NCBI RefSeq assembly: GCF_004114915.1
Contig: NZ_CP022219.1
Coordinates: 186,001 to 250,000, forward strand
Length of the DNA stretch: 64,000 nucleotides
DNA from: Bradyrhizobium guangxiense
Lineage (GTDB): Bacteria; Pseudomonadota; Alphaproteobacteria; Rhizobiales; Xanthobacteraceae
Direction of reading: 5' to 3'
Of the stretch, positions 1 through 64,000 are shown in pieces. The position numbers and the translations under genes were made by a program. How positions within the stretch are numbered: position 1 is the stretch's first letter; every line of letters begins with the position of its first letter. The notes below the pieces were generated by a model, which was not told where the DNA came from, did not search any database, and was given only the letters and a program-made list of their open reading frames with translations.

Positions 1-705
1 GAATTTACCTGGCGTGACGAGCGTGAGCCCCTTGAGCTCCAAGGCCTATTCGATCGCGGTCCCCTGGTGCTTGACGTGGGACTGATCTTGCAAGCCGCCA
101 AACGCGCCCTCGGCGTGTGTCGGGTTGAAGTCGGCAATGCCCTGAAGGGCACTGGGATTCTCATAGAGAAGGATCTCGTCCTCACCAACTATCATGTTGT
201 GGGAGGGGATCTGACGGCTTCCCGCGCCGAGCTCGACATGAACGCTCCGGCCACCGTCCTGCGCTTCGGTGCCTTCACATCCGGGGCATCCCCGGACGAG
301 GGACAAACAGTCAAGCTGGCTCCTGCCGCGGCAATCGTGGACGCCGATCCGCAGTTGGATTTCGCGTTGCTGCGGACCAGCGACGACATTGCAGCCGTCA
401 AGGATCTTCGTCCGTTCTCAGATCTGGGTCTTACCCCGGCGCGCCTCGATCCGCTCTACATTCTCCAACATCCCCAAGGCGGGCCGATGAAGCTCGCCTT
501 GAGCGACAACGGCGTGAGCTGGGTCGACCCGACGGTCGGCGTGGTACAGTATCTGACGCGCGCCGATTTCGGCTCCAGTGGATCACCTTGCTTCGATTCG
601 AACTGGAAGCTGGTCGCGCTTCACCACGCCGGCAACACCCGGAAGGGTGAAGGGATATTGATACGGTCGATCTTCGACCGCATCAGGCCGCATTTGCTGC
701 AATAG
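1..705 (+). CDS. Trypsin-like serine protease, 5' end outside window
   Basis: The reading frame is open from base 1, so the start and any N-terminal domain lie outside the window; a GTG at 67 is an internal possibility. Counting from that GTG, the chymotrypsin-fold triad is visible: His43 in LTNYHVV, Asp98 in QLDFALL and Ser173 in the FGSSGSPCF oxyanion motif, followed by LVALHHAGN, a strand typical of this S1 subfamily. The N-terminal residues seen (QGLFDRGPLVLDVG...LQAAKRALG) could be the end of an adaptor domain. Trypsin domains of this type often sit behind effector-associated or other conflict-system domains, but here that is inference because the partner is not in view. There is no signal peptide in the visible part, so it is probably cytoplasmic. 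It is convergent with radC. Confidence 0.8.
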   Translation, partial: EFTWRDEREPLELQGLFDRGPLVLDVGLILQAAKRALGVCRVEVGNALKGTGILIEKDLVLTNYHVVGGDLTASRAELDMNAPATVLRFGAFTSGASPDEGQTVKLAPAAAIVDADPQLDFALLRTSDDIAAVKDLRPFSDLGLTPARLDPLYILQHPQGGPMKLALSDNGVSWVDPTVGVVQYLTRADFGSSGSPCFDSNWKLVALHHAGNTRKGEGILIRSIFDRIRPHLLQ

Positions 706-754
706 TGGATGTCGGCCGCGCCCTCGAGGTGCACCACATCTTCGACGCCGAGCC

Positions 755-1468
755 TTAGATCAGCCGCATACCCTTCAAACTCGCATGCCCGTTCTTGCCG
801 ACGATGATGTGGTCATGCACCGCAATCCCCAGCGGCTTGGCGATCTCGATGATCGCCTTGGTCATCTGGATGTCGGCCTGCGAGGGTGAGGGATCGCCGC
901 TCGGATGGTTGTGCACCAGGATCAGCGCGGTCGCCGATAATTCCAGCGCGCGCTTGATCACCTCGCGCGGATAGACCGGGGTGTGGTCAACGGTGCCGGT
1001 CTGCTGCACCTCGTCGGCGATCAGCTGGTTGCGCTTGTCCAGGAACAGCAGGCGGAACTGCTCCTTATCGGCAAACGCCATGCTGGAGCGGCAATAGTCG
1101 ATCACCTCATTCCAGGACGACAGTGCGTTGCGGCCGTTGACCTCGCCCTTGGTCACGCGGCTCGCGGCGGCGGCAATCAGCTTGAGCTGGTTGATCGCGG
1201 ATTCGCCGATGCCGTCGACTTCGCGCAGGCGCGCCACCGGCGCATGCACGACCTCGGCGAACGAGCCGAAAATCTTGATCAGTGCCTTCGCCAGCGGCTT
1301 GGTGTCGCGCCGCGGCAGTGCCGGAAACAGCGCCATCTCCAACAGCTCGTAATCGCTCAGCGCGTCCGCGCCCGCGCTGTAGAAGCGCTCGCGCAGCCGC
1401 TCGCGATGGCCGTGATAGTGCGGCGTCTCGTCAGGCTTGCTCTTGTCATGGTCCGGCTTGGCGGGCAT
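755..1468 (-). CDS. radC: RadC family JAB-domain protein
   Basis: This 237-residue protein is the usual length for the family. The N-terminal half carries a helix-hairpin-helix segment ([17 protein letters not shown], about residues 81-97). The C-terminal JAB/MPN+ domain has the metalloprotease-like signature [14 protein letters not shown] (His186, His188, Asp199). RadC was once linked to DNA repair, but its biochemical role is unsettled, so only the family assignment is firm. It is convergent with the protease to its left and is followed by a DMT transporter gene on the same strand, with about 56 bases between them. Confidence 0.93.
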
Positions 1469-1524
1469 CGGCGGCCAGCATCGCCTTGACGAAGGAATTT
1501 TTCAACCGACAATTGTAACTGCTC

Positions 1525-2445
1525 TCACGGTTTCCGCATGGGAGCGGTCACCGCAATGACCCCGAGAACGATGAGCGCCATGCCGGCCAGCATCGACCAG
1601 GTGAAGCTTTCGCCAAGGAGTGTGGTCCCAAGCGCCACGGCAAAGCCGGCGCGCAGGTAGCTGCCGCTCGTCGTGCCGAGCGGGCCAAGCGTATGGATCA
1701 GGCGGAAATAGATCACCATGGCGAGCCCGGTACAGACGATCGCAAGGCCGAGCACGGCCGTGATCGCTTGTATTGCCGGCGCCAGTGTCCAGGGCCGATC
1801 GAGGACCGCCGCGATGGGCAGCATCAGGGCGGCGGCGCAGCTCATCGCGCCGGCGGCCGTGACGACCGCGGGAAGGCCCGCGAATCGCTGCCCCCAGATC
1901 GGTGCGAGCGCGTAGCAGAAGCTCGCCGCCAGGACGGCGACCTGCGCCAGCGGCGCGTCAGTGCCGATCCCGGAGCGCGCGTCAACCCGCATGGTCAGGG
2001 CGACGCCGCCGAGGCCCAGCGCAACACCGATGATCTTGCGGCCGCTGATCGCCTCTCGCCCGCGTCCGGTCGACATCGCGATCGCCAGCACGAACATCGG
2101 CGGAGTTGCATTGAGCACCCCAGCGAGGCCGCTGGCGATATGCATCTCGCCCCAACTGATCAACGTGAACGGCAGCGCGCTTTGTAGCAGCCCCTGCACC
2201 ACGAAAGCCGTCCACGCCGGCCCTCGGCGCGGCAGAACGTGTCCCTGCGCGCGAGCGATCAGGATCAAGAGAACGGCCGCGATTGTCACCCGGGCCGCGA
2301 CCATGGTGAAGGGCGGGATCGTCGGAAGCGCGACCTTGATGAGCGTGAATGAGCTGCCCCAGATCAGGGAGAGCAGCAGCGGGAGCCCGATCTCGAACGC
2401 GAGACGGGTTTGTCCTGATGTCATCTGTTGCGCCTGGGTGCTCAT
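1525..2445 (-). CDS. EamA/DMT family transporter
   Basis: The 306-residue protein has about ten hydrophobic helices in two tandem EamA repeats, opening with LPLLLSLIWGSSFTLIKVAL, the hallmark first helix of drug/metabolite transporters. It is expected in the inner membrane, exporting a small metabolite; the substrate cannot be read from sequence. The second repeat starts near residue 155 (VAVLAASFCYALAPIWGQRF). The gene is divergent from the Ada-like gene at 2570, leaving a 124-base shared upstream region. A second DMT transporter occurs at 55067 but is not a close copy. Confidence 0.9.
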   Translation of the reverse strand: MSTQAQQMTSGQTRLAFEIGLPLLLSLIWGSSFTLIKVALPTIPPFTMVAARVTIAAVLLILIARAQGHVLPRRGPAWTAFVVQGLLQSALPFTLISWGEMHIASGLAGVLNATPPMFVLAIAMSTGRGREAISGRKIIGVALGLGGVALTMRVDARSGIGTDAPLAQVAVLAASFCYALAPIWGQRFAGLPAVVTAAGAMSCAAALMLPIAAVLDRPWTLAPAIQAITAVLGLAIVCTGLAMVIYFRLIHTLGPLGTTSGSYLRAGFAVALGTTLLGESFTWSMLAGMALIVLGVIAVTAPMRKP

Positions 2446-2569
2446 GCGATCTGCTCCATCGACACCATGATCCGGAGCGGCGCTGCAGGCTGGCTGAATT
2501 CGGACCTCATCGCCCGGTCGAGTCCGATTTCAGCTACTCGGCGGGGCGCCTTGAAACTATGATTTCGCC

Positions 2570-3166
2570 ATGGCGACAGGTCCGGCACATCGGCAGACGC
2601 TGCCACCGCATCTCGACTGGGCAACCTGCGATCGGGCGCGTCTTTCGCGTGCGCGCGCTTTCGACGGCCTGTTCTTCTCCGGCGTCCGCTCGACGCGCAT
2701 CTATTGCCGGCCGGTGTGTCCGGTACGTCCCGCCCGCTCCGAGAACGTCACCTTCTATGCGACCGCGGCGGCCGCCGAGCGGGCCGGCTTTCGCCCGTGC
2801 CTGCGCTGCCGGCCGGAAGCCGCGCCGGGCTCGCCGGCCTGGATGGGGACAGCGACCACCGTCGCGCGCGGCATGCGCCTGATCCATGACGGCTTTCTCG
2901 ATCGCGCGACCATGACGGAGCTTGCGGAAGCCCTGGGCGTCGGGCCGCGCCATCTGCTGCGCCTGTTCATGCGCCACGCCGGCGCGAGCCCGAGCGAGAT
3001 CGCGGCGACCCGCCGCGTGCAGGAAGCCAAGCGTCTGATCGACCAGACCGAGATGAGTTTGGCGGAGATTGCGTTTGCGGCGGGCTTCGGCAGTGTTCGC
3101 CGCTTCAACGACGCCTTTGTGGCGACCTATAAAAGGGCGCCATCGTCATTCCGCCGCCGGCGATAG
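2570..3166 (+). CDS. Ada-type methylphosphotriester sensor, N-Ada plus AraC HTH
   Basis: The 198-residue protein consists of an Ada metal-binding domain and an AraC-type helix-turn-helix. Four zinc cysteines, Cys46, Cys50, Cys77 and Cys80, match the +4/+27/+3 spacing of Escherichia coli Ada (38, 42, 69, 72), so Cys46 is the expected methyl acceptor for DNA methylphosphotriesters. Residues 95-195 form the HTH domain with the characteristic FAAGFGSVRRFNDAF segment. The protein ends there: neither the O6-methylguanine methyltransferase domain of Ada nor the AlkA glycosylase domain of Ada-AlkA fusions is present. It could be an AdaA-like stand-alone activator of alkylation repair, or an Ada-AlkA protein that lost its glycosylase half; a palindromic repeat begins 8 bases after the stop. 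Confidence 0.88.
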   Translation: MATGPAHRQTLPPHLDWATCDRARLSRARAFDGLFFSGVRSTRIYCRPVCPVRPARSENVTFYATAAAAERAGFRPCLRCRPEAAPGSPAWMGTATTVARGMRLIHDGFLDRATMTELAEALGVGPRHLLRLFMRHAGASPSEIAATRRVQEAKRLIDQTEMSLAEIAFAAGFGSVRRFNDAFVATYKRAPSSFRRRR

Positions 3167-3173
3167 ATTGGTT

Positions 3174-3279
3174 GTCATTCCGGGGCGCTCGCGTCAGCGA
3201 GCGAACCCGGAATCTCGAGATTCTTAGGTGCGCCAGGGCGCACCATGGTTCGCTGCTAAGCAGCGCCCCGGAATGACGG
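3174..3279. repeat. REP-like palindrome, type A copy 1
   Basis: This is an imperfect palindrome of about 106 bases. It begins GTCATTCCGGGGCG and ends CGCCCCGGAATGAC, with inner CGAACCCGGAATC and GGTTCGC segments. It lies between the convergent ada-like and map genes. Three related copies occur at 7556, 50966 and 55984. Confidence 0.85.
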
Positions 3280-3283
3280 GGTA

Positions 3284-4105
3284 TTACGACCCGATCTGCT
3301 TCTCGCCGTGCCGCTCCGACAGCGTGAAGATCTCCACACCCGTCGCGGTGACGCCGACGGAGTGCTCGAACTGCGCCGACAGCGAGCGGTCGCGGGTCAC
3401 CGCGGTCCAGCCGTCGGACAGGATCTTCACATGCGGTTTGCCGAGATTGATCATCGGCTCGATGGTGAAGAACATGCCGGGCTTGAGCTGCACGCCTTCG
3501 CCGGGCCGGCCGATATGGATGATGTTCGGCTCGTCGTGGAACATGCGACCCAGACCGTGGCCGCAGAAATCGCGCACCACGCTCATGCCCTGGGGTTCGA
3601 CGAAGCTCTGGATGGCGTGACCGATGTCGCCGGTGGTGGCGCCGGGCTTCACCGCGGCGATGCCGCGCATCATCGCTTCATAGGTCACCTCGATCAGCCG
3701 CTCGGCCTTGCGGGCGATCGGGCCGACCGCATACATCCGGCTGGAATCGCCGTACCAGCCGTCGACGATGAAGGTGACGTCGATGTTGACGATGTCGCCC
3801 TCCTTCAGCGGACGGTCGCCGGGCATGCCGTGGCAGACCACGTGATTGAGCGAGGTGCAGGTGGAGTAGCGGTAGCCGCGATACATCAGCGTCGCCGGAT
3901 AGGCACCGTGGCTGAAGGCGAAGTCGCGAACGAATTCGTCGATCTTCGAGGTCGGCACGCCGGGCCCGACGACGTCGGTGAGTTCGTCGAGGCACTTGGC
4001 CACCAGCGCGCCCGCCTTGCGCATGCCGGCAAAGGCGGCCGGCCCATGCAGCTTGATCTGTCCGGTCTTGCGCAGGGAGGTCTCGGTGGCTTCGACGTAG
4101 CTCAT
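3284..4105 (-). CDS. map: Methionine aminopeptidase type I
   Basis: This cytoplasmic metalloenzyme removes the initiator methionine from nascent proteins. The 273-residue sequence contains all five metal ligands with type I spacing: Asp109, Asp120, His183 (CGHGLGRMFH), Glu216 (FTIEPMI) and Glu247 (QFEHSVG), plus His92 in CHGMP. The distances between the metal ligands equal those of the E. coli enzyme. Start ATG at 4105 gives a normal N-terminus, slightly longer than in E. coli. The 3' end meets a REP-like palindrome. It is a stand-alone essential gene, with the MscS gene upstream on the same strand but about 120 bases away. Confidence 0.97.
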   Translation of the reverse strand: MSYVEATETSLRKTGQIKLHGPAAFAGMRKAGALVAKCLDELTDVVGPGVPTSKIDEFVRDFAFSHGAYPATLMYRGYRYSTCTSLNHVVCHGMPGDRPLKEGDIVNIDVTFIVDGWYGDSSRMYAVGPIARKAERLIEVTYEAMMRGIAAVKPGATTGDIGHAIQSFVEPQGMSVVRDFCGHGLGRMFHDEPNIIHIGRPGEGVQLKPGMFFTIEPMINLGKPHVKILSDGWTAVTRDRSLSAQFEHSVGVTATGVEIFTLSERHGEKQIGS

Positions 4106-4225
4106 GCTTGTGCGGTCTTTTCGGGCTGATCTCGATGTCGGTGGAAAGGCTTGATTTCAGGCCCTAATTTAATGATTGCCTGCCTTCATGCAAGCCAAGC
4201 TTCGTCCCTGCGCCCGAAAGCGGGC

Positions 4226-5542
4226 CTAATTCGGGACTTCTACGGTGGTTTCCACCGGCAGCGCGCCGCCGCGGATGCGGATTTCCCGGACCGGGTAGGG
4301 AACCCGGATGTCCTCCCGCTTGAAGGCATCCCACAGCGACAGCATCACGTCGCTCTTGACCTTGTCCATGCCATCGGGGTCGGCGATCCAGAAGGTCAGC
4401 GAGAACTTCATCCCGGCTTCGGCGAACTCGGTCAGGAGGCAGGTCGGTGGCTTGCCTTTTTGCGCGCGCGGATGGGCTTCCGCGGTCTCGGCCGCAAGCT
4501 TGCAGACCAATTTCGGATCGGCATCGTAATTGGTGCCGAAGGCGATCTTCACCAGCGTGTTCTTGTCGGTATAGGTCCAGTTGACGACCTTCTGCGTCAC
4601 CAGATCCTCGTTCGGCACCAGGAACTCGCGGCCGTCGCCGGCGGCGACGGAAATATAACGCGTCTTCATCGCGCTGATGCGGCCGGTATTGTCGCCGATG
4701 GTGACGAGGTCGCCGGGCTTCACCGACTTGTCGGCGAGCAGGATGATCCCCGAGATGAAATTGGCGACGATCTTCTGCAGGCCGATACCGATGCCGACGC
4801 CGACCGCGCCGGAGAACACCGCGAGCGCTGAAAGGTCGATGCCGACCGCGCCGAGCGCGATGACGATGGCGACGGTCAGAAGCCCGATGCGGATGATCTT
4901 GACCAGCAGCACCTGCACCGATGGCGTCAGGTCGGTGGTCGAATTGATCCGGCTCTCGGCGAAATTGCTCGCGATGTTGGTGGCCCAGAGCGCGATGAGG
5001 AGGAGGGCGCCGGCTTTGAGGACCAGCAGTGGGGTCAGTCTGAGGCCGCCGAGCACGATCGCAAAGGAATCGAGCAGATCGACTGTCCCATCGAGCTGGC
5101 CGAGGATGGACAGCGCCGCGACGAACCAGGCCGTGATCGACACCAGCTTGACGATGAAGGCGTTGCGCAGCACCGAGGTCACCAGCCGGATCACCAGCCA
5201 GGCCAGTCCCATCTTCGCCGCGACCATCAAGAGGTAGGAGCGGCTCGGCCAGGTCGCGTGATACATCACGAAGCGGGAGACGATGACGAGCAGGGTGAAC
5301 ACCGCCGTCGAGGCGCTGGAGACCATCACCCGGGCGAAGTGGCGGAGCGGCAGCGGCCAGCGTATCGCCAGCGAGGTCATGTCGACGCGGCTGCGAATGG
5401 CGGTCTCCGCGGCATAGGCGATGCCGGCCGCGGCCAGAATGAGACCGAATTGCAGATAGAACCACGGTGAGGAGACTTCCGCCCCGACGCTGCGCGCGGT
5501 GGTCTGCACGAACTCCATGAAGTCTTTGAGGTCCATGTCCAT
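4226..5542 (-). CDS. MscS-family mechanosensitive channel
   Basis: A start at MDMDLKDF (5542) gives 438 residues; an upstream in-frame ATG at 5599 would add 19 residues that do not look like coding sequence for this family. The N-terminal two thirds holds about six hydrophobic helices. The pore helix and MscS beta domain follow (SALAVFSGAVGVGIGIGLQK, then VPNEDLVTQKVVNWTY). The C-terminal alpha/beta domain ends near residue 435. The protein should be a ring-forming inner-membrane channel that releases solutes on hypo-osmotic shock. It is divergent from the K+/H+ antiporter gene at 5753, so both genes for ion and osmotic balance share an upstream region of about 210 bases. Confidence 0.92.
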   Translation of the reverse strand: MDMDLKDFMEFVQTTARSVGAEVSSPWFYLQFGLILAAAGIAYAAETAIRSRVDMTSLAIRWPLPLRHFARVMVSSASTAVFTLLVIVSRFVMYHATWPSRSYLLMVAAKMGLAWLVIRLVTSVLRNAFIVKLVSITAWFVAALSILGQLDGTVDLLDSFAIVLGGLRLTPLLVLKAGALLLIALWATNIASNFAESRINSTTDLTPSVQVLLVKIIRIGLLTVAIVIALGAVGIDLSALAVFSGAVGVGIGIGLQKIVANFISGIILLADKSVKPGDLVTIGDNTGRISAMKTRYISVAAGDGREFLVPNEDLVTQKVVNWTYTDKNTLVKIAFGTNYDADPKLVCKLAAETAEAHPRAQKGKPPTCLLTEFAEAGMKFSLTFWIADPDGMDKVKSDVMLSLWDAFKREDIRVPYPVREIRIRGGALPVETTVEVPN

Positions 5543-5752
5543 CGGTCTCGTCGGGAAGCTTGTGGGAGGATTTGATTCGAGGGCGCCGCAGAATCCCACA
5601 AAGGGTGCGGCCGGGCCATCGATACACCGGCATGTGATGGACGTTAAGGCCGTATAATACGGGCGGATTGCCGCGAGCCGGAGAAAATGGGTTGGCGCGC
5701 GAGTCTGCCGACGATAAGGATGCCATTCCAGCTGTTTTGACCCGGAAGGTGG

Positions 5753-7546
5753 ATGGCTTCCCTCGACTCCGTCAGCCTCGCGATATTGCTCGGCGCCGTC
5801 CTCGTCATGGCCGGTATCCTGTCGAGCCTGCTCGCGCTCCGCTTCGGCGCGCCGTTGCTGCTGGTCTTCCTCGCGATCGGCATGCTCGCGGGCGATTCCG
5901 GCCCCGGGCAGCTCCAGTTCGACGACGTCCGCACCACCTATCTGGTCGGCTCGGTGGCGCTCGCCCTGATCCTGTTCGACGGCGGCCTCAGGACACGCTT
6001 TGCCAGCATCCGCACCGTGCTGGCGCCCTCCGTGGTGCTGGCGACCGCCGGCGTGTTGCTGACCGCGCTGATCACGGCGCCGTTCGCCAAATACGCGCTC
6101 GATCTCAACTGGACCGAGTCGCTACTGGTCGGCGCCGTGGTGGCCTCGACCGATGCGGCCGCGGTGTTCCTGCTGGTGCACACCCAGGGCCTGCGCTTGC
6201 GCCCGCGCGTCGGCGCGACGCTGGAGGCGGAATCCGGCACCAACGATCCGTTCGCGATCTTCCTCACGCTGATGCTGGTCGAATACATCTCGCTGGGGTC
6301 GAGCTCGCCGGGCCACGTGCTGATGGAGTTCGTGCAGGAGGCCGTGCTGGGTGCCATCGTCGGCGTCATCGGCGGGCGTCTCGTCGTCATCGCCCTCAAC
6401 CAGGTTGCCCTGCCGCAGGGCCTGCATGCGCCGTTCGTGACCACGGCAGCACTCGTCATCTTCGGCGGCTCGCAGATCATGCACGCCTCCGGCTTCCTCG
6501 CGGTCTATCTCGCCGGCATCATCATCGGCAACCGGCCGACGCGCGCGCATAATTCGGTGGTGGCCTTCCTCGACGCCGCGACCTGGCTGGCGCAGATCGT
6601 GATGTTCGTGCTGCTCGGTCTGCTGGTCTCCCCGAGTCGGCTCGGCTCGAGCGTGCTGCCGGCGATCGCCGTCGCGCTTGTCCTGATGCTGGTCGCGCGG
6701 CCGATCGCGGTGTTCGCGTGCCTTGCGCCGTTCCGCTTCAACTGGCGCGAGAAGATCTTCATCGCCTGGACCGGCCTGCGCGGCGCAGTCGCGATCTTCC
6801 TGGCGTCGATCCCGATGCTGGTCGGCCTGTCGAAGGCCTATCTCTATTTCGACGTCGCCTTCGTCGTCGTCATCATCTCGCTGCTGCTGCAGGGCTGGAC
6901 CCTGGCGCCGGCCGCGCGCAAGCTGCACGTCGCGCTGCCGCGCGCCGAGCGCGGCCCGCGCCGCGTCGAACTGGATCTGCCCGGCCAGCTCGAGCAGCAG
7001 CTGGTCGGCTATCCGGTGCGGCCCAAGAGCCTGTATTTCCGCCGCGGCCTGATCCCGTCCTGGTCCAAGCCGACGCTGGTGATCCGCAACGAGAACATTT
7101 TGACGCCGACGGAAGCCGACCCGGTCGCGCCCGGCGATTACATCTACCTGCTCGCGCCGCCGGAAAAGGCCGAGGCGCTCGACCGCTTCTTCGTCGACAT
7201 GCAGCCGAGCTCGGCACCGGACCCGCATCTGCTCGGCGACTTCATGGTGTCCGGCGAGCACACCCTCGCCGAGCTTGCCGAGATCTACGGCGTGAAGGTG
7301 AACGATGATGCGGGTAAGCTCACGCTCGCCGATTATTTCGACGTCCATCTCGACCGCGCGCCGAAGGAAGGCGCTGAGCTGCCGCTGGACGAGATCGTGC
7401 TGGTCGCCCGCAGCATCTCCGGCGGCCGGGTCAACGTCGTCGGCCTGCGCCTGCCGGAAGAAGACGAGACGCCGCCGCCTCTGACGCGCACGCAGGCACT
7501 GCGTCGCAAGCTGGCGGACATCTGGACATCGGTCGTGGGGGTCTAG
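5753..7546 (+). CDS. Potassium/proton antiporter, CPA1 family (NhaP2/CvrA type)
   Basis: The 597-residue protein has about twelve to thirteen membrane helices in residues 8-395. These contain the CPA1 hallmarks LILFDGGLRT, ASTDAAAVF and WTGLRGAVAIFLAS. A cytoplasmic region follows, with a TrkA-C-like RCK segment (LVIRNENILTPTEADPVAPGDYIYLLAPP, given here only as residue range about 440-470) and a CorC/HlyC-like transporter-associated tail near residues 490-570. This architecture is that of NhaP2/CvrA, which exchange K+ (or Na+) for H+. The start is 10 bases after a GGAAGG-like site. It is divergent from the MscS gene. Confidence 0.93.
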   Translation: MASLDSVSLAILLGAVLVMAGILSSLLALRFGAPLLLVFLAIGMLAGDSGPGQLQFDDVRTTYLVGSVALALILFDGGLRTRFASIRTVLAPSVVLATAGVLLTALITAPFAKYALDLNWTESLLVGAVVASTDAAAVFLLVHTQGLRLRPRVGATLEAESGTNDPFAIFLTLMLVEYISLGSSSPGHVLMEFVQEAVLGAIVGVIGGRLVVIALNQVALPQGLHAPFVTTAALVIFGGSQIMHASGFLAVYLAGIIIGNRPTRAHNSVVAFLDAATWLAQIVMFVLLGLLVSPSRLGSSVLPAIAVALVLMLVARPIAVFACLAPFRFNWREKIFIAWTGLRGAVAIFLASIPMLVGLSKAYLYFDVAFVVVIISLLLQGWTLAPAARKLHVALPRAERGPRRVELDLPGQLEQQLVGYPVRPKSLYFRRGLIPSWSKPTLVIRNENILTPTEADPVAPGDYIYLLAPPEKAEALDRFFVDMQPSSAPDPHLLGDFMVSGEHTLAELAEIYGVKVNDDAGKLTLADYFDVHLDRAPKEGAELPLDEIVLVARSISGGRVNVVGLRLPEEDETPPPLTRTQALRRKLADIWTSVVGV

Positions 7547-7555
7547 CCTCTTCTC

Positions 7556-7658
7556 GTCATTCCGGGGCGCGCGACAGCGCGAACCCGGAATCCATTTATC
7601 CGCTGAACGAGGGGCGAGATGGATTCCGGGTTCACCCTTCGGGCGCCCCGGAATGACA
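7556..7658. repeat. REP-like palindrome, type A copy 2
   Basis: A palindromic element of about 103 bases begins 10 bases after the antiporter stop. It opens with TCATTCCGGGGCGCGCGA and closes with GCGCCCCGGAATGAC, with CGAACCCGGAATCCA and its complement inside. Confidence 0.85.
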
Positions 7659-7791
7659 GAACGGGAAATCCGCCACCAAATCGCCGCATCCGCCGAAGAT
7701 TTGCGCGGCTTTGTGACCTCCGCACCCGGAACGCTCCGCGGCGCCGCCCGTTCTTCGCGTGACGGTCAACGTCTTTGACAGGAGCAGTTCC

Positions 7792-8052
7792 ATGCGAAGC
7801 CTCATCTTGCCTGCCATCGTCGCGATCGGTCTCGGATCGGCTGCGCCGGCGATGGCCTATGACACCGGCGACCAGATCTCGATGCAGGTCGCGCTCGATG
7901 TCGCGGCCGACATCGGCGTCACGACGGTCTCTCACACCCAGTTCCTCGGCGATGAATGGCAGATCGAAGGCCGCGATCGCATCGGGCGCTGGATGGAAGT
8001 CGATGTCGATGCCCGGACCGGCGAGGTCCGCAATGTCGACCGCGGCTGGTAG
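7792..8052 (+). CDS. Small secreted PepSY-domain protein
   Basis: The start is set at ATG 7792 because AGGAG lies 8-12 bases upstream and the protein then opens with a clear signal peptide (MRSLILPAIVAIGLGSAAPAMA, cleavage after AMA). The mature part of about 65 residues is a single PepSY-like unit: SMQVALDVAADIGV, then WQIEGRDRIGRWMEVDVDA and a closing GEVRNVDRGW. Such small periplasmic proteins are thought to inhibit or regulate peptidases, but no function is proven here. It stands alone between a REP-like element and the 3' end of modC, with which it is convergent. Confidence 0.8.
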   Translation: MRSLILPAIVAIGLGSAAPAMAYDTGDQISMQVALDVAADIGVTTVSHTQFLGDEWQIEGRDRIGRWMEVDVDARTGEVRNVDRGW

Positions 8053-8099
8053 CTATTCTTAGCCCGGACTGCGCTTCGCTTCATCCGGCGACAAGTGCC

Positions 8100-8762
8100 T
8101 TACGTCAGCACCTTCACTCCGCCGAAACTCGTGACCCGCCCCTGCTTCAGCATCACGATCTGGGTCGCGAGCTGGCGCAGCTCGGCGGCGTCGTGGCTGA
8201 CATAGACCATCGGCACGTTGGCCTCGTCGCGCAGCCGCACCAGATAGGGCAGGATCTCGAGCTTGCGGCCCTCGTCGAGCGCGCCGAGCGGCTCGTCGAG
8301 CAGCAACAGACGCGGCTTCGACAGCAGCGCGCGGCCGAGCGCGACGCGCTGGCGCTCGCCGCCGGAGAGTCTTCCGGGACGACGGTCCAGCAGGGCGCCG
8401 ATGTCGAGCAGGTCGATGATGCGCTTGTGCTGCGTCTGATCCGGCACAAGGCCGTTCATCCGCCGCCCATAATCGAGATTCTGCGCGACGCTGAGATGCG
8501 GAAACAGGCGCGCGTCCTGGAACACATAGCCGATGCGGCGGCGCCAGGTCGGCACGTGGATGCCGGCCGCGGTGTCGTCGACGGTCTCGCCGTCGATGAC
8601 GATGGTGCCGCGATCGGGCCGCAGCAGGCCGGCGATCATGTTGACCAGCGAGCTCTTGCCCGCGCCCGAGGCGCCGAACAGGCCGATGACGCGGCCCTCG
8701 CCGGTGAAGGAGGCGGACAGCGCGAACTCGCCGAGCTTCTTTTCGACGTCGACCCGCAGCAT
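8100..8762 (-). CDS. modC: Molybdate ABC transporter ATPase, short form
   Basis: ATP-binding subunit of the molybdate importer. Seen are Walker A (FGASGAGKSS), the Q-loop, the ABC signature LSGGERQRVALGRAL and Walker B LLLLDEPLGALD. Start ATG 8762 lies 2 bases beyond the modB stop, which is better than a farther upstream frame start at 8807. The protein ends at about 220 residues, just after the D-loop and H-loop region (VYVSHD...) and a short tail. The C-terminal TOBE/Mop regulatory domain present in typical ModC (about 350 residues) is absent. It is the last gene of modABC. Confidence 0.93.
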   Translation of the reverse strand: MLRVDVEKKLGEFALSASFTGEGRVIGLFGASGAGKSSLVNMIAGLLRPDRGTIVIDGETVDDTAAGIHVPTWRRRIGYVFQDARLFPHLSVAQNLDYGRRMNGLVPDQTQHKRIIDLLDIGALLDRRPGRLSGGERQRVALGRALLSKPRLLLLDEPLGALDEGRKLEILPYLVRLRDEANVPMVYVSHDAAELRQLATQIVMLKQGRVTSFGGVKVLT

Positions 8763-8764
8763 GG

Positions 8765-9463
8765 TCAATTCCCGTGCAGGCGCTGCGTGGCGCGGCGGGC
8801 GAACCATTCGGCCGCGATCAGCGCGCCGATCGCGAGCACGATCGAGACGATCACGAGCCGGCTCGCGGCGGTGTCGCCGTCAGGCGTCTGGATCAGCGAG
8901 TAGATCGCCGACGAAATCGTCTGGGTCTCGCCGGGGATGTTGGAGACGAAGGTGATGGTCGCGCCGAACTCGCCGATCGCCTTGGCAAAGCCCAACACCA
9001 TGCCGGCGAGCACGCCGGGCAGCGCCAGGGGCAGCGTCACCGTGAAGAACACCTTCCAGGGCGCGGCGCCGAGCGTCTCGGCCGCCTGCTCGAGCCGGCG
9101 GTCGATCGCCTCGATCGACAGCCGCATCGGGCGCACCAGCAGCGGAAACGACATCACACCGCAGGCGAGCGCCGCGCCGGTCCAGCGGAACGAGAAGACG
9201 ATGCCGAGAGCGTCGGCGAGAAATCCGCCGACCAGACCTCTGCGGCCGAAGGTCAGCAGCAGGAGATAGCCGGTGACGACAGGCGGCAGCACCAGCGGCA
9301 GGGGCACGACGGCATCGAGCACCGACTTGCCCCAGAAATCATGGCGGGGAAGCAGCCATGCCAGTGCAATGCCGAACGGCGTTGCGACCAGCGTGGCGAC
9401 GACCGCGACCCTGAGCGAAAGCAGGATCGCCGTCCATTCAGCGGGTGAGATGTCGAGCATCAA
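8765..9463 (-). CDS. modB: Molybdate ABC transporter permease
   Basis: The 232-residue inner-membrane subunit of the molybdate importer has five to six hydrophobic helices. It carries the ABC permease EAA-type loop (QAAETLGAAPWKVFFTVTLP), which docks onto ModC. The length is normal for ModB. It begins 9 bases after the modA stop and its own stop is 2 bases before the modC ATG, so the three genes are clearly one transcription unit read modA-modB-modC. Confidence 0.96.
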   Translation of the reverse strand: MMLDISPAEWTAILLSLRVAVVATLVATPFGIALAWLLPRHDFWGKSVLDAVVPLPLVLPPVVTGYLLLLTFGRRGLVGGFLADALGIVFSFRWTGAALACGVMSFPLLVRPMRLSIEAIDRRLEQAAETLGAAPWKVFFTVTLPLALPGVLAGMVLGFAKAIGEFGATITFVSNIPGETQTISSAIYSLIQTPDGDTAASRLVIVSIVLAIGALIAAEWFARRATQRLHGN

Positions 9464-9472
9464 GTCGCAAAA

Positions 9473-10258
9473 TCAAGTCGTGGGACTCACCAAGAACTTG
9501 AAGCCGTATTTTTCCAAAATGGTCTTGGCGGCAGTCGAGCGCAGGAAGGCGAGATAGCCGTTCGTCTCCGGCTTCGCGACCGTGGTCGCGGCGACCGGGT
9601 AGATGATCGCGGGATGCGAATCTGCCGGGAAGGTGCCGACGATCTTGACGCCCGGCTCAACCTTGGCGTCGGTGGAATAGACGATGCCGAGCGCGGCCTC
9701 GCCGCGGGCGACCAGCGTCAGCGCGGCGCGCACACTCTCGGCCATCGCGAATTTCGGCTCGGCGGCCTGCCAGGCTCCCAACTTCTCCAGCGCCGCCTTG
9801 GCATACTTACCGACTGGCACCGACTTGACGTCGCCGGTCGCGATCCTGCCGTCGCCGGCGAGCTTGGCGAGGTCGAAACCCTGCGCGATCGCGACGTTGT
9901 CGATCCTGGAATCCTTCGGTGCGATCAGCACGATGCTGTTGCCGAGCAGATTGACTCGGGAAGGCTCGTTGATGGTCTTCTTGGAGATCGCATAGTCCAT
10001 CCAGTCGGTGTCGGCGGAGACGAACACATCGGCCGGCGCGCCCTGCTCGATCTGCTTGGCCAGCACCGAGCTTGCGGCATAGCTGACGCTGAACTTGACG
10101 CCGGTCTTGGCGGTGTAGGCGGCGTCGATCTCGTCGAGCGCGTTCTTCATCGAGGCGGCGGCGAACACCGTGATGGTCTTGTCCTCGGCGCTCGCGGGCG
10201 AAAGGCTGGCGCCCGCAAGGATGACGAAGGCGGTGAGAAGTCCGGCAATACGAATCAT
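9473..10258 (-). CDS. modA: Periplasmic molybdate-binding protein
   Basis: The start at 10258 is chosen because it gives a standard signal peptide (MIRIAGLLTAFVILAGASLSPASAED..., cleavage after ASA); the frame continues upstream without looking coding. The mature protein of about 240 residues is a type II periplasmic binding fold with the ModA motifs TVFAAASMKNALDEI near the mature N-terminus, SYAASSVLAKQIEQGAPADVF and GEAALGIVYSTDA. It captures molybdate (or tungstate) for ModBC, supplying molybdenum for enzymes such as nitrate reductase and, in diazotrophs, nitrogenase. A perfect inverted repeat sits just upstream of the start. Confidence 0.96.
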   Translation of the reverse strand: MIRIAGLLTAFVILAGASLSPASAEDKTITVFAAASMKNALDEIDAAYTAKTGVKFSVSYAASSVLAKQIEQGAPADVFVSADTDWMDYAISKKTINEPSRVNLLGNSIVLIAPKDSRIDNVAIAQGFDLAKLAGDGRIATGDVKSVPVGKYAKAALEKLGAWQAAEPKFAMAESVRAALTLVARGEAALGIVYSTDAKVEPGVKIVGTFPADSHPAIIYPVAATTVAKPETNGYLAFLRSTAAKTILEKYGFKFLVSPTT

Positions 10259-10279
10259 GGATGCGCTCCGTGCGAGGTC

Positions 10280-10299
10280 GCGCGTGCACATGCACGCGC
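10280..10299. promoter_or_regulatory. Perfect 9-bp inverted repeat upstream of modA
   Basis: GCGCGTGCA, two bases, then TGCACGCGC lies 22 bases upstream of the modA ATG. It could be an operator or a 5' UTR hairpin. It does not resemble the ModE box as I know it (TATATA-rich), so the binding factor is unknown. Confidence 0.4.
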
Positions 10300-10450
10300 A
10301 AATCCGGCGTTGGGTTAAGTCGGGTCGCGACGGGCGGAAGCGCTGTTCCACGGGGCCCCGACGGCTTACGGCCGACCGGGATATCGCAGCTGCGAAGATA
10401 GCAGGCTGGAGCCACAGGTCAAAGCCGACCGTTTGCCTGACCAATGGGCC

Positions 10451-10954
10451 CTATTGGGCCGGGAGGATGGCGATCGAGATCGCATCGTCCTTGGAGCCGC
10501 TGATCTGGAGCACGACGGGCCGCCCCGACAGCTCATATTTCACGATCTTGCGGATGCCGTCGCAATCGGTCGCACCGCTGAAGGCGACGGGCTTGAGGAC
10601 ATGGCCGTCCTGGACCATGTCGATCCAGGCTCCGTTGGACAGGCTGATCGTGTAGAGCCCGGCCTTCGGCGCCTTGATGCCAGTGAAGCCGGCAAAGGTG
10701 CCGGCCTTCGGCGTGCGCTCCGGCGGCGTCGGCAATTTCGCATTCCCCGCCGCGACCAGCCCCAGCGTGATGGCTGAGGATGGCAGTGCGGGCTGCTCGC
10801 TGCCTGTGGTGAGCTTGACGCGGTCCGCTGCGGTGAGCGCGGCGCGCTCGCGCTCGATCGGCCATTTGAACTTGTCGCAGCCGCTGGGCTCCTCGGCAGC
10901 GAAAGCGGAGGCCGTGCTGATCGTGAGCGCAGCGACGAAGGTGAGGGCGCGCAT
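10451..10954 (-). CDS. Secreted hypothetical protein
   Basis: The start is placed at ATG 10954 (MRALTFVAALTISTASAFA signal peptide, cleavage before AEEPSG); an ATG at 10966 would add only four residues. The mature protein of about 148 residues contains two cysteines (SGCDKFKWP near the N-terminus and ATDCDGIRK), suggesting one periplasmic disulfide. It reads as a compact beta-rich domain (AGTFAGFTGIKAPKAGLYTISLS...AWIDMV). I do not recognise a named family. It lies downstream of mepA on the same strand with a 185-base gap, so it may have its own promoter. Confidence 0.75.
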   Translation of the reverse strand: MRALTFVAALTISTASAFAAEEPSGCDKFKWPIERERAALTAADRVKLTTGSEQPALPSSAITLGLVAAGNAKLPTPPERTPKAGTFAGFTGIKAPKAGLYTISLSNGAWIDMVQDGHVLKPVAFSGATDCDGIRKIVKYELSGRPVVLQISGSKDDAISIAILPAQ

Positions 10955-11139
10955 GTGAATTTCCATCGTTGGCCACGCGAATGGCGCGAGGCTTGCGGTC
11001 AGGCTTGTTGATGAACGGGATGCGCATCCCGGGGATGCCGCGGGCTTACGGCACGGCGGCGAAGGCGATCCTAGCGCATTTTTACGACGCGAACCAACCA
11101 ACTCGCCGTCATCACGGGCCGTGCCCTCATCACCGCTGT

Positions 11140-12084
11140 CTACGGCTTCACGTCCGCCGCGTGCAGCACCGCCTTGCACGCCGCCGGCATCTGCGCCAGC
11201 GTCATCGGCGGCTTCGGCTTTGGCGGCTCCGGCGGCGGCTTGGGGGGGAGCACAGCGTCGGAGAACCAATAGGCGAGATCTGCGGGCTTGCAGCCCTCGT
11301 CTTCGGCCTGTGACGGCTGGCCCTCGCATTCGCCGGCGCCCGGCGGGCAGCGCATGCGGATATGGAAGTGGTAGTCGTGGCCCCACCAGGGACGGATCTT
11401 CGACAGCCAGGCGCGGTCGCCCTTGGCCTCGCGGCATAGCGCTTTCTTGATCGCGGCATTGACGAAGATGCGTTGCACCGCCGGCTCCCGCGCCGCATCG
11501 CGCAGCACCAGCACATGGCTGGGTGTGAACCCCCTCGGGTCGATGTCGAGCCGGTCCTGGCGCACCATCATCACCGCCGACATGTCTTCGCGCTCCTCGC
11601 GCGAGAGGCGGCGGTCCGGCATCGGCGTCAGCCAGATGTCGGCATCGAGACCGATCTGGTGGCTGGCATGGCCCGAAAGTGCCGGGCCGCCGCGCGGCTG
11701 GGCGATGTCGCCGACCAGGATGCCGGGCCATCCCGCGTCCTTGTGCGCCTTGGCGGCGAGCCGCTTGATCAGGGCGATTATGTCGGGGTGACCATAGCTG
11801 CGGTTGCGCGACAGCCGCATCACCTGCCAGTGATCGCCGTTGACCGGGATCTGCTCCGCGCCGCCGATGCAGCCCTTGGTGTAGGAACCGATGACATGGG
11901 CCGGCCCCTTCGAAGGCAGCAGCTTTCGCGCGAACAGCTCCTTGGCGGCGAGATCGGGGTCGTTGGGATTGGCGAGCGGCGGCAGCGGTTTCGGATTGAC
12001 GCTGCCCTTGTCCTGGGCCAGCGCGCCGCCGGCGGCTGCAAGCGCGAACCAAAGCAGGAGGAAGGTGATGCCGCGGCGACTCAT
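11140..12084 (-). CDS. mepA: Penicillin-insensitive murein endopeptidase
   Basis: This periplasmic LAS-family zinc endopeptidase cuts D-Ala-meso-DAP cross-links in peptidoglycan. The metal and active-site motifs are present: SGHASHQIGLDADIW (His and Asp zinc ligands) and WWGHDYHFHIRM (HxH ligand). The start at 12084 (MSRRGITFLLLWFALAAAGG, signal peptide to ALA) is preferred over an ATG seven codons upstream. Length is 314 residues, slightly longer than the E. coli enzyme because of a proline-rich C-terminus (PPKPPPEPPKPKPP) ending in a cysteine-containing tail. Cysteine pairs expected for the family are visible (KGCIGG, LCREAKG, RMRCPP, GECEG). Confidence 0.95.
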   Translation of the reverse strand: MSRRGITFLLLWFALAAAGGALAQDKGSVNPKPLPPLANPNDPDLAAKELFARKLLPSKGPAHVIGSYTKGCIGGAEQIPVNGDHWQVMRLSRNRSYGHPDIIALIKRLAAKAHKDAGWPGILVGDIAQPRGGPALSGHASHQIGLDADIWLTPMPDRRLSREEREDMSAVMMVRQDRLDIDPRGFTPSHVLVLRDAAREPAVQRIFVNAAIKKALCREAKGDRAWLSKIRPWWGHDYHFHIRMRCPPGAGECEGQPSQAEDEGCKPADLAYWFSDAVLPPKPPPEPPKPKPPMTLAQMPAACKAVLHAADVKP

Positions 12085-12461
12085 GCAGGTGTCGTTATAG
12101 CCCAATGTTGCATCCGGGTTAACAACGGGGGCTCGCGCCGGTCACACATTGCGGGACGAATTCATCCGAACGGCGTTCCGGCCGCGGTTTCTTTACGGTG
12201 CAATAACCGTATGGTGCATTGACCAAAATTCGTGCGCGGTGCCAGAAATCACTGCGGCTCGCATGCAATCCCACGCAATCGAGGAAACGATTCAAGCGTG
12301 CGCGCAATTTTGCGTCAGATCGCGCTTTGATTGCGGCTTTGTAGCCGGTTCGATCCCGCTCGCCGACGTAGCCGGGGCCGCGCAAACAGGCAGCGAGGTC
12401 CATCCTGCGCAAGTCCCAGCCGGCGAGGATTACTTTTTTTTCAGACACTTGCTCCAAGACT
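12085..12461. other. Intergenic stretch without a supported gene
   Basis: Divergent gap of 377 bases between mepA and the EAL-domain gene. Open frames cross it on both strands but have no recognisable protein character. It should hold promoters for both neighbours. A small inverted repeat ACGGT-N6-ACCGT is visible at about 12196-12211. Confidence 0.6.
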
Positions 12462-14699
12462 TTGCGCTGCCGGGCGCGACTGGGACGAGTGAAGTTGGGT
12501 TTGAAGTCTCGAAAAGCGAGAAGACGAAAGCAAAGCGTGCTTGCCCGGGCCGGCCAATCGCCCCGCAAGCCGCGCTTGGCGCACGCGTCACGCGCCTTGT
12601 CCGAGCGCGACGAAATCTTGCGCAGCCGCGCCGAGGCGGAAGCCGCGATCGCGGACGCGCGCAAATCCCATGAGCGCCTGCGCCAGGCCATCGACATCCT
12701 GCCGCAGGGCATCGTGTTTATCGATGCCGAAGGCCGCTACGTGCTGTGGAACAGGAAATATGCCGAGATCTACAGCAAGACCGCCGACCTGTTCGAGCAG
12801 GGCGCGCGGCTCGAAGACACGCTGCGCATCGGCGTTGCCCGTGGCGACTATCCCGAGGCCGTCGGGCACGAAGACGAGTGGATCGCCGAGCGGCTGCGAA
12901 AGCTCTATCAGCCCGGCGCGCGCCACGAGCAGAAGCTGTCGGACGGCCGCGTCATCCTGATCGACGAGCGGCTCACCGACGACGGCGGCGTGATCGGCCT
13001 GCGCGTCGACATCACCGAGTTGAAGCAGCGCGAGGCCTCGTTCCGCCTGCTGTTCGACGGCAATCCCGTCCCCATGGTCGTCTGCGCACTGGACGACGAG
13101 CGCATCCTCGGCGTCAACGATGCCGCGGTTGCGCATTACGGCTACAGCCGCGCTGAGTTCGAGAAGCTGACGATCCGTTCCTTGCAGGCCTTCGACAGCG
13201 AGCCGCCCTGGACCGCCGACCGTTCGATCGAGGAGCAGGCTGGCCGCACCTGGAAGCATGTCAAGGCCGACGGCGCGTTGATCGACCTTGCGATCTATTC
13301 GCGCGAGTTGACCTATGCCGAGCGGCCCGCGGTGCTGCTCGCCTTGATGGACATCACCGAGCGCAAGCGCGCCGAGGCGCGGCTCGCCTTCATGGCCCAG
13401 CATGACGCCTTGACCGGCCTGCCCAACCGCACCCTGCTGCGCCAGCAGATGGACGAGATGCTGCTGCACTCGCGGCGCAGCCCCGAAAAGGTCGCGCTCC
13501 TGATGCTGGGGCTGGACAATTTCAAGGCGATCAACGACACGCTGGGGCATGCGGTCGGCGACAAGCTGCTGCGCGGCGTCGCCAAGCGGCTGCGTTCGAC
13601 CTTGCGCGAGGAAGACGCGCTGGCGCGGCTCAACTCCGACGAATTCGCGATCCTGCAGAGCGGGCTGGCGCGCCCCGAGGACGCGGCGGGGCTCGCAAAG
13701 CGCCTGCTCGAGGCCATCGCCGATCCCTATCTTCTCGACGGCCATTCCGTGGTGATCGGCGCCTCGATCGGCATCGCGATGGCGCCGGGCGACGGCGACG
13801 ATTCCGAAAAACTGCTCAAGAGCGCCGACATGGCGCTGTCGCGCGCCAAGCTGGATGCGCGCGGCACCTTCGCCTTCTTCGAGGCCGCGTTAGATGCAAA
13901 AGCGCAGAGTCGCCGCAAGATCGAGGTCGAGCTGCGCGATGCGATCCGGAACGACGTGCTGCGGCCCTATTACCAGCCGCTGATCGACCTCCAGAGCGGT
14001 CGCATCACCGGCTTCGAGGCACTGGTGCGCTGGCCGCATGCCGAGCGCGGCATGGTCTCGCCGGCTGAATTCATTCCGGTGGCCGAGGACACCGGCCTGA
14101 TCAATCCGCTCGGCGGGCTGATGCTGCGCCGGGCGTGCCTCGATGCCGCGGCTTGGCCCGACGACGTCCGCGTCGCCGTCAACCTGTCGCCGCTGCAGTT
14201 CCGCAGCGGCAATCTGCTCTCGATCGTGACGGATGCGCTGAAGGCGTCCGGCCTGCCGCCGCGCCGGCTCGAGCTCGAGATCACCGAGACGCTGCTCCTG
14301 GAAAAGAGCGCGCAGGTGCTGGCGACGCTGCATGCCTTGCGCGCGCTCGGGGTGCGCATCTCGATGGACGATTTCGGCACCGGCTATTCCAGCCTCAGCT
14401 ATTTGCGTAGCTTCCCGTTCGACAAGATCAAGATCGATCAGTCTTTCGTGCGTGATCTCGGGGCCAACCGCGAGGCGCAGGCGATCATCCGCTCCATCGT
14501 CAGCCTCGGCAAGGGCCTCGGCGTTACCATCACCGCCGAAGGCGTCGAGACCGAAGCCGAGCTGAGCTGCCTGCGCGCCGAAGGATGCCACGAGGGTCAG
14601 GGTTTCCTGTTCAGCAAGGCCCGGCCCCATGCTGAGATCGTCAGCCTGCTCGCCGCGCAGCGCGGCATCGACGGCGACGCCGCCGCGCTGGTGGCGTGA
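12462..14699 (+). CDS. PAS-PAS-GGDEF-EAL cyclic-di-GMP protein, GGDEF degenerate
   Basis: The 745-residue protein has a basic N-terminus, a coiled segment at about residues 45-70, two PAS-like domains (about 70-185 and 185-300, the second closing with DITERKR), a GGDEF-fold domain (about 305-475) and an EAL domain (about 490-735). The GGDEF loop reads NSDEF (391-395), and the first metal aspartate of the usual DLDNFK motif is glycine (GLDNF), so diguanylate cyclase activity is unlikely. The EAL domain keeps E519-A-L521, MDDFGTGYSSL and the KIDQSFV and AEGVET motifs, so it is predicted to be an active c-di-GMP phosphodiesterase. No membrane helix is seen, so it is cytosolic. The exact start is uncertain (GTG 12462 or a later TTG). 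Confidence 0.92.
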   Translation: MRCRARLGRVKLGLKSRKARRRKQSVLARAGQSPRKPRLAHASRALSERDEILRSRAEAEAAIADARKSHERLRQAIDILPQGIVFIDAEGRYVLWNRKYAEIYSKTADLFEQGARLEDTLRIGVARGDYPEAVGHEDEWIAERLRKLYQPGARHEQKLSDGRVILIDERLTDDGGVIGLRVDITELKQREASFRLLFDGNPVPMVVCALDDERILGVNDAAVAHYGYSRAEFEKLTIRSLQAFDSEPPWTADRSIEEQAGRTWKHVKADGALIDLAIYSRELTYAERPAVLLALMDITERKRAEARLAFMAQHDALTGLPNRTLLRQQMDEMLLHSRRSPEKVALLMLGLDNFKAINDTLGHAVGDKLLRGVAKRLRSTLREEDALARLNSDEFAILQSGLARPEDAAGLAKRLLEAIADPYLLDGHSVVIGASIGIAMAPGDGDDSEKLLKSADMALSRAKLDARGTFAFFEAALDAKAQSRRKIEVELRDAIRNDVLRPYYQPLIDLQSGRITGFEALVRWPHAERGMVSPAEFIPVAEDTGLINPLGGLMLRRACLDAAAWPDDVRVAVNLSPLQFRSGNLLSIVTDALKASGLPPRRLELEITETLLLEKSAQVLATLHALRALGVRISMDDFGTGYSSLSYLRSFPFDKIKIDQSFVRDLGANREAQAIIRSIVSLGKGLGVTITAEGVETEAELSCLRAEGCHEGQGFLFSKARPHAEIVSLLAAQRGIDGDAAALVA

Positions 14700-14954
14700 G
14701 CGTTCGCTTATTTGAATGTAAGGGGCGCGCCGCTCTCTCCATCAACCCTGGGTCTCGTCGGTACGAGGTTGCGATGCGTACAGCGGGCGCCTCTGAGGCT
14801 TGCGTGGAAGGGGTGCCTAAACCAAGCTCGTGCGTTAGCGATGGGTGGACGCCGCAACGCCAACCACACCCGCTGCCTTGCGCTGTAGGATATAAGATCG
14901 GCACCGAACGCACGAGCCGCAGATAGGGCGCAAGCAGGCCTGCAGTTCGAGAAC

Positions 14955-16307
14955 TCAGACCGCAAACTTGGAAACGACCCACGCAGCGACGAACAGGATG
15001 CAGAACAGCCGCGCAGGCTGGGAAATACTGCCGCCATGCCACCGTGCCGCGAGGTAGACGATCATCCCCAGCGCCAGAGCATCCGTCAAGTTGCCGGATA
15101 CCAGGGCGATACCGGCCATGGTGACGCTCGTGATGACGGAAACGATGTCCTTTGCCGCGAGCTCGCCGATGCTGCGCCATGCCATCAGTCCGCCAAGGGT
15201 CATCAAAGCAGGCGTGGTCGCAACCGGCGGGATGGACGAAAACAGCGGTGTGAAGAACAGGGTCGCGATGAATCCTAAGCTGGCCACTATCGCGGTGAGG
15301 CCGGTGCGGCCGCCGGCTTCGACGCCAGCGACGGATTCGATGTAAGGGCTGACGCTGGCGGTACCCAGAAGGCCTCCAAGAACGGTTGCGGACGCGTCGC
15401 TCACATAGGCGGCACGCATGCCGCCGGCGCTCTCCTGTCCGGCGGCTCGCGTCACGGTGACGGTGGTGGCGATCAGCCCGACGCATTCGTTGAACGTCAC
15501 GAAGGCCAGCGCGATGAGCCCCACCAGCGGTTTAGCTATGAGGGGACCGAAGTCTAAGGCGAATGCCGTATGCCGAGGCCAGTGCGGCCAAACCGGAAGC
15601 AAGGCCGCGAGCGCATTCGCCACGCCGCGCCCGCTTGCCAATTCAAAGATCGTCGCCGTGACCAGGACGGATCCGATCAGGGCTCCCGGAGTGCGACGAG
15701 CGGCCAGTACGAACGTTGCGGGTATCGCAAGGAGCAAGAGAATCAATCCCGCGTCGGGGCGGGCATCCGGGCCGGCTGCAAGCCCGATCTGGCTGACAGC
15801 AATCCGGCATAGGAAAAATCCGAAGGCAGCGTTCAGGCCGATCTTCATGTCGTCCGGAATGCCTTGCGTAAGGCGCTCGCGTATGCCTGCGACGCCAAGC
15901 AAGAGCACGATGACCCCGGACCCCAGCATGATCGCCAGGCCCGCCTGCCATGACAGGCCCATCTGACCAACGATGACGTAAGCGAAAAACGCGTTGGATC
16001 CCATGGATGGCGCAAGACCCAGCGGCAGGTTCGCCAGCAAGCCAGTTGCCATGCTGCCGGCAATGGAGACGACGATCGTCGCGATTGCAACGTCGCTGCT
16101 GTCCATACCGGCCTGGGCCATCACCGCGGGATTGACGGCGACGATGTAAACCATGGCCACGAAGGTCGTCAGGCCGGCAAGGATTTCCCTGCCGACCGTG
16201 CTTCCACGTGCCGAGATGAGGAAGTGCCGCTCCAGAAGGCCGCGCTTGGCGCGTCGTCCGCTCCGATTATCGCCGGTCGTATCGTCGGAATCGGGCGACG
16301 CGTCCAT
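14955..16307 (-). CDS. NCS2-family purine permease (AzgA-like)
   Basis: The 450-residue inner-membrane protein has about twelve to fourteen helices. It shows the AzgA-branch signatures REILAGLTTFVAMVYIVAVN near the N-terminus, MGSNAFFAYV, FNECVGLIATTVTV and SPYIESVAGVEAGGRTGLTA. The family imports adenine, guanine or hypoxanthine with protons; the precise purine is not readable. A hydrophilic N-terminal tail (SDDTTGDNRSGRRAKRGLLERHF) is normal. It is followed on the left by a 255-base stretch in which I see no gene. Confidence 0.92.
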   Translation of the reverse strand: MDASPDSDDTTGDNRSGRRAKRGLLERHFLISARGSTVGREILAGLTTFVAMVYIVAVNPAVMAQAGMDSSDVAIATIVVSIAGSMATGLLANLPLGLAPSMGSNAFFAYVIVGQMGLSWQAGLAIMLGSGVIVLLLGVAGIRERLTQGIPDDMKIGLNAAFGFFLCRIAVSQIGLAAGPDARPDAGLILLLLAIPATFVLAARRTPGALIGSVLVTATIFELASGRGVANALAALLPVWPHWPRHTAFALDFGPLIAKPLVGLIALAFVTFNECVGLIATTVTVTRAAGQESAGGMRAAYVSDASATVLGGLLGTASVSPYIESVAGVEAGGRTGLTAIVASLGFIATLFFTPLFSSIPPVATTPALMTLGGLMAWRSIGELAAKDIVSVITSVTMAGIALVSGNLTDALALGMIVYLAARWHGGSISQPARLFCILFVAAWVVSKFAV

Positions 16308-16362
16308 AACCTTCCAAGCCTGTGGCCAACCGCGCTCGGGCCGGAGCTTCGCACGCTGGAGC

Positions 16363-17166
16363 TCAGGCCGCCAGCGGCGACATGCTCCTGCGCGACCGCA
16401 TCGCGATTCCGATCAGACCGAAGCCAATGAAGGATATGATCAGGCCGGGTAATCCTGCCCCGACGATCGGTCCGGGGACCGCTGCGATCGAAAGCTCAAA
16501 GTTATCGGCTCCCAAAAAGCCCGACGAGGGCAAATCGATCGGATCGCCGTTCGCATCGACTGCACCGGCCGATCGCATGCCGAAGCCGAATGTGATGGCG
16601 TCTCCCGAGAAGTCCAGCCCGGTCGCCGATCCCGCTGCACCAAAGTTGGCGGGGTCGAATAGCTTGAAATCGCTTGCCTTAATATTCGTCGTGGCCAGCG
16701 TGTACCAGCTGCCGCCGAGCTGATTGAAGGGGCCGAACGTAAAGATGCTCTGGTAGATCTTACCGTCCTGCTGCGCCAGGATGCGAAGGGAATAGCTCCC
16801 GACCGCGATCGGCACCCCGTTGACCGTCGGCGCGAAGAACCGGTCGAGAGAGGCTGATAGCGAGCCGATGGCACCGCTTACCCCCGGATCGTATACGAAG
16901 TTTGTGTGGATGGCCGTGAACAGCACTCCGGAAGCATTGCCGCCCTGTGCGCTGTAGGTGCCCTCCAGTGCGGTGCCGGGATTGCCCGAAGGCGTCTGCC
17001 CATAGGCCGTCGTTACCGTCGGACCCGCATAAGACGTTACAATATAGTCGCTCGTATCGAACGTGCTGTCGGCGAAGACCGTGCCGGCGAGCGCGGGAGC
17101 TGCCATAAGCACGCTGGATACGGTCGCCCCCAAAACCAACACTTCCAATTTCTTGATCAAAATCAT
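16363..17166 (-). CDS. Secreted protein with PEP-CTERM-like sorting tail
   Basis: The 267-residue protein has an N-terminal signal peptide (MILIKKLEVLVLGATVSSVL..., cleavage after ALA) and a low-charge, Gly/Ser/Thr-rich beta-type body. It ends in a tripartite tail: a VPGPIVGAGLPGLI motif, a hydrophobic helix (ISFIGFGLIGIAM) and an arginine cluster (RSRR). This is the layout of exosortase-type PEP-CTERM signals, with PGPIVGAGLPG in place of the classic VPEP. No exosortase gene is in the window. The body (residues 30-225) is not a family I can name. It is divergent from the AraC gene at 17358. Confidence 0.82.
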   Translation of the reverse strand: MILIKKLEVLVLGATVSSVLMAAPALAGTVFADSTFDTSDYIVTSYAGPTVTTAYGQTPSGNPGTALEGTYSAQGGNASGVLFTAIHTNFVYDPGVSGAIGSLSASLDRFFAPTVNGVPIAVGSYSLRILAQQDGKIYQSIFTFGPFNQLGGSWYTLATTNIKASDFKLFDPANFGAAGSATGLDFSGDAITFGFGMRSAGAVDANGDPIDLPSSGFLGADNFELSIAAVPGPIVGAGLPGLIISFIGFGLIGIAMRSRRSMSPLAA

Positions 17167-17357
17167 CGCTATTCACCTTTTAGATGAGCCGCTTCTTGCG
17201 GCAACGCGAGCGGCCGCTGGCGCCGGACTTCTCCATAGGGCACAATGGTGGAACTCCGCTTGCAGATTTCGACGCATTTTTTACATCGGCCGTCAGAGGC
17301 CTCACGCCAATCATTTGCGAGCCCGGCCAGCCCCCGCTGAGGAGCGAGGAAGGGGAA

Positions 17358-18401
17358 ATGAAATTGAAAGACTTCAGCTTTTCCGATGCCGACCCCGATC
17401 GGATAAGAACGACGCTGACAAGCCTTTATGGCAAAGCCCGATTTTCATTTTTGGGCGATGATCGCCGCGCCCGGGCCACGCTGCACGGACGTTCGGCCGG
17501 CGGCGTCAGCGTCATTCGAGCTCGCTTCTCGACGGCCTTCCGGCTGAACCTCGAGGGGTTGGCTCCCGATGACGGCGGGCTCGCCATCTTTTTGCGCACG
17601 AAGGGAAACGCAAGAGTGCAGACCCCCGATCGGGTTGTCGATTGCGAGCAAGGCCGCTGGATACCTTTCGCATCCGGAGCGGCTCGTGAGGTCGAGACTT
17701 CGCACGACCTCGCCGATACGGCGATTGTCATTGCGCCGTCCCTGGTGAATGCGGCTTGCCGTTCGTATCTGGAGACTGCCCCAACGGAGACGCTCAAACT
17801 CGACTCGTCACCCCTGGCGCCGTCCCTTGCCACCAGATGGGCCGAAATCGTTGGCGCGCTGGACGCACTCACCGCCGTTCATGACTGTCCGGCTGACGCC
17901 GTTGCGCGCGTTGCGGAGCACGGGCTGTCGTTGCTGCTCGACCAGCACCCCCACAATTTCGCAAGATATCGGCGTTGTGCGCCCGCGCATAGCGCGGCCA
18001 ACGCCGGTGGTTTGTCGACACCGGCCCATGCCGCCCAACCGACGCTTACAGGGACCCAGATAGAGGTTCTGCGTAGTTATATCAGCGCGTCGTTGGACGG
18101 CCGCATCGACGTCCCCGCGTTGGCCAATCTGGTGGGTATGGGAACGACTCGTTTCGCCGTCGCATTCCGGCATGCGTTCGGAACGCCCCCCGGACACTAC
18201 GTCCGGGACGAGCGCCTTCGTCGTGCAATGTGGCTGCTCGAACATGAATCGATGACGATAGCCGCCGTGGCCGCGGAAGCGGGCTTCTCCAGCCAGAGTC
18301 ATCTGGTCGCCCGGATGCTGGCCGTTGCCGGGGTCACGCCGCGCGACTATCGTCGTTCCAGGCGCGACGGACAAAATGCCGACGGTCACTCGAAGGGGTG
18401 A
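17358..18401 (+). CDS. AraC-family transcriptional regulator
   Basis: The start is placed at ATG 17358 because GAGGAAGGGG lies just upstream and the first 58 codons of the longer frame (from 17184) look non-coding. The resulting 347-residue protein has an N-terminal AraC-binding-like domain (about 1-190) related to the AraC_binding_2 type (TAFRLNLEGLAPDDGGLAIFL). A C-terminal double HTH follows at about 245-340 (IDVPALANLVGMGTTRFAVAF, then TIAAVAAEAGFSSQSHLVARM and GVTPRDYRRSRR). It is divergent from the PEP-CTERM-like secreted protein gene, its most likely local target, but the link is only positional. Confidence 0.88.
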   Translation: MKLKDFSFSDADPDRIRTTLTSLYGKARFSFLGDDRRARATLHGRSAGGVSVIRARFSTAFRLNLEGLAPDDGGLAIFLRTKGNARVQTPDRVVDCEQGRWIPFASGAAREVETSHDLADTAIVIAPSLVNAACRSYLETAPTETLKLDSSPLAPSLATRWAEIVGALDALTAVHDCPADAVARVAEHGLSLLLDQHPHNFARYRRCAPAHSAANAGGLSTPAHAAQPTLTGTQIEVLRSYISASLDGRIDVPALANLVGMGTTRFAVAFRHAFGTPPGHYVRDERLRRAMWLLEHESMTIAAVAAEAGFSSQSHLVARMLAVAGVTPRDYRRSRRDGQNADGHSKG

Positions 18402-18589
18402 TGGGAAACAGGCGTACAATGCGGCAACCACGAGAACGAAATCGATTAGAGCTTTCCATCGCCTGCAGCTTCATAACATATCCGGGGAGAAACTTTAGCC
18501 GGATCGATCATCAGCAGGACCAATCCGCGCGCCCCTGAACAGATGATTGGCGACCTCGACAACCTGCTCCGGCTTCGTCGGTGGGGCCT

Positions 18590-19741
18590 TCAATGTCCCA
18601 CCAGGATCGCCTTGCCGACATCCTCATAATGCGTGTCCCGCGCCTGGATCTGCTGGGCGATCGCGTGCATGTCGCGAAACCGCCGCTCGAACGGCTGGCT
18701 GCGAAACACTGCGGTCGCGCCGGCCATGTGATAGGCGGTGTCGACCACGCGCGCGGATTGATGGATGGTCCAGGTCGCGGCGAGGCGGACTGCGCTCCGA
18801 TGCGCGGCGCTGAATTCGCCGGTTGCGCAGAGGTCGCGCCACATCGCATTCGCGGTCGCATAGAGATAAGCGCGCGCGGCACGCAAATCGCCTTCGGTGC
18901 GGCCGATCAGGCCCTGGACCGCGCCGTTGTCGCGCATGGCACGGGCCGCGAGCGAGGGGTGCTTGCCACGCGCCAGCGCGATGGCGGCATCCAGCGTGGC
19001 GCGTGCGACGCCGAGCGAGACCGCGGCAAAACCCAGGCTGAATGTCGCGCCGGTGCCGACCCTGTAGAGCGGGCCGGGCTCGCGCAGTGCGGCCGGCACG
19101 TCGCGAAACGCCGTAAAGCGCTCGGGGATGAAGAGGTCGTGCACCTCATAGGAATCGGTGCCGGTGCCGGCAAGGCCAATCGCCTGCCACACGTCGTGCA
19201 AGATCGCGCTTCCAGCGGGAAACAGGATGGTGCGCAGCTCCGGCGATCCGTCGGCGTTCTTGCGCGGCACCCCGTCAGCGCCCACGATGCGCACATGCGC
19301 GCCGAGCCAGCTCGCCTGCCGCGAGCCCGAGGCAAAATCCCAGCGCGCCGTGACGCGATAGCCGCCCTCGACCGCGTGGGCCTCATGCGCGATCGCACCC
19401 CAGGCGAGGATGCCGGGAGCGGTGTTGAAGATCTGCTGCGCGGTGCCGTGGTCGAGCCAGGCAGCGATCATCGCGCAGACGCTGCACTGGCCGAGGCACC
19501 ACGCCGTGGAGGCATCCGCCTTCGCGATCTCCTCCAGCATCTGCATGAAGATTTCAACGGGCGCCTCGGCGCCGCCGAGGCTCTGCGGCAGCAGCGCCCG
19601 ATAGAGCCCGTTCTCGATCAGGGCGTTCACGACGATCGGCGTCAGCTGACGGGTGCGCTCGATCTCGTCGGCCTCGCGCGCAATCATTGGCGCGATCGCG
19701 CTGGCACGTTCGACCAGGTCAAGTCCGGCAATAGCGTCCAT
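18590..19741 (-). CDS. Acyl-CoA dehydrogenase-fold flavoprotein (HsaA/DszC-like)
   Basis: The 383-residue protein has the acyl-CoA dehydrogenase fold: N-terminal helical domain (LPQSLGGAEAPVEIFMQMLEE), middle beta domain (GYRVTARWDFASGSRQASWLG) and C-terminal helical domain of the Acyl-CoA_dh_2 type (AARAYLYATANAMWRDL...AYHMAGATAVFRSQPFERRFRDMHAI). This branch contains flavin-dependent monooxygenases and hydroxylases such as HsaA and DszC as well as true dehydrogenases. No catalytic glutamate typical of fatty acyl-CoA dehydrogenases is evident, so a reduced-flavin monooxygenase is more likely. No flavin reductase gene is adjacent. The substrate is unknown. Confidence 0.85.
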   Translation of the reverse strand: MDAIAGLDLVERASAIAPMIAREADEIERTRQLTPIVVNALIENGLYRALLPQSLGGAEAPVEIFMQMLEEIAKADASTAWCLGQCSVCAMIAAWLDHGTAQQIFNTAPGILAWGAIAHEAHAVEGGYRVTARWDFASGSRQASWLGAHVRIVGADGVPRKNADGSPELRTILFPAGSAILHDVWQAIGLAGTGTDSYEVHDLFIPERFTAFRDVPAALREPGPLYRVGTGATFSLGFAAVSLGVARATLDAAIALARGKHPSLAARAMRDNGAVQGLIGRTEGDLRAARAYLYATANAMWRDLCATGEFSAAHRSAVRLAATWTIHQSARVVDTAYHMAGATAVFRSQPFERRFRDMHAIAQQIQARDTHYEDVGKAILVGH

Positions 19742-20063
19742 GCGCCTTCCTCGCTCATTCTTCGTGAGCTGTGAGAGGCGCGGATGGTGGTCTATTTGGT
19801 CGGAAGGATCAAGACGGAGTGTGCCGTCATTCCAGGCTCGCCTAAATGCGCTGCCGGAACGACAGTCGATGCGCGCGATCCGCTCGGCGCCGCTGATTTC
19901 GGAAGCTCCACGATACGCATCAAGGCAACATCTGTTTTGAGGAATCTCAAGCTGGGAACGCTTGCTCGTTGCGTCCGCCTGTTCAGCCTCGCGAGCCGTT
20001 GATCTGCCTCAAAGGCGATGGCGGCGGTGCTCCTATGCTGCGTCGATCGAGAGGAGCGCGCCG
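19742..20063. other. Intergenic stretch upstream of the MAT/exporter block
   Basis: A 322-base divergent gap with no supported gene; short frames here lack a start site or protein character. It is expected to hold the promoter of the block starting at 20064. Bases about 19825-19868 resemble a decayed type A REP-like palindrome (GTCATTCCAGGC...GCCGGAACGAC). Confidence 0.55.
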
Positions 20064-20318
20064 ATGTCCGTGCAGGATCATTCCGCTTATCCGGAGCGGC
20101 ATGCCGAGGGTATGTCCATAAAGGCCAAGGCCGGCCTGGTCCTGATCGGGTTTCTGGCCATCGCCGGCGTACTGCTGTTCACCGAGCACAGGGCTCATGT
20201 GCTCGGATTGCTGGTCTGGCTTCCGCTTCTCGCCTGTCCGCTGATGCACGTCTTCATGCACGGCGGACATGATCATCATCACGGCGGCGGCCGGCCGGAC
20301 GATTCGAGGAGGGCGTGA
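20064..20318 (+). CDS. DUF2933 small membrane protein, His-rich tail
   Basis: The start is ATG 20064, with GAGGAG at 20051-20056. The 84-residue protein has a hydrophilic N-terminus and two hydrophobic segments (AGLVLIGFLAIAGVLLF and VLGLLVWLPLLACPLMHVF). It ends in a histidine-rich tail MHGGHDHHHGGG that could bind metal. This matches the DUF2933 pattern, a family often encoded beside isoprenylcysteine-methyltransferase-like membrane proteins, as here: its stop overlaps the next gene by 4 bases. The function is unknown. Confidence 0.85.
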   Translation: MSVQDHSAYPERHAEGMSIKAKAGLVLIGFLAIAGVLLFTEHRAHVLGLLVWLPLLACPLMHVFMHGGHDHHHGGGRPDDSRRA

Positions 20319-20995
20319 TGCACGACACCGCGCCTGCCTACGGCCTCTGGAGCCTCGTCATCGTCAACTCGGCGGTGTTCATCCTGTTTGCCTACAGCTT
20401 CTTCAAGCCGCAGACCTCGCGCGACTGGCGCTCCTTCGGCGCCTTCAGCGCGTTCCTGGTGGCGCTGTTCGCGGAGATGTACGGCTTCCCGCTCACTATC
20501 TACGTCCTGTCGGGCTGGCTGCAGTCGCGCTATCCGAACATCGACTGGTTCTCCCACGACGCCGGCCATCTGCTCGAGATGATGTTCGGTTGGAAGACCA
20601 ATCCGCACGCCGGGCCGTTCCACGTTCTCAGCTTCATCCTCATCGCCGCCGGCTTCATCCTGATCTCGGCCGCCTGGCGGGTGCTGTACGAGGCGCAGCA
20701 GACCCGGAGCCTCGCCACCACCGGCCCCTACAGATACGTCAGGCATCCGCAATATGTCGGCTTCATCCTGGTGATGTTCGGCTTCCTGTTGCAGTGGCCG
20801 ACGATTCTTACGCTGGCGATGTTTCCGGTACTGACCGTCATGTACGTCCGCCTGGCGAGAAACGAGGAGAAGGACGCGCGAGCCGAATTTGGCGTCGCCT
20901 ATGACAAATATGCGGCCGACGTTCCGGGCTTCATTCCGAAGCTGAGCCGGCTGCTCAGCCAGGAATCCAGCGGAGGTTATCGCCATGGCCAATAG
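20315..20995 (+). CDS. ICMT-like membrane methyltransferase
   Basis: The 226-residue protein has about five membrane helices. It ends with the signature of the phospholipid/isoprenylcysteine carboxyl methyltransferase superfamily: TGPYRYVRHPQYVGFILVMF, then RLARNEEKDARAEFGVAYDKYAADVPGFIP. In characterised members this region forms the SAM pocket (RHPxY and the EE pair). It should methylate a lipid, small molecule or protein carboxylate at the membrane; the substrate cannot be read. Its ATG overlaps the DUF2933 stop (ATGA), implying coupled translation. A SAM synthetase gene begins 59 bases downstream, making a supply link plausible but unproven. Confidence 0.86.
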   Translation: MMHDTAPAYGLWSLVIVNSAVFILFAYSFFKPQTSRDWRSFGAFSAFLVALFAEMYGFPLTIYVLSGWLQSRYPNIDWFSHDAGHLLEMMFGWKTNPHAGPFHVLSFILIAAGFILISAAWRVLYEAQQTRSLATTGPYRYVRHPQYVGFILVMFGFLLQWPTILTLAMFPVLTVMYVRLARNEEKDARAEFGVAYDKYAADVPGFIPKLSRLLSQESSGGYRHGQ

Positions 20996-21054
20996 ACAGG
21001 CTTTGGCTCGATGTCGACGTGCAGGCGGTTTGATGAACGCTGTGGTCTAATCTC

Positions 21055-22239
21055 ATGTTCGAGCTTGTTGTTTCGCGGCTGGAGGCTGCCGACGATGTTG
21101 AAGTCGTCGAGCGCAAGGGCCTCGGACATCCGGACACCATCTGCGATGCTCTTGCCGAGACGTTGTCCCGCAACCTCTGTCGGGAATACCGCAGCCGGTT
21201 CGGCCGCGTGCTGCATCACAATGTCGATAAGGCGCTGTTGTGTGCCGGCAAAGCCGCTCCGGCCTTCGGGGGCGGTCGCGTGATCGAACCGATAAGGATC
21301 CTACTGGCCGGGCGCGCGATCGCCGATGAGACGATCCCGATCGCGGAGATCGCGGTCGAAGGCTCCAGGTCGTGGTTGAAGACAAATCTTCACGCGCTGG
21401 ATCCGGATCGTGATGTCCGCTTCGAGGCCCTGGTTCGGCAGGGGTCACAGGATCTGCAGGCACTGTTCTCGCGCCGGGATCCGGAAGGCCTTCCGCTGGC
21501 CAATGATACGTCGTTCGGGGTCGGGCACGCTCCATTGAGCGCGGTCGAACGGCTCGTATTGGCCGTCGACCGGCAACTGCACGGCCGCGCCCGTACCCAC
21601 GACCATCCGGCTTGGGGCGAGGATATCAAGGTCATGGCAGTGCGAAAAGGCACATGGCTCAGGCTCACGGTCGCCTGCGCGATGATCGGACGATATCTCG
21701 CCGGTATCGACGACTATCTCGAACAGAAGGCTGCCCTCGCGGCCTGGGTCCGTGGATGTGCTGGCGAGCATGGGTTTGCAGAGTGCGAGGTCGTCGTCAA
21801 TGCGGCGGACGACATTGAATCCGGAAGCGTCTATCTGACGGTTACCGGCACGTCCGCAGAAGGTGGAGATGATGGCCAAGTCGGACGCGGCAATCGCGTC
21901 AACGGGCTGATCACGCCGTGCAGGCCGATGAGCCTGGAGGCCGCCGCAGGCAAGAACCCCGTCAGCCATGTCGGCAAGATCTACAACGTCCTAGCGGCCC
22001 GGACGGCCGAAAAGCTGGTCTCCCTGATTCCGGAGGTTAAGGAAGCGCGGTGTCTGATCGTCAGCAAGATCGGCGCGCCGGTAGACCATCCGGCTCTCGT
22101 CCATCTCCATTTGGCGATGCAGCAGGGCGTCCCGCTGGAGCAGGTCAAGACACGGACCGAAGAAGTGGTCGCCGCTCAGTTTGACCAAATTTCCGAGCTC
22201 ATCAACGAGCTCGTTACCGGAACGACCGGGGTCTTCTGA
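21055..22239 (+). CDS. Archaeal-type methionine adenosyltransferase
   Basis: The 394-residue protein matches the archaeal S-adenosylmethionine synthetase family (AdoMet_Synthase, as in Methanocaldococcus MJ1208), not bacterial MetK. Diagnostic stretches are [18 protein letters not shown] (18-35), VLHHNVDKA (52-60), FGGG (71-74), ILLAGRA (82-88), [15 protein letters not shown] (148-162), GEDIKVM (188-194), [20 protein letters not shown] (262-281), then [20 protein letters not shown] (290-309). It makes SAM from methionine and ATP in the cytosol. Nothing needed for catalysis appears missing. No strong ribosome site is seen before the ATG. It sits between a SAM-type membrane methyltransferase and an ABC export system on the same strand. 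Two GC hairpins (22252-22268 and about 22269-22282) lie just after its stop. Confidence 0.93.
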
Positions 22240-22364
22240 ACCCGACGCGCTCGGCCGATGTCCGGCCGCGGTTGTCCGACCGAGGCCAAGGGTGCCTGGA
22301 CTCTGAGGTAAATCAATACGGCACCGCCGCAAGCGTTGCAGGCTGTCCTCAAGAGGAGAGTCCA

Positions 22365-23072
<708 letters not shown>

Positions 23073-23076
23073 CGTC

Positions 23077-25440
<2,364 letters not shown>

Positions 25441-25442
25441 CC

Positions 25443-26681
25443 ATGCCCGCAAACTGGACCAAACGCATCATCGGCATCGCGCTCGTGGCCGCGATCCTCG
25501 GGGGGCTCGCCTGGTTCGCCTGGCCGCGGCCGGTGCTGGTCGATCTCGCGGCCGTGGCGAAGGGACCGATCGAGGTCACGGCGGACGACGACGGCAAGAC
25601 CCGCGTGCGCCACGTCTACACGGTGTCGGCGCCGATCGCGGGCAAGGTGCTGAGGATATCGCATCCACTCGGCGAGCAAGGACCCTCGCTCCATGTCGGC
25701 GACGAGGTCGTCGCCAACCAGACCGTCGCCCTGATGCAGCCCACGCTGCCCGGCTTCATCGATGCGCGATCCCGCGATCAGTTGCAGGCGGAGGTCTTGG
25801 CCGCCGACGCCGCCATCCAGCAGCAGGAGGCGGAAGTGCAGCGGATCGAAGCCGCGCTCGACTTCTCGCGGACCGAGTTGCAGCGCTCGCAGACCTTGTT
25901 GCGGACGCAGTCCACCTCTGCCCAGGCCTACGACAAGGCGAAATTCGAAGTCGCCACCAACGAGGCCGCCTTGAAGAGCGCCAAGGCCCAGGTCGAGATG
26001 CGCCGCGCGGTGCGCACTAGCCTGGCGGCGCGGCTGATGGACCCGGCGAGCGCCGCTCCGTCGGCGGAGCCGACCTGCTGCATCCGCGTGCTGACGCCGG
26101 CAAGCGGGCGCGTGCTGAAGATCATCCAGGACAGCGAGACCACGGTGCTGCCGGGAACGCCGCTGGTCGATATCGGTAACCCGCTCGATCTCGAGGTCGT
26201 GGCCGATCTGCTCTCGACCGATGCCGTCCAGGTCAAGGTCGGCGCGCCGGTGCGGATCGATGGCTGGGGCGGACAGCCCATCCGGGGGAAGGTGGTCCGG
26301 GTCGACCCCGCCGGATTCCTGAAGGTCTCGGCGCTCGGCATCGAGGAGCAGCGGGTCCGCGTCACCATCGATTTCAGCGATCCGCCCGAGAATTGGGTCA
26401 CGCTCGGACACGACTATCGCGTCGTGGTCCACGTCACCACCTGGAGCGCTCCGGACGCTCTCACCGTGCCGGTGAGCGCCTTGTTCCGGCAAGGCGGTCA
26501 GTGGGCCGTCTTCGTCGACGAGAACGGCCGCGCCAGGACGGCTCCGGTGCAGATCGGTCACCGCAGCAGCCGCACCGCCGAAGTTGTCGCAGGACTCGCC
26601 GCAGGCGATCGCGTCGTGCTGCATCCGAGCGACCGGATCAGCCACGGCATCAGGATCGCGCAGCGAGCCGTCGCTCCATGA
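25443..26681 (+). CDS. HlyD/RND-type periplasmic adaptor
   Basis: Start ATG 25443 is 2 bases after the permease stop. The 412-residue protein has an N-terminal anchor helix (IIGIALVAAILGGLAWFAW), a first lipoyl/barrel-sandwich half (VSAPIAGKVLRISHPLGEQG), a long coiled coil (about 115-195, QLQAEVLAADAAIQQQEAEVQRIEA), the second lipoyl half (LTPASGRVLKIIQDSETTVL), a beta-barrel and a membrane-proximal domain (TVPVSALFRQGGQWAVFV). It would bridge the FtsX permease to an outer-membrane channel; no TolC-like gene is in the window, so a channel encoded elsewhere would be needed. Its last 32 bases overlap the 3' end of the opposing GNAT gene. Confidence 0.93.
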   Translation: MPANWTKRIIGIALVAAILGGLAWFAWPRPVLVDLAAVAKGPIEVTADDDGKTRVRHVYTVSAPIAGKVLRISHPLGEQGPSLHVGDEVVANQTVALMQPTLPGFIDARSRDQLQAEVLAADAAIQQQEAEVQRIEAALDFSRTELQRSQTLLRTQSTSAQAYDKAKFEVATNEAALKSAKAQVEMRRAVRTSLAARLMDPASAAPSAEPTCCIRVLTPASGRVLKIIQDSETTVLPGTPLVDIGNPLDLEVVADLLSTDAVQVKVGAPVRIDGWGGQPIRGKVVRVDPAGFLKVSALGIEEQRVRVTIDFSDPPENWVTLGHDYRVVVHVTTWSAPDALTVPVSALFRQGGQWAVFVDENGRARTAPVQIGHRSSRTAEVVAGLAAGDRVVLHPSDRISHGIRIAQRAVAP

Positions 26682-27123
26682 TGATGGTGCGTTCGTCGTC
26701 ATAATAGCTGTCGCGCACCGCCTTGAACCCGAGCCGCGCGTAGAAGGTCTCGGCAGTGACCGACGAAGGAACGGTCAAGGACGGGATGTTCCGCGCGCGT
26801 GCGGTCCGTTCGATCTCGGCCATCAGCAGCTTGCCGATCCCGCGCGCCTGGACGTCGGGCGCCACGAAGACGGTGCGGACGACGCTGTCGTCGAGGCTTG
26901 CCGCGCCGACGATGCGGTTGCCAAGGGTGGCAACGAAGACGGTGCGTTTTCCGATCAGCTGCCGCACCGCGTCCGCACTGAAGCTGCGCTCGACCCGTGC
27001 GATGATCGCGTCCGTATAGTCCTTCGCATTGGTCTCGCGCAGCGCCCGCAGGATGACGGCACTGATGTCACCGGCGTCGTCGTCGTGCGCGGGCCGGATC
27101 GTGCAGTCTATGGTTTGCTCCAT
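26650..27123 (-). CDS. GNAT-family N-acetyltransferase
   Basis: The start is placed at ATG 27123 (MEQTIDCTIRPAHDDDAG); a frame start at 27189 adds 22 poorly coding residues. The 157-residue protein is a single GNAT domain, with the acetyl-CoA loop in VFVAPDVQARGIGKLLMAEI (Q/R-x-x-G-x-G/A motif) and the closing FYARLGFKAV segment. The acceptor is unknown. Its 3' end overlaps the 3' end of the HlyD-like gene by 32 bases, tail to tail. Confidence 0.88.
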   Translation of the reverse strand: MEQTIDCTIRPAHDDDAGDISAVILRALRETNAKDYTDAIIARVERSFSADAVRQLIGKRTVFVATLGNRIVGAASLDDSVVRTVFVAPDVQARGIGKLLMAEIERTARARNIPSLTVPSSVTAETFYARLGFKAVRDSYYDDERTIIMERRLAARS

Positions 27124-27193
27124 TGAGGCCTTCGAGGACGACTGCGCCGCCTGCGCCCCGGCCGCGCTCATCAGGGGACATTTCGACAACGTC

Positions 27194-28174
27194 TCACTCG
27201 ATCACATCGTCGGTCAGCACGAGAATGGTGGGAGGAATCGTCACGCCGAGCGTGCGTGCCGTTTTGAGATTGACGGCCAGTTCGAACTTGGTGGGCAGCT
27301 GGATTGGCATGTTGGCGGGTTTCTGTCCCTTCAGGATCAGATCGACATAGCCTGCAGCGCGACGAAACAGGTCGTCGATGTCGGCACCATAGCTGATCAG
27401 GGCCCCGGCGTGCACGAACTCCCTCTGCTGGCCGATGACGGCGATCTTCATGTCGATGCCGATGCGGCAAATCGCGTCGCGCATCGCGGCGGTCATGTAG
27501 TCACGGATGACGATCACGGCGTTGCCGCCCGCGCCCGCAAGCACGTTGAGTTGTTCGGCAACCGCTGCGGGCGACGCGCTTGTGAGCCCGAGGCGCACCG
27601 GCTCCAGCCCCGCGCGCCGTGCTTCCTCGGTGGTTTGCGCCCCCCAGGCGCTGAAGGTCGGATCCGTCGCATTGTTCAAGACGCCGATCCTCTTCAGCGA
27701 CGGCAGTATCTCCCGGATCATCTCGATGCGCTTGGCCGACATCTCCTCGCCGAACGCAGCGAAGCCGGTGAGGCTGCCGCCCGGCCGGGCAAGGCTCTGA
27801 AACAGTTCAGGGTCGCTTTGCACCGCAGGCAACGCCACGGCGACGACGGGAATATTGGTCTTCCTGACGATCGCGCGTGCCGCGGCCGGGCCTGGCGAAA
27901 GCAGTACGTCGACTTGTCTGGCTATCAGGTCGTCGATCAGTGCCAGACCGCGCGTAACATCGCCGGCCGTCGAGTGAGCCTCAATGACGATGTTGCGGCC
28001 ATCCGCATAGCCCAGCTCGGCCATCGCCTTCCGGAACGGAACGAGCGTCGCATTGTCGATTTCCGGCGTGGCAAATCCGACGAAACCCACGACCGGGATG
28101 CGCTTCTGGGCAAACGCGCCGCGCGCCGAGATCGCCGCCATTCCCAAGAAGCCCAGAAACTTCCGCCGCCTCAT
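27194..28174 (-). CDS. Orphan ABC substrate-binding protein, PF04392 type (1)
   Basis: The start is at ATG 28174, giving a twin-arginine-like leader (MRRRKFLGFLGMAAISARGAFAQ) and 326 residues. The mature protein has the ABC_sub_bind pattern: IPVVGFVGFATPE, DVLLSPGPAAARAIVRKTN and NATDPTFSAWGAQTTEEARR. It ends with the family tail ILKGQKPANMPIQLPTKFEL and ILVLTDDVIE. No permease or ATPase gene is adjacent. The family is greatly expanded in Bradyrhizobium and relatives and its ligands are mostly unknown. A relative lies at 29496. Confidence 0.9.
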   Translation of the reverse strand: MRRRKFLGFLGMAAISARGAFAQKRIPVVGFVGFATPEIDNATLVPFRKAMAELGYADGRNIVIEAHSTAGDVTRGLALIDDLIARQVDVLLSPGPAAARAIVRKTNIPVVAVALPAVQSDPELFQSLARPGGSLTGFAAFGEEMSAKRIEMIREILPSLKRIGVLNNATDPTFSAWGAQTTEEARRAGLEPVRLGLTSASPAAVAEQLNVLAGAGGNAVIVIRDYMTAAMRDAICRIGIDMKIAVIGQQREFVHAGALISYGADIDDLFRRAAGYVDLILKGQKPANMPIQLPTKFELAVNLKTARTLGVTIPPTILVLTDDVIE

Positions 28175-28291
28175 TTGGCCCCGCGATCTTGGAGCGAACT
28201 GACCGAGGCGATCGTACACCACCATGGCCGGAGTCAGAAAGTCCACTCGGGGGCAGGCCCGGGCGTCGAGCAAAAGGCCGGGGCGGCGAAT

Positions 28292-28750
28292 CTACCGGCC
28301 GACTGCAGGCCCAAGGCTCGGCAGATGTGCATGGTGAGACCAGGGTCGCCCCTCGACCGTGCCAAATCCCATCGCTTCCCAGAACCGCGCCGCGCCATCG
28401 TTTCCCGCGTGGACAGTGACCACGGAGACTTTCCCCGCGGCCTCCTGCAGCAGGGCGTTCGCGATCGCCTGGGCAATCCCGCGCCTTCGATAGTGCCGGT
28501 GCACGTAGAGCCGGCGCATGCGCCACATCGGCGGCGAAGTCGGCGTGGGCTCGTCGGTGATCGCTCCGATCCCGGCCAATCGGCCATCCCAGCGGCACGC
28601 GAAGATCGCGTGAAACATCGCGCGATTCTGCGAGCATTCCGCGGCCAGGCGCGTCATGTGCCCGTGGCCGCCGGCTGTGGCGTCGGCTTGGAGGTCGGGA
28701 AAATCGGCCGGAAGAGTGTCGGCGGTGCGCTCGAGGAAAATCATCGTCAT
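28292..28750 (-). CDS. GNAT-family N-acetyltransferase
   Basis: The 152-residue single-domain protein carries the acetyl-CoA-binding stretch MRRLYVHRHYRRRGIAQAIANAL (motif R-R-x-G-x-A at about 95-100) and the late strand AARFWEAMGFGTV. The substrate is not recognisable. It lies between the two orphan binding-protein genes and next to a GrpB gene, all on the minus strand but with gaps of 20-120 bases; a common transcript is possible but not certain. Confidence 0.88.
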   Translation of the reverse strand: MTMIFLERTADTLPADFPDLQADATAGGHGHMTRLAAECSQNRAMFHAIFACRWDGRLAGIGAITDEPTPTSPPMWRMRRLYVHRHYRRRGIAQAIANALLQEAAGKVSVVTVHAGNDGAARFWEAMGFGTVEGRPWSHHAHLPSLGPAVGR

Positions 28751-28771
28751 GGGGCAGTTCGTCCGACGCAG

Positions 28772-29284
28772 CTAGGAGAGCGATCGATCAAGCCGGGCGA
28801 GAATGTCGCGGATGAACGGGTCCTTGCCGATCAGGTACTGCTGAATGCCCTGGTCATTCTCGCGCTCGAGCCTCAGCTTCAGGTCCTGATATCCGGCGCG
28901 ATCTTCGGCATGCTGACACAGATGGTCGCGAAATGTCAGCATCCGGGCGATCTGTTCATGACCATCGAGGCACACATGAAGCTTGTGCGTGCGAATGCCG
29001 CCGACGTCCCGCTTGAAGAAATGATGGCCTGGGGACAGGTTGCCGCCGCGGCGATAGCCGAGGCGCATCAATGATCGGATCCAGTCGTCCAACCCCTCGT
29101 CCGACCGGACCACGGCAAGCACGTCGATTTCGTCCTTCGCCGCAAGTCCGGGCACGGCGGTGCTGCCAACGTGGTGAATGCCGATCAGCCCGGAGCCGAA
29201 GACGGGTTTCAGCCGCGCCTCTTCCGCCGCGTATTGCTGCGGCCAGGCCGGATCATAGGGCTTGATGGGGCTCGTGAGCGGCAC
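28772..29284 (-). CDS. GrpB/UPF0157 nucleotidyltransferase-like protein
   Basis: The 170-residue protein shows the GrpB family core: IKPYDPAWPQQYAAEEARL at the N-terminus, then HHVGSTAVPGLAAKDEIDVL, which resembles the GS...D-x-D strand of the nucleotidyltransferase superfamily, and HKLHVCLDGHEQIARMLTFRDHL. The biochemical activity of the family is not established. An RPE-type palindrome starts 15 bases upstream of its start codon. Confidence 0.9.
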   Translation of the reverse strand: MPLTSPIKPYDPAWPQQYAAEEARLKPVFGSGLIGIHHVGSTAVPGLAAKDEIDVLAVVRSDEGLDDWIRSLMRLGYRRGGNLSPGHHFFKRDVGGIRTHKLHVCLDGHEQIARMLTFRDHLCQHAEDRAGYQDLKLRLERENDQGIQQYLIGKDPFIRDILARLDRSLS

Positions 29285-29298
29285 GTCGCAACATTAAA

Positions 29299-29397
29299 AC
29301 ATGATCCGGAAAAGTGCGAAGCGGTTTTCCGGAATGATCATGCGCCAACAACAACCCAAAGCGCGGTGACGATTCATCCAGATCTCATCGCGCTTCA
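29299..29397. repeat. Rhizobial palindromic element copy 1
   Basis: The core ACATGATCCGGAAAAGTG...GCGGTTTTCCGGAATGATCATG forms a hairpin, followed by a second short stem GCGCGGTGA...TCATCGCGC. The same two-part structure recurs at 43637. It matches the widespread rhizobial palindrome class. Confidence 0.85.
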
Positions 29398-29495
29398 GGC
29401 CGAAACGCGAACGCCACCTGGCTGGTCGGGACGGGGCGGGCGACGTGTCCGCCGCCGCGGGTTTGGCAACGGCAGACGAGCCGAGTGAGGCGCGA

Positions 29496-30470
29496 TCATT
29501 CGATCACTTCGTCCGCGGACGCCACGAGGGAGTCGGGCAAGCGCAGGCCGAGCTTCCCGGCGGTTTGCAAATTGAGGACCATTTCGAACTTCGTCGGTCG
29601 CTCGATCGGCAAGTCCGCCGGTCGTGCTCCCTTGAGGATGCGGTCCACATACGAGGCCAGCCGGTGGTACGAATCGGAGAGCTTCGGTCCGTACGTGCAG
29701 AGCGCGCCGCTTCGGGCAAAGATCGGCCAGCCCGAAATGACCGGCGCCCGATGTTGCATGGCAAACTCGATGATCCTGCTTCGCGATTGAATGGCAAAGC
29801 CGTCCGCGAACAGCGAGATCGCTTGCGGAGGGTTCAGTTTCATGGCCGCGAATGCCGAGACGAGTTGGTCCTCGGTTGCCGTGCCGAAGAAGTCGGTTGC
29901 CACGCCAAGCCTCTTGGCCGTTTCCTCCGAATAGATGCGCTCGATCTGGGAGCCCGGGTGTTCGGGGTTTCCGATGATGGCAACGCGCTGCAGGCCCGGG
30001 ACCGCGTCTCGCAGGATCTGCAGGCGCTTGGCGTTCAGTTCGGCCGCCATGAAGGTGAGGCCCGACATGTTGCCGCCCGGATGCGAAAGGCTTTGGGCGA
30101 GGCCCGCGATGACGGGGTCTCCGCTGAAGACATAGACCGTCGGGGTCGGCAGCTTCAGCTCGTTGACCACGGCGACCGCAGATCCCTGGACAACCAGGAC
30201 GTCGACCGGCTTTCGCACCAACTCCGCGGCAAGCGCCGGTACGCGCGTCGGATCGTCGTCACCATAGCGATAGGTGATTTCCAGATTCCCGTTCTCGACA
30301 TAGCCAAGTCCGTCGAGAGCCGCTCTGAAGACCTCGACAAAGGGCGCGAGGCTCGCTTCTCGCTGAGCCGTCAGAAACCCTATCCGAAACGGCTTGCCCG
30401 CCGCCATTAACCGCTGCGGCGCGGCTAACGCGAAACCAGCACTGCAAAACAGAAACGCGCGTCGGTCCAT
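29496..30470 (-). CDS. Orphan ABC substrate-binding protein, PF04392 type (2)
   Basis: The 324-residue protein has a leader (MDRRAFLFCSAGFALAAPQRLMAAG; one arginine pair, possibly Tat or Sec) and the same family pattern as the protein at 27194: FRIGFLTAQREASLAPFVEVF, DVLVVQGSAVAVVNEL, GNPEHPGSQIERIYSEETAKR, ILKGARPADLPIERPTKFEM and ASADEVIE. The two proteins are clearly paralogous but divergent. No transporter partner is nearby. The ligand is unknown. Confidence 0.9.
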   Translation of the reverse strand: MDRRAFLFCSAGFALAAPQRLMAAGKPFRIGFLTAQREASLAPFVEVFRAALDGLGYVENGNLEITYRYGDDDPTRVPALAAELVRKPVDVLVVQGSAVAVVNELKLPTPTVYVFSGDPVIAGLAQSLSHPGGNMSGLTFMAAELNAKRLQILRDAVPGLQRVAIIGNPEHPGSQIERIYSEETAKRLGVATDFFGTATEDQLVSAFAAMKLNPPQAISLFADGFAIQSRSRIIEFAMQHRAPVISGWPIFARSGALCTYGPKLSDSYHRLASYVDRILKGARPADLPIERPTKFEMVLNLQTAGKLGLRLPDSLVASADEVIE

Positions 30471-30599
30471 CTGGCCGCCTCCACGGCAGCCGCCAGCTTA
30501 GCCGCATTTGCCCACGTCATCCAGTCACGCCGCCCGGCCACTGATGACGGATACCGCAACGGCTCGGCTCATTGAACAGGCCGCCGGAGCGTCACCCCG

Positions 30600-31820
30600 T
30601 CAGGCCGCTGCGCGGCCGAGGTCGAGTGTCGGCCTACGCCGCGTCGGAAAGCTCAGCGCCACCGCGACGGCGGCGAGCCCGATCGCGAAGGAGCCCACGT
30701 GCAGCCACGTGTAGCGCTGGAAATTGTCGAACACGAGCCCGCCGGCCCATGGCCCGAGCGCCATGCCGAGGCTGGCGAAGGCCGACACCGCGCCGAACAC
30801 GGTGCCCATGATGCGCGCGCCGAAGAACTCGCGGACCAGCACGGCATAGAGCGGCATCCCCCCGCCATAGGCGAGGCCGAACACCACCGAGAGCGCGTAG
30901 AACTCGCCGAGCTGGGCCACCGCGAGATAGGTCGCGATGCACATCGCCTGCACGAGGAGGCCGCCGACCAGCACGGGCTTTGCACCGATCCGATCGGCGA
31001 GCGCGCCCAGCAGCAGGCGCCCGCCGAGGCCCGAGACGCCGGCGACGCTGTAGACCGTCACCGCCGTGAGCGGGGCGATACCGCACACCATCGCATAGGA
31101 CACCATGTGGAAGATCGGGCCGGAATGCGCCGCGCAGCAGGCGAAATGCGCCGCCGCCAGCACGACGAATTGCGGCGTGCGCAGCGCCTGCGCTGCGGTC
31201 AGCTCGACGTCCGGCGCTGCGCCCGCAGGGGTGGTGCCGGTCGCTGCCGGCGCCGGGCGCACCAGGAAGCAGGTGGGGATCAGCAGCGCCCACGAAGCGA
31301 TGCCGATCACCAGCATCGCGGTGCGCCAGTCATAGGCCGTGATCAGCCAGCTCGCGGTCGGCGCAATCGTCACCGGCGACACGCCCATGCCGGCGGAAAC
31401 CAGCGCCACGGCGAGGCTCCGGTTCTTGTCGATCCAGGCGCTCGCGAGCGCCATCATCGGCGCGTAGAAGCTGCCGGCGGCAATGCCGATCAAGACGCCG
31501 AAGCAAAGCTGGAACTGCCACAGGCTTGTCGCCTGGCTCGCCGTGACGAGGCCCAGCCCCAGCAGAACGGTGCCTGCGAGAACCACGATGCGGGTGCCGA
31601 ACCGGTCCGACAGCGTGCCCCACAGGAACGCGGCAAATCCCATGCAGAGGAAATCCAGCGTCGCCGCCGCCGACACGCCGGCGCGCGACCAGCCCATCGC
31701 TTCCGAGATCGGCTGCAAGAACACCGCCAGCGACAGCATCGTGCCGACCCCGACACAAGTCATCAGCGCCCCCGCGGCGACAACGACCCAGCCATAGTCG
31801 AAGCGTGACGGCTTGCTCAT
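30600..31820 (-). CDS. MFS transporter
   Basis: The start is placed at ATG 31820 (MSKPSRFDYGWVVVAAGALMTC), which opens directly into helix 1; a frame start at 31919 adds a non-membrane stretch. The 406-residue protein has twelve helices and the loop 2-3 motif LWGTLSDRFGTRIVVLAG, repeated in the second half as GRLLLGALADRIGAKPVLVGG. It resembles the monocarboxylate/oxalate-formate antiporter-like MFS group (DYGWVVVAAG). The substrate is unknown. It is divergent from the serine hydrolase gene at 32002. Confidence 0.92.
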   Translation of the reverse strand: MSKPSRFDYGWVVVAAGALMTCVGVGTMLSLAVFLQPISEAMGWSRAGVSAAATLDFLCMGFAAFLWGTLSDRFGTRIVVLAGTVLLGLGLVTASQATSLWQFQLCFGVLIGIAAGSFYAPMMALASAWIDKNRSLAVALVSAGMGVSPVTIAPTASWLITAYDWRTAMLVIGIASWALLIPTCFLVRPAPAATGTTPAGAAPDVELTAAQALRTPQFVVLAAAHFACCAAHSGPIFHMVSYAMVCGIAPLTAVTVYSVAGVSGLGGRLLLGALADRIGAKPVLVGGLLVQAMCIATYLAVAQLGEFYALSVVFGLAYGGGMPLYAVLVREFFGARIMGTVFGAVSAFASLGMALGPWAGGLVFDNFQRYTWLHVGSFAIGLAAVAVALSFPTRRRPTLDLGRAAA

Positions 31821-32001
31821 GCGTTTCCTCGCGCTCTTGGTCTTGTTGATGGTGCGCAGGAGGGATGGTGGCTCATCTGCCGCGCGAGAGCAAGGCGGGT
31901 TGCCACCGCAGGCTGACACAGTCTGCTTGCAGTGGTAGTCTGCCGCCCGTCAGCGGCCTGCAATGCAAGCGCACACACCAACGTGCGAGGAGGCAAGTGC
32001 C

Positions 32002-33294
32002 ATGAAATGGGGAACGCTGCGTGGGTGCTGCAGGCTGTTCTTGCCCGCCATTTTCGCTGCCGCGGTCTGCGCGCCCTCGGCATGCGCGCAGGATGTGCGA
32101 AGCGCCCCCGCCGAGCCGGGACCGGTCTTTTCGGATAGCGGCCCCGATGCCGATATCTACGGCGCGGCCGAGGGCTATCCCGTCGGTGCGCGGGGAGCCG
32201 CGCCCCAGCTCGACAAGCTCGTCGGCGTCTACAGCCATTTCGGCGAGATCTATCCCTCGCGTCCGATCGGTCGCGCGACCGCGCCCTGGCAATTCAAGCG
32301 CGCGCCGGAGCCGTCGATCGCCTACAGCTTCGGCACCGAACGGCTGAGCATCGCGGACTATCTCAAGCGCAACCCGGTGACGGGACTGCTGATCGCCAGG
32401 GACGGCACCATCCTCTACGAGCACTATCAATATGCGCGGACCGACCACGACCGCTTCGTCTCGCAGTCCATGGCCAAGACGCTGGTGGCCATGCTGGTCG
32501 GGATCGCAGTCTCGGAGGGACGGATCAAGTCGATCGACGAGCTCGCCGCGACCTATGTCCCCGGCCTTGCCGGCACGGAATATGGCAACACATCCATCCG
32601 CGCCCTGTTGAACATGTCGTCGGGCGTCGAATTCTCGGAAGTCTATGATGGGCACGACGACATCGCCCGGCTTGGGCGAGCCTTGTTCGCCGAAGAGCCC
32701 AAAGACGCCACCGCCGTCGTCGCGCAATTCAACACCCGAACCGCACCGCCGGGGACGAGATGGCACTATGCCAGCGTTGAAACCGAGATCCTCGGCCTGG
32801 TCCTGCGCGCCGCCACGGCGACGCCGGTTGCGGACTATCTGCACGACCGGATCTGGGACCCGATCGGCGCCGAGGCGGATGCCTCGTGGGCGATCGACGG
32901 CAGCGGGCAGGAGATTGCCTTTTGCTGCTTCAACGCGACCTTGCGCGACTATGCGCGCCTGGCCCGATTGCTCGCCCATGACGGCGCCTGGGAAGGTCGT
33001 CAATTGATCCCCCGGCAATGGCTGCTCGATGCCACGACCGTCAGGCCGGAGGATGGCCATCTCGCCCCGCGCGTGGCCACGCCCTATTTCGGCTATGGCT
33101 ATCAGGTATGGCTCCTCCCCGGCGAGCAGCGCAGATTTGCCCTGCTCGGCATCCGCGGCCAGGTCATCCTGGTCGATCCAGCCTCCAAGCTCGTCATGGT
33201 GCACACGGCCGTTCGCCAAAAGCCGTCCGAGCCGGGCGCCCTCAGGGAGCCGCTCGCATTGTGGTTCGCCGTGCTTCAGCAGCTCGGGCAATGA
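32002..33294 (+). CDS. Secreted serine hydrolase of the beta-lactamase/PBP-like family
   Basis: Start ATG 32002 has GAGGAGG 10-16 bases upstream. The 430-residue protein has a signal peptide (cleavage after ACAQ near residue 30) and a class C beta-lactamase-like fold: Ser156-Met-Ala-Lys159 as the SxxK catalytic motif, Tyr256-Ala-Ser258 as the YxN/S motif, and a late LLGIRGQVILVDP strand where an HxG/KTG motif would stand (here RGQ). Members of this family are often esterases or peptidases, so beta-lactam resistance should not be assumed. It is divergent from the MFS gene and followed by the broken TPR gene. Confidence 0.88.
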   Translation: MKWGTLRGCCRLFLPAIFAAAVCAPSACAQDVRSAPAEPGPVFSDSGPDADIYGAAEGYPVGARGAAPQLDKLVGVYSHFGEIYPSRPIGRATAPWQFKRAPEPSIAYSFGTERLSIADYLKRNPVTGLLIARDGTILYEHYQYARTDHDRFVSQSMAKTLVAMLVGIAVSEGRIKSIDELAATYVPGLAGTEYGNTSIRALLNMSSGVEFSEVYDGHDDIARLGRALFAEEPKDATAVVAQFNTRTAPPGTRWHYASVETEILGLVLRAATATPVADYLHDRIWDPIGAEADASWAIDGSGQEIAFCCFNATLRDYARLARLLAHDGAWEGRQLIPRQWLLDATTVRPEDGHLAPRVATPYFGYGYQVWLLPGEQRRFALLGIRGQVILVDPASKLVMVHTAVRQKPSEPGALREPLALWFAVLQQLGQ

Positions 33295-33467
33295 TGGTGG
33301 GGTGGCGTCCGCCGGCATACAGCCGCGCCGTCGCGCGCTGATCGCGTTCGTCCTCCTGACCGTCCGTGATGGACCGGTCGGCGCCGCGGCTGCATTGAAC
33401 CTGTCCGGCTTCCGGGAGCACCAACGGCGCGTAGGTCGCCGATGTCGCGGCGACGAGGGAAGGCGCG

Positions 33468-34430
33468 ATGAAGGCTCTGAAAGCATAGATCTGTGTTGCG
33501 ATCACGGCGCTTGCCCTGAGCCTGTCGTTCGGCGCGCCGTCGCACGCCGAAGACGGCGAGACGGAGGCGCTCACGCGGCAGATGAAGGAGCTTTATCGGG
33601 CCGGGAAATACGCGGAAGCGCTGCCGCTGGCCCAGAAGTCTCTGACCCTTCACGAAAAGGAGTTCGGCCCTGACGATGCCCGCGTCGCGATGCCGCTGAG
33701 CGACCTCGGCACGATCCATCACAATCTCGGCCAATCCGCCGTTGCCGAGCCACTGTACAGGCGCGCGCTGGCCATCCGCGAGAAGACACTCGGTCCGGAT
33801 CACGCGGAAGTCGCAATGGTGCTGAACAATCTCGGTGATCTCTACCGCGCGGAAAGGCGTTACGCGGAAGCGGAGCCGCTCCTGAAGCGATCGATCGCGA
33901 TCGACGAGAAGGTGCTCGATTCCGACGATCCGTCCATCGTGTTGCCGCTGTGCAATCTCGGCGCCGTCTACAGCAGCCAGGGCCGCTACGACCAGGCCGA
34001 GCCGCTGTTCGAGCGGGGCCTCGCCGTGCTGCAGGAAGCGCTCGGCCCCGACGATCCCGACGCTACGGTGCTGATGAACAATTTGGCCGACACCTACACC
34101 CAGCAGCATCGCTACGCCGATGCAGAGCGGCTGCTGCAGCGGTCGATGGCCGTGACCGAGAAGGCGTATGGCGCCGATCATCCCGACATCGCGCAGGCGC
34201 TGAACAATCTGGGTGCGCTCTATGGGCGCCAGGGACGCAACGCCGAGGCCGAGCAGCTGTTCAAGCGGTCGGTCGCCATTTTCGAGAAAACCTTCGGCCC
34301 CGATCATCCGGATCTTGCTGCTGTCCTCGACAATCTCGCCAGTCTCTACAACGATCAAGGCCGCCATGCCGACGCCGAGCAAGTCCTGAAGCGGTCGACG
34401 GCCATCAGAGGGAAGACAAAGCCGATCTGA
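33468..34430 (+). pseudogene. TPR-repeat secreted protein interrupted by an amber codon in its signal peptide
   Basis: ATG 33468 follows a good ribosome site (GAGGGAAGG). It opens MKALKA, then TAG at 33486-33488, then in the same frame ICVAITALALSLSFGAPSHAED, which completes an ordinary signal peptide, and runs on without stops to 34430. The only later ATG (33582) would drop the signal peptide, giving a 282-residue protein of kinesin-light-chain-type 42-residue TPR repeats (GPDHAEVAMVLNNLGDLYR and similar, about six units). So either one base change (for example TGG or CAG to TAG) inactivated secretion, or the truncated cytosolic form is used, or the base is a sequencing error. The repeats resemble those of the TPR-CHAT protein at 45550, but no CHAT domain follows. 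Confidence 0.8.
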
Positions 34431-34498
34431 GCAGGTCGGCAAAGCCGGTCGAGACGTCCTTGGTGTGAGGATCATCAGCGGATCGCGTTGAGGGGACC

Positions 34499-35029
34499 AT
34501 GACGAAGCCTGCAAGACTGCTCCAACTTGTCGTCGCCCTGACGTGGCTCGGATTGTCTGCCGCAACCGCGGCCGGCGGCCCATCGAAGGACATGTGGAGC
34601 GGCGCATGGACGTTCGAAATGGACCGCCAGGATCGGCCATGGCTCGTCTTTTCCGACCCCCGCGGCAAGACGGTATTCCGCATCGGCTGCGGCTCGCGTT
34701 TCGAACTGGATGCGGTCTATCCGGGCAACGCGCCGATAGAGGACCATACCGAGGCCTCGATCACGATCGGCAACGGCAAGACGCAGATGGATTTCGCCGG
34801 CTTCACATACGCCGGTCCCGGGTCGTTCCCGCCGAGGACCTCGATGTTCAACCAGGCGGACCTTGGTCATCCCGGCCTTGCCGATGATCAATGGCGCGTG
34901 CTGGAAGACCGCGTCCTTGATCTCCTGGCGTCCGGGCGGCCCCTGAGGGTCTCCGCCGAAAGCAAAAGCTACGTGCTGCCGCCGATCAAGGCACCGCGGT
35001 GGCGCACGCGCTTTCAAAAGATCTGCTGA
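34499..35029 (+). CDS. Secreted hypothetical protein
   Basis: ATG 34499 lies after GAGGGGACC. The 176-residue protein has a signal peptide (MTKPARLLQLVVALTWLGLS..., cleavage near ATAAG). The mature part has one internal cysteine (RIGCGSRFEL) and one at the C-terminus (FQKIC), which may pair. It looks beta-rich (WTFEMDRQDRPWLVFSDPRG). I cannot assign a family. It follows the broken TPR gene by 68 bases on the same strand and may share its transcript. Confidence 0.75.
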   Translation: MTKPARLLQLVVALTWLGLSAATAAGGPSKDMWSGAWTFEMDRQDRPWLVFSDPRGKTVFRIGCGSRFELDAVYPGNAPIEDHTEASITIGNGKTQMDFAGFTYAGPGSFPPRTSMFNQADLGHPGLADDQWRVLEDRVLDLLASGRPLRVSAESKSYVLPPIKAPRWRTRFQKIC

Positions 35030-35217
35030 CGCTGGCTGCGGGCAGGCGGGGCGCGCGCCTCCTCCGTGGCGGTTTTTTTATCGCATTGATGGCTTCGATC
35101 ATGTCGGCCCCGACGGGGCTCGATCGTCCTGGGATGGACATGTCCCGCACGAGCCGTGCATGGATCCCGAAACGACTGAATCGATGTCACCCGGGCCGTC
35201 GAAATCGAACTGGAGCA

Positions 35218-35637
35218 ATGCCCATGAGGATCACCGTCCAAACCACCGTTGCAGCCCCCATCGATCGGGTCTGGCACGCCTATACGACGCCCGCCGACAT
35301 CGTGAAGTGGAATGCGGCCTCCGACGACTGGCATACGACCAGCGCGACGGTCGACCTGCGGGAAGGCGGCGCCTTCTCGTCCCGCATGGAAGCCAAGGAC
35401 GGCAGCATGGGCTTCGACTTCGCCGGCACCTACACCAAAATCGTCGAGCACAAGCGGATCGAATATTCGTTCGGCGATCGCAAGGCTGAGGTCGAGTTCG
35501 TGCCGGGGGCGGAGGGCGTTGTCGTCCGCGTCGTCTTCGATGCCGAAACGACGCACTCGGTCGAGCAGCAGCAAGGCGGTTGGCAGGCGATCCTCGACAG
35601 TTTCGCCCGGTACGTCGAGGCGAAGCCGAAGGTGTGA
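35218..35637 (+). CDS. SRPBCC/AHSA1-type protein
   Basis: Start ATG 35218 (or 35224 two codons later). The 139-residue protein is a typical AHSA1-like START/Bet v1 domain: ITVQTTVAAPIDRVWHAYTTPADIVKWNAASDD at the start, GGAFSSRMEAKDGSMGFDF in the middle and GGWQAILDSFARYVE at the end. Members bind hydrophobic ligands or act as polyketide-cyclase-like proteins; no specific role can be given. The 3' end is followed after 8 bases by a perfect 12-bp hairpin. Confidence 0.88.
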   Translation: MPMRITVQTTVAAPIDRVWHAYTTPADIVKWNAASDDWHTTSATVDLREGGAFSSRMEAKDGSMGFDFAGTYTKIVEHKRIEYSFGDRKAEVEFVPGAEGVVVRVVFDAETTHSVEQQQGGWQAILDSFARYVEAKPKV

Positions 35638-35645
35638 TCGATCAG

Positions 35646-35683
35646 AAGTCGATGGGCTTCGCTACTGCTTCGCCCATCGACTT
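35646..35683. terminator. Perfect 12-bp hairpin between convergent genes
   Basis: AAGTCGATGGGC, a 14-base loop, then GCCCATCGACTT lies between the ends of the SRPBCC and alpha/beta hydrolase genes. There is no long T run on either side, so it may act as a bidirectional terminator or RNA-protecting structure. Confidence 0.55.
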
Positions 35684-35694
35684 GCTCGGTTATC

Positions 35695-36498
35695 TCACGC
35701 TGCCTTGGTCAACACGTCCGTCAACCAATCCGGCTCGACGATCATGACCGAGTGTCCGGACGTCGTGTTTTCGAGGACGGTCCAGGAGCTGTCCGCCTTG
35801 CACTCCGCCGCCGCCTTGTCCATGGCAGCCGCCTGGAATTTCGGCAGGCGGATGTAGGTCTTCTTGGCGATCTTTTCGCGCGCGCCGGTGAGCTTGACCG
35901 GCTGCAGGAATGTGCCGATCGGGTGTGGAGTGACCTTCGACAACACCCAGGCGACGTCCTTCGGGTCGCTGAAGGCATTCGGCGGAAGCGCCTTGGGCGC
36001 CGGACGGCTGATCGCGCCTTCTTCGATCGGGAAAGGGACCAGGTCCCGGAATGCCTGGCCGTCCGCGGGCTTGATGGCATCGACCCAGACGATGGACGAC
36101 ACCCGGCTTCCGATGCGTTCGAGCGCGCCTGATGCCGGACAGCCGCCATAGGAATGCGCGACGAGGCAAATGTCCGTCAGGTCCTCCCATTCGACCAGAT
36201 TGGCGATGTCGGTGATGTGGGTGTCGAGGGTGATGTCCTTGTTCAGAAGGTGTGAGCGCTCAGCCAATCCTGTCAGCGTCAGCGCATAGACGCGATGCCC
36301 CTGCTTCTGCAGGCGTTCCGTGACGCGATGCCAGGACCATGCCCCGTAATACGCGCCGGGAACGAGCACATAGGTTCTTTGCGGCGTCTGTGCGCGGGCC
36401 GGGGCGATGAAGGCCCCTGACGCGATCGCAGAGGCTGAACCAACCGAAGCGCCAAGGCTGCCGATGAGTCTGCGACGGGTGATGCTTGAACGGATCAT
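35695..36498 (-). CDS. Secreted alpha/beta hydrolase with Tat-like leader
   Basis: Start ATG 36498 gives a leader MIRSSITRRRLIGSLGASVG with a twin-arginine motif, cleavage near ARAQT, and 267 residues in all. The alpha/beta hydrolase core shows YVLVPGAYYGAWSWHRV (oxyanion region), the nucleophile elbow CLVAHSYGG and the terminal TSGHSVMIVEPDW histidine. This is the EstC/pyrethroid-hydrolase-like branch of small esterases. The substrate is unknown. It should fold in the cytosol and be exported by Tat. Confidence 0.9.
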   Translation of the reverse strand: MIRSSITRRRLIGSLGASVGSASAIASGAFIAPARAQTPQRTYVLVPGAYYGAWSWHRVTERLQKQGHRVYALTLTGLAERSHLLNKDITLDTHITDIANLVEWEDLTDICLVAHSYGGCPASGALERIGSRVSSIVWVDAIKPADGQAFRDLVPFPIEEGAISRPAPKALPPNAFSDPKDVAWVLSKVTPHPIGTFLQPVKLTGAREKIAKKTYIRLPKFQAAAMDKAAAECKADSSWTVLENTTSGHSVMIVEPDWLTDVLTKAA

Positions 36499-36663
36499 GA
36501 AATAACTCCGTTGGATCGAATGATTGATATTTGAAAAAAATTGCACGTGCCTGATCGTGCTGGCTTATCCGGCCGGCTGCGATGACGGCATCATGCTCCC
36601 GTTTTGCCCGGCGGGTCAAACGAATTTCGGCAAATCGAAAAACGCAAATGGAAACAACGCGCC

Positions 36664-36689
36664 CGCTACTGTGCATGGGGTTGTTTTCG
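36664..36689 (+). repeat. 26-base exact repeat, copy 1
   Basis: This segment starts CGCTACTGTGCATGGG and ends GTTGTTTTCG. It is identical to 62569-62594, 26 kb away, although the surrounding sequences differ. It lies in the 300-base gap between lepA and the hydrolase gene (36499-36798), in which I see no gene. Confidence 0.75.
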
Positions 36690-36706
36690 ACATTTCGGCT
36701 TTTGCA

Positions 36707-36766
36707 GGTCCCGCATGGCGCGGGACCGGGCTGGTACCCCGCCGCCGTGCCAAGGCTTGACGGCGG
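36707..36766. other. Tandem GC hairpins downstream of lepA
   Basis: Two inverted repeats are visible: GGTCCCGC-N5-GCGGGACC (36707-36727) and CCGCCGT-N11-ACGGCGG (36742-36766). They follow the lepA stop on the minus strand. There is no T run, so an intrinsic terminator is not certain. Confidence 0.45.
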
Positions 36767-36798
36767 CGAACGTCGCGATGAAGGCCCGAGGCTCTACC

Positions 36799-38610
36799 TC
36801 AGCTATCGACCTTCAGCGCGGCAATGAAGGCCTCCTGCGGGATGTCGACCTTGCCGAACTGCCGCATCTTCTTCTTGCCTTCCTTCTGCTTCTCCAGAAG
36901 CTTACGCTTACGCGTGATGTCGCCGCCGTAGCACTTCGCCGTGACGTCCTTGCGCAACGCGCGCACTGTCTCGCGCGCGATCACCTTGCCGCCGATCGCC
37001 GCCTGGATCGGGATCTGGAACATGTGCGGCGGGATCAGCTCCTTCATCTTCTCGACCATGGCGCGGCCGCGCCCCTCCGCGCGGGTGCGGTGGACCAGCA
37101 TCGAGAGCGCATCGACCGGCTCGGCATTGACCAGGATCTGCATCTTGACGAGATCGGCCGGCTTGTAGTCGGTGAGATGATAGTCGAACGAGGCGTAACC
37201 CTTGGAGACCGACTTCAGGCGGTCGTAGAAATCGAACACGACCTCGTTGAGCGGCAGATCGTATTTCACCATGGCGCGGGAGCCGACGTAGGTGAGCTCC
37301 TTCTGCGAGCCGCGGCGGTCCTGGCACAGCTTCAGGACGCTGCCGAGATATTCGTCGGGCGTCATGATCGTCGCCTCGATCCAGGGCTCCTGGATCTCCT
37401 CGATCTTGACCACGTCGGGCATGTCGACGGGATTGTGGATCTCGATCTCGGTGCCGTCGGTGAGCTTCATCTTGTAGATGACGCTCGGTGCGGTCGCGAT
37501 CAGGTTGAGATCGAACTCGCGCGACAGCCGCTCCTGGATGATCTCGAGGTGCAACAGGCCGAGGAAGCCGCAGCGGAAGCCGAAGCCGAGCGCGGCCGAG
37601 GTCTCCATCTCGAATGAGAAGCTGGCGTCGTTGAGGCGCAGCTTGCCCATCGCAGCGCGCAGCGTCTCGAAGTCGTCGGCATCGACCGGGAACAGGCCGC
37701 AGAACACCACGGGGATCGCCGGCTTGAAGCCCGGCAGCATTTCGGTGACCGGCTTCCTGTCGTCGGTGATGGTGTCGCCGACGCGGGTGTCGGCGACTTC
37801 CTTGATCGCGGCGGTGATGAAACCGATCTCGCCCGGGCCGAGCTCCTCGACCTGCTGCATCTTCGGGGTGAAGAAGCCGACGCGCTCGACGTCATAGGCC
37901 GCGCCGGTGCCCATCATGCGCACGCGCTGGCCCTTCTTCATGGTGCCGTCGACGATGCGCACCAGCACGACGACGCCGAGATAGACGTCGTACCAGCTGT
38001 CGACCAGCAGCGCCTTCAGCGTCGCGTCGCGGTCGCCCTTGGGCGGCGGCAAGCGGGTGACGATGGCCTCCAGCACGTCGGGCACCCCGAGGCCGGTCTT
38101 GGCCGAGATCATCACGGCATCGGACGCATCAATGCCGATGACGTCCTCGATCTGCTGTTTGACCTTCTCGGGCTCGGCCGCGGGCAGGTCGACCTTGTTC
38201 AGGACCGGGACGATCTCATGATTATTGTCGAGCGCCTGGTAGACGTTGGCGAGCGTCTGCGCTTCGACGCCCTGGCTGGCGTCGACCACCAGAAGGGAAC
38301 CCTCGCACGCCGCCAGCGACCGCGACACCTCGTAGGCGAAGTCGACATGGCCGGGCGTGTCCATCAGGTTGAAGATGTAGTCCTTGCCGTCCTTGGCGCG
38401 GTATTGCAGGCGCACCGTCTGCGCCTTGATGGTAATGCCGCGCTCGCGCTCGATGTCCATGGAATCGAGCACCTGCTCCTTGCCCGCCATCTCGCGGTCG
38501 GAGAGGCCGCCGGTCATCTGGATCAGGCGGTCGGCCAGCGTCGATTTGCCATGGTCGATATGGGCGACGATGGAGAAATTGCGGATGTTGGAGATGGGGA
38601 CGGTCGTCAT
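36799..38610 (-). CDS. lepA: Elongation factor 4 (LepA)
   Basis: The start is placed at ATG 38610 ([20 protein letters not shown]), giving 603 residues, the family length. The translational GTPase motifs are intact: G1 [11 protein letters not shown]3 [14 protein letters not shown] and G4 [10 protein letters not shown]. Domain II and the LepA-specific C-terminal domain follow, ending [23 protein letters not shown] sequence. LepA acts on ribosomes, promoting back-translocation or initiation-related steps under stress. It is divergent from the glycosyltransferase gene. Confidence 0.98.
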
Positions 38611-38723
38611 GGGCGCGGGATACCACTCACATCCCCGTGCGGCAACCATATTGCTGTATTTTCAGGGCCTTTGTTCACGCCAAGCTGATTCCACGATCGC
38701 CCAAAACGCGCTAGGCAACCGCC

Positions 38724-40349
38724 ATGTCGATCACGTCTCTTCCGACCCAGAGGGTGCGCACGAAGACCCGCCTGAGCTTTGACCGCTTCCGGGCCTGGCT
38801 GGTTGCCTGCGCGGTCCGCCCCGAGGCGCGATTGTGGCTGGGGATCCAGCTCGCCATCCTGCATGCGGTGCTCTGGACCTTCATCCTGATCAATCTCAAG
38901 GCAGCGCAGGACGTTCACATGGACGTCGCAGAAGCCTATGGCTGGGGCCAGCAATTCCTCTGGGGCTACGGCAAGCACCCGCCTTTGTCGGGCTGGGTCG
39001 CCGGGCTCTGGTTCAAGCTGTTCCCGGCGGCGGACTGGGCGACCTATGCGCTCGCGATGGTGACCGTCAGTGTCGGCATGGTGATCTGCTGGCTGGTAGC
39101 CCTGCGCGTGGTCGATGCGCGCCGCGCGTTCCTGGTCGTGGTGATGGTCGCGCTCTACCCGATCTTCAATTTCAAGGGGTTCAAGTACAACCCGGATCTG
39201 CTCCAGCTCGTCACGCTGCCGCTGCTGGTGCTCGCCTATCTCAATGCATTCGAGAAGCGGAGCTGGCAGTCCGGCATCTGGCTGGGACTGGCCGGCGCGC
39301 TGGCGCTGATGACCAAATATTGGGTGCTGACCATGATCGGCGCCATCGGGCTCGCTGCGCTGATCCATCCGGAGCGGCTGAAATTCCTGTCGTCGCCGGC
39401 GCCCTGGGTGGCGATCGTGACGATGGGGCTTGCGATGATCCCGCACGGCGTCTGGCTGGCGGATGCGCATTTCGTGCCGCTGACCTATGCCGGCGACACC
39501 TACAGCCTCCAGGACAAGAGCCAGGTGCATCAGCTCGTCGCCGGCTACTTCCTGCATAATTTCGCGTTGGTGGCGCTGCCGGTCGCGCTGGCCGGGCTAG
39601 CCATGATGCTGGTGCCGCCGTGGACGACGCTGCTGACGGGCGCGCCCTCGCGCATCGTCACGCGCGCCTGGGCGCGCGGTGCAAATCCAGGCGTCAATGT
39701 CTCGCAGGCGCTCAACGTCTGGATCGTCCAGGTCATCGTCGCATTCGGCCCGCCGCTCGGCGCGCTGGTCTTCAGCATCTACATGAAGACCGATTGGGGC
39801 ATCCCGCTGTTCTTCCTGGTGCCCTTGGCGCTGGTCGCGATCCCCGCGCTGCGGGTGCAGAGCGGGAGCCTGTTCAACATCGCCGCGATCTGGCTGGTGC
39901 TCAGCGCCGCGACGTTGGCCGCCTCGCCCTGGATCGCCGCGCGCGAGATGGCGGCCAATGCCGGCAACACCGCCACTTACGGCGCGCGCTCGGATCTGGC
40001 GCGTGAGCTGACCCAGGCCTGGCACGCGCGCTTCGCCTCGCGCTGGGCCGTCGTCGCCGGCACCATGGAGACGATCCAGCCGATGGTGTTCTACAGCCCC
40101 GATCATCCCAGCCCGTTCACGCCGAACGAAGCCTGGGCGTCCGGGCTGACCTCGCTCGACGACGTCAAGAGATCCGGCTTCATCGGCGTGTTCGATCCGG
40201 CCAATGAACGCCTGCCCGCGTTCGAGAAATGGATCTCGGAGGTTGCGCCGAACGCCGAGCGCATAGTGATGACTACGCGCCGCTTCACCCATGGCAAGGC
40301 CGGCCCGTCGATGAGCTGGAACGTCTACATCGCGCCGCCGGCGAAGTGA
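38724..40349 (+). CDS. Family 39/83-type membrane glycosyltransferase
   Basis: The 541-residue protein has about twelve hydrophobic helices. An early periplasmic loop contains the acidic residues expected for a GT-C catalytic site (KAAQDVHMDVAEAYGWGQQF, then YGKHPPLSGWVAGLWF). This is the PMT_2/ArnT-like fold, which uses polyprenyl-phosphate sugars to glycosylate lipids or proteins on the periplasmic side. The acceptor is unknown. The C-terminal soluble domain (about 410-540) is expected in the periplasm. It is convergent with the HPr gene. Confidence 0.9.
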   Translation: MSITSLPTQRVRTKTRLSFDRFRAWLVACAVRPEARLWLGIQLAILHAVLWTFILINLKAAQDVHMDVAEAYGWGQQFLWGYGKHPPLSGWVAGLWFKLFPAADWATYALAMVTVSVGMVICWLVALRVVDARRAFLVVVMVALYPIFNFKGFKYNPDLLQLVTLPLLVLAYLNAFEKRSWQSGIWLGLAGALALMTKYWVLTMIGAIGLAALIHPERLKFLSSPAPWVAIVTMGLAMIPHGVWLADAHFVPLTYAGDTYSLQDKSQVHQLVAGYFLHNFALVALPVALAGLAMMLVPPWTTLLTGAPSRIVTRAWARGANPGVNVSQALNVWIVQVIVAFGPPLGALVFSIYMKTDWGIPLFFLVPLALVAIPALRVQSGSLFNIAAIWLVLSAATLAASPWIAAREMAANAGNTATYGARSDLARELTQAWHARFASRWAVVAGTMETIQPMVFYSPDHPSPFTPNEAWASGLTSLDDVKRSGFIGVFDPANERLPAFEKWISEVAPNAERIVMTTRRFTHGKAGPSMSWNVYIAPPAK

Positions 40350-40423
40350 CCTCTTCACGTCTCCCCGCTTGTCGTAAGAATGGGGCGAGGGAGCGCGGCA
40401 CGGCGCGTTGCGAGAGGAAGGGC

Positions 40424-40741
40424 TCAGATCCCTTCCTCGTTGAACTTGCTTTCAACGAGCTCGGTGATCGCGGCGAGCGCGGCTTCCGCTTGGGCGCCCG
40501 CAGCTGCGACGGTGATCGTGGTGCCGGGTCCAGCGGCGAGCATCATCAGGCCCATGATCGAGGTGCCGCCGACGGTCTCGCCGCCGCGCGTCACCCACAC
40601 CTGCGCGTCGAAGCGCTCGACCGCCTGGACGAATTTCGCCGAGGCGCGGGCATGCAGGCCGCGCTTGTTGATGATCAGGAGATCCTTGGAGATCGCGCCC
40701 GCGGGCACGCCTGTCCCCGCTTGTGGCGCCTCCTCGCTCAT
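40424..40741 (-). CDS. HPr phosphocarrier protein
   Basis: The 105-residue protein has an 18-residue extension before the HPr core. The active-site histidine is His30 in KRGLHARASAKFV and the regulatory serine is Ser61 in GGTSIMGLMML, the target of HprK. It accepts phosphate from enzyme I and passes it to EIIA. Its ATG overlaps the EIIA stop (ATGA), so the two are translationally coupled. Together with the EIIA and HprK genes, and without a sugar permease, it forms a regulatory PTS. Confidence 0.96.
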   Translation of the reverse strand: MSEEAPQAGTGVPAGAISKDLLIINKRGLHARASAKFVQAVERFDAQVWVTRGGETVGGTSIMGLMMLAAGPGTTITVAAAGAQAEAALAAITELVESKFNEEGI

Positions 40742-41139
40742 TTGCCGGCGAGCACGCGGCTGGCGATGGTGACGTATTTGCGGCCCGCTTCCTGGGCCAT
40801 CGCGATCGCGTCGGGCAGCGGACGCTCCTCGCGCACCTTGGCGAGCTTCACCAGCATGGGAAGGTTGATGCCCGCGAGCACTTCGACCTTGGGCCGGCTC
40901 ATGCAGGATATTGCGAGGTTCGACGGTGTGCCGCCGAACATGTCGGTGAGGATGGCAACGCCGTCGCCGGAATCGACGCGGTTAACCGCCTCGATGATGT
41001 CGCTTCGGCAGAGATCGGAATCATCTTCGGCGCCGATCGTGATCGCTTCGATTTGCTTTTGTGGGCCCATGACATGTTCAAGCGCTGCCTTGAATTCGTC
41101 GGCAAGGCGCCCGTGGGTCACAAGTACTAGACCAATCAT
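40738..41139 (-). CDS. PTS EIIA component, mannose family
   Basis: Start ATG 41139 (MIGLVLVTHGRLADEFKAAL) gives 133 residues with the phosphorylatable His9 in VTHG. The EIIA-Man fold continues with DMFGGTPSNLAISCM and LAGINLPMLVKLA. No EIIB, EIIC or EIID is encoded nearby, so it is a regulatory phosphate acceptor rather than part of a sugar transporter; in related alphaproteobacteria this protein (often called ManX or EIIA-Ntr-like) reports carbon status. A 132-base gap separates it from hprK. Confidence 0.95.
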   Translation of the reverse strand: MIGLVLVTHGRLADEFKAALEHVMGPQKQIEAITIGAEDDSDLCRSDIIEAVNRVDSGDGVAILTDMFGGTPSNLAISCMSRPKVEVLAGINLPMLVKLAKVREERPLPDAIAMAQEAGRKYVTIASRVLAGK

Positions 41140-41271
41140 CGGAAAACTCCTCGCGGGCGCTTTTGGTGCACCGCACGAACGCGCCACTTTGACCATCCAG
41201 AGCCCCTGCGCAAGAGGGATGTTGCGTATCTCCCTGAATCTAGACGGATGGATGAGGGGAGCTGCGCCGGT

Positions 41272-41796
41272 CTATTCGGTCGCGATAGTGGGGTTCATAT
41301 GGTTACCATTTCCCTTCAAACAATCGCCTGAAGGGTTAACGGAAGATGAACTCTTGGTAGTGGTCAAGGCCGCGACAACCAAAGGGAGGGGCGAATAGTC
41401 GCGGCCAACAGGGATTCGCGGTATCTCGGCACCGAAAATGCTTGTTTTCAGGGACTCGGCCGGCGGCAGGCGCTCGGCGTCCGCGGCGTCCAGATCGACC
41501 ACGAGACCGACGGTCGCATGCTCCACGAAGTCGCAGCGGCGAATCCCGAGGCCCCGGATCTCGATCAGGCCTGCCAGGCGAGACGCCGGGCGGACTTCAA
41601 TTTCATCGCCGACTGTCGCCAGATGGACACGGTCATCCCCGACCAGAACGGCCGTTTCGACCACGCCCGCGCGTCCAGCCATGATCAAATCGAAGGCAAG
41701 GCGCGACTTGCCGGAGCCCGAGGGCCCGCGGATCAGCACCGCCACGGGCCCGACCTTGACCGCGGAGGCGTGAATGTTGGGCCCGCCGTCGGTCAT
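41272..41796 (-). CDS. hprK: HPr kinase/phosphorylase, short alphaproteobacterial form
   Basis: The 174-residue protein contains only the C-terminal catalytic domain of HprK. The P-loop is GPSGSGKS (residues 24-31) and the family signature is IEIRGLGIRR (78-87). The N-terminal domain of Firmicute HprK (about 130 residues) is absent, as is normal for alphaproteobacteria. It phosphorylates or dephosphorylates the serine of HPr. Its ATG overlaps the chvG stop by 4 bases, tying its synthesis to the sensor kinase. Confidence 0.96.
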   Translation of the reverse strand: MTDGGPNIHASAVKVGPVAVLIRGPSGSGKSRLAFDLIMAGRAGVVETAVLVGDDRVHLATVGDEIEVRPASRLAGLIEIRGLGIRRCDFVEHATVGLVVDLDAADAERLPPAESLKTSIFGAEIPRIPVGRDYSPLPLVVAALTTTKSSSSVNPSGDCLKGNGNHMNPTIATE

Positions 41797-43589
41797 AGCG
41801 CCGGCAGCCTCACCACGAAGCGCGCGCCGGCGACCGTCGGGACGCCTTCGTCATCCGGCGGGCCTGGGCGATTCTCGGCCCAGATGCGTCCGCCATGGGC
41901 GTCGATGATCTGCTTGGAGATCGACAGGCCGAGGCCGGAGTTCTGGCCAAAGCCCTGATGCGGGCGGTCGGTGTAGAAGCGCTCGAAGATGCGCTCCAAT
42001 GCGTCGTCGCGAATGCCGGGGCCGTCGTCGTCGACCACGATCTCGATCTCGGCGCGCGCGCGGCGGCAGGTGAGACGCACCTTGCTGCCGCGTTCGGAGA
42101 ACGATTGCGCGTTGGAGAGCAGGTTGGAGACCACCTGTCCGAGCCGCGAATCATGGCCGCTCACGGCGAAGGTGTCGGTCGAGCTGCGGCCCTCGAAGCG
42201 CGTCTCGACCGCGACGTCATGGCCGAGCTTGGTTTCATTGGCGACCGTCACCAGCGTCGTCAGCAGGCGGCGCAGATCGACCGGGATCGCATCCTGACGC
42301 TGCAATTCGGCATCGAGGCGGCTGGCGTCGGAAATGTCGGAGATCAGGCGGTCGAGCCGCTTGACGTCGTGCTCGATCACCTCGAGCAGGCGCGCGCGGC
42401 TGTTCTCGTTGCGCGCCAGCGGCAGCGTCTCGACCGCCGAGCGCAAAGAGGTCAGCGGGTTCTTCAATTCGTGGGCAACGTCGGCGGCGAACATCTCGAT
42501 CGCCTCGATGCGGCTGTAGAGCGCGCTCGTCATGTCGCGCAGCGCGCCGGAGAGGTGACCGATCTCGTCGCGGCGGCGGGTGAAATCGGGGATCTCGATG
42601 CGGGCCTTGATGCGGCGGCGGACCCGCTCGGCGCTGTCGGCCAGCCGGCGCACCGGACCTGCGATCGTGCTCGCGAGCAGCAGCGACAGCATGATCATGA
42701 CGGCGGCCGCGACGCCGCCGACCTTGAGGATCGCGAGGCGCTCGGCGGTGACCATCTGGTCGATGTCGTCGCCTTGCGTCGACAGCATCAAGGCGCCATG
42801 GATCGCGCGCGAGCGCAGCACGGGGACCGCGACCGAGACGATCACCTCGCCGCGCGCATTGACCCGCACCATCGAGCGCTTCTGGCCCTGCAGCGCGTCG
42901 GCCACCTCGGCATAGCCGTTGCCGTTCTCGGGCCCGAGCTCGCGGTAGAGCGGCAGGGCGCCGCGGTTCAGCCAGGTGCGCACCGCGACCATGCCGCGCT
43001 CGACGATGCCGGGCTTCTCGGCCGGCGGCGGCAGATTGTAGCGCAGCACGTTCTCGAGATTGCGGCTGTCGACCAGCAGGCTGCCGTTCGGATCGTAGAT
43101 GCGGGCGCGCGTCTTGGTCGGCGAGATCAGCGTGCGCAGCACCGGCGCCACGCGCTCCGGATTGATCGGGAAGTCCAGCGGCGAATATTCGTCCGAGCCG
43201 CCATAGGTCTCGCCCGGCTTGAGGTCGAGCAGGCGGTCGGGATCGATGGTGATGGTGTTGGTCTGCACCGTGGCCGAGGCCGCGATCGCGCCGGCGATGA
43301 TCTCGGCCTGGACCAGGAGGCTCTGCGCGCGCGCGTCGATCAGGCCGGCGCGGAATTGCGACAGATAGAGGATGCTCGCCACCAGCGCGACGAGGCCGGC
43401 GAGGTTGAGCGAAACGATGCGGCGCGTGAGGCTCGAAAAGGACAGCGCGAAGAAGAACTGCCCGGCGCGCTTCAGCCAGTTCAGCGGCCGGAAGCCCTGC
43501 CCCTTCTCTGCGGCCAATTGCTCCGGAACGCCGTCGGACGTGACATCCCCGGCGCTCTGGTTCGGATCAGGCTGCGTTCGGTCCAGCAA
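41793..43589 (-). CDS. chvG: Sensor histidine kinase ChvG (ExoS-type)
   Basis: The 598-residue inner-membrane kinase has TM1 at about 58-78, a periplasmic sensor domain (about 80-285), TM2 at about 289-309, a HAMP domain, the phospho-acceptor His373 in DVAHELKNPLTSLRSA, and the ATPase N, G1 and G2 boxes (VSNLLSNAQSF, VDDDGPGI, GLGLSISKQI). ChvG with ChvI senses acid and envelope conditions in rhizobia and Agrobacterium and controls exopolysaccharide, motility and symbiosis genes. It is followed by hprK with a 4-base overlap. Confidence 0.96.
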   Translation of the reverse strand: MLDRTQPDPNQSAGDVTSDGVPEQLAAEKGQGFRPLNWLKRAGQFFFALSFSSLTRRIVSLNLAGLVALVASILYLSQFRAGLIDARAQSLLVQAEIIAGAIAASATVQTNTITIDPDRLLDLKPGETYGGSDEYSPLDFPINPERVAPVLRTLISPTKTRARIYDPNGSLLVDSRNLENVLRYNLPPPAEKPGIVERGMVAVRTWLNRGALPLYRELGPENGNGYAEVADALQGQKRSMVRVNARGEVIVSVAVPVLRSRAIHGALMLSTQGDDIDQMVTAERLAILKVGGVAAAVMIMLSLLLASTIAGPVRRLADSAERVRRRIKARIEIPDFTRRRDEIGHLSGALRDMTSALYSRIEAIEMFAADVAHELKNPLTSLRSAVETLPLARNENSRARLLEVIEHDVKRLDRLISDISDASRLDAELQRQDAIPVDLRRLLTTLVTVANETKLGHDVAVETRFEGRSSTDTFAVSGHDSRLGQVVSNLLSNAQSFSERGSKVRLTCRRARAEIEIVVDDDGPGIRDDALERIFERFYTDRPHQGFGQNSGLGLSISKQIIDAHGGRIWAENRPGPPDDEGVPTVAGARFVVRLPAL

Positions 43590-43636
43590 TGCTTACGCCC
43601 GCGTTAGGACAGCTTGCGAGAAGGTCCCCGCATCCT

Positions 43637-43724
43637 AGAGCATGATCCGGAAAAGTGTGTAGCGGTTTTCCGAAACATCATGCTCAAACGATAAGCTGAA
43701 GCGCGGTGATCTCATCGCGCTCGG
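43637..43724. repeat. Rhizobial palindromic element copy 2
   Basis: The core GAGCATGATCCGGAAAAGTG...AGCGGTTTTCCGAAACATCATGCTC is followed by the AAGCGCGGTGATCTCATCGCGCT stem (listed as 43701-43722). It lies in the 205-base gap between chvI and chvG and resembles 29299-29397. Confidence 0.85.
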
Positions 43725-43794
43725 AGCGGTCCCGGTTCCCGACGGAACGAGAACCGGAGATGCTCTTGAATCTTTCGTGAAGCTGCCTGCCGCC

Positions 43795-44496
43795 TCAGGC
43801 TTCCTTGAATCGGTAGCCGACGCCGTAGAGCGTTTCGATCATCTCGAACTCGTTGTCGACCACCTTGAACTTCTTGCGCAGCCGCTTGATGTGGCTGTCG
43901 ATGGTGCGGTCGTCGACATAAACCTGGTCGTCATAGGCCGCGTCCATCAGCGCGTTGCGGCTCTTCACCACGCCGGGCCGGGTCGCGAGCGCCTGCAGGA
44001 TCAGGAATTCGGTGACGGTCAGCGTCACCGGCTCGTTCTTCCAGGTGCAGGTATGCCGTTCCGGGTCCATGCGCAAAAGGCCGCGGTCGAGCGCCTTGGC
44101 GTCGTTCTCCTTCGGTGCGACAGTCGGGTCCTTCGGCGCCGAGCGGCGCAGCACCGCCTTGACGCGCTCGACCAGCAGACGCTGCGAGAACGGTTTGCGG
44201 ATGAAGTCGTCGGCGCCCATCTTGAGGCCGAACAGCTCGTCGATCTCCTCATCCTTGGAGGTCAGGAATATCACCGGCAGGTCGGACTTCTGCCGCAGAC
44301 GGCGCAGCGTCTCCATGCCGTCCATGCGCGGCATCTTGATGTCGAGGATGGCGAGATCGGGCTGGGTGGTGCGGAAACCGTCGAGCGCGGAGGCGCCGTC
44401 GGTATAAGTCATGATGCGGTAGCCTTCGGCTTCCAGCGCGATCGAGACGGATGTGAGAATGTTGCGGTCGTCGTCGACCAAAGCGATTGTGGGCAT
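43795..44496 (-). CDS. chvI: Response regulator ChvI
   Basis: Start ATG 44496 ([20 protein letters not shown]) gives 233 residues; the longer upstream frame is non-coding. The receiver domain has the acidic pair DD (8-9), phospho-acceptor Asp52 in [10 protein letters not shown] and the conserved lysine in FIRKPFSQ. The OmpR/PhoB-type winged helix carries [20 protein letters not shown] and ends in YGVGYRFKE. It is the partner of ChvG, separated from it by a 205-base gap that contains a palindromic element. It is divergent from the HugZ-like gene. Confidence 0.97.
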
Positions 44497-44736
44497 GAGC
44501 CTCTGCTTTCTGCTTTCCGTTTGGGTCGTGGCTTGAAACGGCGAGCGATCCACTGATGCGCCGCATACATGGGTGCCGAATTGGCGTTCGAACCTTGTCA
44601 CCGAGCAATGCAAGCTAGGCTGAAGTGTGACCAAGTTCCACGAAACACGGCAGATTCGCCGCATGTCGACCCATAACCGGGCCCCCGTTTACCCGAAAAA
44701 AGGCCCCCCTTGCAACCACCTGAGCCGAGAAAGCCG

Positions 44737-45471
44737 ATGCAACCGACCCCTGATTTCGACCCCGGAAAACTGGCCAAATCGCTGCTGCGGCGGTCGCGGC
44801 AGGGGGCCTTGGCCACCCTGATGGCCGGCAGCGGCGATCCCTATTGTTCCCTGGTCAATCTGGCCAGCCATCCTGATGGCTCGCCGATCCTGCTGATCTC
44901 GGGCCTCGCCGTGCACACCAAGAATATCCTGGCGGACAGCCGGGTCTCGCTGATGCTGGACGAGCGGGCGGCGGGCGATCCGCTGGAAGGTGCCCGGATC
45001 ATGCTGTCCGGTCGGGCCGAGCAGGCCGATGCCGAGAAGGATCTGCTCCAGCGGCGGTATCTCAATGCCCATCCGTCGGCGGAGGGCTTTGTTTCCTTTA
45101 AGGATTTCTCTTTCTTCCGGATCCGCCCCACGGGAACCCATCTGGTCGCCGGCTTTGGCCGAATCGTCGACCTCAAGCCTGAGCGTTTCCTCACGGACCT
45201 CACCGGCGCCGAGGATCTGCTGGCGGCGGAGGAGGGCGCCGTCGCGCATATGAATGCCGACCATCGCGACACCATGAGCCTCTATGCGACAAAGCTCTTG
45301 GGCGCGGCTGCGGCTGACTGGCGCTGCACCGGCTGCGATCCGGAAGGTCTCGACATGCAGGACGGCCAGATTGCGCTGCGGCTGGACTTCCCAGAGCGGG
45401 TGACCGACGGCACGGCGCTGCGCAAGATGCTGGTGCGCCTGGCTGGCGAAGCGCGCATGAAGATCGACTAG
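44737..45471 (+). CDS. HugZ-like pyridoxamine-phosphate-oxidase-fold protein
   Basis: The start is placed at ATG 44737; a TTG at 44710 is possible. The 244-residue protein has an N-terminal split-barrel FMN-binding-like domain (SRQGALATLMAGSGDPYCSLV, GSPILLISGLAVHTKNI) and a C-terminal DUF2470 domain (EEGAVAHMNADHRDTMSLYA), the architecture of HugZ-type heme oxygenases and related proteins. Heme degradation is possible but not shown by sequence alone. Homologues commonly sit near pckA in rhizobia, though here a TPR-CHAT gene is between them. Confidence 0.88.
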   Translation: MQPTPDFDPGKLAKSLLRRSRQGALATLMAGSGDPYCSLVNLASHPDGSPILLISGLAVHTKNILADSRVSLMLDERAAGDPLEGARIMLSGRAEQADAEKDLLQRRYLNAHPSAEGFVSFKDFSFFRIRPTGTHLVAGFGRIVDLKPERFLTDLTGAEDLLAAEEGAVAHMNADHRDTMSLYATKLLGAAAADWRCTGCDPEGLDMQDGQIALRLDFPERVTDGTALRKMLVRLAGEARMKID

Positions 45472-45549
45472 AACGCAATAATTTGAACGCCGCGCCCCAT
45501 AGCTGCGACCCAAGACGGTGAGGTCTTGAGGCTCGCAGCGAGAGGTTTC

Positions 45550-48144
45550 ATGACGCGTCGTCGTTTGGCATTGGCTGCGGGTCTGGCGCTCGCGATCACC
45601 ATGTCGTTTGCCGCGCCCGGTGTAGCCCAGAAGGGCGACCTGTCGGCGCAGAGCACGCGCATCAATGCGCTCCGCAGCGCCGGCAAATATTCCGAGGCGC
45701 TGCCGCTGGCGCAGGCCATGGTGGCCTCGCTCGAGAAGACCAGCAACAGCCGCGACCTCGCCGCAGCGCTCAACAATCTCGCGCAGATCTACGCCGACCA
45801 GGGCCACGACGATCAGGCCGAGCCGCTCTACAAGCGCGCCATCGTGCTGACGGAGAAGGGGACCGGCCAGGGCAGCGTCGAGATCGCGCCGCTCCTGAAC
45901 AATCTCGCTGCGCTCTATCAGCGCCAGAGCCGTTTCACCGAGGCCGAGCCGCTGTTCAAGCGCGCGCTGGCCGTTCGCGAGCAGGCACTGTCGCGCGAGC
46001 ATCCCGACGTCGGCCAGTCGCTCAACAATCTCGCCACCTCCTATGTGAAGCAGCAGCGTCACGCCGAGGCCGAGCCGCTGTTTCAGCGGGCGCTTGCGAT
46101 CTACCAGAAGGTGGGCGGTCCCGAGCATCCCGCGGTCGCAACCCTGCTGAACAATCTCGGCCAGGTCTATCGCGACCTCAACCGCGACGCGGAGGCCGAG
46201 GCGCCGATCAAGCGTTCGCTCGCGATCCGCGAAAAGGTGCTGGGCCCCGATCATCCTGACGTGGCGCGCTCGCTCAACAATCTCGCCGGGCTCTACGAGC
46301 ATCAGCAGCGCTATGCCGATGCCGAGCCGCTCTATCGCCGCGCGCTCGCCATCCGCGAGCGGGCGCTCGGGCCGGACCATCCCGATGTGGTGACCTCGAC
46401 CAGCAACCTCGCTTATTTCCTCTCGGTCTCCGGGCGTACGGCAGACGCGTTGCCACTGGCGGAAAAGACGCTTGCGACGAGCCGGGCGCAGCTGCGCGTG
46501 ATCATGCCGGTGCTGTTCGCCGCACGCCAGAAATCTCTGCTGCCGGGCGACAGAGCGCTCGACGAGGCGCTCGCCGCGATCCAGCGCGGCACGCAATCCT
46601 CCGCCGCTTCTGCCGTGAACAAGCTTGCGGTGCGGCTTGCCGCCGGCAGCGACCGGCTCGCCGAGCTGGTGCGCCGGGATCAGGATCTCACGGCCGAGGC
46701 CGAGGCGCTCGACAAGGCGATCATCGCCGCGGTGTCGAAGCAGTCGGCTCAGCGCGACGCGGCAGGCGAGCAGCGCAGCCGCGCGCGGATTGCAGCGATT
46801 GCGAACGAGCGCGCCGGCTTGCAGAAGACGCTCGCCGTCGAGTTTCCCGACTATGCCTCGCTCTCCAACCCGCTGCCGCTGGCGGTGAAGGACATCCAGC
46901 CGCTGCTCTCGGTCGACGAGGCGATGGTGATCTATTCCGTCGTCGACAAGCGGAGCTATGTCGTCGCGATCACGCGCGAGGGTGCCGACTGGAAGGAGAT
47001 CCCGCTCGGTGCGGACGAGATGGCACGACTGGTCTCGGCTTTCCGCAAGGGGCTGGATGTCGGCAAGGCGCGCGATGCCTCCGGCAAATCGGGACTGTTC
47101 GATCTTGCGCTCGCCCATGAGCTCTACGTCGCGCTGCTCGGCCCGGTCGAGGTGCTGACGAAGGACAAGCGCAACCTGCTGGTGGTGCCGTCGGCGGCGC
47201 TGACTGCATTGCCGTTTCATCTGCTGGTGACGCAGCCACCGCAGGCTGCGATTCCGGACAGGCTCGAAGGCTATCGCGACGCCGCCTGGCTGCTGCGGCG
47301 TCAGGCCGTCTCGGTGCTGCCGTCAGTGATCAGCCTGAAATCGCTGCGTGCCTTCGCCGGCAGGGATCAAGGCGTAAAGCCGATGACGGGCTTCGGCGAT
47401 CCCGTGTTCAATCCGGCACTGGAAGGACCCGCCGACCGTCGCGCCGCAAGCGGCAAGGTCGCAGCGCGCAGCGTCGCGACCATTGCCTATGCCGACTTCT
47501 GGCGCGGCGCCGGCGTCGATCGCGCGCGGCTTGCACAGGCGCTGCCGCAACTGCCCGATACCGCCGATGAGCTGAACGCCGTGGCGAGAGACGTCGGCGC
47601 CACTGACGCCGACATCCATCTCGGACGCGATGCCAGCGAAACGACGCTGAAGCGTGCAGCGCTTGCCCAATACGGCATCATCTACTTTGCCACCCACGGC
47701 CTCGTGGCCGGCGACGTCAAGGGACTGGGCGAGCCTTCGCTTGCGCTGTCCATTCCCGATCAGCCGTCCGAGCTCGACGACGGTCTTCTGACCGCGAGCG
47801 AAGTGGCTCAGCTCAAGCTCAACGCTGATTGGGTGGTGCTGTCTGCCTGCAACACCATCGCCGGTGACAAACCCGGCGCCGAGGCGCTGTCGGGATTGGC
47901 GCGCTCGTTCTTCTACGCGGGTGCGCGCGCGCTGCTGGTCTCGCATTGGGCGGTGGATTCGGAAGCCGCTACCCGCTTGACCACGTCGACTTTCGACTTG
48001 CTCAAGGACGAGCCAAAGATCGGTCGCGCCGAGGCCTTGCGCCGCGCGATGTTAACATTTGTCGATGACACCTCGTCGCCGCGCAACGCCTATCCGGCGA
48101 TGTGGGGGCCGTTCGCACTGATTGGCGAAGGCGAGGTAAGATAA
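45550..48144 (+). CDS. Secreted TPR-CHAT protein
   Basis: ATG 45550 gives 864 residues with a signal peptide ([20 protein letters not shown]..., cleavage near GVAQK). About seven 42-residue kinesin-light-chain-type TPR units occupy residues 35-320 (for example [20 protein letters not shown]). A helical linker follows, then a C-terminal CHAT caspase-like domain (about 520-860). Its catalytic dyad is present: His716 in [11 protein letters not shown] and Cys767 in LSACNTIAG, followed by [25 protein letters not shown] proteins are cysteine proteases of the separase/caspase clan; several bacterial ones work in gasdermin or type III-E CRISPR systems, but this one is predicted periplasmic, so another role is likely. 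It lies between the HugZ-like gene and pckA on the same strand. Confidence 0.92.
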
Positions 48145-48432
48145 AAAGGCGCCGTACGGATTGTGCGTCGCAACAACCTCGGCTAACGCGCAAACACGCA
48201 TTTGGTTGCGCGATCATTCGTGATTTCTTGAATGCGTCTGCTCAGGGCTGACATGCGCGACGTTTGGCGCGGTCCTTGAATAAACCAAAACCTGCGGGAC
48301 CAGCTTGGCAACGCCAGCGTTCATCAGTATTAGGTCGTTCAGCCGAGGCCGAATGGCCCATTCATCACGGTGACCGCGATGGCGTCCAAACTTGGTCGCG
48401 CTGAGTGTCGCGGGTTCTAGGAGGATTTTTTC

Positions 48433-50049
48433 GTGCAAGAGACGGGCGTACGCAACGGTGCCTTCGGCGCCGACAAATTCGGCTTAAAGAATCTGAAGCA
48501 AGTTCACTGGAACCTCGGTGCGCCGCAGCTCTATCAATACTCGCTCGCTGCGGGCGAGGCCGTGCTGTCCGCGGATGGCGCACTCTGCGCCGACACCGGC
48601 GAGTTCACCGGACGCAGTCCGAAGGACAAATTCACGGTGCGCGACGCCACCACCGACAAGAAGATGTGGTGGGCCGGCAACCAGTCGATCACCGCAGAGC
48701 AGTTCGAGGCGCTCTATCAGGATTTCCTCAAGCACGCCGAAGGCAAGAAGCTGTTCGCGCAGGACCTCTATGGCGGCGCCGATCCGGCCTATCGGATCAA
48801 GACGCGCGTCTTCACCGAGCTCGCCTGGCACTCGCTGTTCATCCGCACGCTGCTGATCCGCCCCGAGGCGATCGAGCTGTCGACCTTCGTGCCGGAGCTC
48901 ACCATCATCGACATGCCGAGCTTCCGCGCCGACCCCAAACGTCACGGCGTGCGCTCGGAGAATGTCGTTGCGATCGACTTCGCCCGCAAGATCGTCCTGA
49001 TCGGCGGGGCTTATTATGCCGGCGAGATGAAGAAGTCGGTCTTCACCACGCTGAACTATTACCTGCCCGAGCGCGGCGTGATGCCGATGCACTGCTCGGC
49101 CAATGTCGGCGCCAAGGGCGATACCGCGATCTTCTTCGGCCTCTCCGGCACCGGCAAGACCACGCTGTCGGCCGATCCGAACCGCACGCTGATCGGCGAC
49201 GACGAGCACGGCTGGGGCCCGAACGGCGTCTTCAATTTCGAGGGCGGCTGCTATGCCAAGTGCATCAAGCTGTCGCAGGAAGCCGAGCCGCAGATCTATG
49301 CGGCCTCGACGCGCTTCGGCGCGGTGCTGGAGAACTGCGTGCTCGACGAGGACACCCGCGTGGTGGATTTCGACGACGGCTCCAAGACCGAGAACACGCG
49401 CTCGGCCTACCCGCTCGACTTCATCCCGAACGCCTCGCGCACCGGCCGCGCGCCGCAGCCGAAGAACGTGGTGATGCTCGCCGCCGACGCCTTCGGCGTG
49501 TTGCCGCCGATCGCAAAACTGTCGCCGGCGCAGGCGATGTATCACTTCCTGTCCGGCTACACCGCCAAGGTCGCGGGCACCGAGCGCGGTCTCGGCAACG
49601 AGCCGCAGCCGGAATTCTCGACCTGCTTCGGTTCGCCCTTCCTGCCGCTCGATCCCTCCGTCTACGGCAACATGCTGCGTGACCTCATCGCTCAGCACAA
49701 TGTCGATTGCTGGCTGGTCAACACCGGCTGGACCGGCGGCAAGTACGGCGTCGGCTCGCGCATGCCGATCAAGGTGACGCGCGCGCTGCTCACCGCCGCG
49801 CTCGACGGGAGCTTGCGCAACGTCGAATTCCGCACCGACAAATATTTCGGCTTCGCGGTCCCGACCGCGCTGCCCGGCGTGCCCAGCGAGATCCTCAACC
49901 CCGTCAACACCTGGAAGGACAAGGACGAGTTCGACAAGACCGCGCGTGCGCTGGTCGGCATGTTCCAGAAGAACTTTGCCAAGTTCGAAGCCCAGGTCGA
50001 TGCCGAGGTCCGCGCGGCAGCTCCGGACGTGAAGCTCGCGGCGGAGTAA
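48433..50049 (+). CDS. pckA: Phosphoenolpyruvate carboxykinase (ATP)
   Basis: It starts at GTG 48433 with TAGGAGGA about 8-14 bases upstream. The 538-residue enzyme converts oxaloacetate plus ATP to phosphoenolpyruvate, the entry to gluconeogenesis during growth on C4-dicarboxylates. Motifs include TGRSPKDKF near residue 58, the kinase loop [16 protein letters not shown] (about 236-251), DDEHGW and the late FPTALPG-like [12 protein letters not shown]. Length is normal. A 288-base upstream region without a gene probably holds its promoter; in rhizobia pckA is linked to ChvI control. A strong terminator follows. Confidence 0.98.
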
Positions 50050-50073
50050 GCTCGCAGCGGTTGGAATGCAAAA

Positions 50074-50099
50074 GGGCGGCCGCAAGGCCGCCCTTTTTT
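50074..50099 (+). terminator. Rho-independent terminator of pckA
   Basis: GGGCGGCC-GCAA-GGCCGCCC is followed by six T residues, 24 bases after the pckA stop. The preceding A run also makes it plausible for the opposing thioesterase gene. Confidence 0.93.
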
Positions 50100-50136
50100 G
50101 TTTCCTTCTTCCCTTGTGGGAGAGGGGAAGAGCAGC

Positions 50137-50958
50137 TCAGGCCTTGAAATACGCGATCTGCGTCGTGGTCGCGAGCAGCCGGCCGTTCGGCGACCAAAGC
50201 TCGGCATTCTGGTCGGCGTAGCTTTTGTGCATGATCTTCGAATCGGCCGTGGCCAGCACGCGCGTGATGTCTTCGCGCGCGAGCTCCTCGCTGTCGGTGT
50301 GGAAATAGGTCGTCAGCGACACCGTGCCGAACGGCACCAGCTCGCGCCTTGCGTGGAAGATGCGGCCGAAGAAGGCGTCCGACATCGACATCAGCGACAG
50401 CATGTCGAGCTTGCGCGGCGTGCGGTCGCTGATCCAGATCTTCGAATAGGTGCTGGCAAGCTCGGCCTGCGGCGGGCCGATCCGCATCTCGCCCTCGACG
50501 AAGCGGAATTCATACTGGTTGGCCCAGGAGGCCTGGATCTTCGGAAACGGCAGCGTCTCTTCGTACGGCTTTGCCTCAGGATATTGCGCCACCCGGTGCT
50601 CCCAGGACGGTCGCCGCTCGGCGAACACCGCGGTGGCGAGCGTTGCGACCTCGCCGCCGCCCTGGCTGAGCTCGACGCTCCAGTGCTGGCTGGAGCGGTT
50701 TGCCTTCACCAGCCGCACGTCGAGATCGAACGGCCCCTTGGCGATCGGCGCGCAGTAATTGACGGTGAGCGCGAGCGGGTCGCCGGCGCGTTCGGGATGG
50801 TCGATCACCGCGCGCAAAATGGTCGCGGCGGTGGCGCCGCCGAACGGGCCGACAAAGGCCCAGTAGTCGTCGCTGGTGTGCCCCTGCCAGCTGCTGTCAC
50901 CGGCGGTGATACGCGTGGCGTCGTCGAAGGGGTGCGGGAGCTTGGCGTGCATTTGCAT
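50137..50958 (-). CDS. TesB-like double-hotdog acyl-CoA thioesterase
   Basis: The 273-residue protein reads as two hotdog units. The first opens with the helix FVGPFGGATAATILRAV and strand LTVNYCAPIAKGPFDL; the second contains TYSKIWISDRTPRKLDMLSLMSMSDAFFGRIF and SLTTYFHTDSEELA. It ends LLATTTQIAYFKA, the usual TesB-like finish. It should hydrolyse an acyl-CoA; the chain type is unknown. A type A REP-like palindrome sits just upstream of its start, and its 3' end meets the pckA terminator. Confidence 0.86.
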   Translation of the reverse strand: MQMHAKLPHPFDDATRITAGDSSWQGHTSDDYWAFVGPFGGATAATILRAVIDHPERAGDPLALTVNYCAPIAKGPFDLDVRLVKANRSSQHWSVELSQGGGEVATLATAVFAERRPSWEHRVAQYPEAKPYEETLPFPKIQASWANQYEFRFVEGEMRIGPPQAELASTYSKIWISDRTPRKLDMLSLMSMSDAFFGRIFHARRELVPFGTVSLTTYFHTDSEELAREDITRVLATADSKIMHKSYADQNAELWSPNGRLLATTTQIAYFKA

Positions 50959-50965
50959 TTCCGTC

Positions 50966-51048
50966 TGTCATTCCGGGGCGATGCGCAGCATCGAACCCGG
51001 AATCTCGAGATTCCGGGTTCGGCTCTGCGAGCCGCCCCGGAATGACGG
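50966..51048. repeat. REP-like palindrome, type A copy 3
   Basis: An 83-base palindrome begins GTCATTCCGGGGCGATGCG and ends GCCGCCCCGGAATGAC. Its centre is CCCGGAATCTCGAGATTCCGGG, a perfect 22-bp palindrome at 50997-51018. Confidence 0.87.
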
Positions 51049-51120
51049 TCGTCATATCACAGGCATTGCCTACTTGTGCAATTACGTATCGAGTAGGCGC
51101 CGCTTCCACCTCGCGGAAAA

Positions 51121-53646
<2,526 letters not shown>

Positions 53647-53844
53647 TTCCTGGTCGAAACAACACCACTTGACTCTACGCGTCCTGCCCCTGCACCGGAA
53701 CCCTGACTGGTGCGGCCGCGCACTGCACTGGCGCAAATTTATGCAAGGAACGGGCCGATTTGGGAACCCGGGCGAGCACGGAGAAACCGGATTACGGTGC
53801 TACACTGCGGATCAATTCGGCCATCAGTGTGGAGGACCATTCCC

Positions 53845-54078
53845 ATGAGACTGCTGATCGAAATCGCCGCGGCGGCCCTGCTCGTCGTCTGCATCAGCGC
53901 CTCCAGCGCTGCATTTGCCGCCGGCAAGCCCGGCCGCAGCGCGGACGGTCTGAGCTGCGGCTTCACAATTCCGCAGAATGCCTCGCCCGCGGCCCGTTGC
54001 GCCGCCATCAAGCGCCAATGCGGCGGCAAGTTCTATGCGAATGCGTGCGGCGACAGGCTGATGTCGGCGGTGAATTGA
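53845..54078 (+). CDS. Small secreted four-cysteine protein
   Basis: Start ATG 53845 with GGAGGA 9-14 bases upstream. The 77-residue protein has a signal peptide (MRLLIEIAAAALLVVCISAS..., cleavage near AFAAG). The mature part is about 50 residues with four cysteines (LSCGF, ARCAA, RQCGG, NACGD), enough for two disulfides. No family is recognised. It is divergent from glgP and convergent with the LysR gene. Confidence 0.75.
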   Translation: MRLLIEIAAAALLVVCISASSAAFAAGKPGRSADGLSCGFTIPQNASPAARCAAIKRQCGGKFYANACGDRLMSAVN

Positions 54079-54103
54079 GCGCCGGACGGCAATCCACACG
54101 AAG

Positions 54104-54967
54104 CTAGGCCGCCTTGGCCTGCACCGCATTGCAAAATTCGGCCAGGCGATCCGCCAGCCGCAACGTTGCCGGGCTCGCATCGGGCGCGGCCATCAATGCC
54201 ACCTCGGTCCTGTTGATCGGCGCAAAGCCGTCTTTAGCGGTCAGCACGCGGTGATCGGACTGGATGGCCATCTCCGACAGGATGCTCAATCCCATGCCGG
54301 CAGCGACCGCGGCCTGGACGGCGGCGAGACTCGATGAGGTATAGGCGGTGTGCCAGGCGCGGCCCGCGCTTTCCAGCGCATGGATAGCGCCGGCGCGATA
54401 GATGCAGCCGACCGGAAAGCCGATCAGCGGCACGGACCGCACGTTCATGTCGACCGGATGGCTCTTGCTGGTGACCCAGTGCACTCGCTCCGGCCACACC
54501 GCGATCGCGTCCTTTGCCCCGGCCTCGCGCTTGTAGAGCGCAAGGTCGAGCTCGCCGCGTTCGATATCGCGGGCGAGGTGCTTGCTCTGGTCGGCGCGCA
54601 CGTCGAGCCGCAACCCCGGATGCGAGCGCGCGAACGCGCCCAACAGTTTTGCCAAGCGGTAAGCCGCAAAGTCCTCGGGGATGCCAAGCCGGATCACGCC
54701 TTCGCTATCAGGCTGGCGCAACACGTCGCGCGCCTCCTCGGCCAGCGAGAGCAACCGCCGCGCATAGGACAGCAGCCGCTCGCCGGCCTCGGTCGGGCGC
54801 ACCTCCTTGCCGTCGCGGTGCAGCAGCACCTGACCAACATCCTCCTCCAGCCGTTTGATCTGCTGGCTCACGGTCGATTGCGTGCGGTGGACGCGCTCGC
54901 CGGCGCGGGTGAAGCCGCCGGCCTCGACCACCGAGACGAAGCTACGCAGCAGCTCCAGATCGAGCAT
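54104..54967 (-). CDS. LysR-family transcriptional regulator
   Basis: The start is placed at ATG 54967 (MLDLELLRSFVSVVEAGGFT); a frame start at 55009 adds residues that overlap the likely operator. The 287-residue protein has the LysR winged HTH (GFTRAGERVHRTQSTVSQQIKRLEEDVG, about 18-45) and a two-lobed effector domain (IRLGIPEDFAAYRLAKLL...). It is divergent from the DMT transporter gene at 55067, with a 99-base shared region containing a near-perfect palindrome, the standard arrangement for a LysR regulator and its target. Confidence 0.94.
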   Translation of the reverse strand: MLDLELLRSFVSVVEAGGFTRAGERVHRTQSTVSQQIKRLEEDVGQVLLHRDGKEVRPTEAGERLLSYARRLLSLAEEARDVLRQPDSEGVIRLGIPEDFAAYRLAKLLGAFARSHPGLRLDVRADQSKHLARDIERGELDLALYKREAGAKDAIAVWPERVHWVTSKSHPVDMNVRSVPLIGFPVGCIYRAGAIHALESAGRAWHTAYTSSSLAAVQAAVAAGMGLSILSEMAIQSDHRVLTAKDGFAPINRTEVALMAAPDASPATLRLADRLAEFCNAVQAKAA

Positions 54968-54996
54968 GGCGATCTCCATTCGAAAATCAACTGATC

Positions 54997-55018
54997 GGAA
55001 GTTAATCATTTAATTTCC
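54997..55018. promoter_or_regulatory. Candidate LysR operator
   Basis: GGAAGTTAA-TCAT-TTAATTTCC is a 22-bp palindrome with 9-bp arms and one mismatch, AT-rich against a GC-rich background. It is centred in the region between the divergent LysR and DMT genes, 30 bases upstream of the LysR ATG. Confidence 0.65.
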
Positions 55019-55066
55019 AAATGCCAAGCGGCGTCCCTAGATCGAGGACCAAGAAAAACTCCGAGA

Positions 55067-55981
55067 ATGCCCCTCATGTCGCTCGCCCCCTCGATTTCGG
55101 TCCCTCACCGCCGCTTCAACACGCTGCCGCTCGCCATCGGCCTGTTCTGTCTGCTCTGGAGCTACGCCTTCGTCGCCGGCAAGATCGGCGTCACCCATTG
55201 CCCGCCACTGATCCTGCTCGCCGCGCGCTTCTCGCTCGCCGGCGTCCTGATCCTCGGTGCCACGCTGATCCGCGGCGAGGCCTGGTCACTCTCCTGGCGC
55301 GACGCTGCGATCTTCGCTGTGCTCGGCATCGCCAACAACGCGCTTTATCTCGGGCTCGGCTACACCGGCCTGCAGTCAGTCTCCGCCGGTCTCGGCGGCC
55401 TGATCGTGTCGGCCAATCCGGTCTTCACCGCGGCGCTCGCCACGATCCTGCTCGGTGAAGGCATGACCTGGCGCAAGGCGACCGGCCTTGCCCTCGGCGT
55501 CGTCGGCGTGACGGCGATCGTCTGGCACCGCCTGTCGGTCGGCACCGATTCGCTGCACGGCATCGTCTTCACGCTGGCCGCGCTCGCCTCGATTGTGGCC
55601 GGCACCATCCTGTTCAAGCTGTTGGCGCCCAAAGGATCGTTATGGATCGGGAACGGCGTGCAGAGCCTGGCCGCCGGCATCGCACTGACCCCGGTCGCGC
55701 TCACCTTCGCCGATGTCGACGCGATCGACTATACGCCGAGCCTGATCGGCGCCTTTGCCTTCCTGGTGCTCGGCGGCTCGATCATCGCCTCCTGGCTCTG
55801 GTTTCACCTGTTGAAGGTCTGCGGCGCCCCCGCCGCCAGCGCCTACCACTTCCTGATGCCGCCGCTCGGCATCCTGTTCGCCTACGTCGTGCTCGGCGAG
55901 CATGTCGAAGCGCGCGATCTGCTCGGCATCATCCCAGTCGCGCTCGGCATCTATCTGGTGACGCGGCCGGCGAAGGCGTGA
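55067..55981 (+). CDS. EamA/DMT family transporter
   Basis: The 304-residue inner-membrane protein has about ten helices in two EamA repeats (first helix LAIGLFCLLWSYAFVAGKIG; second repeat GIVFTLAALASIVAGTILFKL). A second start codon at 55076 is equally possible. It probably exports a small metabolite or amino acid under the control of the divergent LysR protein, but the substrate is not readable. A type A REP-like palindrome begins 3 bases after its stop. Confidence 0.92.
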   Translation: MPLMSLAPSISVPHRRFNTLPLAIGLFCLLWSYAFVAGKIGVTHCPPLILLAARFSLAGVLILGATLIRGEAWSLSWRDAAIFAVLGIANNALYLGLGYTGLQSVSAGLGGLIVSANPVFTAALATILLGEGMTWRKATGLALGVVGVTAIVWHRLSVGTDSLHGIVFTLAALASIVAGTILFKLLAPKGSLWIGNGVQSLAAGIALTPVALTFADVDAIDYTPSLIGAFAFLVLGGSIIASWLWFHLLKVCGAPAASAYHFLMPPLGILFAYVVLGEHVEARDLLGIIPVALGIYLVTRPAKA

Positions 55982-55983
55982 GC

Positions 55984-56087
55984 TGTCATTCCGGGGCGAG
56001 GCGAAGCCTCGAGCCCGGAATCCATCGGGCCACCAACTCTGCGGATTGATGGATTCCGGGCTCGCGCTGCGCGCGCCCCGGAATGAC
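55984..56087. repeat. REP-like palindrome, type A copy 4
   Basis: A palindrome of about 104 bases lies between the convergent DMT and TIGR02186 genes. It begins GTCATTCCGGGGCGAGGCG and ends GCGCGCCCCGGAATGAC, with GAGCCCGGAATCCAT and its complement inside. Confidence 0.87.
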
Positions 56088-56094
56088 GACGATC

Positions 56095-56865
56095 TTAGTC
56101 CTTCTTGAACACGATCGATGCCATCCAGCCCGTCATCAGCGCCATCGCCGCGGTGACGAGGCCGTAGATCAGCCCGTTCTGCCGCGCGGTGGTGGCGACG
56201 AACTGCTCGAAGCCGACCTTGACGATCTCGAACGCGGTGTCGGTCTTGCCGATGAACGCGCCGTTCGCAAACAGCTTGATCTCCACTTCATAGGTGCCGA
56301 TCGGCACCTCCGCCGGCAGCGGAATGCCGGTGCGGAACAGCGTCGGCGTCAGGAACGTCACCGCGCTTCCATCCTCGCGATAGAGCCCGCGCTGGGTGCG
56401 CAGGCGGATGAAGGCCGAGCGGAACGCGTCGTTCGGCACCACGTCGGCATAATCACCGCCGACCCGCTGCGTCAGCAGCACGTTGTTCAGCCCGATCTGC
56501 TGGCGCCGCGCGATCTCGGGCGAGGTGATGGCGTCGAAGGGACGGTTGGCGAACAGGGCCAGATAGCTCGGCACCTGCAGGAACTGCCGATAATCGGTGT
56601 TGATCCAGATGCCGAAGGTGCGTTCTTTGCGCCGCGTCACCATGTCGGCGCGCGGGCCCATCACGGTGACGACGAGATCGTAGGCGGTGCGCTCAGGGGG
56701 CGTGGTGGCGTCCTTCTCCACCGAGCCGAACAGCACCAGCTCCTCGCCGGAATAATTCGGTGTCACGGTGACGCGGTGGTTGGAGACCGACACGATCAGC
56801 CGCTCGGCGCGCGCGACCGAGCCGAGCAGCAGGACGACGAGGAGTGCGAGCGCCGCGCGCGTCAT
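56095..56865 (-). CDS. TIGR02186-family membrane-anchored protein
   Basis: Start ATG 56865 overlaps the TauE-like stop by 4 bases. The 256-residue protein has a signal peptide (MTRAALALLVVLLLGSVARA), a periplasmic body with SVSNHRVTVTPNYSGEELVLFGSVE and YDLVVTVMGPRADMVTRRKERTFGIWIN, and a C-terminal membrane helix (LIYGLVTAAMALMTGWMASIVF). This pattern corresponds to the TIGR02186 family, whose members travel with TauE/SafE-like permeases in alphaproteobacteria. It may assist the permease at the periplasmic face; the function is unproven. Confidence 0.85.
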   Translation of the reverse strand: MTRAALALLVVLLLGSVARAERLIVSVSNHRVTVTPNYSGEELVLFGSVEKDATTPPERTAYDLVVTVMGPRADMVTRRKERTFGIWINTDYRQFLQVPSYLALFANRPFDAITSPEIARRQQIGLNNVLLTQRVGGDYADVVPNDAFRSAFIRLRTQRGLYREDGSAVTFLTPTLFRTGIPLPAEVPIGTYEVEIKLFANGAFIGKTDTAFEIVKVGFEQFVATTARQNGLIYGLVTAAMALMTGWMASIVFKKD

Positions 56866-57779
56866 CCGCTCGCTCCCAGCTCGCGGATGGTGAAGAGATC
56901 CTCGGGGCGGATCGCCAGCTCGATCGCAAAGCGGATTCCGACCGAGAGGATCAGAAGGCCGAGCAGCAGCCGCAGCTGCTCGCCGCGGATCTTCTGGCCG
57001 GCGCGGACGCCGAACTGCGCGCCGGTGACGCCGCCGACCATCAGGATCAGCGCCAGCACGGCGTCGACGAGGTGATTGGTCACCGCGTGCAGCATGGTCG
57101 CGAACAGCATGGTGACGAGCGTCAGCACCATCGAGGTCCCGATCACCGTCGAGGTCGGCACCCTCAGCAGATAGATCATGATCGGCACCAGGATGAAGCC
57201 GCCGCCGATGCCCATGATGGCGCCGATGAAGCCGATCAGCATGCCAACGACCACCACGGGGATGACCGAGAGATAGATCTTCGAGCGCTTGAACCGCATC
57301 TTCAGCGGCAGGCCGTGGATCCAGTTGTGCGTGCGTCGCGGCGGCAACGCCCCGCGCCGGGTTCGCATCAGGGCGCGCAGGCCTTCCGAGAACATCAGGC
57401 TGCCGACGGTGGAGAGCAGCACCACGTAAGACAGCGCGATCATCAGATCGAGCTGGCCGAGCGAGCGAAGCTGTGTGAAGGTCCAGACGCCGCCCGCCGT
57501 GCCGGTCACGCCGCCGCAGAGCAGGACGCTCGCCAGCGCCGGGTCGATCGCGCGCCGCTGCCAATAGGACAGCGCGCCGGAAAAGGACGAGGCTGCGATG
57601 TGGCTCCTGACCGAGGCGACCGCGACCGCCGGCGTGATGCCGATGAAGATCAGCAGCGGCGTCATCAGGAAGCCGCCGCCGATCCCGAACATGCCCGAGA
57701 CGAAGCCGACCGCAGCGCCCATCGCCAGCACCAGGAAGACGTTGACGGGAAGATCGGCGATCGGAAGGTAGAGCTGCAT
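56862..57779 (-). CDS. TauE/SafE-family permease
   Basis: Start ATG 57779 (MQLYLPIADLPVNVFLVLAM) gives 305 residues. Eight hydrophobic helices form two repeats with the family motifs GFVSGMFGIGGGFLMTPLL and GFIGAIMGIGGGFILVPIM, which are nearly identical to each other. Family members export or import sulfite, sulfoacetate or other small organosulfur anions; substrate not determined. It is translationally coupled with the TIGR02186 gene (ATGA overlap), so the two form one unit. Confidence 0.93.
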   Translation of the reverse strand: MQLYLPIADLPVNVFLVLAMGAAVGFVSGMFGIGGGFLMTPLLIFIGITPAVAVASVRSHIAASSFSGALSYWQRRAIDPALASVLLCGGVTGTAGGVWTFTQLRSLGQLDLMIALSYVVLLSTVGSLMFSEGLRALMRTRRGALPPRRTHNWIHGLPLKMRFKRSKIYLSVIPVVVVGMLIGFIGAIMGIGGGFILVPIMIYLLRVPTSTVIGTSMVLTLVTMLFATMLHAVTNHLVDAVLALILMVGGVTGAQFGVRAGQKIRGEQLRLLLGLLILSVGIRFAIELAIRPEDLFTIRELGASG

Positions 57780-57970
57780 CGAAGGACCACGCTCCGGCGA
57801 GACGGATCGATTGTCGCGGAATGCTCGCGGGAAGCTCGGAACGATTGCCGCGCCCCTCAATAGCGGAATTCGGAGCCGGGAGGGACCGGGAATTTCGGGT
57901 GTGGTGAATGCGTCAAGTGGGATCAGTTGGCTGGTCACCGCGTGCCGCGGCTTCCGCCACCTTCTCCGCT

Positions 57971-58086
57971 GTCATGCCCCGGCTTGACCGGGCCATCCAG
58001 TACGCCGCGCCCGTTGTTGTGACATCGAGCTCCTCAACGCCGGCCTCTGGAATACGGGGGCGCCCGGTCAAGCCGGGGCGACGACA
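57971..58086. repeat. REP-like palindrome, type B copy 1
   Basis: GTCATGCCCCGGCTTGACCG opens and CGGTCAAGCCGGGGCGACGA closes an element of about 116 bases, with GGGCCATCCA inside. It lies in the 331-base gap between the TauE-like and PodJ-like genes; no gene is seen in that gap. Confidence 0.85.
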
Positions 58087-58110
58087 AGATGAGAGAGCGC
58101 AGTAAGCCCC

Positions 58111-61100
58111 TTAATGCGCCGCGGAGGCCGAGCGCTTGACCGCGACTTGCTTCGGCGCGGGCTTGGCGGCTGCCTGCGGCGCGCTGTCCCAGCCGCCGTT
58201 CGGGGCCGGGACGTTGACGGCATCGTCGGGCTGCGGCTCGGCGCTGAAGGTCTGGATCGCGAGCTTGGCGGCGGCGAGCGATTGCGGGTCCAGGCGCTTG
58301 GCGACGTCGTCGCGCTTGCCGGCGGCATCCGCATCGCCCTGGGCGGCTGCCAGGCTGAACCATTTGTAGGACTCGGCGAGGTTCTGCTCGACGCCGATGC
58401 CGCGGGCATAGAGGATGCCGAGGTTGAACTGGCTGTCGGCGACGCCGCGATCGGCGGCCTTCCGGAACCATTGCGCCGCGCTCTTATAGTTCGCGCCGCG
58501 TCCGCCGCCGTCGGCATCGAGCACCGCGAGATTGTGCATGGCCTTGGCGTTGCCGCGCTCGGCGGCCTGAGTGTAGTAGCGGCGGGCGATGTCGGCGTCC
58601 TTCTTCACGCCAAGGCCCTTTTCATAGAGCGTGCCGAGGCGGAAGGTCGCCGGGATGACGCCGGCCTGCGCCGCGCGGTCGTACCATTTGGCGGCTTCGT
58701 CGTAATTCGTCGCGACACCTTTGCCCTCGGCAAAGCGCACGCCGACCTCGTAGGCCGCGGTCGCGTCGCCCTTCATTGCAGCGGTGCGCAGGCCGGGACC
58801 TCCGATCGCATCAGGCAGCTTCTCGCTCGGCGGCACCTGGACGAGGCCGAGCTTGGCGCGGCTCGTGCCCGACAGCGCGCCGGTGACCTCGCTGGTCGCG
58901 GGAGGCGCGGGCGGTGTCGTGGCGGGAATCGCCGGAATTTCAACCGAGGCCGCGTTGCCCGAATTGGCGGCGGGCGCTGGCGCGGCGTTGTTCTGGGATT
59001 GCCGCCCGATCGGCGTCGGCGAGGTCATCGACGGTGTGACCTGCTCGGGCGTGGCGGGCTTGTTCTCGATCACCGGCGGCGGCGCCTGCGGCGCGGGCTG
59101 GCTCGACGTATTGTCCATCGCCTGCGGCGCCGGCGGCGGGCTGCCCTCGAGCAGGCTCATTGCCATCTTGAAGGTGCCGAGCACGATCACGACGACGCTC
59201 GCGCCGACCAGCAGCGAGCGGATCTTCGAGGTGATGGTCGAGCCGCCGTCCTTGCCCTTGTCCTTGCCGCGATCGGCGCCAGCCTTCGCACCACCCTTGG
59301 CACCGCGGGCCGGTTTTTCCGGCTGCGCGGCCGCGGCCTGGGCGGCGCGGCGGGCGGCCGCGATGAAGCTCGACGACGAGACTGGCTCTTTCGGCGCGGC
59401 GGGAATGTCGCTGATCGCGCTCTCGGAGGCGGCGATGCGCTCTGACGGCGTGGCGCGCCCGCCCGGCCGTGTGCCCGGCTCGAGCGGATGATCCGGCGGC
59501 AATTCCGGCGCAAGCGCCGTGCGCGCCGGCGCCGTGTGCGGCTCCAGGATTTCGCTGATCGCGCGCGGTGGAACGGATGGCGCTGCCGGCAGCGGCGGCG
59601 GCGCGGCGGGCGCAGCGGCATGGAATTCGCGCGGCGCGGCGACGAAGGCGGCTTGCGCACCCTGCGCGGCGGCGGGATTCGGCAGCTCGGGCTTCGGATC
59701 GTATTCGTATTTCGGCGGCTGTGCTTGCGGCCGCGGTTCGCGCGCGATCGGCACGGGCTCCAGAGGAGCGGCCATCGGCATGGGCATCGGCTGCGGCGCA
59801 GCGGGCGGCGGCGCGGTGCGCACCGCGCGCAGATCGCCCTCGATCATGGAGAGGCGATCGACGACATGGCCGAGCGCGCTATGGACGGCGTCGAGCGAGT
59901 CCTGGGTGCTGCGGTTGGTCTCGGCCTGGCTGTAGCGAATGTCTGACAGCTCGCGCTTGACCAGATCGACCACGTCGGAATCGGCCGCTGCCGCATGGCG
60001 GCTCTCGGCCAGCGCGGAATAGGTCGCCTGCTGCCGCTCCAGGTGGCGCAGAATGTCGTGCAGCCCGTCCTCGACGCGGCTCAAATTGCCGTTGTGCGGT
60101 TCGGCGGCGGCTTCGATCCTCTCCAGGAGATAGGAGACGCGCTGTTCGAGATGCGCGAAGGTCGAGGCGGAATCATTGCCGACCTGCATGCGGTCGAAGC
60201 GGTCTGACAGCGCGCGGATCGCGGCTTCCAGATGCTCGGTGCTCTCGGACGGCTGCGGCCGCTCGTGCGTTTCCAGCGCCGCCGTGAGCGCCGCAATGCG
60301 CTGCTCCAGCACGGCAAAGCTGTCGCCGTAGCCAGAGGCGCGGGTGATCTGGTCGACCTTGGACGACAGCAGCTGCACGTCTTCGGACAGACGTGCCAGC
60401 GCCTCGTTGGAGGCGACGTTGGAGACGATGCCGCGCAGCGCCGCGATCGCGCCTTCGAGCTGGCGCACCGTCGAGGGGTCGTCGTTGGCGCGCAGGATCA
60501 GATCGAGCTTGGCGCCGAGATTGCGGATCGCCTCGTCATAGCCGGTGAGCTGCTCGGCCGGCGTCAGCGTGCGCAGCACCTGCTTGATGTCGGACAGCGC
60601 ATGCTCGATGCCCGACAGCACCTGGCCGTCGGTGCCGCTCGACCGCGTCTCGTCGATCCGGCGGTGCAGCGAGCGGATCTCGTTCTCGATCGATTCGATC
60701 GCGCGCCGCGGCATGGCCTCGGTGATGGCGGCGCGGATCTCTGCGAGTTCGCTGCGGAAGGCGTTGATCGCCTGCTCGGTCGTGTCGGGGCGCTGCAGCG
60801 ATTCGATCTGGCTCGTGATCTTGAGCAGATGGCGCTCGAGCGAGGAGAAATCCGGCCCCGGCGGTGGTGGCGGCGGAGCATAGGCAGGCGCGGGCGGGGC
60901 CGCCATTGGTGTCATGGGCGGCGCGTAGGGAGCAGCCGCGGGGGCAATCGAGGGTGCGGCACGCGGTGGCATCTGCCTCGGCGTAAAGCCGTCGAGCTCG
61001 CTCTGGCGCGCGGTGATCTCGGCGACCGCGACGTCGAACGATGCCGGGCTTAGGGGAGGCGCGTTGCGATAGACCTGAGCTGCCGCGCGCTCGACCGCGT

Positions 61101-61542
61101 CGGCCTGGCGCTGGCGTGTTTCAACGGGTGAGGGTGCAGGAGCCGGCCGCGGCGGCTGAGGCCGGGAGATTTGCGACAATCGCGCATCGAGCCGCGAGAT
61201 CGCGTCGTTGAGCTGACGCGCGACGCCCTGCTCGCGCGAGACGTCTGGTCTTGGAGAGTCCTGGCGCGGCGCAGGCTTTGAAATCCGTTCGATCTGCTGG
61301 GTGATCGCGTCGAGCCGCTGGTGGATGTCGGCGACTTCGCGGCTCTCCCGGCTCGGCATGTGTTGCGGATGCTGATCCTGACGCTGATCGTAAGGTCCGC
61401 GAAAATTCGGCGGGGCGGTCTCGCCGAGCGTGGAGTTGAGCCAATCGTTGAGTGACATGCCCGCGCGACGCGCAGCAGCTTCGGCCCGCTCCCTGACGGA
61501 CGGATCGATACCGTCAACACTCCACGATACGCGCGAATTCAT
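58111..61542 (-). CDS. PodJ-like polar localisation factor with Sel1 repeats
   Basis: Start ATG 61542 (MNSRVSWSVDGIDPSVRERA) gives 1143 residues. The order is: a ribbon-helix-helix-like N-terminus (ERAEAAARRAGMSLNDWLN), a Pro-rich stretch, a long coiled-coil region (about 230-620), a Pro/Ala-rich linker, one membrane helix (about 774-796, SLLVGASVVVIVLGTFKMAM), a second Pro-rich linker that should be periplasmic, and at least four Sel1-type repeats (about 920-1090, such as EVGVRFAEGKGVATNYDEAA). This layout is that of the PodJ family, which organises cell poles in Caulobacter and rhizobia. The exact partners are unknown here. Confidence 0.88.
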   Translation of the reverse strand: MNSRVSWSVDGIDPSVRERAEAAARRAGMSLNDWLNSTLGETAPPNFRGPYDQRQDQHPQHMPSRESREVADIHQRLDAITQQIERISKPAPRQDSPRPDVSREQGVARQLNDAISRLDARLSQISRPQPPRPAPAPSPVETRQRQADAVERAAAQVYRNAPPLSPASFDVAVAEITARQSELDGFTPRQMPPRAAPSIAPAAAPYAPPMTPMAAPPAPAYAPPPPPPGPDFSSLERHLLKITSQIESLQRPDTTEQAINAFRSELAEIRAAITEAMPRRAIESIENEIRSLHRRIDETRSSGTDGQVLSGIEHALSDIKQVLRTLTPAEQLTGYDEAIRNLGAKLDLILRANDDPSTVRQLEGAIAALRGIVSNVASNEALARLSEDVQLLSSKVDQITRASGYGDSFAVLEQRIAALTAALETHERPQPSESTEHLEAAIRALSDRFDRMQVGNDSASTFAHLEQRVSYLLERIEAAAEPHNGNLSRVEDGLHDILRHLERQQATYSALAESRHAAAADSDVVDLVKRELSDIRYSQAETNRSTQDSLDAVHSALGHVVDRLSMIEGDLRAVRTAPPPAAPQPMPMPMAAPLEPVPIAREPRPQAQPPKYEYDPKPELPNPAAAQGAQAAFVAAPREFHAAAPAAPPPLPAAPSVPPRAISEILEPHTAPARTALAPELPPDHPLEPGTRPGGRATPSERIAASESAISDIPAAPKEPVSSSSFIAAARRAAQAAAAQPEKPARGAKGGAKAGADRGKDKGKDGGSTITSKIRSLLVGASVVVIVLGTFKMAMSLLEGSPPPAPQAMDNTSSQPAPQAPPPVIENKPATPEQVTPSMTSPTPIGRQSQNNAAPAPAANSGNAASVEIPAIPATTPPAPPATSEVTGALSGTSRAKLGLVQVPPSEKLPDAIGGPGLRTAAMKGDATAAYEVGVRFAEGKGVATNYDEAAKWYDRAAQAGVIPATFRLGTLYEKGLGVKKDADIARRYYTQAAERGNAKAMHNLAVLDADGGGRGANYKSAAQWFRKAADRGVADSQFNLGILYARGIGVEQNLAESYKWFSLAAAQGDADAAGKRDDVAKRLDPQSLAAAKLAIQTFSAEPQPDDAVNVPAPNGGWDSAPQAAAKPAPKQVAVKRSASAAH

Positions 61543-61732
61543 GACTCTGTCCGGTTCCGACTCCGGCGCCCCACCCGGCGCCTCCAGCCTTCCCACGCGT
61601 GCCGGTTGCAAAGACAATCGAATTTGGCGCGGGTCGTCTGCCTCGAAAACCGACTTTTTCCTGTTACGGTAAATAACGAGTTAAGGAATGCGGCGCCGGT
61701 GTCTTAAAGTTGGGCGGGGGGAACCACCGGCT

Positions 61733-61820
61733 CGTCATGCCCGGGCTTGCCCCGGCCATCCACGTTCTTCGGTGTCGTGCGAACGGTCGTGGATGGCCGG
61801 GACAAGCCCGACCATGACGA
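61733..61820. repeat. REP-like palindrome, type B copy 2
   Basis: CGTCATGCCCGGGCTTGCCC...GGCCATCCACG and its complement CGTGGATGGCC...GACAAGCCCGACCATGACG form an 88-base palindrome in the 300-base gap between the PodJ-like and PadR genes. The rest of that gap shows no gene. Confidence 0.85.
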
Positions 61821-61842
61821 TGCAGAGGCGGCTACCAGACCC

Positions 61843-62433
61843 TCAGCCCTTCCCCTCGCGCTTGCCATCCTCGATCGGGACCACCGCGGCCTTGCCGGTC
61901 ATGGTCGACAGTGCGGCGAGCGTCTCCTCGCAGAAGTCGGCCACCATCTGTTCATGCCGGGCCCCCAGGCGGAGCAGCAGCAAATTGCCGAGGTCGAGCC
62001 GGCCCTCCGCGGTGCCGTCGGGAAAGCGCTTCTTCAGGATGCGCTCGTAATTGGCGTGGCGGTCGCGATGGTGCTCCAGGCGCGCCATCAGGTCGGTGCG
62101 CAGCGGCTCGATGTCGATGCTGTCGAGGGCATGGAGGCGGACCAGGAGGTCGTCCTTGGTCGAGGCCGGCGTGCTTGGTCGCGCGGCCCAGTGCCGCAGT
62201 GCTGTTCGCCCCTCCGGAGTGAGCGTATAAACCAGCTTGTTGGGCTTGCCTGATTGCACGACTTCGCGGCCCTGGATGTGGCCGCGGTCGCGCAGCTTGG
62301 AGAGCTCGCGGTAGATCTGCTGGTGGTCGGCCTTCCAGAAGAAGCCGATCGAGGAGTCGAACGTCTTGGCGAGCTCGTAGCCCGTCATCGGACGTTCCGT
62401 CAGGCATGCGAGGATTGCGTCGCCCAGGGCCAT
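61843..62433 (-). CDS. PadR-family transcriptional regulator
   Basis: The 196-residue protein has the PadR winged helix at 1-85 (ILACLTERPMTGYELAKTFD, KADHQQIYRELSKLRDRGHI, YTLTPEGRTAL) and a C-terminal helical dimerisation domain (about 95-190, Vir-like type). It is a repressor usually relieved by a small ligand such as a phenolic acid; the ligand here is unknown. It is divergent from the NTF2-like gene at 62631. A 22-bp palindrome 56 bases upstream of its start fits a PadR operator and could control both genes. Confidence 0.93.
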   Translation of the reverse strand: MALGDAILACLTERPMTGYELAKTFDSSIGFFWKADHQQIYRELSKLRDRGHIQGREVVQSGKPNKLVYTLTPEGRTALRHWAARPSTPASTKDDLLVRLHALDSIDIEPLRTDLMARLEHHRDRHANYERILKKRFPDGTAEGRLDLGNLLLLRLGARHEQMVADFCEETLAALSTMTGKAAVVPIEDGKREGKG

Positions 62434-62488
62434 GACCGGCCTCCTTCTTCGACCTCGACCAACTCGCTTGACTTTATGCGCATTAGCG

Positions 62489-62510
62489 CATATGCGTCAA
62501 TGTGCATATG
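62489..62510. promoter_or_regulatory. Candidate PadR operator
   Basis: CATATGC-N8-GCATATG has perfect 7-bp arms and matches the PadR-type half-site/N8/half-site layout. A second palindrome, ATGCGC-ATTA-GCGCAT (62476-62491), overlaps it. The stretch is conspicuously AT-rich. Confidence 0.7.
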
Positions 62511-62568
62511 AGGCATGCGGGCACGGGCCCAAGATCCGACCCGAAAAACCCAGCGGCATCAATCAGCA

Positions 62569-62594
62569 CGCTACTGTGCATGGGGTTGTTTTCG
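62569..62594 (+). repeat. 26-base exact repeat, copy 2
   Basis: Identical over 26 bases to 36664-36689. Here it lies 37 bases upstream of the NTF2-like gene, on the same strand, so it may be part of that gene's leader. Confidence 0.75.
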
Positions 62595-62630
62595 CGTTTT
62601 TTGTCCAGGCCTTAAGGGAGGCAGCTGAGA

Positions 62631-63014
62631 ATGACCGGCCTCGATTCCTGGTACGCCTACATGAAGTCCCACGACCGCACCGCGCTCTGGGACCTGCTGC
62701 ATCCCGATGCCGTGTTCGAAAGCCCGGTCGTGCATTCGCCGCAGCGTGGGCGCGACATCACCTTTAAATACCTTTCCAGCGCCGAGAAGGTGCTCGGTGG
62801 CCCCGGCTTCACCTATGTCGGTGAATGGCGCAGCGACAATGGCGCCGTGCTCGAATTCAAGACCATGATCGACGGCATCGAGATCAACGGTGTCGACATC
62901 ATCACCTTCGACGGCGAGGGACGCATCACGCATTTCAAGGTGATGGTGCGTCCGCTCAAGGCGATCAACATGTTGCACCGCCTGATGGCGGAGCGGCTGG
63001 CCGCCCAATCATGA
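62631..63014 (+). CDS. NTF2/SnoaL-like protein
   Basis: ATG 62631 follows AAGGGAGG. The 127-residue protein is a single NTF2-fold domain: SWYAYMKSHDRTALWDLLHPDAVFESP, then RDITFKYLSSAEKVLGGPGF and the sheet ...VLEFKTMIDGIEINGVDIIT. Such proteins may be isomerases, hydrolases or ligand binders; no catalytic role is clear. It is divergent from the PadR gene and 102 bases ahead of an acyl-CoA dehydrogenase gene on the same strand, suggesting a shared pathway. Confidence 0.88.
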   Translation: MTGLDSWYAYMKSHDRTALWDLLHPDAVFESPVVHSPQRGRDITFKYLSSAEKVLGGPGFTYVGEWRSDNGAVLEFKTMIDGIEINGVDIITFDGEGRITHFKVMVRPLKAINMLHRLMAERLAAQS

Positions 63015-63116
63015 CACTGCCCAGAGGTTGCAGAACCCGCTAGACTCGCGGGCAAGGCTGCGCCGCGGGACTCACGCGAACATCACCGTTTCAAAGCCCA
63101 TTGCCGGGAGAACCCC

Positions 63117-64000
63117 ATGCCGATCTACAAAGCCCCCGTCGAAGACGTGAACTTCCTGCTCAACGACGTCTTCCAGATCGACCGCTACGACAACCTCGCC
63201 GGCTTCTCCGATGCCTCGAGCGACGTGCGCGATGCCATTCTCGGCGAAGCCGCCAAGCTCGCCGAGGAGGTGCTGCAGCCGCTCAATCGCGTCGGCGACC
63301 TCGAAGGCTGCAAGCGCGCCGACGACGGCAGCGTCACCACGCCGAAGGGTTTCAAGGAGGCCTTCAAGCAGGTCGCCGACGGCGGCTGGCTCGGTCTCTC
63401 CGCGCCGCAGGAGTTCGGCGGCCAGGGCCTGCCGGTGACGCTCTCGCAAGCCGTCAACGAATTCCAGATCTCCGCCAACATGGCGTTCTCGATGTATGGC
63501 GGCCTCACCATGGGCGCGACCGCGGCGCTGCTGGTACACGGCACCCCCGAGCAGAAGAAGACCTATGTGCCGAAGATGGTGGCGGGCGAATGGACCGGCA
63601 CCATGAACCTGACCGAGCCGCATTGCGGCACCGACCTCGGTATGCTCCGCACCAAGGCGGTGCGCCAGGCTGACGGCAGCTTCAAGATCACGGGCACCAA
63701 GATCTTCATCTCGGCCGGCGAGCATGACCTCGCCGACAACATCATCCATCTCGTGCTGGCCCGCATCGAGGGCGCGCCCGCCGGCATCAAGGGCGTGTCG
63801 CTGTTCGTGGTGCCGAAGTTCCTGGTCAACGCCGACGGTTCGGTGGGGCAGCGCAACGGCGTCGTCTGCGGCTCGATCGAGCACAAGATGGGCATCCACG
63901 GCAATTCGACCTGCGTGATGAACTACGACAACGCCACCGGCTGGCTGATCGGCGAAGAGAACAAGGGCATGCAGGGCATGTTCGTGATGATGAACGAGGC
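63117..64000 (+). CDS. Acyl-CoA dehydrogenase, C-terminus outside window
   Basis: ATG 63117 follows CGGGAG. The frame is open to the right edge, showing 294 residues. The N-terminal extension ([20 protein letters not shown]) is typical of the larger (about 590-600 residue) acyl-CoA dehydrogenase branch that includes DmdC-like enzymes. The dehydrogenase core shows [19 protein letters not shown], then the FAD/substrate motif [19 protein letters not shown] and [15 protein letters not shown]. It oxidises an acyl-CoA at the alpha-beta bond, passing electrons to ETF; the substrate is not determined. The catalytic glutamate would be beyond the window. Confidence 0.93.

Follow-up and report, generated by a model that had tools for sequence, protein, structure and literature searches.

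The closest described counterpart of the locus reported here is the bll7986-bsl7992 block of Bradyrhizobium diazoefficiens USDA110, a part of the FixK2 regulon whose gene order, annotations and FixK2 boxes are the same as in our locus; it differs in retaining the bll7990 gene, which our locus has lost (PMC9104804). In USDA110, the block is transcribed as three units, i.e., bsl7992-bll7991-bll7990, bll7989 (mat), and bll7988-bll7987-bll7986. When a ΔfixK2 mutant was compared with the wild type in microoxia, the changes were -23.0, -22.8 and -19.7 fold for bsl7992, bll7991 and bll7990, -5.3 fold for bll7989, and -33.1, -17.4 and -5.6 fold for bll7988, bll7987 and bll7986, respectively (PMC9104804). 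The available portions of that paper give no function for the block, and no recognised description of one was found in the accessible parts of the open-access literature. None of the locus tags of the block turned up in the main texts of PMC8951191 (copper) and PMC10888616, and PMC6515984 and PMC6710368 show from this neighbourhood only bll7981/bll7982.

Several other systems resemble parts of the locus. MacAB-TolC has an FtsX-type permease working with a MacA-like adaptor, and our adaptor finds its best PDB match in MacA, but here the ATPase is separate, the permease is a duplicated single chain, and the adaptor has a cysteine pair that the aligned stretch of MacA lacks. DevBCA carries heterocyst glycolipids to the outer membrane. 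The YbbAP-TesA system extracts hydrophobic compounds (PMC12646458); in our locus, however, the partner encoded after the permease is an adaptor and not a TesA-type hydrolase. As described in the available part of its source, the FetMP-FetABCDEF system of Campylobacter joins in one cluster a P19/FetP protein, CXXC thiol proteins and an ABC transporter whose substrate is unclear, but it contains no adaptor, ICMT or MAT and is regulated by iron rather than by oxygen (PMC10783030). Finally, DUF2933 and ICMT genes lie side by side in copA islands, as they do here, accompanied there by MerR, CopA and a cupredoxin protein and, in the portions of the paper available, by no MAT or FtsX exporter; the expression data cover copA, merR, copC and copD, not the DUF2933-ICMT pair (PMC8478169).

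The cassette that we have analyzed belongs to Bradyrhizobium guangxiense, a soil relative of the soybean symbionts (genome of 8.2 Mb in two contigs), and comprises six genes, all on the + strand, within a window of 64,000 nucleotides, i.e., the whole stretch of DNA under study. Its features are the following:

19937..19950, + strand: upstream FixK/FNR box TTGAGGAATCTCAA (pattern search)
19999..20012, + strand: main FixK/FNR box TTGATCTGCCTCAA, 51 bases 5' of the DUF2933 start (pattern search); its USDA110 counterpart TTGATCTGCGTCAA is published at -59
20064..20318, + strand: DUF2933 small membrane protein with a Cys/Met/His-rich tail (PF11666, 77.8 bits); orthologue of bsl7992 by gene order and published annotation
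20315..20995, + strand: ICMT/PEMT-type membrane methyltransferase (PF04191/PF04140; PEMT/ICMT 37.9/34.6 bits); bll7991 of USDA110 is 88% identical
20985..21050, + strand: remnant of the 5' end of a bll7990-like (P19/FetP-fold) gene that has been lost (alignment of the window with L003)
21055..22239, + strand: archaeal-family methionine adenosyltransferase (MAT), the second SAM synthetase of the genome (PF01941, 503.3 bits; NF003366; PDB relatives); counterpart of bll7989
22303..22316, + strand: imperfect FixK box CTGAGGTAAATCAA 5' of the ATPase gene; its USDA110 counterpart CTGATCTAAATCAA is published at -66 of bll7988
22365..23072, + strand: ABC ATPase of the LolD/MacB/DevA kind (PF00005, ABC_tran, 122 bits; best NCBIfam model DevA, below cut-off)
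23077..25440, + strand: duplicated FtsX-type (Type VII) permease of 787 residues (PF02687, FtsX, 91.7 bits, two stretches)
25443..26681, + strand: MacA/HlyD-like periplasmic adaptor (HlyD_3, 35.7 bits; best PDB match MacA)
26076..26081, + strand: adaptor codons for the vicinal cysteines Cys212-Cys213 (adaptor comparison, genus and order)

The gene coordinates and the Pfam matches agree with a previous sequence-only reading of this DNA, which had described six same-strand genes in this order. The 4-base overlap that it reported for the first two genes holds when the ICMT-like gene starts at the GTG at 20315 (the overlap is 1 base with the ATG at 20318), and its gaps of 2-4 bases among the last three genes are 4 bases between ATPase and permease and 2 bases between permease and adaptor. 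It had also suspected a break at the 125-base gap that separates the MAT and ATPase genes, and this gap coincides with a USDA110 promoter, the imperfect box of the window being located there. In the interval between the ICMT-like and MAT genes, the window has 3 bases where L003 has 548, and this deletion of about 550 bases accounts for the loss of the bll7990-like gene.

The cassette is almost certainly under FixK/FNR control, since this has been published for the USDA110 orthologues and the boxes are conserved here, a regulation that the earlier reading had overlooked. The consensus of the FixK2 box is TTGA/C-N6-T/GCAA (PMC9104804), and the boxes at 19937 and 19999 conform to it. In fact, these are the two perfect TTGAN6TCAA boxes of the 64-kb window, where 0.24 would be expected, and both are located just 5' of the DUF2933 gene. 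A box about 60 bases 5' of the DUF2933 start was found in 34 of 38 genus cassettes vs. 1.44 expected (positions computed with an assumed DUF2933 gene of 255 bases), the exceptions being L151, L179, L184 and L187; the box of L139, which is taken as USDA110 itself, equals the published one. At the order level, 11 of 39 exporter loci carry a box 5' of the ATPase gene (0.68 expected). Boxes are also present at this position in 5 of 16 remote paralogous trios without the Cys pair, and thus, low-oxygen control is not unique to this exporter family. A predicted FixK regulon of alphaproteobacteria lists HlyD-family and ABC genes (PMC2908626). In bacteroids, repression was reported for the array clones that span USDA110 positions 8763900-8786820 and, by position, cover the block (PMC5017801), an observation that fits poorly with a role required in nodules at low oxygen. 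In addition, a blr7984 mutant showed bll7990 and bll7991 up 2.7 and 2.5 fold, respectively, and bll7986 down to 0.20 (PMC5017801).

The MAT gene encodes a protein of 394 residues that the sequence-only reading had placed closer to the archaeal family than to bacterial MetK, and profile searches against both families led to the same assignment. Residues 12-389 match PF01941 with 503.3 bits (cut-off 27), the Pfam search found no PF02773 S-AdoMet_synt domain, and the motifs listed earlier are kept in the alignment with solved archaeal-family enzymes. The protein exceeds the cut-off of the NCBIfam subfamily NF003366 (525 vs. 435 bits) and falls below those of all four PF01941-type equivalogs listed. 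It is the only PF01941 gene product detected by the profile search in the host genome, where one PF02773 bacterial MetK-type gene is located away from the cassette. Its closest named relative in the MAT search, from Bradyrhizobium sp. cir1, is 97% identical. A quick tree built from 48 MATs places the window protein among bacterial rows, in a bacterial branch of the archaeal family, and thus, the term "archaeal-family" is correct while "archaeal" as a label would be misleading; a recent transfer from archaea was rejected on the same ground. We have also considered a cysteine-poor MAT acting as a copper- or NO-proof substitute of MetK, an idea dropped in its simple form because 8 cysteines occur in the window MAT and at least 30 of 31 relatives share three of these.

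How constant is each part of the cassette? For comparison, we have used 40 further loci of the genus, selected for a permease (complete or fragmented) with at least 64% identity to that of the window. DUF2933 and ICMT genes are present in 37 of them (38 of 41 with the window), the pair being missing in L140, L144 and L152, the last one at a contig end, and MAT is present in 7 (8 of 41). The other 30 ICMT-bearing further cassettes have no MAT inside. In other cassettes, the interval between the ICMT and ATPase genes is occupied by a bll7990-like gene, by a gene encoding a membrane protein some 155 residues long, or by an OpgC-type or P-type ATPase gene. Among 297 order-level genomes, a permease match with an E value of 1e-100 or better was obtained in 83, a DUF2933 match in 31, and a PF01941 match in 5, two of these being fragments. 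DUF2933 and ICMT genes were found within the stretch examined in 2 of 40 order-level exporter loci (L204 and L205) and were absent from 38; the MAT search yielded a further case of the pair (L163). The ATPase-permease-adaptor trio is thus the widespread unit, the DUF2933-ICMT pair is a regular feature within the genus, and MAT is the least constant part. As MAT is absent from 33 of the 40 genus cassettes, and the pair from 38 of the 40 order-level exporters, neither is needed for export, and we have rejected the view that MAT is obligatory for the exporter, its presence being limited to 8 of 41 genus loci. The DUF2933 tail CPLMHxFMH is conserved in 13 of the 14 rows listed. The ICMT-like protein surpasses the PF04140 cut-off (34.6 vs. 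24 bits) and stays below that of the NCBIfam equivalog NF040696 (43.9 vs. 160 bits), the NCBIfam LmtA and MddA models being also far below their cut-offs.

MAT is therefore not core to the cassette. The earlier claim of a MAT embedded in a methyltransferase and export block is supported by linkage conserved in other genomes, and neither of the two results named in that reading as contradicting it, a better score with bacterial MetK or a lack of such linkage, was obtained. MAT matches were found in 13 of 265 genus genomes, ten with 11 full-length copies and three with fragments only, and 8 of the 11 full-length copies are in an exporter cassette; the remaining three are those of G353, G391 and G446. 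MAT adjoins the same exporter in five genera and in two arrangements. Apart from Bradyrhizobium, a Bosea plasmid carries MAT together with the exporter and an ICMT-like frame nearby; two Mesorhizobium MAGs have MAT and exporter with gaps of 0-29 bases; an Aestuariivirga MAG has the exporter in reversed orientation; and a Hyphomicrobium MAG has the association twice, with a gap of 1 base, the MAT being a distant one and no ICMT gene lying within reach. This Hyphomicrobium pair falls in a separate part of the MAT tree, on which the label "ICMT plus exporter" changes at least 5 times, 4 of the changes being forced by starred branches and either gains or losses being possible. Among 94 MAT loci, an ICMT gene occurs within the stretch examined in 18, a permease in 14, and an ICMT gene without exporter in six. 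The other ICMT homologues of the window genome reach at most 35.5 bits, so that MAT and ICMT as chance neighbours are unlikely. In all these counts, related genomes are not independent, and the 34 accessory MAT loci include the close pairs window/L003, L005/L139, L012/L013 and L041/L050. Judged from these comparisons, MAT is accessory and appears to have entered the cassette in more than one lineage.

The linkage could have reasons other than a shared pathway. MAT, the DUF2933-ICMT pair, P-type ATPases and the exporter might be separate stress or metal modules gathered on mobile islands, as suggested by the accessory MAT genes that some plasmids carry alongside genes for copper, mercury and other stresses, by the DUF2933-ICMT pairs that the accessible part of PMC8478169 places in copA islands without MAT or exporter, and by the varying genes that fill the cassette gaps. 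We consider this unlikely given the tight gaps (0-29 bases in Mesorhizobium, 1 base in Hyphomicrobium), the gene order and box conserved in the genus, and the linked MATs in separate parts of the MAT tree. It is somewhat unlikely, but a little less so, that MAT meets a general SAM demand in low oxygen (radical-SAM enzymes such as HemN, heme and quinone methylation), or replaces a poorly working MetK, and adjoins the exporter under similar control. The USDA110 MAT has its own transcription unit and FixK2 box, and the FixK2 targets also include hemN2 and ppsA (PMC9104804), ppsA being found near MAT on two plasmids. Stand-alone MAT genes exist in the genus (the three copies outside cassettes); one (L158) has a perfect box about 60 bases upstream, and one (L004) is beside a nosD gene in a neighbour tally covering 125 of 200 listed genes and 11 of 16 loci. 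A FixK box before every MAT gene was, however, a weak proposal, a perfect FixK-type box being found 5' of the MAT gene itself in 7 of 92 loci vs. about 1.65 expected. MAT is also repeatedly placed beside the same exporter and ICMT gene, and with matches in 13 of 265 genomes, the genus mostly lives microoxically without it.

Concerning the exporter, the joint presence of an FtsX/MacB-type permease, an ABC ATPase and a MacA-type adaptor indicates a MacAB-type machine, and, by homology and fold, it very probably operates like MacAB or other Type VII systems. A MacB-style fusion was not found, the ATPase gene being separate and the permease lacking an ATPase domain, and none of the six cassette genes encodes a TolC-type outer-membrane channel. 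The permease model (pLDDT 85.9) has as nearest folds YbbP and BceB, followed by Lol, HrtB and MacB proteins; we have counted in it eight long membrane-length helices, compared with ten in YbbP (PMC12646458). The best NCBIfam model of the ATPase is DevA, with 208.7 bits for a cut-off of 295.8, and the adaptor reaches 43.3 bits with the DevB model (cut-off 129), so both stay below the thresholds for DevBCA.

The window adaptor has two cysteines, Cys212 and Cys213, and the window permease has none. In the last 395 residues, exactly two cysteines, forming a pair, are found in 40 of 40 order-level adaptors; in the genus, the pair is present in 40 of 41 (all but L152, at the contig end) and exactly two cysteines in 39 of 41. 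A set of 21 loci comprised 15 remote paralogues, 5 nearer relatives and L252, which gave no adaptor. The pair is present in none of the 15 adaptors beside remote permeases, including the second trio of the window genome (L167), whereas the five nearer adaptors have CC in 4 and CxC in 1. A phylum-wide draw yielded adaptor relatives in 37 of 398 genomes, and of 30 loci, 13 have CC in register, one CxC, one CxxC and the rest neither, a CC string of L282 being out of register and not counted. The pair may serve metal binding or act as a redox switch.

The cassette could also serve lipid or envelope export instead of metal export. The ICMT-type enzyme would methylate a lipid that the exporter moves to the outer membrane in low oxygen, in a DevBCA-like manner. 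The permease folds, headed by YbbP and BceB, the best ATPase score (DevA, though below cut-off), the resemblance of the ICMT-like protein to the lipid methyltransferase families PEMT and LmtA, and the extraction of hydrophobic compounds by YbbAP-TesA (PMC12646458) all point in this direction. Under this reading, however, neither the paired cysteines nor the Cys/Met/His tail nor the P19-like companion would have a role, and we do not think it probable.

To a metal connection of the cassette we would give even chances, copper(I) being the most likely among the metals. The "metal stress" idea of the sequence-only reading gains indirect support from the Cys-pair adaptor, the Cys/Met/His tail, the P19-like companion present elsewhere, and the copper-type ATPases near some MATs. 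The bll7990-like protein has a predicted P19/FetP/CrdA-like fold, typical of copper/iron proteins, and the search of the PDB with its family profile gave no match. Its gene tracks MAT, being present in 7 of 7 cassettes with MAT vs. 4 of 33 without (the Fisher test applied treats related genomes as independent). P-type ATPase homologues are located near 18 of 34 accessory MAT genes, 11 of them with a CPC motif, although the query also catches proteins without CPC and two of the 18 matches are weak (74 and 118 bits). They were found near 0 of 60 "other" MAT loci, partly a length effect, as these flanks are often short, and none was found near the window MAT.

Taken together, we propose, with about equal weight for and against, a FixK2/FNR-activated envelope export cassette of low oxygen, probably metal-linked and with an optional SAM supply. 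Low oxygen would activate the cassette through FixK2/FNR. Its core would be the DUF2933 protein with its Cys/Met/His tail, the ICMT-type methyltransferase, and a tripartite-type ABC exporter with a one-chain duplicated Type VII permease and a periplasmic adaptor bearing the conserved Cys pair. Once the cassette is induced, the accessory MAT would most likely add SAM for the neighbouring methyltransferase; that MAT serves the cassette's own methyltransferase is suggested by the linkage and is possible, if somewhat short of even. In the sequence-only reading, local SAM would feed the methylation of a compound that then leaves the cell; 30 of the 37 further ICMT-bearing genus cassettes, however, have no MAT, and that the methylated product is the exported substrate seems decidedly doubtful. 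Still more speculative and improbable would be a new class of tripartite exporter, induced by low oxygen, that moves copper(I) or a thiol-bound metal complex via the adaptor dithiol, while the repeatedly recruited MAT and the ICMT-type enzyme methylate an exported carrier.

The FixK2-regulon listing of the USDA110 orthologues was already known from the published portions cited above; new here are the anatomy of the cassette as revealed by comparison, the linkage of MAT, which is optional and repeated, the dithiol of the adaptor, and the P19-like companion. The dithiol, the optional SAM synthetase and the companion turn these FixK2-dependent genes of a model soybean symbiont into the subject of concrete hypotheses. 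They raise the question of whether a dedicated metal or lipid efflux pump works in low oxygen, and why a second, archaeal-family SAM synthetase is drawn to such a pump. If the copper link is true, oxygen sensing would be tied to copper handling while the cells assemble copper enzymes, the cbb3 oxidase and nitrous oxide reductase among them.

The cassette of the window is flanked by two genes on the opposite strand to its methionine adenosyltransferase (MAT) gene:
18590-19741 (-), acyl-CoA-dehydrogenase-like gene
26650-27189 (-), GNAT acetyltransferase gene
Counterparts of both genes also flank the cassette of L003, the closest relative, so the cassette occupies the same genomic site in the two genomes. 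In L003, a gene of the LTXXQ family (Spy-like; L003:7708-8385) is located directly upstream of the DUF2933 gene.

The position between the ICMT and ATPase genes can be filled by other genes. In cassettes lacking a MAT gene (L138, L143, L148, L154, L180, L185 and others), the slot adjoining the ICMT gene, ahead of the ATPase gene, holds a membrane protein approximately 155 residues long.
The one such protein that was scanned gave at most a weak TauE-like match. An OpgC-type gene is inserted between the ICMT and ATPase genes in L176 (L176:7154-8287), and L182 and L183 contain frames resembling it, the domain scan being that of the L176 protein alone.

The genome G317 carries the cassette twice (L146 and L155), and these two copies, both containing a MAT gene, have diverged. 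The window's own genome encodes a second, paralogous ATPase-permease-adaptor trio (L167; C1:4060000-4078000), whose permease shares 39% identity with that of the window and whose adaptor has no cysteines.

In Bradyrhizobium japonicum in8p8, a NosD-family gene and a stand-alone MAT gene lie close together (L004:1951-3306, minus strand), and the NosD-family gene is followed by two long genes that, judged from length alone, may be nosZ and nosR. On plasmid p2 of Cupriavidus pinatubonensis (L090:11944-16609), a more distant MAT gene (41% identity), preceded by a perfect FNR-type box, is followed by genes encoding a heavy-metal P-type ATPase, a YHS protein, and a DUF2933 protein.
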